From assembly GCA_030019475.1 (NCBI GenBank), contig JASEER010000025.1, forward strand, positions 1-34,539: a DNA stretch of 34,539 bases. The letters are read 5' to 3'. The notes below the pieces were generated by a model. That model was given only the letters and a program-made list of their open reading frames with translations. It searched no databases and had not been told where the DNA came from. A program made the translations under genes and the position numbers. The DNA is from Thermoanaerobacterales bacterium. Lineage in GTDB: Bacteria > Bacillota > Desulfotomaculia > Desulfotomaculales > JASEER01. Each line of letters begins with the position of its first letter. Within the stretch, counting starts at the first letter, position 1. Positions 1 through 34,539 of this stretch are shown here, one piece after another.

Positions 1-2
1 GC

Positions 3-374
3 AACGGGTGCGACATTGAGATTCTGGCCTGCCTTACGCCGCTTTACGATGTCGAGCGTTTCGGTATTCTGAATATCGGTAACCCGAAACACGCCGATAT
101 CCTGGTCGTTACCGGGCCGGTAAACAAGCGTAACCACCGTGTACTGGAGAACCTTTACAACCAGACGCCCGACCCGAAGATGGTCCTGGCCGTGGGAGCC
201 TGCGCCGCCACGGGTGGCATTTTCCATAACTGCTACAACGTGCTGGGGGGCATTGACAAGGTCATTCCCGTTGACGTATATGTCCCCGGCTGCCCACCGC
301 GCCCGGAGGCGATTATCGACGGGGTGGTGCTGGCGCTGGAGAAGCTGAAAAAGAGCCGCAAACAAGTGGGGTGA
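3..374 (+). CDS. echC: Ech-type hydrogenase small subunit, 5' partial
   Basis: Electron-transfer (small) subunit of a group 4 membrane-bound NiFe hydrogenase, related to NuoB of complex I. It holds the [4Fe4S] cluster nearest the NiFe site. The gene is cut by the window edge; the frame is open from base 3 and begins with NGCDIEILACLTPLYDVERF, the typical cluster-binding segment of EchC/CooL/NuoB (two Cys of the ligand set visible). Further ligands follow in VGACAATGG and in VYVPGCPPRPEAI, the NuoB hallmark. The start codon and the first Cys lie outside the window. The stop TGA at 372-374 precedes echD by five bases, so the genes form one operon. Family assignment is firm; Ech versus a close group 4 relative rests on the neighbouring large subunit. 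Confidence 0.93.
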   Translation, partial: NGCDIEILACLTPLYDVERFGILNIGNPKHADILVVTGPVNKRNHRVLENLYNQTPDPKMVLAVGACAATGGIFHNCYNVLGGIDKVIPVDVYVPGCPPRPEAIIDGVVLALEKLKKSRKQVG

Positions 375-379
375 GAGCG

Positions 380-718
380 ATGCAGAGTACGCCAACCGAT
401 AAGCAAGAGCTTTTGACCGTTGCTGAGAAACTGGCCGGCGAGGGGGCGCGGCTCGCGGCCGCCACCTGTCTGGATGCCGGTGACCGGTTTGAGGTCATCT
501 ACCATTTTCAGAAGGATCATGAAACACTGAACGTCCGGGTAATGATCAGCAAGGACGAGGAGCTGCCCAGTATCTCGGGTATTATGTTGCCGGCGGCGCT
601 CATCGAGAATGAAATGAGTGAATTCTTCGGGCTGAAGATCGTGGGGAAGGCCATTGATTTCCAGGGAAGGATGCTGCTGGCGGAAGAAAGCCCGCAGACC
701 CCGCTGCTCAAGTCTTAG
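380..718 (+). CDS. echD: Ech-type hydrogenase subunit D (NuoC-like)
   Basis: Small subunit of the Ech hydrogenase related to the 30 kDa NuoC subunit of complex I, 112 residues from ATG 380. It carries no metal cluster and probably acts as a structural partner of the large subunit. Seen: a compact protein with the segment FEVIYHFQK, then the NuoC-like stretch LPAALIENEMSEFFGLKIVG, where the E-x-x-E-x-FG core is the family signature. ATG 380 is preferred over GTG 371 because GGGGTGA lies just upstream at good spacing; GTG 371 would overlap the echC stop by four bases and is the alternative. The tail contains FQGRMLLAE, usual for EchD. Confidence 0.88.
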   Translation: MQSTPTDKQELLTVAEKLAGEGARLAAATCLDAGDRFEVIYHFQKDHETLNVRVMISKDEELPSISGIMLPAALIENEMSEFFGLKIVGKAIDFQGRMLLAEESPQTPLLKS

Positions 719-762
719 CCTACCCGAATCGGACCCAGTTCAGATGGAGAGGGGAGTACGAG

Positions 763-1839
763 ATGGCGCGCATCACCTTTCCTTTCGGGCCGCAGCACCC
801 GGTTCTGCCGGAGGCCATCCAGCTCAAGCTGACTTGCGAGGATGAGCGGGTCGTCGACGCCATGCCCGTTATCGGTTACATGCATAGAGGCATTGAGAAA
901 GCGGCCGAAAGGAACCCGTTTGCCAATAACGTCTTCTTGTGCGAGCGGATTTGCGGTATCTGCAGCTTTATCCATGCTCTGAGCTACTGCCAGTTGATCG
1001 AGCAGATCATGGACATCGAAGTGCCGCCGCGGGCCAGATACCTGAGGGTCGCCTGGAGCGAGCTTTCCAGAATCCACAGCCACATGCTCTGGCTGGGCCT
1101 CCTGGCCGACTCCTTCGGGTTTGAAAGCCTCTTTATGCAGTGCTGGCGGGCGCGGGAGATCGTTCTGGATATTCTCGAGATGACCACCGGGCAGCGTGTT
1201 ATCCAGTCCTCCTGTGTCATCGGCGGCGTGCGGCGTAACATCGATGACGAGATGGCCAAGACCGTCCTGGAGAAGATGAATGAATTCAAGAGACAGTTTG
1301 ACGCCATTTTCCCGGTGTTCAAAAAGGATTACACCATTAAATCGCGTACTGTGGAGAAGGGTATTTTGCCCCACGACAAGGCCTGGCAACTGGGCGCCGT
1401 GGGTCCGACCCTGAGGGGCAGCGGCGTTTCCTGGGACACGCGGAGCACCGGATACGCGGCTTACGGCGAGTTGGGTTTCGAACCGGTGGTCGAACAGGGT
1501 TGCGACTCCTATGCCCGCACCCTGGTCCGCGCCCGTGAAGTCTACCAATCGGCCGAACTGGTGGTTAAAGCCGTGCAAAACCTGCCGGACGGTGAACTCG
1601 CGGTTAAGGTCAAGGGCTTCCCCAACGGTGAGGGAATCATGCGCGTCGAGCAGCCGCGGGGCGAGCTTTTCGATTATGCCCGGGGCAATGGCACGCCGCA
1701 CCTGGAGCGTTTGAAAGTGCGGACTCCGACCTTTTCCAACATCCCGGCCCTCCTCGTGATGCTCCCCGGGGCGGAACTGGCGGACGTACCGGTGATCACT
1801 CTCTCCATTGATCCGTGCATCGCCTGCACAGAGCGTTAA
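763..1839 (+). CDS. echE: Ech-type NiFe hydrogenase large subunit
   Basis: Catalytic large subunit of a group 4 (Ech/Coo-like) NiFe hydrogenase, 358 residues, coupling ferredoxin oxidation and proton reduction to ion movement through membrane subunits that would lie upstream of the window. N-terminal nickel motif RICGICSFIHALSY gives two Cys; the C-terminal motif DPCIACTER gives the other two. The protein ends directly after this motif, so there is no cleavable tail and no maturation protease is needed, as known for Ech and CooH. Both nickel motifs use ordinary Cys, in contrast to the second hydrogenase at 19861-21312. A GAGAGGGGAG Shine-Dalgarno sequence precedes ATG 763. It sits between echD and echF. 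Confidence 0.95.
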   Translation: MARITFPFGPQHPVLPEAIQLKLTCEDERVVDAMPVIGYMHRGIEKAAERNPFANNVFLCERICGICSFIHALSYCQLIEQIMDIEVPPRARYLRVAWSELSRIHSHMLWLGLLADSFGFESLFMQCWRAREIVLDILEMTTGQRVIQSSCVIGGVRRNIDDEMAKTVLEKMNEFKRQFDAIFPVFKKDYTIKSRTVEKGILPHDKAWQLGAVGPTLRGSGVSWDTRSTGYAAYGELGFEPVVEQGCDSYARTLVRAREVYQSAELVVKAVQNLPDGELAVKVKGFPNGEGIMRVEQPRGELFDYARGNGTPHLERLKVRTPTFSNIPALLVMLPGAELADVPVITLSIDPCIACTER

Positions 1840-1856
1840 CCAAGGGAGGCCGGCCT

Positions 1857-2207
1857 ATGCCCTTTATGATCGGCAATATCCTGAAAAACCTGGTTTCGGG
1901 GCCGGCAACGCGCCCGTACCCCGTTGCGACACGTGACCCGTTTCCCGGGGCACGGGGAGAGATCGTATTTTACGAGGACCGCTGCTGTTATTGCGGGATG
2001 TGCGCACGGGGCTGTCCGGCCGAGGCCATTTCCATTCAGGGGTCCCGGAAAAACGGGGACATCACCCTGGGTTACAACCCCTTCTCCTGTATCTACTGCG
2101 GCAAATGCGCGGAGATGTGTCCCTGCTGTGCGGTCGAGATCCTGGGACCTCATGCCAAGCCGGCTTACAAGAAGGTAACCTTCTTCCGGGAGAGCGAACC
2201 CGTCTAG
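1857..2207 (+). CDS. echF: Ech-type hydrogenase ferredoxin-like subunit (2x[4Fe4S])
   Basis: Iron-sulfur subunit (NuoI-like), 116 residues, that passes electrons from ferredoxin to the small subunit. Two [4Fe4S] motifs are visible: CCYCGMCARGCP around residues 41-52 and CIYCGKCAEMCP around 76-87. ATG 1857 is chosen because AAGGGAGG precedes it at good distance; an upstream in-frame start at 1815 would overlap echE and lacks a ribosome site. The gap to echE is 17 bases. This is the last gene of the ech operon: a strong hairpin terminator follows at 2256-2282. Confidence 0.94.
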   Translation: MPFMIGNILKNLVSGPATRPYPVATRDPFPGARGEIVFYEDRCCYCGMCARGCPAEAISIQGSRKNGDITLGYNPFSCIYCGKCAEMCPCCAVEILGPHAKPAYKKVTFFRESEPV

Positions 2208-2255
2208 GGGCCGTCCGAGGGGCGGCTGACCGGAAGCTGAACATGTTCCCGCAAG

Positions 2256-2282
2256 AAAAAGGGGCTTCAGGGCCCCTTTTCC
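2256..2282 (+). terminator. Intrinsic terminator after ech operon
   Basis: Inverted repeat AAAAGGGGC / GCCCCTTTT around a six-base loop, ending in a run of four T. It sits about 50 bases after the echF stop and closes the ech operon. Confidence 0.85.
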
Positions 2283-2384
2283 ATCGGCCCCGGCGGTTGC
2301 CGCCGGCTCCCGAAGGGGTTACACTTGAAGTACAGGCTTGGCCTTCTTCAACGACGGTATTCTCTTTGTGAGGTGGGATGGGCA

Positions 2385-2984
2385 ATGTGCATGCAGACGC
2401 CTTGGGAAAAGGCCCTGGACTTTCACGGGCATGTCTGCCCGGGCCTCGTGCTCGGCTTCCGGGCGGCGGAGGCCGGGATGCGGGCCCTGGGACTAGAGGC
2501 GGCGGACGGTGGCAACCTGGTCGCCGTGGTGGAGAACGACGCCTGCGGCGTGGATGCCGTGCAAGTGGTGACCGGCTGTACGGCAGGCAAGGGCAACCTG
2601 GTCCTGCGCGACTGGGGTAAACAAGTCTACACCTTTATCCGCCGGGATACCGGTACGGCGGTGCGGGTGGCCGTGCGGTACGGAGCCATGTCTCCGGCCC
2701 CGGATATGCTGGCCCTGCAAGAGAAGGCGGCCGGCGGGGGCCTTGACGCCGAGGAAGAACGGATGCTGGCCCGCCTCCGGGAGAGCGCGGCCGACCGGCT
2801 TTTGGAGATGCCGGAGGATGAACTGCTTGAGGTACGGACCATGCGGACCGAATGCCCGCCGCGGGCGCGCCTCCGGGCTACCGTACAGTGTGCCTGGTGC
2901 GGGGAGGGGGTTATGGAGACACGGGCCAAGGTATACGGGGGACGCCTCATTTGCCCCGCCTGCTTCTTGGAAACACAAGCCTGA
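2385..2984 (+). CDS. FmdE family protein with C-terminal zinc finger
   Basis: Member of the FmdE family, named after formylmethanofuran dehydrogenase subunit E, about 199 residues. In bacteria it often occurs near molybdenum/tungsten enzymes, but its biochemical role is not settled. The N-terminal signature FHGHVCPGLVLGFRAAEAG (about residues 11-29) and the ENDACGVDAVQVVTGCTAGKG segment hold the conserved His/Cys metal ligands. The C-terminus has a zinc finger, CAWCGEG...CPACF, roughly residues 168-195. ATG 2385 is chosen because GAGGTGGG lies just upstream and the conserved core begins shortly after it; a TTG at 2325 would add 20 non-conserved residues. It stands alone after the ech terminator, so a link to Ech is only positional. 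Confidence 0.85.
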   Translation: MCMQTPWEKALDFHGHVCPGLVLGFRAAEAGMRALGLEAADGGNLVAVVENDACGVDAVQVVTGCTAGKGNLVLRDWGKQVYTFIRRDTGTAVRVAVRYGAMSPAPDMLALQEKAAGGGLDAEEERMLARLRESAADRLLEMPEDELLEVRTMRTECPPRARLRATVQCAWCGEGVMETRAKVYGGRLICPACFLETQA

Positions 2985-3066
2985 TACCTGCTGAAGAAAG
3001 CGGCGTTTTCTGGGGCGGCCCGGGCGGCACGCCCCTTGTGCGTTTCAAGGAGCCTGTCCGGGTTTG

Positions 3067-3096
3067 GCAGGAATAGTCAGGCGAAGGGTCGAAATA
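3067..3096 (+). promoter_or_regulatory. Candidate sigma-H-type promoter for glycosyltransferase-degSU
   Basis: GCAGGAATA, twelve bases, then GTCGAAATA. This fits the Bacillus sigma-H consensus (RNAGGAWWW, 11-12 bases, RNNGAATWW) with one mismatch. It lies 34 bases before ATG 3130 and its Shine-Dalgarno sequence, a plausible leader length. No sigma-A -35/-10 pair of similar quality was seen in this 145-base gap. A GC-rich imperfect hairpin (GGGGCG/CGCCCC near 3013-3036) also lies in the gap but lacks a T-run. Confidence 0.5.
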
Positions 3097-3129
3097 CAAT
3101 AGCAGGTGTAACAGGAGGGTAGTTGTATA

Positions 3130-4329
3130 ATGAGGATCGCCGTTTTCACGGATAGCTACCGGCCTTACACCAGCGGCGTGGTGCGTTCCATCGAGACCTG
3201 CCGCCACGAATTGGAGGCGCGCGGGCACCAGGTCTTTATCTTTGCCCCGCGCTACAATTGGGGTCGATATGGTGAAGAGCGCGCAGGGGAAAAGCGTGTC
3301 TTTCGCTTTTGTGCCTTCCCCACGCCCAATAAGACGGGTTTCAGCCTGGCGATTCCCCTGTCGATACACCTGCGGCAGGACTTGCGGCGGCTCGGTGTCG
3401 ACCTGGTGCACGTGCATTCACCTTTCCTCCTTGGGAGACTGGGCGCGCGTGCGGCCAGGGACCTCGGGCTACCGCTGGTTTTCACCCACCACACCCTTTA
3501 CGACCAGTACGTACATTACTTCCCCGTGGCCCGCAAACTCACCCGGCAGGTCACGCAACGCCTGGCGGTGGGCTTCTGCAACCGGTGCGACGTCGTGCTG
3601 GTGCCGACCAGGGTGATCGGCGATTACATCCGGGAACTCGGCGTTACATCGCCGATCAAGGACCTCCCCACGGGGATCAGGATCGAGGATTTCTCAGGGG
3701 GGGACCGGAAAGGGTTGCGTCAACGGTTCGGTATCGCGGATGATGAAAAGGTCCTGCTGTTCGTTGGGCGTATGGGGTTGGAGAAGAACGTGGATTTCCT
3801 GCTGCGCGCCTTTCAGCTTGTCCGGGCCTCCCACCCGGGCCTGCCCCTCCGTTTGGTCCTGGTCGGCGGGGGCCCGGAGATGGATAATTTCCAGCGCCTG
3901 GCGGCCACCCTGGGTATCGCGGAACACACCCTCTTTGCCGGTCCGGTGGCGCCGGAAAAGATGGGAGACTGTTACGCCGGGGCTGACCTCTTCGTCTTCG
4001 CCTCGGTTACCGAGACCCAGGGGCTGGTGATCGGGGAGGCCAAGGCGGCCGGCCTGCCTGCGGTGGCCGTGCGGGCCTTTGGGGTGAGCGAGATGGTCAC
4101 GGACGGGGAAGACGGGTTCCTCACCCCCGAGGATGAGGCGGCCTTTGCGGAGAAGGTGGGGCGCCTGGTAACGGAAGACGAGCTGTACCGGCGGTTTGCC
4201 GCCGCCGCCCGGGCCAACGCCGCCCGGCTTTCGGCCCAGGCCCTGACGGACCGGCTTCTGGGAATCTACCGTGCCCTGCTGGACGAACGGGCGCTTTCTC
4301 CACAAGGGAGGGGAAGGAAATCGTCCTAG
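3130..4329 (+). CDS. Glycosyltransferase family 4 protein
   Basis: GT-B fold glycosyltransferase of family GT4, 399 residues, cytoplasmic or membrane-peripheral, probably transferring a sugar from a nucleotide donor to a lipid. The N-terminus MRIAVFTDSYRPYTSGVVRS is typical of diacylglycerol glucosyltransferases and PimB-like mannosyltransferases. Further marks are HVHSPFLLG, FVGRMGLEKNVDFLL (start of the donor domain) and the donor-binding E-x7-E pattern in TETQGLVIGEAKAAGLP. AACAGGAGGGTAG precedes ATG 3130. The 3' end overlaps the upstream end of the degS-like frame by about ten bases, so the three genes 3130-6168 look co-transcribed. The exact lipid acceptor cannot be told from sequence alone. 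Confidence 0.9.
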   Translation: MRIAVFTDSYRPYTSGVVRSIETCRHELEARGHQVFIFAPRYNWGRYGEERAGEKRVFRFCAFPTPNKTGFSLAIPLSIHLRQDLRRLGVDLVHVHSPFLLGRLGARAARDLGLPLVFTHHTLYDQYVHYFPVARKLTRQVTQRLAVGFCNRCDVVLVPTRVIGDYIRELGVTSPIKDLPTGIRIEDFSGGDRKGLRQRFGIADDEKVLLFVGRMGLEKNVDFLLRAFQLVRASHPGLPLRLVLVGGGPEMDNFQRLAATLGIAEHTLFAGPVAPEKMGDCYAGADLFVFASVTETQGLVIGEAKAAGLPAVAVRAFGVSEMVTDGEDGFLTPEDEAAFAEKVGRLVTEDELYRRFAAAARANAARLSAQALTDRLLGIYRALLDERALSPQGRGRKSS

Positions 4330-5543
4330 ACGCCCGAGAGCTTGACAACATCATCTCCCGGACACTTGAGGCCATCGAGGCCAGCAAGACGGAGATTTAC
4401 GAGATCGCCGCCAACGCCGAGGCCGAGGTCGTGAGGGTCAAGGAAGCGCTCGAGGATGTCCGGCAGGAAACGCTGGAGGTCATCGAGCGCGTGGACCGGC
4501 TGAGCGTCCAGGAGCGGCAGGCCCGTGTCCGCCTGATGGAAGTCAGCCGCGATTTCGGTCGCTATACCGAGCAGGACATCAAGGATGCCTACGAAAAGGC
4601 GCAGAACATCCAGATCGAGCTTATCAAACTGCGGGAGCGCGAGAGGCTTCTGCGGTACCAGCGGGACGAACTGTCCCGCAGCCTGCGCCGCCTGGAGCAA
4701 ACGCGGGAGCGCGCTGAGCGGTTGATGTCGCAGGTGGGCGTGGTCCTCAACTACCTGACCAAGGACCTGAACAACCTGAGCGAACGCCTGGACGAGGTCC
4801 AGGAGTTCCAGAGACTGCGGCTGCGGATCATCGAGGCCCAGGAAGAGGAGCGGCGCCGCGTGGCGCGGGAGATCCACGACGGGCCGGCCCAGGCGATGGC
4901 CAATATCGTGATGCGCGCCGATTACTGCACCCGGCTGTACCAGATCGACCCCGGGAAGGTGGTCGAAGAACTGGCGGCCCTGCAGCAGCTGGTACGGTCC
5001 TGCCTGGACGAGGTGCGCAAGATCATCTTCGACCTGCGGCCCATGGCCCTGGACGACCTTGGCCTGGTCCCGGCCCTCAAGCGCTTCCTTAAACAGTACG
5101 AAGAACAATATGGCCTGGCCGTCGAAATGGTCTTCTTCGGACAGGGTGAACGCCTTGAACCCGCCATCGAGGTCGCTCTCTTTCGCGTTATCCAGGAGGC
5201 CTTGAACAACGTGCGTAAGCACGCGGAGGCCAGCAGCGTCCTGGTCAAGGTGGAGGTAACGCCCGACATAGTAAATCTCCTCGTACGGGATAACGGGCGC
5301 GGGTTCGATGTAGACGCCGCCCTGGGCGACGCGGGACGCCGGGGTTACGGTCTTACGGGAATGCGTGAGCGCATCGCCCTCCTCAAGGGGCAGATCAAGT
5401 TCCGGTCGGCCCCCGGCCGGGGGACGAACGTTATCATCAACGTGCCGCTGGGTAACAAATTGGAAGAGGAAGACAAGACGGAGAAGGCGAGGGGGAGGAG
5501 GAGTAAGAGATCCTATGACACCCGTAAGGCTGCTGATCGTTGA
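4320..5543 (+). CDS. degS: DegS-like sensor histidine kinase
   Basis: Cytoplasmic two-component sensor kinase of the DegS type, about 407 residues. It has a long coiled-coil N-terminal sensor region (roughly residues 1-170), the HisKA_3 phospho-acceptor motif RRVAREIHDGPAQAM with His about 186, then an HATPase_c domain with QEALNNVRKHAEAS and DNGRGFD, and GYGLTGMRERI. No membrane segment is seen. Start: the first ordinary start in frame is GTG 4431, but the 37 codons before it read as DegS N-terminus (LDARELDNIISRTLEAIEAS matches the DegS pattern LDSILMKML..VDGSKDE). A Shine-Dalgarno run AGGGAGGGG sits at 4306-4313, just before an ATC at 4320, so a rare ATC start is proposed; a conventional annotation would use 4431. 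It overlaps the glycosyltransferase and is followed by its response regulator. Confidence 0.85.
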   Translation: MVLDARELDNIISRTLEAIEASKTEIYEIAANAEAEVVRVKEALEDVRQETLEVIERVDRLSVQERQARVRLMEVSRDFGRYTEQDIKDAYEKAQNIQIELIKLRERERLLRYQRDELSRSLRRLEQTRERAERLMSQVGVVLNYLTKDLNNLSERLDEVQEFQRLRLRIIEAQEEERRRVAREIHDGPAQAMANIVMRADYCTRLYQIDPGKVVEELAALQQLVRSCLDEVRKIIFDLRPMALDDLGLVPALKRFLKQYEEQYGLAVEMVFFGQGERLEPAIEVALFRVIQEALNNVRKHAEASSVLVKVEVTPDIVNLLVRDNGRGFDVDAALGDAGRRGYGLTGMRERIALLKGQIKFRSAPGRGTNVIINVPLGNKLEEEDKTEKARGRRSKRSYDTRKAADR

Positions 5544-6168
5544 TGACCATGCGCTGATCCGTGAGGGCCTGGCGAAGATCCTCTCAACCGAACCGCGCGT
5601 CACGGTTGTGGGGGAAGCCGCCAGCGGGGACGAGGCTCTCGCCGTGGTCCGGTCACGGGGGGTGGACGTCGTCCTCCTGGACGTCAATATGCCCGGAAAG
5701 AACGGTATCCAGACCTGCCGGGAAATCAAGGCCATAAATCCCGAAATCGGGGTCATCGCCCTGACCATCCATGACCAGGAGGAGTATCTCTTTGAAATGA
5801 TCCGCGCGGGGGTGGCCGGCTACGTCCTGAAGGACATCAGCCCCCAGCTGTTAATCGACACCATCCTGCGTGTTGCGGACGGCGAATCCTTTATACCCCC
5901 GTCGCTCGTGAGCAAGGTGTTTAAGGAATTCAACCGCCTGTACCAGTCCCCGCCCAAGCGCCGTTACCACGATGACCTTACGGAGCGGGAGCTTGAGGTT
6001 CTGCAGCTCGTCGCGCTGGGCGAGTCCAACCGTGCCATCGCCGGGCGCCTCTTCATCAGCGAGAAGACGGTCAAGAACCACCTGACGAACATCTTCCAGA
6101 AAATCGGGGTCAGCGACCGCACCCAGGCCGCCCTCTACGCCGTTAAGAACCGCCTGGTCGAGATCTGA
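5515..6168 (+). CDS. degU: DegU/NarL-type response regulator
   Basis: Response regulator of the NarL/FixJ family, 217 residues, partner of the DegS-like kinase. The receiver domain shows the acidic pair DD at 10-11, phospho-acceptor Asp56 in LLDVNMPG, Thr in ALTIHDQ and Lys in YVLKDIS. A LuxR-type helix-turn-helix follows at about 150-212 (LTERELEVLQLVALGESN, then SEKTVKNHLTNIFQKIGV). ATG 5515 is preceded by GGGGGAGGAGG and overlaps the kinase stop by 29 bases, which suggests translational coupling. DegU relatives control secretion, competence and motility genes; the targets here are unknown. Confidence 0.93.
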   Translation: MTPVRLLIVDDHALIREGLAKILSTEPRVTVVGEAASGDEALAVVRSRGVDVVLLDVNMPGKNGIQTCREIKAINPEIGVIALTIHDQEEYLFEMIRAGVAGYVLKDISPQLLIDTILRVADGESFIPPSLVSKVFKEFNRLYQSPPKRRYHDDLTERELEVLQLVALGESNRAIAGRLFISEKTVKNHLTNIFQKIGVSDRTQAALYAVKNRLVEI

Positions 6169-6715
6169 AGCCGTCCGTTGGCAGAGCCGCAAGGCCTTCC
6201 GTATACAGGACCAGGTCGTTCCCGCTGAAAAGTACGAAGCGCACCTCTTGAAAGGGCTTCTTCCGTAAAAAGGCGCTGACCGCCGCCAGGGCGATCCGTG
6301 ACGCCCGCCTTTTCGGAAAGCCGTAGGCCCCCGTGCTGATCGCCGGGAAGGCGATGGTGCCGAGCCCGTGGTCCAGGGCGAGGGCCAGGCAGTTCTCATA
6401 AGCCCGGCGCAGGAGTTCGTCCTCGCCGGCGGCGCCTCCCCGCCAGACCGGCCCCACGGTATGGATGACGTGACGTGTCGGCAGAAAGCCCCCGGTGGTG
6501 ATCACCGCCCGCCCGGTGGGCAACGGGCCCCGTTCAGCCACGATGCGTCGGCATTCCTCCAGGATGGCCGGCCCGCCGGCGCGGTGGATGGCCCCGTCCA
6601 CCCCGCCGCCGCCCATCAGCCCCGGGTTGGCGGCGTTCACGATGGCGTCAACTTCTTGCCGCGTGATATCCCCGCGCAGGGCGACCAGCCTTGTTGGCCC
6701 GAGTAAGACTTCCAT
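6143..6715 (-). CDS. Macrodomain protein (ADP-ribose binding/hydrolase)
   Basis: Macrodomain protein of the YmdB/TTHA0132 type, 190 residues, predicted to bind ADP-ribose and remove acetyl or ADP-ribosyl groups. Motifs: GDITRQEVDAIVNAANPGLM, GGGVDGAIHRAGG, VIHTVGPVW and FPAISTGAYGFP, in the usual order. ATG 6715 is preceded on this strand by GCGGGAG. Its 3' end overlaps the degU 3' end by 26 bases on the opposite strand, so the extreme C-terminus (PTDGFRSRPGGS) is encoded antisense to degU. It is a monocistronic gene facing the degSU operon. Substrate not determinable. Confidence 0.9.
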   Translation of the reverse strand: MEVLLGPTRLVALRGDITRQEVDAIVNAANPGLMGGGGVDGAIHRAGGPAILEECRRIVAERGPLPTGRAVITTGGFLPTRHVIHTVGPVWRGGAAGEDELLRRAYENCLALALDHGLGTIAFPAISTGAYGFPKRRASRIALAAVSAFLRKKPFQEVRFVLFSGNDLVLYTEGLAALPTDGFRSRPGGS

Positions 6716-6755
6716 CTCCCGCGAATTCCCTCCGGAGACGCCTGTTTATTCTCCC

Positions 6756-6785
6756 AGTATAACGGGAGCATCCGCCGCCGGTCCA
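6756..6785 (-). promoter_or_regulatory. Candidate sigma-A promoter of macrodomain gene
   Basis: On the minus strand TGGACC, 18 bases, TATACT, about 40 bases upstream of ATG 6715. The -10 hexamer lies inside a small inverted repeat CTCCC/GGGAG (6751-6768), which could be an operator. Confidence 0.4.
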
Positions 6786-6932
6786 CCCGGCGTGGGCCCC
6801 CTGGGACCGCAATCCCGCCCCCTCCCGGACGACAGGTACCCGAAAAGATGAGCCCGCAGCCCGATGGCCCACGGCGCCACCGGCCTTAGAATAGGGGTGT
6901 AAGGTGCTTGCACGGATGGGGGTGCCGGGGGC

Positions 6933-7109
6933 ATGGCGTCGGCGGTTGCGGGGCTCAGGCGCTTCCGGGCGAGCGAGGGCGGACAGGGGCTGGTCGAGTA
7001 CGCCCCGCTGCTCGCCCTGGCGGTTATGACGGCCCTGGTCGGGTTGCAGGCCCTGGCCGGCGTGGTCCACGGAGTGTACGGCGAAATCCGGAGCAGGTTC
7101 ACCGGGTAG
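6933..7109 (+). CDS. Short Flp-type pilin-like protein
   Basis: A 58-residue frame starting at ATG 6933. It has a short basic N-terminus (GLRRFRASEGG), the Flp prepilin cleavage-region pattern GGQGLVEYAP followed by a hydrophobic helix (LLALAVMTALVGLQALAGVV) and a short basic tail. This is the same layout as the clear Flp pilin at 7260-7436 (SGQGMAEYGLILAL). The GQGxxEY core, the same size and the position directly before that gene argue for a real paralog. The ribosome site is weak (GGGGG before the ATG). It could be a minor Flp pilin or a decaying copy. Pro follows Tyr-Ala in the helix, unusual for the family. Confidence 0.6.
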   Translation: MASAVAGLRRFRASEGGQGLVEYAPLLALAVMTALVGLQALAGVVHGVYGEIRSRFTG

Positions 7110-7259
7110 ACGGGCCGGCAGGTCCGGGTGGGAGATGAGACTCTGGTCCCCGGCGAAATGTGACGCGCGGGGCCGCTGGAATGAGACCAGCGCCCGATGG
7201 CGGGCGGCGCCGGGGGTGCTAGGATAAAAGAAAAACACTCTTTAAGGGGGTGCATCACG

Positions 7260-7436
7260 GTGAAGGAGTTGCTCGGTAGGCTGTGGAAGGACGAATCCGG
7301 TCAGGGAATGGCGGAGTACGGTCTCATTCTGGCGTTGATTGCGGTCGTTGTCATCGCTGCGGCAGTAAGCCTGGGAACGAGCATTAGTGACAAGTTTTCT
7401 GGTGTTGCGGGCGAAATCTCAAAAACTCGCCCGTAA
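7260..7436 (+). CDS. Flp family type IVb pilin
   Basis: Small Flp pilin, 58 residues from GTG 7260: short charged leader (KELLGRLWKDE), SGQGMAEYGLILALIAVVVI with the Glu-Tyr pair typical of type IVb prepilins, a single membrane helix and a short tail. It is expected to be cut after the Gly before MAEY or nearby by the A24 peptidase encoded just downstream and assembled into a thin adhesive fibre. AAGGGGG lies nine bases before the GTG; an upstream in-frame start near 7197 has no ribosome site. A 12-bp stem-loop at 7486-7521 separates it from the peptidase gene. Confidence 0.88.
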   Translation: MKELLGRLWKDESGQGMAEYGLILALIAVVVIAAAVSLGTSISDKFSGVAGEISKTRP

Positions 7437-7485
7437 GCTATCACGGGTTCAACCAACATTTGCCGGTTTATACATTAGGGGACTT

Positions 7486-7521
7486 GGACCCTACTCGCGG
7501 ATCAGAACACGGGTAGGGTCC
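7486..7521 (+). terminator. Stem-loop between flp pilin and prepilin peptidase
   Basis: Perfect inverted repeat GGACCCTACTCG / CGAGTAGGGTCC with one G-T pair (GGACCCTACTCG at 7486-7497, CGGGTAGGGTCC at 7510-7521) and a 12-base loop. It lacks a clear T-run, so it is either a weak terminator or an mRNA-stabilising element lowering downstream expression relative to the pilin. Confidence 0.5.
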
Positions 7522-7552
7522 TTCCATAGGAGAGAGAGAGGAGGGGAAGCCC

Positions 7553-8038
7553 TTGCCGGCCATCGACGTTATCCTGTTGATGCTGGTCGCGGTCTGCGCC
7601 GTCACCGACCTCCGCGGGGGCCGGATCCATAACTGGGCGACCGCCCCGGCCGCGGCGGCGGGGCTGGCCCTGGGCCTCGCCCTGGACGGCCCCGGCGGCC
7701 TCTGGCTCGGCCTTCAGGGCCTGCTCCTCGGGCTGGGCCTGCTGCTGATCCCCTACCTTGGGGGGCACGTCGGGGCGGGTGACGTCAAGCTTCTTGGCGC
7801 CGTCGGGGCACTGAAGGGACCCGCTTTCGTTCTTTATGCCGGACTCTGGGGCGCCGTTGCCGGCGGGGTGCTGGCCCTGGCCATCCTGGCCTGGCGGGGG
7901 AGCTTGGCGGTCAGCTTGCGGCACGTCGGGCTCTGCCTGATGTACCGCAACACGGGAGCGGTGAACCTGAGCGGGGCGGGGATGCCCTACGCCCTGCCCA
8001 TCGCCGCCGGCGTCCTTGTAACCTACCTGGTGTGGTGA
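7553..8038 (+). CDS. A24 prepilin peptidase (TadV/CpaA-like)
   Basis: Integral membrane aspartyl peptidase of family A24, 161 residues, that removes the leader of Flp prepilins. The two catalytic Asp are visible in VTDLRGGRIHNW (about residue 22) and in GGHVGAGDVKLLGAVGAL (G-x-GD motif, about residue 77). Several hydrophobic helices surround them. It lacks the N-terminal Cys/methylase domain of PilD, which is normal for the TadV type. The start is TTG 7553, preceded by a strong GAGGAGGGG. It lies in the Flp module and overlaps the next frame slightly if that one starts at 8032. Confidence 0.88.
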   Translation: MPAIDVILLMLVAVCAVTDLRGGRIHNWATAPAAAAGLALGLALDGPGGLWLGLQGLLLGLGLLLIPYLGGHVGAGDVKLLGAVGALKGPAFVLYAGLWGAVAGGVLALAILAWRGSLAVSLRHVGLCLMYRNTGAVNLSGAGMPYALPIAAGVLVTYLVW

Positions 8039-8043
8039 GGAAG

Positions 8044-8451
8044 ATGCCGCGACGAACCTTCTGGCGCGAAAGACGGGGGCAGGCGGTGGTGGAGTTCGCC
8101 CTGCTCCTGCCGGTGCTCCTCTTGATCCTCTTCGGGACCATCGAGTTCGGGCGGCTGTTCGCCGCCTCCCTGGTTCTGGGCAACGCGGCGCGGGACGGAG
8201 CGCGCCTGGCGGCCGTGGGGGCGGGCGACGGCGAGGTCGTGGACAGCGTGCTCGCCGCCTGTCTCTCCCTGGGGGAAGACGTGCGGGACCGGATCGAGAT
8301 CGATATCGACCCGGAGGACGAGGCGCGGGAGAGCGGGGGAACGGTGACCGTCGCCCTTCGTTATCCCCTGCCCCTGGTGACGCCGGTCCTGTCCGACCTT
8401 GTGCCCAACCCCTTCCCGCTAAACGCGGCATGCGTGATGCGCGTGGAATGA
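8044..8451 (+). CDS. TadE-like pseudopilin
   Basis: TadE family protein, 135 residues: a basic start followed by RRGQAVVEFALLLPVLLLIL, the TadE signature with G-Q-A-x-VEFAL, one membrane helix, then FGRLFAASLVLGNAARDGARLAAVG, which is the second conserved TadE block. The rest is a small periplasmic-type domain. It is a minor pseudopilin in Flp pilus assembly. ATG 8044 is chosen because GTGAGGA lies immediately upstream; GTG 8032 or 8035 are alternatives that overlap the peptidase stop. A TadG-like gene follows after 13 bases. Confidence 0.85.
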   Translation: MPRRTFWRERRGQAVVEFALLLPVLLLILFGTIEFGRLFAASLVLGNAARDGARLAAVGAGDGEVVDSVLAACLSLGEDVRDRIEIDIDPEDEARESGGTVTVALRYPLPLVTPVLSDLVPNPFPLNAACVMRVE

Positions 8452-8464
8452 CGGGAGAGAGGGG

Positions 8465-9367
8465 ATGAACATGTTACGCAATGAGCGGGGGGCGATGGCC
8501 GTCCTGGTGGCCGCCGCCCTGGTCGTCTTGTCGGGCTGCCTGGCATTGGCGGCCGATGTCGGGCAGTTGGCCCTCTGGCAGGTGCGCGCGGCCAACGCCG
8601 CCGACGCCGCCGCCCTGGCCGGCGCGCAGGAACTTATGGACCATCCGGGCGCCGCTTTTGATGCCGCTATGGCATACGGCCAGGCCAACGGGATAGCGCC
8701 GGGGGAGATGACCATCACCGTTACGGACTCGGTCGCCGTGGACATCGTGCGGCCGGTGGAATTCGCTTTTGCGCCGGTGCTCGGCATACACAGCGGCGCG
8801 GCGCGCGCGCACGCCCGGGCGGTCGCCGGACCCGTCACCGGGGTGAGCGGGGTGGCGCCCCTCGCCGTCCCGGACCAGGAATTCGAATACGGCGCCCTGT
8901 ACCAGCTGAAAGCCAACCACTGGCAGAAAGGTCACCTCGGGCGCGGAGAGTTCGGCGCCCTGGGTCTGGGAGAGCATGGCGCCGATCACTACCGTGACAA
9001 CCTCAAAAAGGGGTATCCGGGGATGTTGAGGGTGGGTGACGTGGTGCCCACCGAAAGCGGCAACATGTCCGGCCCCACGCAGGAGGCGATCGCCGACCGG
9101 TTTGCCCGCTGCGACGACGGCTGCACTTTTGACCATTTTACGCGGGACTGCCCGCGTGTGCTCATCGTGCCGGTATACGAGCCGGTCGCGGAACATAAGG
9201 TGGACGAAGTGCGGATCGCGGGGTTCGCCGCCTTTTGGGTGGAGAATATCCCCGGGAACGGTAACGATAGCGTTATTGAGGGCAGATTTGTGCGGACGGT
9301 CACGGCCGGAAATGTTGACCCCGACGCGGAAGGTTATGGGCTGTACGGTGTTCGCCTGATCGAATAA
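8465..9367 (+). CDS. TadG-like pilus assembly protein
   Basis: TadE/TadG-related membrane protein, 300 residues. The N-terminus has NERGAMAVLVAAALVVLSGC, one membrane helix, then ADVGQLALWQVRAANAADAA and ALAGAQEL, the typical Tad_G-like block of residues 25-60. The remaining 240 residues are a predicted extracellular domain with several Cys (for example RCDDGCTFDHFTRDC), of unknown role. ATG 8465 is preceded by GGGAGAGAGGGG; ATG 8471 is possible. It is the last gene of the Flp module and ends nine bases from the convergent fakB gene, with no clear terminator between them. Confidence 0.82.
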   Translation: MNMLRNERGAMAVLVAAALVVLSGCLALAADVGQLALWQVRAANAADAAALAGAQELMDHPGAAFDAAMAYGQANGIAPGEMTITVTDSVAVDIVRPVEFAFAPVLGIHSGAARAHARAVAGPVTGVSGVAPLAVPDQEFEYGALYQLKANHWQKGHLGRGEFGALGLGEHGADHYRDNLKKGYPGMLRVGDVVPTESGNMSGPTQEAIADRFARCDDGCTFDHFTRDCPRVLIVPVYEPVAEHKVDEVRIAGFAAFWVENIPGNGNDSVIEGRFVRTVTAGNVDPDAEGYGLYGVRLIE

Positions 9368-9376
9368 AGCAGGGCG

Positions 9377-10231
9377 CTACGGCTCAGCGGCAGCTGCGGA
9401 GTGAAAAGCGATCCCGACCACTCCGGGACCGACGTGGCTCCCGATAATGGCCCCGGCCTGGCAGACGACGCAGGGTGGTTCGCCGAGGGCATCGCTGAGC
9501 AGTCCCAGGAACTGGTCCCGCAGGACGGCGTCGTTGCCCCAGACCACGCCGCAGCGCAGGCTCCCGTGCGCGCCCCGTGCTTCGGTCACGATCCGGACCA
9601 GGCTCTCCAGGGCTTTAGCGCGCCCCCGTACCTTCTCCACGGGGGTGACAACCCCGTCTTTCAGGCAAAGCACCGGCTTTATGCTCAGGATCGACCCGAG
9701 AAAGGCCTGGGCGGGCCCGATACGCCCGCCTCGCTGCAGGTACTCCAGGGTATCGACCATAAAATAAACGTGCGTCTTTTCGACCAGGCGACGGCAGAGG
9801 GCCAGAACGGCGGCATGGTCCGCCCCTTCGGCCGCGGCCTGCGCGGCGGCGAGAACGATCAGGCCCAGCGCGGAACTGGTCAGCCTGGTGTCGATGACGT
9901 CGATAGGGGCATCGGCCAGCATGGACCGGGCGAGGGTGGCCGATTGCACGGTCCCGCTCAGCCGGGCGGAGATGTGCAGGGAGATAACGCTGTCCCCGGC
10001 GGCCGTAAGGGCCCGGTAGACCTCCAGAAACTCGGCCGGAGAGGGTTGTGAGGTCGAGGCCCGCTCATTAACAAGGCGGCGGTAGAACTGCTCATTGCTT
10101 AAGTCGACCCCGTCCCGCAGGGCCTCCTCACCGAACAAAACCTTGAGCGGGACGATGGCAATATCAAGTTGATCGGCTACATCAGCCGGAAGATCGGCAG
10201 TACTGTCCGTGACAATATGCGCGCGGCGCAT
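9377..10231 (-). CDS. fakB: DegV family fatty-acid-binding protein (FakB-like)
   Basis: DegV family lipid-binding protein, 284 residues, corresponding to FakB, which presents a fatty acid to the kinase FakA for phosphorylation. Marks: HIVTDSTADLP at the N-terminus, TSQPSPAEFLEVY (fatty-acid carboxylate site, residues about 80-92), HISARLSGT, and C-terminal AIIGSHVGPGVVGIAF. ATG 10231 is chosen because the conserved start MRRAHIVTDS begins there and AAGGGG precedes it; the longer frame to 10366 runs back into fakA. It begins 13 bases after the fakA stop, so the two form an operon and are likely functional partners. Confidence 0.9.
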   Translation of the reverse strand: MRRAHIVTDSTADLPADVADQLDIAIVPLKVLFGEEALRDGVDLSNEQFYRRLVNERASTSQPSPAEFLEVYRALTAAGDSVISLHISARLSGTVQSATLARSMLADAPIDVIDTRLTSSALGLIVLAAAQAAAEGADHAAVLALCRRLVEKTHVYFMVDTLEYLQRGGRIGPAQAFLGSILSIKPVLCLKDGVVTPVEKVRGRAKALESLVRIVTEARGAHGSLRCGVVWGNDAVLRDQFLGLLSDALGEPPCVVCQAGAIIGSHVGPGVVGIAFHSAAAAEP

Positions 10232-10244
10232 CACGTTTCGCCCC

Positions 10245-11861
10245 TTACTCCACGGAAATAATAAAGTGATAGAGCGGCTGCCCGCCGTAGTGGACCTCAA
10301 ACTCCACTTCAGGCATGCACTCCTGCAACTGCAGGGCGATCTGCTCAGCCGTCGCCTGGGAAACATCGCCCCCGTAGTAAAGGGTCACCAGGGAGCCCGG
10401 TCCGGCCACGTGGGCGATGACCGCCGCTGTCGTCTCGGCCAGGGATTCACCCCGGAAGACGTTCTCCTCCGCCAGTCCAAGGTACTCACCCGCACGTATG
10501 GACTGACCGTTAAGCCTGGCGTCCCGGACGGCGCTGGTCACCTCGCCGGTCTTAACCCCTTCGGCGGCCGTCTTCATCCGCTCAAGGTTGGCTTCCACAG
10601 GGGCATTGGGATCGAAGGCCAGCAGGGCGGCCAGGCCCTGGGGGATGCTCGTTGTCGGCACCACCTGGATGTCCTTGCCGCCCAGCTTCCTCGCCTGTTC
10701 CGCCGCCAGGACGACGTTCTTGTTGTTCGGCAGGATGATAACGCGCGGCGCCGCGACCTGCTCTGCGGCACGGACAATTTCCTCGGTACTGGGGTTCATG
10801 GTCTGGCCGCCACTGAGAACAATGTCGGCGCCCATGCTTTCCATTATGCTGGTGAGCCCTTCGCCAAGGGCGACGCTGACGACCCCGACAGGCTTTTCTT
10901 CGGTCTTCAATCGCGCATGCTGCTCGCGCATGTTGTTGACTTGAACGGCCGTCAATTCGCCGAAGCGCAGGCCGGTCTCCAGAACCCGGCCGGGGTGGTT
11001 GGAGTGGATGTGGACCTTCAGCGTCTGGTGGTTGCCGACCACCATCAGGCAATCGCCCATTCCTTCCAGGGCGGCACGGACCTCCTCGGCCAGCAGGCAC
11101 TCGCCCCGGATGATGAACTCGGTGCAATAAGCGAAAACGATGGGGCCTTGATATTCACCGGCGGCGGAGGGAGCGGAAGGCCCCTCTTTCCCCTCATCCG
11201 GCCCTGGAAACACCGGCGGAAACTCCAGCAGGGCGCTCTCGTGGGCGCGGCGAAAGGTCTGGAGAATCCCCTCCAGAATGACCACATAGCCCTTACCGCC
11301 GGCGTCGACGACACCCGTTTCCTTAAGGATGGGCAGTATATCCGGTGTTTCGGCAAGGGCACGCAGGGCCTCCCGGTAGATGTGCAGGCTCAGGCGCCGC
11401 AGGTCCGCCGTACGGGCGGCGGCGAAGCGGGCCGCCTCAGCGGCCCGGCGGGCGACCGTAAGGATGGTCCCCTCGACGGGCTGTCCCACGGCGCGGTAGG
11501 CGAGATCGGCACCGGCCGCCAGGGCTTCGGCGATATCGGGAGCGGTGGCCCGGCGCTTGGCGGCCAGGGCATTGGCGAAACCCTGCAGAAGCTGGGAGAG
11601 GATGACCCCCGAGTTGCCCCGGGCGCCGGCAAGGGCGCCGCGCGCCGCCGCTGCGGCCACACTGGCAATGGCGTCGTCCTTCACGGTGCCGATCTCCTGC
11701 AGGGCGGCGATAAAGGTAAGGTACATATTCGTTCCCGTGTCCCCGTCGGGAACCGGGAAGACATTGAGGTTATCGATCTCTTTACGTAATCGTGCGAGCC
11801 GCGTGGCGCCGGCCGCGAAGATCTCTTGGAGCTGCGGGCCTTCAATGGCTTGGAGGGTCAC
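10245..11861 (-). CDS. fakA: DAK2-domain fatty acid kinase (FakA/YloV-like)
   Basis: FakA/YloV family kinase, 538 residues, which phosphorylates FakB-bound fatty acids for use in phospholipid synthesis. The N-terminal DhaL-type ATP-binding domain shows NLNVFPVPDGDTGTNMYLT (metal-binding Asp residues, around 32-50) and GARGNSGVILSQLLQGFA. A middle domain with GVVDAGGKGYVVILEG and a C-terminal DegV-like/DAK1_2 domain follow. The start is GTG 11861 with AAGGGAGAAG upstream. A sigma-H-like promoter lies at 11887-11915. Directly followed by the FakB-like gene. Confidence 0.92.
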   Translation of the reverse strand: MTLQAIEGPQLQEIFAAGATRLARLRKEIDNLNVFPVPDGDTGTNMYLTFIAALQEIGTVKDDAIASVAAAAARGALAGARGNSGVILSQLLQGFANALAAKRRATAPDIAEALAAGADLAYRAVGQPVEGTILTVARRAAEAARFAAARTADLRRLSLHIYREALRALAETPDILPILKETGVVDAGGKGYVVILEGILQTFRRAHESALLEFPPVFPGPDEGKEGPSAPSAAGEYQGPIVFAYCTEFIIRGECLLAEEVRAALEGMGDCLMVVGNHQTLKVHIHSNHPGRVLETGLRFGELTAVQVNNMREQHARLKTEEKPVGVVSVALGEGLTSIMESMGADIVLSGGQTMNPSTEEIVRAAEQVAAPRVIILPNNKNVVLAAEQARKLGGKDIQVVPTTSIPQGLAALLAFDPNAPVEANLERMKTAAEGVKTGEVTSAVRDARLNGQSIRAGEYLGLAEENVFRGESLAETTAAVIAHVAGPGSLVTLYYGGDVSQATAEQIALQLQECMPEVEFEVHYGGQPLYHFIISVE

Positions 11862-11886
11862 GCCTTTCTTCTCCCTTCGCTGGTAA

Positions 11887-11915
11887 CTATTCGACGGGAG
11901 ACCACATATCCCTCC
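11887..11915 (-). promoter_or_regulatory. Candidate sigma-H-type promoter of fakA-fakB
   Basis: On the minus strand GGAGGGATA, 11 bases, GTCGAATAG, matching the sigma-H pattern with one mismatch in each half. It lies about 25 bases before the GTG start of fakA. Confidence 0.45.
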
Positions 11916-12029
11916 TTTTGCCCAAATCTTTGGTTAGCTGGTCACTTGTTCAAATTAGTGTACTAATGCTATCCTGAAGCGGCCTGTCTTACTCAGCGGC
12001 GCCCCGGGCAACCGCTTCGGGAATGGCCC

Positions 12030-12058
12030 TTGACTTCGCATCGGCCTTTCGCTAAGAT
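12030..12058 (+). promoter_or_regulatory. Sigma-A promoter of tRNA-Pro
   Basis: TTGACT (12030-12035), 17 bases, TAAGAT (12053-12058), ending 12 bases before the tRNA. Near-consensus spacing and sequence. Confidence 0.75.
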
Positions 12059-12070
12059 AAAAAGGTAAGC

Positions 12071-12148
12071 CGGGATGTAGCTCAGTTTGGCTAGAGCGCA
12101 CGGTTCGGGACCGTGAGGTCGCAGGTTCAAATCCTGTCATCCCGACCA
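12071..12148 (+). tRNA. tRNA-Pro (anticodon CGG)
   Basis: Full cloverleaf of 78 bases including encoded CCA. Acceptor CGGGATG pairs with CATCCCG; the C1-G72 pair and A73 are typical of bacterial tRNA-Pro. The D arm has AGCTCAGTTTGGCTAGAGC. The anticodon stem CACGG/CCGTG closes the loop TTCGGGA, giving anticodon CGG, which reads CCG. The T arm is CAGGTTCAAATCCTG. A T-run follows the CCA and may end transcription. CCG is common in this GC-rich window, which fits the need for this tRNA. Confidence 0.97.
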
Positions 12149-12211
12149 TTTTTAAAGGATACTAAGTGCCCGACTTCACAATACATAAAATTCTATAAGG
12201 GGGATGAGTAG

Positions 12212-12856
12212 GTGAATCTTCTGATCATGGGGCCGCCCGGCGGCGGCAAGGGCACACAGGCCGAGTTCATCGTCAAAAACCTCAATGTGACCCACATCTC
12301 CACCGGCGATATGTTCCGTGAGGCCGTCAAGGCCGGCACCGAGATGGGGAAGAAGGCCAAGGAGTATATGGACAGCGGCAAGCTTGTGCCGGATGAGGTC
12401 GTCGTCGGCATGGTGCGGGACAGGCTCTCCCAGCCTGACTGCGCCAAGGGCTGGCTCCTGGACGGCTTCCCGCGTACCGTGGCCCAGGCCGAGGCTCTCG
12501 ACGCCACCCTGGCGGGGTTGGGCCTGAAGATCGACGCCGTGCTAAACATTGCCGTGCCGCGGGAGAAGCTGGTTGCCCGCCTGACCGGCCGGCGCGTCTG
12601 CCGGAGCTGCGGCGCCTCCTACCACGTCATGTTCAATCCCCCGAGGATCGAGGGTGTATGCAACAACTGCGGCGGCGAACTGTACCAGCGCAGCGACGAC
12701 ACTGAAGAGACGGTTAACAACCGGCTGGACGTCTACGAGGCCCAGACCCAACCGGTGATGGACTACTACCGGTCCAAGGGCCTGCTGCGGGAGGTCAACG
12801 GCGATCAGGAGATCGCCAAGGTGACCGAGGACGTCCTGGCCGTGTTGAAGGGCTAA
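12212..12856 (+). CDS. adk: Adenylate kinase, zinc-type
   Basis: Adenylate kinase (ATP + AMP to 2 ADP), 214 residues, cytoplasmic. The P-loop GPPGGGKGT (7-15), [10 protein letters not shown], the AMP-site [12 protein letters not shown] and LID-domain Arg residues are all present. The LID carries a zinc site: CRSC near 130 and CNNC near 150, typical of Gram-positive enzymes. The start is GTG 12212 with AAGGGGGATGAG upstream. Unusually it is outside the ribosomal spc operon (no secY or map here); instead it follows tRNA-Pro and is closed by a terminator at 12868-12897. Confidence 0.97.
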
Positions 12857-12867
12857 GCGACTGCCGC

Positions 12868-12897
12868 AAGCCCGGGCCATGGCCCGGGCTTTTCTTT
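12868..12897 (+). terminator. Intrinsic terminator after adk
   Basis: AAGCCCGGGCC / GGCCCGGGCTT with a two-base nominal loop (realistically four or more), followed by TTTCTTT. It is almost perfectly palindromic, so it may act on both strands. Confidence 0.85.
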
Positions 12898-12921
12898 AAC
12901 CAGGGCGAAAGGAGAACAGGA

Positions 12922-13395
12922 GTGGGGATCGAAGTCCTCGTTCCCGGTCGCGGGCTGCTACGCTACGAAGCGGCGGTTTTCGATTTCAACGGGACCCTGG
13001 CCGACGGGGGCCATGTCTGCGCCGGAGTTCCCGAGCGCCTGCGCGCCCTGGCCGGGCGGCTCAAGGTCTATGTTTTAACTGCGGATACCTTTGGGAGCGT
13101 GCGTGCGGCGATGGCCGGGCAGCCCGTGGAAGTTGTGGTGCTGGACGGGGAGCCCGGCGGACCGCGGAAGGAAGCCTTCGTCCGGGGATTGGGCGCCGAG
13201 ACGTGTACCGCCTTCGGCAACGGGTCTAACGATGCGGCCATGCTCAGGGCCGCCGGACTCGGCGTGCTGGTCCTGGGGCGCGAAGGGGCGGCGGGGGAGA
13301 GTCTGGTCGCGGCCGATGTTGTGGTCCGGGATATTAACGACGGTATCGACCTTCTGCTCGATCCGCGGCGGTTGACGGCTACCCTGCGGCTTTAG
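12922..13395 (+). CDS. HAD-like soluble P-type ATPase-related hydrolase
   Basis: HAD-superfamily protein of the soluble P-type-ATPase-like group (COG4087 style), 157 residues. Motif I is DFNGTLA with Asp21, but the usual general-acid Asp two positions later is Asn23, as in this subgroup and unlike classic DxD phosphatases. Motif II Thr is in LTADTFG, the motif III Lys in GPRKEAFVRGL, and motif IV is GNGSNDAAMLRAAG. Start GTG 12922 with AAAGGAGAACAGG upstream. It follows the adk terminator and precedes comFB by 19 bases, so the two may share a transcript. Substrate unknown. Confidence 0.82.
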   Translation: MGIEVLVPGRGLLRYEAAVFDFNGTLADGGHVCAGVPERLRALAGRLKVYVLTADTFGSVRAAMAGQPVEVVVLDGEPGGPRKEAFVRGLGAETCTAFGNGSNDAAMLRAAGLGVLVLGREGAAGESLVAADVVVRDINDGIDLLLDPRRLTATLRL

Positions 13396-13414
13396 CGGCG
13401 AGGGGGGTTGAACG

Positions 13415-13933
13415 GTGCTTAAGAACTACGCCGAGATCGTGGTCGCGGAAGTCCTGGATGCGATCGCGCGTATCTACCAGGAACGCCGGGAATACTGCTT
13501 CTGTCCACGCTGCCGCGAGGACATCAGCGCCATTGCCCTGAACCGGCTCCCGCCCCGGTACCTGGTTCGGGACGAGGGCTACGTCTTCACGCACGTCGAA
13601 TTCGACAAAGTAGGCGGCAGGGCGGAAGTAATTGCCGCGGTAATGTACGGACTGGAAACAGTGTGCAAGAACCCCCGCCATGGCGAGGAACGCATCATTG
13701 AACCGCTTGGTCCGGTTAGCCAGTTACCGAACGACAATTTGGAGGAGGTGCCGGTTGTGGAAAAGCGGTGTATACTTTGCGGCCGTAAGTTCGTACCGGA
13801 GGAGGAGCTGACGCCGCAGGACGACGAGGATGAACTCCTGACGCCGCGGAAAACGGTGTCTGTTTGCCGGCTCTGCCAGGCCAAGCTCAAGCACGAAGCT
13901 GATGAGGCTCAGAAGCTGCCCAAGCCGATGTAG
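13415..13933 (+). CDS. comFB: ComFB-like late competence protein with zinc-finger tail
   Basis: Late competence protein ComFB family, 172 residues. The N-terminal ComFB domain (about residues 1-90) begins NYAEIVVAEVLDAIARIYQE, and holds one Cys pair in FCPRCREDISAIALNRLPP, the family core, with a further stretch ending in VFTHVEF. Unlike the short ComFB proteins, the C-terminal half has a second predicted zinc site (CILCGRKF near 123 and CRLCQAKL near 152) separated by an acidic linker. The start is GTG 13415 with GAGGGGGG upstream. ComFB has no assigned biochemical role; related proteins in cyanobacteria have been linked to cyclic-di-nucleotide signalling. Confidence 0.75.
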   Translation: MLKNYAEIVVAEVLDAIARIYQERREYCFCPRCREDISAIALNRLPPRYLVRDEGYVFTHVEFDKVGGRAEVIAAVMYGLETVCKNPRHGEERIIEPLGPVSQLPNDNLEEVPVVEKRCILCGRKFVPEEELTPQDDEDELLTPRKTVSVCRLCQAKLKHEADEAQKLPKPM

Positions 13934-13985
13934 CTAGTTCGGCGTGGCTGCACGCCGACGCGTTGACGTGAGGAGGGGACGGTTT

Positions 13986-16733
13986 GTGTTGAGAAGGCAT
14001 GGGATGCTGGCTGCAATCGCTGCAGCCGTTTTTCTTTTCGTTTTGGCCAACGGCGGTGCGCGCCTGGCCACCGACTGGATGTGGTTTTCGTCCTTGGGCT
14101 TCAGCCAGGTCTTTACGACCATCCTGCTGTCGAAGGTCGTTATACGAGTCCTGGTTGGCGTCGTCTTTTTCATCTTCATCCTGGTTAACCTGCTGCCGAC
14201 CCGGCGGGCCTTTCTGGACGTCGAGCCCATCGTCGTGGAAAACGAGAACGTGGTCGCTTTCCGCCAGGGGCTGCCCTGGAGGCAGTTCCTGAACGAGCGT
14301 CTGCTGACCTGGGCGTGTTTCGGCGTCTCGCTGGTGCTGGCCTATATGTTCAGTCTGGCGGTGTCCGGGGATTGGGCCACATGGCAGCAGTTCTTGCACG
14401 CTTCGTCCTTTGGGTCCGCCGACCCGGTTTTCGGGAAGGACATTGGTTTTTACTTCTTCAAGCTCCCCTTTTACAGTTTCTTGTATGTTATTGCATTTTG
14501 GGGTGTGCTGCTGGTGACCGTGCTGGTCGGCCTGTCCTACTTCCTTGCCAGCCCGTTCCAGGGGATCGCCGGCTTCATGCACCGTTCCCGCGCCCCGGTG
14601 CACATGTCCATCCTGGTCGCTCTGCTGCTGGCGGTCAAGGCTGCGGGATACATCCTGCAGCAGTACGGCCTCCTTTTCTCGCCGCAGGGCGTAGTCTACG
14701 GCCCGGGCTTCACCGACCTGCATGCCAACCTGCTCGCCATAAGGGTGCTCTTCGTGCTGGCCCTGGCGGGGGCCCTTGTTATGCTGGCCAATATCTGGCT
14801 GCGCCGTGCACAGCTGCTTCTCTATACGATTGGCGGCCTGATCGCGGCCTCCTTCGTCCTCGGGGTCGTCGTGCCGGCGGCGGTGCAGAAGTTTTACGTC
14901 GAGCCGAACGAACTGAACCGGGAGAAACCCTATATTGAACACAGCATTGCCATGACCCGCAAGGCCTACAACCTTGACGAGGTGGAGCAGAAGAGCTTTC
15001 CGGCCGGACGGGTCCTTACCAGGGACGACATCCTGGCCAACCAGGGCACGATCCGCAATGTCCGCCTGTGGGACTGGCAGCCTATGAAGTCGACCTACAG
15101 TCAGTTGCAGGAGATGCGCTTCTATTACGAGTTCAAGGACATCGATATCGACCGTTACACCATTGACGGTGAGTACCGCCAGGTCATGCTGGCCGCCCGG
15201 GAACTGAACCAGGAGCAACTGCCGCCGCAGGCGCGGACCTGGGTCAGCGAACGTCTGCAGTATACCCATGGCTACGGCGTGGCCGCCAGCCCGGTGAACG
15301 AGGTCACCGGAGAGGGGCTGCCGCAGTTCTTCCTGAAGGATATCCCGCCCCAGGGGATCGAGGATCTGCGTGTGACCGAGCCGCGGATCTACTATGGCGA
15401 ATCCACCGACAACTACGTCATTGTAAACACGAAAGCGAAGGAGTTCGATTATCCCGAGGGTGATACCAACGTCCACACCACCTATGCGGGGAAGAGCGGG
15501 GTGACCCTCGGCTCCCTGCCGAAGTGTCTGCTCTTCGCCCTCTCCCTCGGGGACTATAAGCTGCTTCTGGCCCCTGACGTGACGGCCGGGAGCCAGGTCC
15601 TCTACTACCGGAACATCCACGAGCGGGTGCCGAAGATCGCTCCCTTCCTGGACTTCGACGAGGACCCCTACCTGGTGATCCACGACGGTCGTCTGTATTG
15701 GATCTGGGATGCCTATACGACCAGCGACATGTTCCCGTACTCGGAGCCCTACCAGGGACGGCACAACTATATCCGTAACTCCGTAAAGGTCGTCGTCGAC
15801 GCCTATAACGGGCAGGTCGCCTTCTACCTGGCCGATCCGAACGACCCCGTGGCGCGGACCTGGGGGAAGATCTTCCCCGGGTTGCTCAAGCCGCTGGATC
15901 AGATGCCTGAGGGCCTCCGGGCGCACCTGCGCTACCCCGAGGACCTCTTCCGGATCCAGGCGCACATGTACGCCACCTACCACATGGAGAACCCGCAGGT
16001 CTTCTACACCAAGGAGGACCGCTGGCACATGGCGACCGAGATCTTCGGCAGTGAGGGCAAGGAACAGGTTCTGGAACCCTACTACACCATCATCGCTCTG
16101 CCCGGCGAGCAAAAGCCGGAGTATGTCATGATCAGTGCCTTTACGCCTCAGAACAAGAAAAACCTCGTCGCCTGGATGGCCGCCCGCTCCGACGGAGAAA
16201 ACTACGGCAAGCTGCTGGTCTATGAGATGCCGAAGCAGAGCCTGGTCTACGGGCCTGCCCAGGTGGAGACGCGCATCAACCAGGACACCACGATTTCCCA
16301 GCAGTTGACCCTCTGGGACCAGAAAGGCTCCCAGGTCATTCGCGGGAACCTTATGGTGATCCCGATCAAGGACGGGTTGCTCTACATTGAGCCCGTTTAT
16401 CTCCAGGCCGAACAGAGTAAAATGCCCGAGTTGCGGCGCGTGATCGTTGTGCACGGCGACCGGGTGGTGATGGAGCCGACGCTGGCCCAGGCGCTGGACG
16501 CCATCTTCGGCAAAGGCGAGGAGAGAGGTACTCCGGCGACAGGTGATGAGACTCCGTCCCCGGCGGGGAGCGCCGATCGGGATAAAACCGTCAGCCAGTT
16601 GATCGCTGAGGCCAACCGGCTCTTTGACCAGGCACAGGAGAGCCTGAAGAACGGGGACTGGGCCGCCTATGGCGCCAAGCAGGAGCAACTGAAGGCCGTC
16701 TTGCAGGAACTGGCCACCCGCGAATCGGTCTAA
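13986..16733 (+). CDS. UPF0182 family large membrane protein
   Basis: UPF0182 family protein, 915 residues, of unknown function, common in actinobacteria and anaerobic Firmicutes. The first third has about seven hydrophobic membrane segments (for example LAAIAAAVFLFVLANGGARL and VVFFIFILVNLLP), with the family pattern TDWMWFSSLGFSQVF after the first one. The rest is a large hydrophilic domain, probably outside the cell, with conserved blocks such as YVEPNELNREKPYIEHSI, TRKAYNLD and a C-terminal region ending in a Glu/Gln-rich coil. GTG 13986 is chosen since AGGAGGGG lies seven bases upstream; an in-frame GTG at 13944 would add 14 Arg-rich residues. The opposite strand carries a long open frame (13887-16688), which is a codon-bias shadow. 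Confidence 0.9.
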   Translation: MLRRHGMLAAIAAAVFLFVLANGGARLATDWMWFSSLGFSQVFTTILLSKVVIRVLVGVVFFIFILVNLLPTRRAFLDVEPIVVENENVVAFRQGLPWRQFLNERLLTWACFGVSLVLAYMFSLAVSGDWATWQQFLHASSFGSADPVFGKDIGFYFFKLPFYSFLYVIAFWGVLLVTVLVGLSYFLASPFQGIAGFMHRSRAPVHMSILVALLLAVKAAGYILQQYGLLFSPQGVVYGPGFTDLHANLLAIRVLFVLALAGALVMLANIWLRRAQLLLYTIGGLIAASFVLGVVVPAAVQKFYVEPNELNREKPYIEHSIAMTRKAYNLDEVEQKSFPAGRVLTRDDILANQGTIRNVRLWDWQPMKSTYSQLQEMRFYYEFKDIDIDRYTIDGEYRQVMLAARELNQEQLPPQARTWVSERLQYTHGYGVAASPVNEVTGEGLPQFFLKDIPPQGIEDLRVTEPRIYYGESTDNYVIVNTKAKEFDYPEGDTNVHTTYAGKSGVTLGSLPKCLLFALSLGDYKLLLAPDVTAGSQVLYYRNIHERVPKIAPFLDFDEDPYLVIHDGRLYWIWDAYTTSDMFPYSEPYQGRHNYIRNSVKVVVDAYNGQVAFYLADPNDPVARTWGKIFPGLLKPLDQMPEGLRAHLRYPEDLFRIQAHMYATYHMENPQVFYTKEDRWHMATEIFGSEGKEQVLEPYYTIIALPGEQKPEYVMISAFTPQNKKNLVAWMAARSDGENYGKLLVYEMPKQSLVYGPAQVETRINQDTTISQQLTLWDQKGSQVIRGNLMVIPIKDGLLYIEPVYLQAEQSKMPELRRVIVVHGDRVVMEPTLAQALDAIFGKGEERGTPATGDETPSPAGSADRDKTVSQLIAEANRLFDQAQESLKNGDWAAYGAKQEQLKAVLQELATRESV

Positions 16734-16775
16734 GCTTTACCCTTGCGGCCTCGATACGGGAAGGAGAGAAAAGGC

Positions 16776-17870
16776 GTGAAGGTAGACATCCGGCGGATCG
16801 GTATTCTGACGGGGGGCGGTGACGCCCCGGGCCTCAACGCTGTCATCCGTGCCGTAACCAAGACGGCCGCCCACTTCGGCTACGGCGTTGTGGGCTTTGA
16901 GGACGGTTTCGGTGGTCTGCTGCAGGGCAGGGCGCGCGTCCTGACCCCCCGGGATGTTGTGGGCATCCTGCCCAAGGGCGGGACCATTCTCGGGACCACC
17001 AACCGTGACAATCCTTTCCACTATCCGGTGGAGGATGACGGCCAAACGGTCTACAAGGACGCCTCCGACCTGGCGATGGCCAACATCGCGCGGGAAGGTG
17101 TCGACGTCCTCATCGTTGTGGGCGGCGACGGCAGCCTGACCATCGCCCGCGATTTTTACCAGAAGAAGGGGCTGCCCGTCATAGGAGTGCCGAAAACCAT
17201 CGATAATGACCTGGCCGCAACCGACCAGACCTTCGGCTTTGACACCGCCCTCACCACGGCCATGGAAGCCCTGGACAAGTTGCACACTACGGCCGAGTCC
17301 CATCACCGGGTTATGGTCCTGGAGGTGATGGGACGGTACGCCGGTTGGATCGCCCTGGCGGCCGGGCTGGCGGGCGGGGCCGACGTGATTCTCATTCCGG
17401 AAATCCCCTTTGATATTGAAAAAGTGAGGGAAAAGGTCCTCGCCCGAAAAGCGGACGGGAAACACTTCAGCATTATCGTCGTCGCCGAGGGGGCCCGGCC
17501 CCGGGGCGGGGAAATGGTGGTGAAGCGGGTTGTAAGAGAAAGCTTTGATCAGATCCGCCTGGGGGGAATCGGCGAGGTCGTCGGCGAACAGGTCGAACGC
17601 CTGACGGGGATGGAGACGCGTGTCACCGTTCTCGGGCACCTGCAACGGGGGGGCTCGCCCACGGCGTTCGACCGCCTTTTGGCCACCAGGCTGGGTGCCG
17701 CCGCGGTGGAACTGGCTGCCGCCGGCCGTTTCGGCCAAATGGTCTGCCTCAAGGGCGGGGCCGTCGCCTCCGTGCCCCTGGCGGAAGCCGTTGGGGGGAT
17801 GCGCGCCGTTCCGCTCGACGGGGATCTGATACGCACGGCCCGTTATCTGGGCCTCTGCCTCGGGGATTGA
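16776..17870 (+). CDS. pfkA: 6-phosphofructokinase
   Basis: Phosphofructokinase A family, 364 residues, adding a second phosphate to fructose 6-phosphate in glycolysis. Seen: GGGDAPGLNAVIRAV (phosphate-donor loop), GGDGS (116-120), PKTIDNDL with catalytic Asp143, MGRYAGWIAL, and LGHLQRGGSPTAFDR. At the two positions that separate ATP from pyrophosphate enzymes it has Gly119 (ATP type) and Lys140 (found in pyrophosphate-type and group III enzymes), a combination known from ATP-using group III enzymes of actinobacteria. Use of ATP is thus more likely but not certain. The start is GTG 16776 with GGAAGGAGAG upstream. Confidence 0.93.
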   Translation: MKVDIRRIGILTGGGDAPGLNAVIRAVTKTAAHFGYGVVGFEDGFGGLLQGRARVLTPRDVVGILPKGGTILGTTNRDNPFHYPVEDDGQTVYKDASDLAMANIAREGVDVLIVVGGDGSLTIARDFYQKKGLPVIGVPKTIDNDLAATDQTFGFDTALTTAMEALDKLHTTAESHHRVMVLEVMGRYAGWIALAAGLAGGADVILIPEIPFDIEKVREKVLARKADGKHFSIIVVAEGARPRGGEMVVKRVVRESFDQIRLGGIGEVVGEQVERLTGMETRVTVLGHLQRGGSPTAFDRLLATRLGAAAVELAAAGRFGQMVCLKGGAVASVPLAEAVGGMRAVPLDGDLIRTARYLGLCLGD

Positions 17871-17891
17871 AGGGGATGGATGCGGACAGCC

Positions 17892-17919
17892 TTGACAAAC
17901 CGGGGTTGTGATATACAAT
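17892..17919 (+). promoter_or_regulatory. Sigma-A promoter of the exported-hydrogenase operon
   Basis: Consensus TTGACA (17892-17897), 16 bases, TACAAT (17914-17919). It lies 56 bases before the maturation protease start and 22 bases after the pfkA stop. It is the strongest promoter seen in the window. Confidence 0.8.
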
Positions 17920-17975
17920 TAATTCACGGAAGGATAGGCAGGGTTTTGTGCCAACTATAACGAATAGGTGGAAAG

Positions 17976-18482
17976 GTGGGGGCTTTGCCGCAAGAGGGTG
18001 CCCTGACCGTTCTGGGACTCGGTAACCTGCTCCTGAGTGACGAGGGCGTCGGCGTCCACGCTATCCGCGCCCTGGAGAAAGACAGTCCTCCGGGTGTGGT
18101 TCTGTTGGACGGGGGGACGGGCGGCCAGGACCTATTCTTCTGGATCGAGGGTGCCGCGGCCCTGATTGTGGTTGACAGTATTGACTGCGGCGCGGAGCCC
18201 GGGACCCTTTTCCGCTTCCGGCCGCAGGACCTCGACCTGGGAAGCGCGGCGGTTCCGTATTCACTGCATGAGATGCGCCTGCCTGAGATCCTGCGAATGG
18301 CGGAGGATGCCGGGCGGCTTCCGCCGACGGTTATCCTGGCCGTGCAGGTGGGTACGACCGATTGGGGACTGGAGCTTTCCCCGGCGGTGGCCGGGATGCT
18401 GGATCGCCTGGTGGGCACCGTCAAGGAGGAGATCGCCTTCTGGATGGTGCACCGCGGGTTTGCTCCCACACCGGGCGGATAG
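17976..18482 (+). CDS. NiFe hydrogenase maturation protease
   Basis: HybD/HyaD/HycI-type endopeptidase, 168 residues, that removes the C-terminal tail of the hydrogenase large subunit after nickel insertion. Nickel-sensing ligands are visible: Glu in GNLLLSDEGVGVHAI, Asp in LIVVDSIDCG and His in SLHEMRLPEIL. The likely substrate is the large subunit at 19861-21312, which has a tail after DPCLACAIH; the Ech large subunit in this window has none. The start is GTG 17976 with GGTGGAAAGG upstream; TTG 17988 is an alternative. It is the first gene of the exported-hydrogenase operon, an unusual place as it often follows the structural genes. Confidence 0.92.
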   Translation: MGALPQEGALTVLGLGNLLLSDEGVGVHAIRALEKDSPPGVVLLDGGTGGQDLFFWIEGAAALIVVDSIDCGAEPGTLFRFRPQDLDLGSAAVPYSLHEMRLPEILRMAEDAGRLPPTVILAVQVGTTDWGLELSPAVAGMLDRLVGTVKEEIAFWMVHRGFAPTPGG

Positions 18483-18516
18483 CGGGTAGAAAGAAGAAGG
18501 AGAGAGGAGTAATCCG

Positions 18517-18789
18517 GTGCGCATCGGCGTCCCCGAACTTATCCTGATCCTGATCATTGTCGTTGTCGTTCTGGGGCCCACCCACCTGCCACGTCTGGGC
18601 CGGGCTTTAGGACAGACAGTGCGGGCTTTCCGGCAGGGACGGGGCCTGGATGCCGCTCCGGCGCCGCCCATTGGGGCCGATAAAGGTGAAGAGAGCAAAA
18701 ACGCCGCCGCGATGGAAAACCCCGGGATGGTAAACAGAATGGTTACAGGCTGCATGCGCATGGCGCAGCGGTTGCTGAAACGTAAGTAA
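18517..18789 (+). CDS. TatA/TatB-family translocase protein (TatB-like)
   Basis: Small Tat translocase component, 90 residues: short N-terminus, Glu in GVPELILILI, one membrane helix, the hinge VVLGPTHLPRLGRALGQTVR, then an amphipathic helix and a basic tail. The hinge has Leu-Gly-Pro, as in E. coli TatB (VLGPQRLP), where the two other genes at 21482 and 21790 have the Phe-Gly-Pro of TatA. It may therefore play the TatB role, but Firmicutes often use one bifunctional TatA, so TatA is equally possible. The start is GTG 18517 with GAAGGAGAGAGGAG upstream. It lies between the maturation protease and the Tat-signal small subunit. Confidence 0.85.
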   Translation: MRIGVPELILILIIVVVVLGPTHLPRLGRALGQTVRAFRQGRGLDAAPAPPIGADKGEESKNAAAMENPGMVNRMVTGCMRMAQRLLKRK

Positions 18790-18902
18790 AGCAGGCCCAG
18801 GGGGGTGAGAGGAGAAAAATTAACGCACGGGTTGTCGGGGGTTTGTCGGCCCGTCAGCTGGCAAACGAACCTGCCTGCAAGTTTGATGGGAGGGAGAGAC
18901 AA

Positions 18903-19841
18903 TTGAGGTCCATTACACGGCGTGAGTTTATCAGACTCTGCGCCGGTTCGGCCGCGGGCCTGGGCTTGATGTCGGTCCTGGGTCCACATATTACAGAGAC
19001 GCTGGCCGAAGCGGCGGAGGGCAAGCCTCCGGTCATCTGGATCCAGGGCGCCAGCTGTTCCGGCTGTTCCGTGTCCTTGTTGAACAGCGTCGAGCCGCCT
19101 ATCGAAAAGGTCCTGCTTGATGTCATCAGCTTGAAGTATCACCCGACAATTATGGCGGGGGCGGGTCACCAGGCCTTTGAGGCTATGGAAGAAATCGCTG
19201 CGAAACATCGTCACGGCTTCTTCCTTGTTATCGAGGGCGGTATCCCGGTCGGTGAGAACGGGAAGTATTGCACCATCGGCGAAAGCAAGGGCCGCGAGAT
19301 CACCATGCTCGAGGCCGTGACCAAGCTCGGCGAGGCCGCCCAGGCCGTTATCGCCGCCGGTTCCTGCGCGTCTTTCGGCGGAATTCCGGCCGCCAGCCCG
19401 AACCCCACGAGCGTTGTGGGCGTCAGCGAGATTGTCAAGAACACGCCGGTCATCAACATCGGCAACTGCCCCATGCACCCCGATCACTTCCTGGGGACTG
19501 TGGTCTACGTCCTCACCTACGGGGAAATTCCGGAACTCGACCAGTATCACCGTCCCAAGATGTTCTACGGCGAGCCGATCCACGATCACTGCCCGCGGCG
19601 CCCCTACTTCGACAGCGGCAGGTTCGCGACCGAGCCGGGCGAAGAGGGCTGCCTTGCTCTTCTCGGCTGCAAGGGCTTTATCGCCAGGTCGGACTGCTGG
19701 AATCGCAAGTGGAACGGCGGGACCAACTGGTGCATCCAGGCGGGGGCACCCTGTCAGGCTTGCTCCGAACCCGAGTTTCCGGACGACTGCAGCCCACTCT
19801 ACGGCCTGTGGCCTGTTAAAGGCCAGCTGGCCGGTAAGTAA
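18903..19841 (+). CDS. Exported NiFe(Se)-type hydrogenase small subunit, Tat signal
   Basis: Small subunit of a group 1 periplasmic/extracellular uptake hydrogenase, 312 residues. The N-terminus carries a Tat signal (SITRREFIRLC, then a hydrophobic stretch and LAEAAEG). TTG 18903 is chosen since GGGAGGGAGAG lies directly before it and the twin Arg falls at 6-7; an upstream start at 18843 has no ribosome site. Proximal cluster: CSGCS at 52-55, CTIGE-type and GNCPMHP Cys. Distal cluster: HDHC, then GCLALLGC. Medial cluster: Cys265, Cys284, Cys287 plus Cys277 in NWCIQAG, where [3Fe4S] enzymes have Pro; this predicts a [4Fe4S] medial cluster as in NiFeSe hydrogenases. There is no C-terminal membrane helix, so the complex is soluble or held by a partner. 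Confidence 0.93.
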   Translation: MRSITRREFIRLCAGSAAGLGLMSVLGPHITETLAEAAEGKPPVIWIQGASCSGCSVSLLNSVEPPIEKVLLDVISLKYHPTIMAGAGHQAFEAMEEIAAKHRHGFFLVIEGGIPVGENGKYCTIGESKGREITMLEAVTKLGEAAQAVIAAGSCASFGGIPAASPNPTSVVGVSEIVKNTPVINIGNCPMHPDHFLGTVVYVLTYGEIPELDQYHRPKMFYGEPIHDHCPRRPYFDSGRFATEPGEEGCLALLGCKGFIARSDCWNRKWNGGTNWCIQAGAPCQACSEPEFPDDCSPLYGLWPVKGQLAGK

Positions 19842-19860
19842 CAGGGGGTGAAGATAGGAA

Positions 19861-21312
19861 ATGGCCACAAGAATCATCGTTGATCCCGTAACCAGAATCG
19901 AGGGGCACCTGAAGGTCGAGGTCGAGGTCGAGGGCGGCAAGGTGGTCGACGCCAAGTCGTCAGGCACGCTCTTCCGCGGTCTGGAGATGATTCTCCGGGG
20001 GCGCGACCCGCGCGACGCGCAGCATATCACCCAGCGCATCTGCGGCGTCTGACCCATTTCCCACGGCATCAGTTCGGTGCTAAACCTGGACAACGCCTTC
20101 GGCATCAAACCGCCCAAGAACGGGCGGATTGCGCGCAATCTGATTCAGGGCGCCAACTATCTCATGTCGCACGTTTTACATTTCTATCATCTGGCGGCCC
20201 TGGATTATGTGAAAGGGCCGGATACGGCGCCTTTCATCCCCCGTTATGACGGGAAGGATGTCTACCGTCTCCCCAAGGCCGCCAACGACGCCGCGGTGGG
20301 GAACTATATTAAGGCCCTGGACATCCGTAAGAAGGCGCACATGATGGTCGCGACCTTCGGCGCCAAGGCACCCCATACGACCGTCTTTGTCCCCGGTGGC
20401 ATCACCGAGGTCATCACCCAGGAAAAGATCGATAATTTCGCGAAACTGTTGGCCGAAGTCACCGACTTCATTGACAACGTTTACATTCCGGACGTCCTCG
20501 CGGTTGCCAAGTTCTACGAGGAGTGGTTCGAGATCGGCCGCGGCTGCGGCAATATGCTGGCCTGGGGTGTCTTCCCGCTCGGCGACGGAGACGATCCGGA
20601 CGGCCAGAACCAGTTTATCAAGCGCGGCTGCTACACCGACGGGGAGTTCGGTCCGGCCGACGCGGCGAAGATCAAAGAGCACGTGATGTACTCCTGGTTC
20701 GAGGCAAATACCAGCCAGCGCCACCCCAGCGAAGGGATTACCAAGCCCGATGCAGGGAAGCGGAATGCGTACTCCTGGCTGAAGGCTCCGCGCTACGACG
20801 ACAAGCCGCACGAGGTCGGCCCGCTGGCCCGGATGTGGGTGAGCAAGGAGCCGCAGACCGCCGGTTTGGGCGAGAAGGCGTTCTCCGTCCTGGGCCGCCA
20901 CTTTGCGCGGGCCGTCGAGGCATCCCTGGTCGCCCATGCAATGAAGGATTGGCTTGCCGAACTGGTTCCGGGCGAACCGACCTTTGCCCCGTTTGATATC
21001 CCGAAGGAAGCTAAGGGCATGGGCCTGACGGAGGCCCCGCGCGGTGCGCTCGGACACTTCATTGAGATCAAGGACTACCGCATCGCCAATTACCAGTGCG
21101 TGGTGCCGTCTACCTGGAACATGTCGCCGCGCGACGATCACGGCGTGGCGGGCCCCCTTGAGCAGGCCCTGGTCGGGACCCCGGTCAAGGATCCGGAGAA
21201 CCCCGTTGAACTCGTCCGTATCGTACGCTCCTTCGACCCGTGTCTGGCCTGCGCTATCCACCTGCTGGAGGTCAAGGGCCATAAAAAGAACGCTATGGCT
21301 TTCCGTATCTAA
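19861..21312 (+). CDS. Exported NiFe hydrogenase large subunit with in-frame TGA (predicted selenocysteine at codon 64)
   Basis: Catalytic large subunit of a group 1 hydrogenase, 483 residues if the TGA at 20050-20052 is read as selenocysteine. Normal callers will split it into 19861-20052 and a second frame from 20077. The frame before gives [15 protein letters not shown] and ITQRICGV; after the TGA it gives [18 protein letters not shown], so only the second Cys of the N-terminal nickel motif (Cys-x-x-Cys) is replaced. This position is a bridging Ni/Fe ligand. The C-terminal motif [10 protein letters not shown] keeps both Cys (461 and 464), and a 16-residue tail after His467 awaits the protease at 17976. 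Known NiFeSe enzymes instead have Sec at the first Cys of the C-terminal motif. A hairpin resembling a SECIS follows the TGA. A nonsense mutation or base error (TGC to TGA) is the alternative. Start ATG 19861; exported with the small subunit by Tat. Confidence 0.88.
20050..20089 (+). promoter_or_regulatory. Candidate bacterial SECIS element with its TGA
   Basis: After the TGA at 20050-20052, bases 20066-20070 (GCATC) pair with 20076-20080 (GGTGC) around the five-base loop AGTTC, which contains GT (GU in RNA). A second helix CCA (20061-20063) / TGG (20087-20089) may extend it. The loop starts 18 bases after the TGA, within the range usual for bacterial SECIS elements. The helix is short, so this is supportive rather than decisive. 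Confidence 0.5.
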
Positions 21313-21336
21313 AGAGGGCGGTACGGTTGACTCGCG

Positions 21337-21366
21337 AAAAGCCCCCCGACAAGGGGGGCTTTTCTT
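21337..21366 (+). terminator. Intrinsic terminator after hydrogenase large subunit
   Basis: AAAAGCCCCCC / GGGGGGCTTTT with a five-base loop and a T-rich end (TTTTCTT). It separates the hydrogenase genes from tatA-tatA-tatC. Confidence 0.9.
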
Positions 21367-21413
21367 CCTGGAGAGCCCTTGATTTTCACGGTTAAGCGGG
21401 CAGGAATTGCGGT

Positions 21414-21442
21414 TTGACCGGCGAACGTAACTATGATATCTT
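21414..21442 (+). promoter_or_regulatory. Sigma-A promoter of the tatA-tatA-tatC operon
   Basis: TTGACC (21414-21419), 17 bases, TATCTT (21437-21442), about 40 bases before tatA. With the terminator upstream, it gives the Tat genes their own transcription. Confidence 0.6.
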
Positions 21443-21481
21443 TGTCTATGGTAAAGAGGGGTGTGAGGGAGGGGAGAGTCA

Positions 21482-21751
21482 ATGTTTCCACAGATTGGCA
21501 TGCCCGAGCTGATCATTATTTTGGTCGTGGCCCTGATCATCTTCGGCCCCAAGCGGCTTCCCCAGGTGGGGAGGTCTTTAGGTAAAACGCTTTCCGAGTT
21601 CAGGCGGTCCTCCCGGGATATAACCGAGGACGTGACCGCAAGCGTGAAGGACGTCAAGGAGGAGATCGAGGGCGTTAAGTCCGCGGTGACCGAGGCCAAC
21701 CCTATGAGCGCCCCGAAGCCGGCCGAGGGATCGCCCGCGGAGAAGGCTTAA
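21482..21751 (+). CDS. tatA: TatA, sec-independent translocase (copy 1)
   Basis: TatA pore-forming subunit, 89 residues. MFPQIGMPELIIIL with Glu9 near the helix start, one membrane helix, the FGPKRLPQVGRSLG hinge, an amphipathic helix and a charged tail ending in Pro/Ala/Glu-rich sequence. GGGAGGGGAGAG precedes ATG 21482. Its first 50 residues are nearly the same as those of the next gene, showing a recent tandem duplication with divergent tails. It belongs to the Tat module that accompanies the Tat-dependent hydrogenase. Confidence 0.94.
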   Translation: MFPQIGMPELIIILVVALIIFGPKRLPQVGRSLGKTLSEFRRSSRDITEDVTASVKDVKEEIEGVKSAVTEANPMSAPKPAEGSPAEKA

Positions 21752-21789
21752 GCGACGACCATTGATACGGGAAGAGGAGGAGGAGCATA

Positions 21790-22047
21790 ATGTTTCCTCG
21801 CATTGGAGTACCGGAACTGATTATCATCCTGGTCGTGGCCCTGATCATCTTCGGTCCCGGCAAGCTGCCCGAGGCGGGCAAGGCCCTGGGGCGGACAATC
21901 AGGGAGTTTCGCAAGTCGTCGAAAGAGACAATAGACGACCTGCAGGACAACATCCAGGACGTTGAAGAGGAAAAGCCGGCTGCCGGTGTGGCAAAGGCGG
22001 TGGAGGCAGCGAAGGTGACCGAAACCCCGAAGGCGGTAAAGAGCTAG
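21790..22047 (+). CDS. tatA: TatA, sec-independent translocase (copy 2)
   Basis: Second TatA, 85 residues: [14 protein letters not shown], membrane helix, [14 protein letters not shown] hinge, amphipathic helix and an acidic then Lys/Ala-rich tail. GAAGAGGAGGAGG lies before ATG 21790. The membrane helix ([11 protein letters not shown]) is identical in protein sequence to copy 1, and about 25 bases of DNA across it are also identical. Whether the copies form separate or mixed oligomers cannot be read from the sequence. Confidence 0.94.
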
Positions 22048-22146
22048 GCTGCAAAGGGAAATCCGTACCGCAAACACGCCCCTGAGGAGAGAGGGATTGG
22101 CGCCTTCTTGCCGGGGGCTGTTGTTTGACGGGGGGAGGCGTTAGGA

Positions 22147-22932
22147 GTGGCCGGGAAGAACCACGAAAAGGAACTCTCGATTTACCAGCACCTTGATGAG
22201 CTACGGCGCGTTTTGATCGTTTCGGTTGTGGCGGTCGCTGTATTTGCTATAGGTGGGTATTATTTCACGGACCGGATCATGGCCGTTCTTCTGGAGCCGG
22301 TGACCCAAGAGGGGTACGACATTGTCTTTATCGGGATCACCGAGGCCCTGATGACGAAAATCAAGCTTTCCCTGGCTGTAGGTTTTATAGCCGCCCTGCC
22401 GGTCATCCTCTGGCAATCCTGGACCTTCATCGCTCCGGCGCTCAGTAAGAATGAACGCAAGTATGTCAGGTGGTTTGTGGTGGTAGCCTTCGGGGCCTTC
22501 GTAGGCGGGGTTTCCTTCGGCTTTTTTGTTGTCTACCGGATGGGCGTCAAGTTCCTGCTCCAGTTCGCCGGCCCGGAACTGGTGCCGATGCTGACCATCG
22601 GGAACTATATCTCGTTCACCATTTCGTTCCTCATGCCCTTTGGCCTTGTCTTTGAACTGCCCCTGGCGGCCTTCTTCCTGTCCAAGATCGGCATAATTAC
22701 CTACCCGCTGCTGGCGAAGAGCCGGAAGTTCGCCGTCCTGGGCATCCTGGTTATGGCGGCGGCCCTCACACCGACACCCGACATCTTTACAATGATGGTG
22801 ATGGCCGGACCAATGTACCTGTTGTTCGAGGTCAGTGTCTGGATCACCCGCATGGTTGAGCGGGGCAAGGAGCGCCGGGCGCGCGCCGAGGCCCTGGCCG
22901 AGGCGGCGGAGGCCGAACCGCAACACCTCTAA
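22147..22932 (+). CDS. tatC: TatC, twin-arginine translocase receptor subunit
   Basis: TatC, 261 residues, six predicted membrane helices. It binds the twin-Arg signal of folded cofactor-containing proteins. Marks: YQHLDELRRVLIVS at the N-terminus (conserved Leu-Asp-Glu-Leu-Arg), FIAALPVILWQSWTFIAPAL, FELPLAAFFL with the conserved Phe-Glu-Leu-Pro, and LTPTPDIFTMMVMAGPMYLLF. Start GTG 22147 with GGGGGGAGG and TAGGA upstream. The C-terminal tail is Ala/Glu/Arg-rich. A possible terminator/REP hairpin follows. Confidence 0.95.
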   Translation: MAGKNHEKELSIYQHLDELRRVLIVSVVAVAVFAIGGYYFTDRIMAVLLEPVTQEGYDIVFIGITEALMTKIKLSLAVGFIAALPVILWQSWTFIAPALSKNERKYVRWFVVVAFGAFVGGVSFGFFVVYRMGVKFLLQFAGPELVPMLTIGNYISFTISFLMPFGLVFELPLAAFFLSKIGIITYPLLAKSRKFAVLGILVMAAALTPTPDIFTMMVMAGPMYLLFEVSVWITRMVERGKERRARAEALAEAAEAEPQHL

Positions 22933-22972
22933 AGAAGCCCCACCGCTGGTCCTGGATTTGAGTCGGAAGGGT

Positions 22973-23001
22973 AGGGGCGGACCTCCGTGTCCGCCCGTTT
23001 T
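22973..23001 (+). terminator. Hairpin after tatC: terminator or REP-like element
   Basis: GGGCGGAC / GTCCGCCC with a six-base loop and TTTT after it, so it can end tatC transcription. Its form (TAGGGGCGGAC...GTCCGCCC) resembles short palindromic repeats scattered in related clostridial genomes, from memory; only one copy is seen in this window. Confidence 0.6.
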
Positions 23002-23015
23002 CCCGATATATCTGA

Positions 23016-23969
<954 letters not shown>

Positions 23970-23984
23970 AGAAGACATTCTGCT

Positions 23985-24028
23985 AAGTTTAGGGCCCTGC
24001 CCGGAAACGGGTGGGGCCCTAAACTTTT
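23985..24028 (+). terminator. Intrinsic terminator after mdh
   Basis: Long stem AAGTTTAGGGCCC / GGGCCCTAAACTT enclosing a second small stem CCCG-GAAA-CGGG, then TTTT. The stem's A/T flanks suggest it can work in both directions. Confidence 0.9.
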
Positions 24029-24071
24029 AGGGAATTGTTAGAAACATGTTAGAAGTCTGTCAGTTTCTGGT

Positions 24072-24100
24072 ACAGGATTTTTAAAAATTGGCGCGAATCT
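24072..24100 (+). promoter_or_regulatory. Candidate sigma-H-type promoter of the type IV pilus operon
   Basis: ACAGGATTT (perfect to the sigma-H -35 pattern), 11 bases, CGCGAATCT (GAAT core kept, two flanking mismatches). It lies in an AT-rich gap, 87 bases before pilB. A TTGACT at 24106 has no good -10 partner. A short palindrome AAACG-TAG-CGTTT at 24147-24159 lies downstream and could be an operator. Confidence 0.4.
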
Positions 24101-24186
24101 TGATATTGACTTAACCTGTAATTTACTCTGTAGGGGTATTTTGGCGAAACGTAGCGTTTTAAGAAATAAAGAAAGATGTATTCGAG

Positions 24187-25881
24187 GTGCTTCCCTCTTT
24201 GAAACTGAAACCCGGTCAGGATTTCCTCGGGACCCGGCTGGTTGAAGCCGGGGTGATTACTCCGGAGCAACTGCAGGAGGCCCTGAAGAAGCAGACTACC
24301 CGGAACGGGACGAAGGAGCGGCTCGGCAGGATCCTTGTCAGACTCGGCTACTGCACCGAGGACGACATCGCCCGGGTCCTGGGCGAGCGCGCCGGCGTGC
24401 CCTTCCTGTCGCTCGAGTCCTTCCCCGTCAACGCCGCGGCGGCGGCGACCATCTCGCCCGAGACGGCGCGGCGGTACCGCGCCCTGCCGATCGCCTTCGA
24501 GGACAACCGTCTGGTTGTGGCCATGATGCGTCCCGATGACGTTATCGCCATCGACAACCTGCGCATCCTCACCGGCTATGACATCCAGCCGGTGACGGTC
24601 CCGGACAGCGAACTGGAGGCGGCTATCGAACGGTTCAGCCGTACCGGGGCCGAAGTTGAGGCGGGAGTGGAAGAGGAGCCCGTATCGGAGGTCGTACCCG
24701 GCCCGGAGAATGATACAACGGATAAGCCGGCGGTTCACCTGGCGAACCTGATCTTCAGTCAGGCCGTGAGCGCCGGGGCCAGCGACGTGCACATCGACCC
24801 GCAGGAGAAGGGGGTACGCGTCCGCTTCCGTATCGACGGGGTGCTCCACGACGTGATGCACCCGCCGCGGAGACTGCACCCGGCCCTGGTTTCGCGTATC
24901 AAGGTCCTGGCGAACATGGATATCGCCGAACGGCGCGTCCCCCAGGACGGGCGGATGACCTTGAAGATTGAGGGGAAGACCGTCGACGTGCGCGTGGCTA
25001 CTCTACCCGGCGCCTACGGCGAAAAAGTGACCCTACGCCTCCTGGACCGCACGGGCAAACTGATCACCCTCGACGAACTGGGGTTCGCGCCGCCGGTCCT
25101 GGCCGCCTATCGTGAGGGGGCGCGTCTGCCCTACGGGTTCATCCTGGTGACCGGACCGACGGGCAGCGGCAAGAGCACGACCCTTTACGCCACCCTGGCC
25201 GCACTAAACTCGACGGAGAAGAACATCATCACCGTGGAGGACCCCATCGAGTACCGCATCGACGGGGTCAACCAGATCCAGATCAACCCCCGCGCCGGTC
25301 TTACCTTCGCCACCGGCCTGCGCTCGATCCTGCGCAGCGACCCCGACATCGTCATGATCGGGGAGATCCGCGACCAGGAGACGGCGCGCATTGCCGTGGA
25401 GTCGGCCCTTACAGGGCACCTGGTCCTGTCGACCCTCCACACCAACGATGCGGCCGGGGCGATCACCCGCCTGGGGGACATGGGCATCGAACCCTTCCTG
25501 ACCGCGTCTTCACTGGTTTGTATCTTGGCCCAGCGCCTGGTCCGCGTCCTGTGCCTGAACTGCAAGGAACCCTACGAACTCCCGGCCGCCGAATGGCGGC
25601 GCGTCGCCGGCGCCGCGGACGCCGACGACCGGCCTATACGCCTTTACCGCCCGCGGGGCTGCCTGCGCTGCAGCAACACCGGCTACCGCGGACGCATCGG
25701 CGTCTATGAGCTTTTGCGCGTCACCGAGCCCATCCGGCGTCTCACGCTGGCGCGGCGGTCGGCGGGGGAGATCAAGGAGGCTGCCGTAGCCGAGGGGATG
25801 GTCACCCTGTTTGAGGACGGGCTGTTGAAAGTCAAGAAAGGGATAACGTCACTGGAAGAAGTGATGAGGGTGATCATATGA
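24187..25881 (+). CDS. pilB: Type IV pilus assembly ATPase PilB (GspE family)
   Basis: Cytoplasmic ATPase that powers pilus extension, 564 residues. The N-terminus is an MshEN/T2SSE_N-type domain (about 1-155) with two RLG-like repeats: FLGTRLVEAGVITPEQLQ and RLGRILVRLGYCTEDDIA. The ATPase core has Walker A GPTGSGKSTTLY (about 323), Asp box, Walker B MIGEIRDQET (about 388) and the His box LSTLHTNDAAGAITRL. A four-Cys zinc site follows (CLNC near 455, CLRC near 491), typical of PilB and GspE but not PilT. The start is GTG 24187 with TTCGAG only upstream; the ribosome site is weak. First gene of the pilus operon; its stop overlaps pilT by four bases. Confidence 0.93.
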   Translation: MLPSLKLKPGQDFLGTRLVEAGVITPEQLQEALKKQTTRNGTKERLGRILVRLGYCTEDDIARVLGERAGVPFLSLESFPVNAAAAATISPETARRYRALPIAFEDNRLVVAMMRPDDVIAIDNLRILTGYDIQPVTVPDSELEAAIERFSRTGAEVEAGVEEEPVSEVVPGPENDTTDKPAVHLANLIFSQAVSAGASDVHIDPQEKGVRVRFRIDGVLHDVMHPPRRLHPALVSRIKVLANMDIAERRVPQDGRMTLKIEGKTVDVRVATLPGAYGEKVTLRLLDRTGKLITLDELGFAPPVLAAYREGARLPYGFILVTGPTGSGKSTTLYATLAALNSTEKNIITVEDPIEYRIDGVNQIQINPRAGLTFATGLRSILRSDPDIVMIGEIRDQETARIAVESALTGHLVLSTLHTNDAAGAITRLGDMGIEPFLTASSLVCILAQRLVRVLCLNCKEPYELPAAEWRRVAGAADADDRPIRLYRPRGCLRCSNTGYRGRIGVYELLRVTEPIRRLTLARRSAGEIKEAAVAEGMVTLFEDGLLKVKKGITSLEEVMRVII

Positions 25882-27050
25882 GCGACGGCAACCGTTCTTT
25901 CAACCTGGATGAGATCCTGATCGAAACCGTGCGCCGTCAGGGCTCCGACCTGCATCTCACGGCCGGCGTGCCCCCGGTTATGCGCATCCACGGCGACCTG
26001 ATCCCCTTGGACGAGCGGCGCCTTACACCGCAGGATGTCGCCGACCTGGTGCTGCCGGTCTTGGAGCCCAGCCAGCGCCGGCGGCTGGAGGAAGAATGGG
26101 AACTCGATTTCTCCTACTCCATCCCGGGCGTCAGCCGTTTCCGCGGGAACATCATGCGCCAGCGGGGCAGCCTGGCTGTCGCCTTCCGGGTGGTCCCCAC
26201 GCAGATCCCCCGCCTCGAGGACCTGGGCCTGCCTGCGGCGGTGAGGGACCTCTGCTTTCTGCCGCGCGGCCTGGTGCTGGTCACGGGCCCGACCGGCAGC
26301 GGCAAGTCCACGACCCTGGCGGCCATGATCGGTGTGATCAACCGGGAGCGCAGCCTGAACATCGTCACCGTCGAGCAGCCGATTGAATTCCTGCATAGTC
26401 ACGGGCGGAGCATAGTCAAACAGCGCGAGGTGGGCAGCGACACCCATTCCTTCGCCGACGCCCTGCGCCACGTCCTGCGCCATGACCCCGACGTTATTCT
26501 CATCGGGGAGATGCGGGACCTGGAGAGTATCGCCATCGCCCTGACCGCCGCCGAGACCGGTCACCTGGTCCTGTCCACCCTGCACACTCAGACCGCGCCC
26601 CTGGCGATCCACCGCATCGTGGACGTCTTCCAGGAGCATATGCAGAACCATGTGCGGCAGCAACTGGCCGATTCCCTGCAGGGCGTCATCGCCCAGCAGC
26701 TTGTGCCCACAGCCGACGGTACCGGCCGGGTGGTGGCCGCCGAGTTGATGCTGGCCACGCCGGCGGTGCGCAACCTGATCCGCGAGAGCAAGGAGCACCA
26801 GCTCTATACGGCCATGGAGACCGGCCGCGCGGCCGGTATGCAGACCATGGACCAGGCCCTGGCCGAACTGTGTCTTACCGGACGCATCACACGGGACATG
26901 GCCTTTCTGCGCTGCGTGGACCGTGCCGAACTGGAGCGGTTACTGCAAAAGGGAGCGGCGACCCGGACCAGGGATGCCGCTGTGCAGCGGACGACGTGGT
27001 TTAGCGGCGTTACCGCGGGACTGAACGGCGTAAGACGGGACAACCGGTAA
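25878..27050 (+). CDS. pilT: Type IV pilus retraction ATPase PilT
   Basis: Retraction ATPase PilT, 390 residues. N-terminal PAS-like domain with GSDLHLTAGVPPVMRIHG; Walker A GPTGSGKSTTLAAMIG (about 137), VEQPIEFLHSHGRSIVKQREVG, Walker B LIGEMRDLESI (about 208) and the His box LSTLHTQTAPLAIHRIVDVF. No four-Cys zinc site, as expected. The last 45 residues beyond the usual PilT end (after ELERLLQKG) are a basic, Arg/Thr-rich tail. ATGA overlap with pilB implies coupled translation. Its presence indicates dynamic, retractile pili, fitting twitching or DNA uptake. Confidence 0.94.
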   Translation: MSDGNRSFNLDEILIETVRRQGSDLHLTAGVPPVMRIHGDLIPLDERRLTPQDVADLVLPVLEPSQRRRLEEEWELDFSYSIPGVSRFRGNIMRQRGSLAVAFRVVPTQIPRLEDLGLPAAVRDLCFLPRGLVLVTGPTGSGKSTTLAAMIGVINRERSLNIVTVEQPIEFLHSHGRSIVKQREVGSDTHSFADALRHVLRHDPDVILIGEMRDLESIAIALTAAETGHLVLSTLHTQTAPLAIHRIVDVFQEHMQNHVRQQLADSLQGVIAQQLVPTADGTGRVVAAELMLATPAVRNLIRESKEHQLYTAMETGRAAGMQTMDQALAELCLTGRITRDMAFLRCVDRAELERLLQKGAATRTRDAAVQRTTWFSGVTAGLNGVRRDNR

Positions 27051-27077
27051 CCGGCGGCCGCGACCGCGGAAGGGAGG

Positions 27078-28298
27078 ATGATGAAGCGGATGGGCCTTTT
27101 TACTTACCAGATCATTGACCGGACGGGGAACACGGTCCGGGGGCAGATGGAGGCGGACCACGAATGGACGGCCGCCGCCCACCTGCGGAAGATGGGCTAC
27201 ACTGTGGTGGATGTTAATCCGGTGCGGGAATCCTCGTTCCGACAGGCCTTCCAGGTACGCCGCAGGGTCGGCGTCGGGGACTTAAGTCTCTTCAGCCGCC
27301 AGCTGGCGGCCATGCTGGACGCCGGCATTCCCTTGACCCGCTGCCTTTTCACGCTGGGACGGCAGACGTCGAACCCGGCCCTGGCCCGGGCGGCGAGCGA
27401 GGCGGCGCGGAACGTGGAGGCCGGAATGAGCTTCTCCGAATCGCTGCGCGCCCACCCCGAGATATTTCCTTCTTTATATGTCAGCATGGTCCGGGCCGGG
27501 GAGGTCGGCGGCACCCTGGAGGAGATGCTGCGCCGCCTTTCCGAACAGCTCGAGCGGGACAAGGGCCTCCGCGACAACGTACGCTCGGCCACCTTCTATC
27601 CGACGGTGGTCATCTGCTTCGCCACACTGGTCGTGCTGGGCATGATGTTCTTCATCGTTCCGATCTTCACGCGCTTTTTCCCGCCCGGGGTGGAGCTGCC
27701 CCTGCCGACCCGGGTGCTCATGGCCGTTTCCGACTCCCTGCGCCATTACTGGTACCTTTGGTTTCTGGCCGCGGCCGCGGCCGTACTCGGCCTATGCTTC
27801 TACCTGCGGAGCCCCTCCGGCCGCCGTTCCTGGGACCGCGTGAAGTTTAAGCTGCCGGTCCTGGGCTCGCTCTTCCAGCGGGCGGTCGTCGCCCGCTTCG
27901 CCCGTACCCTGGCTACGCTGCTCTCGGGCGGTATCCCCGTCCTGCAGGCCCTGGAGGCGGCCGGGCCGGCCACGGGCAGCACGGTGGTCGCCGAGGCCGT
28001 GCAGGAGGCCGGCGAGAAGATCCAGGAAGGGAAGAGCATCGCCGGGCCCCTGGAGGAGAGCGGCGTCTTCCCGCCCATGGTCATCCAGATGGTGTCCGTC
28101 GGGGAGGAGACGGGCTCCTTAAGTTTTCTTCTGACCAGGATCGCCGAGTTCTACGAGGCCGAGGTGGCGACCATTACCCGCGGGCTGACCGCGCTGATCG
28201 AACCGGTGCTGATCATCTTCGTCGGGTGCATCATCGGCGTCATTGTCGTTTCGATGTACCTGCCGATCTTCACCGTCGTCACCACGGTGGGGAGGTAG
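27078..28298 (+). CDS. pilC: Type IV pilus inner-membrane platform protein PilC
   Basis: Membrane platform protein, 406 residues, with two T2SSF domains. The first repeat has LSLFSRQLAAMLDAGIPLTR (about 70-90), the second RAVVARFARTLATLLSGGIP (about 270-290). Membrane segments are near 170-195, 220-240 and 375-400 (PVLIIFVGCIIGVIVVSMYL). It links the PilB/PilT motors to the growing pilus. GGGAGG precedes ATG 27078; ATG 27081 is equally possible. The gap after pilT is 27 bases. Confidence 0.94.
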   Translation: MMKRMGLFTYQIIDRTGNTVRGQMEADHEWTAAAHLRKMGYTVVDVNPVRESSFRQAFQVRRRVGVGDLSLFSRQLAAMLDAGIPLTRCLFTLGRQTSNPALARAASEAARNVEAGMSFSESLRAHPEIFPSLYVSMVRAGEVGGTLEEMLRRLSEQLERDKGLRDNVRSATFYPTVVICFATLVVLGMMFFIVPIFTRFFPPGVELPLPTRVLMAVSDSLRHYWYLWFLAAAAAVLGLCFYLRSPSGRRSWDRVKFKLPVLGSLFQRAVVARFARTLATLLSGGIPVLQALEAAGPATGSTVVAEAVQEAGEKIQEGKSIAGPLEESGVFPPMVIQMVSVGEETGSLSFLLTRIAEFYEAEVATITRGLTALIEPVLIIFVGCIIGVIVVSMYLPIFTVVTTVGR

Positions 28299-28305
28299 AC
28301 CCTTG

Positions 28306-29025
28306 GTGAACGGAAACGGCGTCGGGGCGCGTCCCGGACCCCCCGACCTGGAGGCTGCGGTCCGCGCCTACCGCGAGACCGGCGACGAGGAGCACCTCTG
28401 GGCCGTGATGCATGCCGGCCGGGGGCTGGTGCACCATTTCGCCGGCCTGCTTTCCGGCGGCCGGTCGGGCGAGGACTTGGTCCAGAGCGGGTATGAGGGC
28501 CTGCTCAAGGCCGTGCGGCGCTTCGATCCCGCCCGCGGCGTAAAGTTCACGACCTACGCCGCCCACTGCGTCATGGGCGAGATCCGCCACCAACTCCGGC
28601 GGGAGGCCGCCTTTTACCGCCCGGCCTGGGCGGCGGAACTGCAGGCGCGCATCCATGCCGCGGCCGACGACCTGCTACGGCGCACCGGAGAACCGCCCTC
28701 ACTGGCCGCGATCGCCCGGGCCGTCAACATCCGGGAGGAGGGGGTCATCGAGGCCCTGCGCGCGGGCACCGTTTCCCTCGACGCGCTGGACCTGTCGCGT
28801 ATCCGGCACCTGCGCTACGAGAGCTTCCGCCTGCCGGTCGAGGACGTCGTGGCCGTGCGCCAGGCCCTGGCGCGGTTGAGCGACCTGCAGCGGCGGGCGG
28901 TCTACCTGGTCTTCTACCGCGACCTGACCCAGGCTCAGGCGGCGGCCGCGCTGGGCGTCAGCCAGCGCCGCGTCTCCCGCCTGGTACGGCGGGGCCTGGC
29001 CCACATGGCCGTAAACCTGGCCTGA
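28306..29025 (+). CDS. Sigma-70 family sigma factor (sigma-F/G/B-like) in pilus operon
   Basis: RNA polymerase sigma factor, 239 residues, with regions 2, 3 and 4. Region 2 shows EDLVQSGYEGLLKAVRRFDP and GVKFTTYAAHCVMGEIRHQL; region 3 has PPSLAAIARAVNI; region 4 shows LSDLQRRAVYLVFYRDLTQA and ALGVSQRRVSRLVRRGL, a helix-turn-helix like that of sigma-F, -G and -B. It is not one of the named sporulation sigmas by its context. GTG 28306 is used; TTG 28303 is equally possible, both behind GGAGGT, which is itself formed by the end of pilC. The gene sits where many operons carry the major pilin. It may control pilin or pilus genes elsewhere; this is inference. Confidence 0.85.
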   Translation: MNGNGVGARPGPPDLEAAVRAYRETGDEEHLWAVMHAGRGLVHHFAGLLSGGRSGEDLVQSGYEGLLKAVRRFDPARGVKFTTYAAHCVMGEIRHQLRREAAFYRPAWAAELQARIHAAADDLLRRTGEPPSLAAIARAVNIREEGVIEALRAGTVSLDALDLSRIRHLRYESFRLPVEDVVAVRQALARLSDLQRRAVYLVFYRDLTQAQAAAALGVSQRRVSRLVRRGLAHMAVNLA

Positions 29026-29040
29026 CGGGAGGAATGCCCG

Positions 29041-30321
29041 ATGGCGCCTTTGCGCACCTGTAACGCCCATCCCGGCTGGGGTCAACGGGGTTTTACCCTG
29101 GTCGAAGTACTCGTCGCGCTTATGATCCTAACCGTTCTTACGTTGGCCTTTATACCGCTTTTTGTCTACATCAGCGAAGGTTCGCAGGCCAACCGAGCGC
29201 GCCTCGTCGCCACCAAGCTGGCGGCCGGCGTCATCGAGGAAATAAGAGCCTTAGATTATGAGCAGGTAGGCACGGTTGGGGGCAATCCCGAGGGCAGTAT
29301 ACCCCAGTTGCAAACGAAGCAGATAGAGGGGATCAATTACACGATAGAAACCCGTATCTGGTGGGTTCAGGGGTCTGACTCCAATGTCACCGCCTACAAG
29401 AAGGTGCAGGTGACCGTTAAAGCGCCCGATGCCCTTACCGGCGAGGTGGTTGATACTGCGGTGCTGGGTTCACTGGTCGCCCGGGAGGGCGAGAAGACTA
29501 TCGTCCAAGCTGGCGAGATCAAGGCGGAGGTACGCTGGCGCGATAGTTTGAAAGAAAACGTCAAGATTGACGTCACGTGCACGGAGACACAGACCGGATG
29601 GACCGACGAAGAGGGCAGTGTTATTTTCGGCGAGCTGCCCGCCGGCACTTACAGTGTTGCCGCCAGTTATTCTGAAATGATGGTTAAGCCGGTCGGTGTA
29701 ACGGGTCAGATCTGGAAAACAGTACGAGACAATATGCTGGTCGAGAACTGGAAAACCACGCCGGTGTATTTTGATGTCGAGTGGCCGGTGCAACTGGCCT
29801 TGACTTTGCGAGACGCCGATGGAAATCCCGTTTCCCCCGAATGCCTGACGGCGACCCTTAAGCCAGAGGGCGAAGAGTTTGCACTGTCATGCAGCCTGGC
29901 AACACTTGCCGAGCTGGATCTCTGGCCGGGCTGGACCTACGACCTTGAAATCAAGGATTTAACGGGCGATAAGTATATTCGATCCCAAAACCCGTCGGAG
30001 TGGGACGGTAACTTCAGCTTACCCAGTTCACCGACAACAGTACGAAAAACATTGACGGTCAAGGTTGGTATGCCTGTGGCTGATCCGACACCGGGGATTG
30101 TTCCTGAGGGTGCGGCGATTGCACTGACTGCGTTACCGGCCGATGCAGCTATCCATTATTCGGTTGATGGTACCGACCCGACCACCGAAAGCACATTGTA
30201 CGATCCCGACAATAAGCCCGTCATTCCTTCAGGCGGCCTGACCATAAAAGCTATCGCGGTGAAAGACGGGATGCTGAGCAGCGACGTGGTGGTTTTTCAA
30301 TATTCAACCCCTGCCCCTTGA
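29041..30321 (+). CDS. Minor pilin-like protein with adhesin-type domains
   Basis: Prepilin of type IV class, 426 residues, much longer than ordinary pilins. The leader ends QRG and is followed by FTLVEVLVALMILTVL, the PilV/GspI type N-terminus with Glu5 and a membrane helix. Then comes a pilin body (about 40-160), a carboxypeptidase-regulatory or Cna-B-like beta domain (KIDVTCTETQTGWTDEEG, then FGELPAGTYSVAASY, about 175-225), a second beta segment, and a C-terminal chitobiase/hexosaminidase-C-type domain (TALPADAAIHYSVDGTDPTT and LTIKAIAVKDGM, about 345-425). This suggests a tip adhesin, possibly for polysaccharide. ATG 29041 behind GGGAGGAA. Lower GC than its neighbours. Confidence 0.82.
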   Translation: MAPLRTCNAHPGWGQRGFTLVEVLVALMILTVLTLAFIPLFVYISEGSQANRARLVATKLAAGVIEEIRALDYEQVGTVGGNPEGSIPQLQTKQIEGINYTIETRIWWVQGSDSNVTAYKKVQVTVKAPDALTGEVVDTAVLGSLVAREGEKTIVQAGEIKAEVRWRDSLKENVKIDVTCTETQTGWTDEEGSVIFGELPAGTYSVAASYSEMMVKPVGVTGQIWKTVRDNMLVENWKTTPVYFDVEWPVQLALTLRDADGNPVSPECLTATLKPEGEEFALSCSLATLAELDLWPGWTYDLEIKDLTGDKYIRSQNPSEWDGNFSLPSSPTTVRKTLTVKVGMPVADPTPGIVPEGAAIALTALPADAAIHYSVDGTDPTTESTLYDPDNKPVIPSGGLTIKAIAVKDGMLSSDVVVFQYSTPAP

Positions 30322-30368
30322 TGAGGCCTGCGCGTGCAACCGGTCCTGCGGGTAAGCAGGAGAAGGGG

Positions 30369-30977
30369 GTGACTCTTTTGTCCGGCAAAAGGAAGACACT
30401 CTGGCACGACCAGCGGGGCTTTACCGTCGCTGAACTGTTGATCGTTCTTGCTTTGCTGGGTGTCGTTCTGGCGATTGCATATGACCTCTTCTTTTATGCA
30501 CAAACCAGTTTTAACCGTAGTCTGGCCGAGGGACGCGTTATTCAGGACACACGTCTCGCGTTAATGACCCTTGAAAACGAAATCGTACAGGCAAGGAAAG
30601 CAACCGAGGAGTTTGAGGCGGTGAGGCGGGTTTCTGAAACACAGTTGGACGTTTACTGCGACGTAACCGGTGATGCCAAACCCGAACTCATCCGTTATCA
30701 GTTGAACGGAAATACATTAACACGTAGCGTCGCTTCACCGACAGGCGACCATTACCCGTACACCTACGGGACTCCGGCTAACACGACGACGGTGCTGAGC
30801 CGGGTCAACAATGCCGATGTTTTTCAAAGTGTTGCGCTGATTGACGACCAGGATCCCGACAACCACCGGGTGCGAGTTGCAATCAGGTTGCTGGTGGACG
30901 ACTCTGTAAGCCCGCTGCAGCAACCTTTGGAAGTCACCGCTACCTATGTTTCACGTAGCCGGGCTGCTGCCGACTGA
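30369..30977 (+). CDS. Minor pilin (PilW/GspJ-like)
   Basis: Prepilin-like protein, about 202 residues from GTG 30369 (behind AGGAGAAGGGG); an ATG at 30321 overlapping the previous stop is the alternative. The leader ends DQRG, followed by FTVAELLIVLALLGVVLAIA with Glu5 and one membrane helix, then QTSFNRSLAEGRVIQDTRLA and LMTLENEIVQARKATEEFEA, the PilW/GspJ pattern. The rest is a small soluble pilin domain ending in a beta strand (PLEVTATYVSRS). It would be part of the tip or priming complex with the genes on either side. Confidence 0.82.
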   Translation: MTLLSGKRKTLWHDQRGFTVAELLIVLALLGVVLAIAYDLFFYAQTSFNRSLAEGRVIQDTRLALMTLENEIVQARKATEEFEAVRRVSETQLDVYCDVTGDAKPELIRYQLNGNTLTRSVASPTGDHYPYTYGTPANTTTVLSRVNNADVFQSVALIDDQDPDNHRVRVAIRLLVDDSVSPLQQPLEVTATYVSRSRAAAD

Positions 30978-31016
30978 CCGGCTTATTATGTCGAAAGCCG
31001 AAGGGAGGCCGGTATA

Positions 31017-32423
31017 ATGAAGGGCATATTGCGTAGCGAAGCCGGCATCGCTCTGCCGATTGTGATGGCCCTGGTTGTTATTATAAGCCTGCTTGGTTTC
31101 ACGGCGGCCTTCGTTGTCGAAAGCCAGTCGGTTATGGGGCAGCGCTTCGCCGGCGGTGAGGATGCCCTCTATTATGCCGAAGCTGGGTATAACAAGTATC
31201 TCTGGCACCTTAACGAGGACTCCAGGTTTTACGAGACAGCGGAAAGCGATGCATTGTTAAACGTGGACACACCGTTTCAAGACGGTTTCTACCGCCTGCA
31301 GATTCAAAAACCCACTACGGACGAGCCCGTCGTGACGATTACATCAACCGGTTGGCCGGCCAATGATCCGACCAATCGCCGGACCATTGAGGTTAAAGTG
31401 CATAAACGGCAGTTTGTACAACAGGTCTACTTGAGCAACAACGACGGTAGTGACATCTGGTGGACCTCCGGAGAAGAATGCCGCGGCCCCCTGCATACCA
31501 ATGGCACATTGAGAATTCAAAGGAGGCCCGTTTTCTACGGGCCGGTGACGTACAGCCAAGCGCTAGTGAAAGGGACAGGATACAATCCGGATTACAGAGA
31601 AGGGCCTCCGCAAAAGGTTGATCCGTTGGTTTTCCCCGCTAACAACCTCGACCTCAAAACATGGGCGGAGAAGGACAAATATCTTTATTATGGCCGGACC
31701 TGCATCTATTTAGATAACGATCAATTGGTTATCCGTGACCGAAACGGGAACCTGCAAACCAGGCCGCTCCCGCCCAACGGCGTGCTTTACGTTGACGGCG
31801 ACGGGACATCCAAGTGGGGCAGCAACACCGGCAATGTTTTCGTCTCGGGTACCCTGAGCGGACGGCTAACCATCGCCGCCAAGAACGACATTTACATCAC
31901 TTACGATGATCCGACTGATTGGAGCGAGCCGCCATGGTTCGCACCGGCCACCGGGGGAATTCGCTACGCCAATACAACTTTTATCCATCACGTAGTCGAC
32001 GGAAAGCTGGTCACTGAAGTCCAAGGCGACGACATGTTAGGGCTGGTTGCGAACAGGTGTATCTATATCTTGCATTACGGGTGGCCAAAGGAAGGACAAA
32101 ATGCTTATTGGGACTATAGGTTGCTTTGGCTAATTCCTTATGATGTTGCCCCGCACAAAATCACCATTCATGCCGCCATTTTCGCGATCAATAACGGCTT
32201 CGGCTATGAAGAATACGATAGCGGTCCGGCAAAAGGCGACATCAAGCTGATCGGCTCAATCATTCAGCAGACCCGCTTACCTGTGGGTGAAATTGGCGGG
32301 AGCGGCTACGATAAGGACTACACGCACGACCCCCGTATGCGCTACGATTACCCGCCCCATTTCCTGGAACCTCAAAATGCAGGCTGGGAAGCGGTCAACT
32401 GGCGGGAGATTGCCAATCCGTAG
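31017..32423 (+). CDS. PilX-like pilus protein with large C-terminal domain
   Basis: Predicted exported pilus-associated protein, 468 residues. The N-terminus SEAGIALPIVMALVVIISLL resembles PilX/GspK-type prepilins, with Gly before a hydrophobic helix but without the Glu5 of ordinary pilins. GEDALYYAEAGYNKYLWHLN follows, the PilX pattern of an alpha helix after the membrane segment. The main part (about 130-468) resembles DUF4900-type domains: HTNGTLRI, VLYVDGDG, VFVSGTLSGRLTIAAKNDIY. GGGAGG precedes ATG 31017. It closes a run of three minor-pilin-like genes before pilM. The role of the large domain is unknown. Confidence 0.72.
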   Translation: MKGILRSEAGIALPIVMALVVIISLLGFTAAFVVESQSVMGQRFAGGEDALYYAEAGYNKYLWHLNEDSRFYETAESDALLNVDTPFQDGFYRLQIQKPTTDEPVVTITSTGWPANDPTNRRTIEVKVHKRQFVQQVYLSNNDGSDIWWTSGEECRGPLHTNGTLRIQRRPVFYGPVTYSQALVKGTGYNPDYREGPPQKVDPLVFPANNLDLKTWAEKDKYLYYGRTCIYLDNDQLVIRDRNGNLQTRPLPPNGVLYVDGDGTSKWGSNTGNVFVSGTLSGRLTIAAKNDIYITYDDPTDWSEPPWFAPATGGIRYANTTFIHHVVDGKLVTEVQGDDMLGLVANRCIYILHYGWPKEGQNAYWDYRLLWLIPYDVAPHKITIHAAIFAINNGFGYEEYDSGPAKGDIKLIGSIIQQTRLPVGEIGGSGYDKDYTHDPRMRYDYPPHFLEPQNAGWEAVNWREIANP

Positions 32424-32481
32424 GACGTGAGACCGGATACTGACGCTGATTCTCGGTGTGAGGGGAGAGTGATGGAACAAG

Positions 32482-33516
32482 ATGGCATTTCTGAAGCCGG
32501 CCGGTGTCGTCGGGCTGGAGTTGGACGCCGGCGAGGTGCGCGCCGTTGAGCTGCGCGGCGGCGCGCGTGCCCCGGTCCTGGCCGCCTGGGGCCGTGAGCC
32601 CCTGCCCGACGGCGCCGTCGTCGAGGGGGCGGTCGTCCGGGCCGAGCCCGTGGCCGCCGCCCTGGAGCGGCTCTGGTCCGCCGCCGGGATCGCCGGCCGG
32701 GAGGTCGTCCTCGGTCTGGCCAACCAGGGGGTGATCATCCGTTTCGCCACCATGCCCAAGGTGCCGGCGAACCGGCTTGCCCAGGCCGTCCGCTACCAGG
32801 CCGAGGACTACCTGCCGCTGCCCCTGAGCCAGGTTGTCCTGGACTATGCCGTGCTGGGCGAAGCCGCCGGGGAGAACGGCCCGGTCCTGGAGATCCTGCT
32901 GGTGGCCGCGCGCCGGGATATGCTGGATGCCTTCCTGCGCGTCCTGGACGCCGCCCGCCTAAAGCCCCGGGCGGTGGACGCCGCGCCGCTGGCCCTGGCG
33001 CGCCTCCTGCCGCCGGCGGAGCGGGAGGGCGTGACGGTCCTGGTCGACGTCGGCAACGGCTTAAGCCACCTCCTGCTGGCCGCCGGGGGGGTACCGCGTT
33101 TCGCCCGCCTAATCCCGGTCAGCCTGCAGGACGCGGCGCGGATGTTCGGCCGCTCCCTGGAAACCATCGTCCCGCCGCAGGCCGGGGCGGAACCGGAAGG
33201 CGGGGAAGAGGACTGGTACCCGGACACCCTGCGCGCCTGGAGCGAGAGCCTGGCGGGCGAGATCCGCTCGTCCATCGGCTACTACCTGGCCCAGCCGGGG
33301 TCGGCGCCCGTGGCGCGGGTTGTCCTCAGCGGGCGCGGCGCCCGGTTCCCCGGGCTGGCCGCGCGCCTGCAGGAGATCCTCGGGCTGCCGGTGACCCGGG
33401 CCCGGCCCCTGGACGGGATCGCCGTCCCGCGCCCGCGGGGCGGCGGGGACATCGCGCGGGAGGCGCCGGACTTCGCCGTGTGCGTCGGCCTGGCGCGGCG
33501 CGGATGGGAGGCGTGA
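32482..33516 (+). CDS. pilM: Type IV pilus assembly protein PilM
   Basis: Actin-like cytoplasmic protein PilM, 344 residues, that binds PilN and organises the alignment complex. Seen: VVGLELDAGEVRAVEL (phosphate-1 loop), MPKVPANRLAQAVRYQAEDY, then VTVLVDVGNGLSHLLLA (phosphate-2 region) and VVLSGRGARFPGLAARL (adenosine loop). ATG 32482 behind GAGGGGAGAG. The GC content returns to the high level of the operon start here. The next gene begins six bases after its stop. Confidence 0.9.
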   Translation: MAFLKPAGVVGLELDAGEVRAVELRGGARAPVLAAWGREPLPDGAVVEGAVVRAEPVAAALERLWSAAGIAGREVVLGLANQGVIIRFATMPKVPANRLAQAVRYQAEDYLPLPLSQVVLDYAVLGEAAGENGPVLEILLVAARRDMLDAFLRVLDAARLKPRAVDAAPLALARLLPPAEREGVTVLVDVGNGLSHLLLAAGGVPRFARLIPVSLQDAARMFGRSLETIVPPQAGAEPEGGEEDWYPDTLRAWSESLAGEIRSSIGYYLAQPGSAPVARVVLSGRGARFPGLAARLQEILGLPVTRARPLDGIAVPRPRGGGDIAREAPDFAVCVGLARRGWEA

Positions 33517-33522
33517 GAGAGC

Positions 33523-34212
33523 ATGTCTGAGGTGAGAATCAACCTGATTCCTCCGGAGATCGCCGCCCGGCGGCGGGCGCGGCGGCGTCGCGGCCTCTGC
33601 CTGCTGGGCGGCGCCGTCGTCCTGGCGGTCTTCCTCGGCGTCTACGGGGCGCTGTTCGCGGCCGCGGCCCACTCGCGGGCCGAGGCCGCCCGCCTGCGGG
33701 CGGAGCGGGAGGGCCTGGAACGGCAGGCGGCCGCCTACGAGCAGTACGCCAACCTACGGGCCGAGGCGACGCGCGCCGAGGGGCTGCTGCGCCAGGTTGT
33801 GGGGGCGCCCCCGGACTGGGCGCGGACGCTGGCCGGCATCGGGCTATACATCCCGGCCAATGTCTGGCTGACCGATTTCGCGGCCACCTGTAAACCTGCA
33901 GAGGGCAAGAAGACGGCGCCATCGGCTCCCCCCGCCGCCCCGGCTGCGGGCGCGGAAGGTCAGGGCGCTACGCCGGCGTCGTCTCCTCCTCCGCCGGGCG
34001 GGGAACTGACCGTCCGCGGCTGGACCTTCGACCACCCGTCAGTCGCCCGCTGGCTGGAGGAGATCCGTAGTGTTCCCGGCTTGACTGATGTGCGCTGCCA
34101 GTTCTCCTCCGAGGATGACCTGTACGGGCAGCCCATGGTCCAGTTCGAGATCAAGGCCACGCTGCTGCCGGGTCCGGCCTTCCGGCCCGCGGCGGGAAAG
34201 GCGGGTGAGTGA
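33523..34212 (+). CDS. pilN: Type IV pilus assembly protein PilN
   Basis: PilN, 229 residues: short cytoplasmic segment with the PilM-binding motif INLIPPEIAARR at 5-16, a membrane helix (about 25-48), a coiled-coil stretch rich in Arg/Glu/Ala, then a small ferredoxin-like domain broken by a Pro/Ala-rich linker (about 128-155). ATG 33523 is directly after pilM. Its stop is four bases before ATG 34217 of pilO. Confidence 0.9.
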   Translation: MSEVRINLIPPEIAARRRARRRRGLCLLGGAVVLAVFLGVYGALFAAAAHSRAEAARLRAEREGLERQAAAYEQYANLRAEATRAEGLLRQVVGAPPDWARTLAGIGLYIPANVWLTDFAATCKPAEGKKTAPSAPPAAPAAGAEGQGATPASSPPPPGGELTVRGWTFDHPSVARWLEEIRSVPGLTDVRCQFSSEDDLYGQPMVQFEIKATLLPGPAFRPAAGKAGE

Positions 34213-34216
34213 GCGG

Positions 34217-34539
34217 ATGGCCGACACGAAGCGTTTTTCCTCCGGCCTCCTGACCGTCCTCCTGGGCGTTCTGGCCCTGGCGGCCATGGCCTTCCTGTTG
34301 TACACCCAGTACGGCGCGCTGAACGCCGCGCGGGACGCGGCGGCCGGCGAGCAGGTGGCCGTCGCCCGCGCCCGGGCGCGGCTTGCGGAACTCAAGCAGG
34401 CCAAGGAGCAGGCCGCCGCGCTGGAGGAACGGCTGGCCGCCTTCGACCGTCTGCTGCCGGCGGAGCCCGACGAGGACGTATTGATCACCGACCTGCAGAA
34501 CGAAGCCGACCGCAGCGGGACGCGTCTTCTGCAGATCCG
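34217..34539 (+). CDS. pilO: Type IV pilus assembly protein PilO, 3' partial
   Basis: Start of PilO, running off the window after about 107 residues. A short basic N-terminus (MADTKRFSSG), one membrane helix (LLTVLLGVLALAAMAFLLYT) and a coiled coil (about 40-80) are followed by LLPAEPDEDVLITDLQNEAD, the conserved start of the PilO periplasmic-type domain. PilO pairs with PilN. GTG 34205 overlapping the pilN stop is an alternative start. The operon continues beyond the window. Confidence 0.85.
   Translation, partial: MADTKRFSSGLLTVLLGVLALAAMAFLLYTQYGALNAARDAAAGEQVAVARARARLAELKQAKEQAAALEERLAAFDRLLPAEPDEDVLITDLQNEADRSGTRLLQI

Follow-up and report, generated by a model that had tools for sequence, protein, structure and literature searches.

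Sigma factors for type IV pilin genes

Group 3 of the sigma-70 family comprises factors that have regions 2, 3 and 4 and lack region 1.1. In the flagellar FliA-FlgM checkpoint, a late structural subunit is made under a sigma factor that is tied to the assembly programme.

In Synechocystis, SigF (group 3, SigB-like) directly transcribes the major pilin gene pilA1, with GGTAA at -12 (accessible text of PMC2758279 and PMC8546353). The core promoter is TAGGC / GGTAA. The sigF gene is under the same promoter (autoregulation), and there are more than 50 candidate targets; promoters of SigB and of cyanobacterial SigF are also quoted (accessible text of PMC2758279). In Rubrobacter, the group-3 sigma factor WhiG and its c-di-GMP-loaded anti-sigma RsiG control type IV pilus genes. 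The promoter is TAAA / GCCGATAA, and WhiG serves several pil units as well as dgc/pde genes (accessible text of PMC8325347).

Little is known about what turns on type IV pili in Gram-positive bacteria. The word "sigma" is absent from the main text of a survey of these pili (PMC3244431), and the accessible part of a C. perfringens study mentions only SigV. No description of this pilus-operon sigma factor was found in the open-access literature searched.

The sigma factor described here is encoded in a pilus operon of the window, which is the whole stretch of 34,539 nucleotides that was analyzed. Compared with the accessible account of Synechocystis SigF, it is likewise a SigB-like sigma, and its relatives have a distinct candidate promoter at the major type IV pilin. 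It is unlike SigF in being a Firmicutes gene within a pil operon, in its element (GTCTAAA / GGTATAAC) and in that no autoregulation or wider regulon was seen. Rubrobacter WhiG, as far as described in the accessible text, belongs to the flagellar sigma clade, whereas the window's genome has a separate FliA/WhiG-type sigma. As with FliA-FlgM, a subunit would be under an assembly-tied sigma, but the clade and the promoter are different and no FlgM-like partner is linked. SigB of B. subtilis and S. aureus gives the best structural match, with other sigmas tied or close, and has a related promoter form, but there is no RsbW-type partner beside our gene, which scores 80.7 against the SigB equivalog cut-off of 315. 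The Firmicutes case thus differs from the known pilin sigmas in clade, promoter and operon placement, in having no linked partner and no autoregulation, and in its apparently single target.

The sigma gene in the pilus operon

The pilus operon of the window has the following features:

24187..25881 (+), pilB, extension ATPase with an MshEN (c-di-GMP-binding) N-terminal motif; T2SSE 459 bits, MshEN 71 bits, NF053729 63.8 bits (cut-off 38)
25878..27050 (+), pilT, retraction ATPase; TIGR01420 469.8 bits (cut-off 319.1)
27078..28298 (+), pilC, inner-membrane platform protein; T2SSF 217.8 bits
28290..28296 (+), Shine-Dalgarno site GGGGAGG, made by the last codons of pilC; from the sequence
28306..29025 (+), pilus-operon sigma factor, 239 aa; Pfam regions 2 and 4 above cut-off, orthologs, structure model
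29041..30321 (+), minor prepilin, PilV-like, with a C-terminal CHB_HEX domain; N_methyl 29.6 bits, CHB_HEX_C_1 50 bits
30318..30977 (+), minor prepilin; N_methyl 33.3 bits
31017..32423 (+), PilX-like minor pilin component; only a weak DUF4900 match in Pfam, homologues in the corresponding position of loci L158, L210 and L213
32482..33516 (+), pilM; TIGR01175 164.5 bits (cut-off 133)
33523..34212 (+), pilN; PilN 23.2 bits (cut-off 22.8)
34217..34539 (+), start of pilO, cut by the end of the window and contig; 52.6% identity over 97 aa to PilO of locus L208

The earlier note had placed a sigma gene between pilC and the minor-pilin genes, with a Shine-Dalgarno site formed by the end of pilC. Both statements hold. 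The open reading frame starts with GTG, and an in-frame TTG at position 28303 is a possible alternative start. The end of pilC (GTGGGGAGGTAG) holds the GGGGAGG, and a similar GGGAGG or AGGAGG is seen again inside the pilC end of many relatives. The placement of the ribosome-binding site and its recurrence support translational coupling of the sigma gene with the machine operon.

The protein matches Pfam Sigma70_r2 with 51.3 bits (cut-off 24) and Sigma70_r4 with 49.8 bits (cut-off 24.1); these two regions are thus present, as in group 3. The match to Sigma70_r3 (21.0 bits) is below its cut-off of 25.3. An AlphaFold model (mean pLDDT 86) consists of sigma2, a three-helix sigma3 and sigma4; the three helices are at the place of region 3 (residues 107-152), between regions 2 and 4.

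Intact orthologs were found in 12 of 100 relatives (E-value of 1.4e-72 or better). The next intact sigma is at 3.0e-25, and a 70%-identical fragment in genome G049 is at 2.3e-23. The ortholog directly follows pilC in 11 of the 12; in the twelfth (G058), it is beside the major pilin. A search of the class (113 genomes, nearly the same set) added only one partial sigma (G101). In a phylum sample, 25 of 398 genomes match at an E-value of 1e-50 or better. Two of these are the window's own genome and one member of its order, leaving 23 outside the order. Carriers with a name are three Dethiobacter-like or Bacillota MAG contigs, one of which (L017) seems, from its length and content, to be the same contig as L155. 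Type IV pilus genes are beside the sigma gene in all 23, and pilC directly adjoins it in 18. The earlier note had considered that a lack of conserved synteny would suggest chance insertion. Because pil linkage is kept in 12 of 12 relatives from the order and in 23 of 23 genomes elsewhere in the phylum, chance insertion is ruled out.

A promoter-like element at the major pilin

A conserved element, GTCTAAA-N13/14-GGTATAAC, precedes the major-pilin gene in sigma-bearing loci. It was first noticed by eye upstream of major-pilin genes and was then searched as a pattern. It ends 22-72 bases before the called start codon; it is promoter-like and has a SigB/SigF-like form. Every one of the 12 relatives whose sigma is intact shows a single match to the pattern at the major pilin; in G095, an additional match is unrelated and not at a pilin. 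The pattern also occurs in 3 of the 88 relatives that lack an intact sigma. Two of these (G036 and G086) retain broken sigma genes at the same place; the match in the third (G008) is not at a pilin. Judged by this pattern, all 12 sigma-bearing relatives in the order would have a distinct promoter at the major pilin, as is the case for Synechocystis SigF.

When scored with a weight matrix, each site being left out in turn, the 12 sites from the order reach 24.5-32.0. For the null, the remaining gene starts of these loci were scored (649 in all); they have a mean of 3.4, an sd of 3.5 and a maximum of 16.3. Outside the order, 13 of the 23 loci extend to a major pilin, and 12 of these score at least 20 (25.6 in the named contig L015; L167 and L168 are near-identical and not independent), with only 15.6 in L176. 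No element site was found in the other 10 phylum loci, where no major pilin is in view. When whole loci were scanned, every score of at least 20 was at a major pilin or, in L016, at a contig edge where the pilin would begin. The earlier suggestion that the sigma may switch on pilin genes is therefore plausible as to a pilin target; the target indicated is, however, the major-pilin gene with its own promoter and not the minor pilins that follow the sigma gene.

Of the 100 relatives, 26 encode a PilC of this cluster type (E-value of 8.6e-146 or better, at least 486 bits). Eleven of these have an intact sigma, two a broken one and 13 none. The latter 13, together with G055 (partial PilC), form a control set of 14 loci, in all of which no sigma was found at the site. 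The major pilin is in view in 13. Eleven score between -1.5 and 8.2, L208 scores 14.7 and L218 scores 20.2; of the 13 relatives without sigma that could be scored, 12 thus lack the element at their orthologous pilin. With the element in 12 of 12 relatives with sigma versus 1 of 13 without, the two-sided Fisher test gives p 2.7e-6 when relatedness is ignored. The elements of L208 and L218 look decayed; in a tree of PilC, L218 groups as sister to a locus with sigma. This tree requires a minimum of 8 changes for the sigma and 6 for the element. In supported phylogenetically independent pairs (broken sigmas counted as absent; PilC rows L057, L069 and L214 dropped by the score threshold), sigma and element never go in opposite directions; with only four usable pairs, the sign test does not reach significance.

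Linked genes, regulon and proposed mechanism

When the open reading frames within about 10 kb were contrasted between 12 sigma-bearing and 14 sigma-less clusters, the sigma was the sole perfect discriminator (12 versus 0). The next best is a PilP-like protein (10 versus 4). Because the sigma alone separates the loci in this range, no linked anti-sigma is visible. The Pfam scan of the window proteins, in which many minus-strand open reading frames are probably not genes, also found no anti-sigma domain. Neither approach found a linked anti-sigma, which agrees with the earlier observation that no such gene lies beside the sigma.

Genome-wide matches to the element with up to two mismatches show no excess over a reversed-pattern control in 29 genomes; summed over the 12 genomes from the order with sigma, there are 100 matches versus 145 in the control. 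As these counts are not above the control, no larger regulon shows. Before the pilB operon, the element was not found in any of the 12 sigma-bearing loci from the order (best scores -2.1 to 6.1) or in the window (2.3). Autoregulation through the same promoter is thus not seen. Since the pilB operon starts without the element, the machine and the sigma would be made from another promoter.

We consider it likely (probability about 0.8) that this is a dedicated alternative sigma factor for type IV pili, acting by feed-forward on the major-pilin promoter and without autoregulation. The reading draws, at the level of sequence, on the gene, its synteny, the element, the co-variation of sigma and element, and the lack of any other linked gene that co-varies. 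The sigma would be co-transcribed with the assembly genes, to which the Shine-Dalgarno site in pilC would couple it translationally. RNA polymerase with this sigma would then transcribe one main target, the separate GTCTAAA-N13/14-GGTATAAC promoter just upstream of the major-pilin gene, and we infer that its regulon is essentially this one promoter. The bulky structural subunit would thus be made only in cells already making pilB, pilT and pilC. The whole would be a feed-forward loop of one step that lacks autoregulation, in which the machine and the sigma come from another promoter and the sigma then drives the pilin. Control would probably lie in how much sigma there is, not in a linked anti-sigma. 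The earlier note had the pilin genes switched on once the machine is made. That wording stands as gene order only, with the sigma translated along with the machine operon and the pilin promoter being separate.

As an extra layer on this mechanism, the sigma might be held by a pilus component (PilC, PilM or PilB) and released when the machine is complete. Nearly every carrier has the gene inside its machine operon, there is no linked anti-sigma, and PilB is predicted to have a c-di-GMP-binding motif, all of which would suit such an arrangement. The sequences carry no sign of such binding, and the simple feed-forward loop accounts for the arrangement alone, so that we regard this layer as unlikely. 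It is tempting to speculate that a one-sigma, one-promoter cassette widespread in Firmicutes acts as a pilus completion checkpoint, with the sigma sequestered by a machine component encoded by a neighboring gene and freed when assembly is ready; we find this doubtful. If true, this would be for pili what FlgM-FliA is for flagella, but with no exported anti-sigma, and few known sigmas would be as narrowly dedicated as this one, the regulon of which would be a single promoter.

Whether or not such a layer exists, the feed-forward reading opens pilin control to direct tests: regulator and promoter are both defined, and close relatives that have a disrupted gene or have lost it, with a promoter that is still intact or has decayed, serve as natural knock-outs. 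A sigma with a visible regulon of one promoter may serve as a clean system for sigma-promoter co-evolution and as an orthogonal expression pair.

Broken sigma genes

Four genomes carry sigma genes with internal or terminal deletions:

L094:9337-9667 (genome G036), broken sigma gene
L095:8850-9080 (genome G086), broken sigma gene
L154:5151-5753 (genome G101), broken sigma gene
L069:1116-1322 (genome G049), broken sigma gene

All four keep the element (L069 26.8, L094 26.6, L095 23.4 and, weaker, L154 17.9). Three of them are in one genus (g25), which suggests repeated recent loss. Retention of the element next to a broken sigma is what one would expect from a recent loss of the gene that preceded any loss of the element. 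The same retention is the main argument that the element might be used by something else.

The element could instead be a sigma-A promoter combined with an activator site (GTCTAAA) for another regulator, the operon sigma acting elsewhere. TATAAC differs by a single base from TATAAT, the -10 hexamer of sigma-A, and the element persists in the four broken-sigma genomes. The score of 20.2 in the sigma-less L218 and that of only 15.6 in the sigma-bearing L176 also speak against recognition by the sigma. On the other hand, the element is missing in the 12 sigma-less relatives mentioned above and is tracked by no other linked gene. In addition, its form, GTxTAA and GGxTAT spaced much as for SigB, would be appropriate for a SigB/SigF-type holoenzyme when compared with the promoters in the accessible text of PMC2758279. 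On balance, we consider a sigma-A promoter with an activator quite unlikely, and we infer that the pilus-operon sigma recognizes GTCTAAA-N13/14-GGTATAAC.

In several loci with a missing or broken sigma (L218:10270-10302, L208, L211 and L154:9784-9816), the -10 part has moved toward TATAAT or TATAGT. This looks as if sigma-A took over the pilin promoter.

Assignment to a sigma family

The earlier note had called the protein sigma-F/G/B-like. This is correct as to the nearest relatives. The best NCBIfam model is that of SigB/SigF/SigG (TIGR02980, E-value of 2e-35), and the best match of the structure model to a solved structure is S. aureus SigB in a promoter complex (8x6g, Z 13.4, rmsd 12.5 over 153 residues), with other sigmas tied or close and with no meaning attached to the absence of a family from the match list. 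By curated cut-offs, however, it is not a member, since it reaches only 122.6 of the required 234.35 bits, about half. It also falls short of the models for sporulation SigF (TIGR02885, 99.7 versus 321.45), FliA/WhiG (TIGR02479, 78.6 versus 189.6), SigB and SigG.

The same genome encodes SigA, SigE, SigF, SigG, SigH, a FliA/WhiG-type sigma, a SigI-like sigma and a SigK fragment as separate genes (the SigK match and most SigI matches are under their cut-offs). Its own SigF (322.1) and SigG pass the cut-offs of their equivalog models, and its FliA/WhiG-type sigma scores 248.6. A tree of 45 proteins places the 26 pilus-operon sigmas together in a single clade versus all others (SH-aLRT 99), with the caveat of one long branch, FliA/WhiG, beside it. 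The clade is set apart from SigF, SigG, SigE, SigK, SigA and FliA/WhiG of the same genome. A sporulation sigma is rejected by the model scores, by the genome's own SigF and SigG and by the separate clade.

That an ordinary stress or sporulation sigma (SigB/SigF/SigG type) with a broad regulon sits in the pil operon by chance is very unlikely, despite the nearest curated model and the best fold match, given the half-height score, the genome's own SigF and SigG, the separate clade, the pil linkage in all 12 + 23 genomes and the lack of a genome-wide excess of near-motif sites.

Further sigma genes are present in or near the pilus cluster of some genomes. Genome G450 has tandem pilus-type sigmas (L169:812-1522 and 1773-2834), one of which is a longer (about 350 aa), less conserved form. 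A similar long form is present in the pilus cluster of G292 (L177:9547-10593). In two genomes from one genus, a second sigma that groups with SigE/SigK is found a few kb from the pilus cluster (L166:18064-18768 and L170:3861-4586).

The window's own genome and additional observations

The major pilin of this cluster was not found in the assembly of the window's own genome, and the contig ends inside pilO. For this reason, no element is seen at any pilin of this genome. Of the six prepilins found, two are the minor ones of this operon and the other four belong to a second cluster, on contig 11, where the element before the prepilin is absent. A single relaxed match (C6) is inside an open reading frame, and a match with two mismatches (C5) has no pil gene near it. 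The window itself has only one weak likeness:

30990..31018 (+), two mismatches, matrix score 15.6, overlapping the start and ribosome-binding region of the next gene

It is ambiguous, scores below the null maximum of 16.3 and is probably due to chance. Locus L158 has a 69% identical sigma, the same gene order and the same kinds of minor pilins as the window. There, the major pilin follows pilB and is preceded by a near-perfect element. By analogy with L158, we predict that the unseen major pilin of the window's genome, located beyond pilO, has an element resembling GTCTAAA-N14-GGTATAAC, too.

Pilus clusters from the Firmicutes compared here encode a Secretin_N (plus STN-like) protein of 400-460 aa (L064:13315-14640, L057:10419-11801 and homologues). 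Pfam does not find the secretin pore domain in these proteins, and the one from L057 has no match in the window's own genome. The C-terminus of the minor pilin at 29041-30321 is a CHB_HEX / Fn3-associated domain, which is unusual in a PilV-like pilin.

A ComFB-family gene is located at 13415-13933 (+), about 10 kb from the pilus operon, the PilB of which has the c-di-GMP-binding motif. In cyanobacteria, ComFB acts as a receptor for c-di-GMP. Upstream of the pilus operon (17976-22932, +), the window codes for the small and large subunits of a NiFe hydrogenase, a HycI protease and TatA/TatC.
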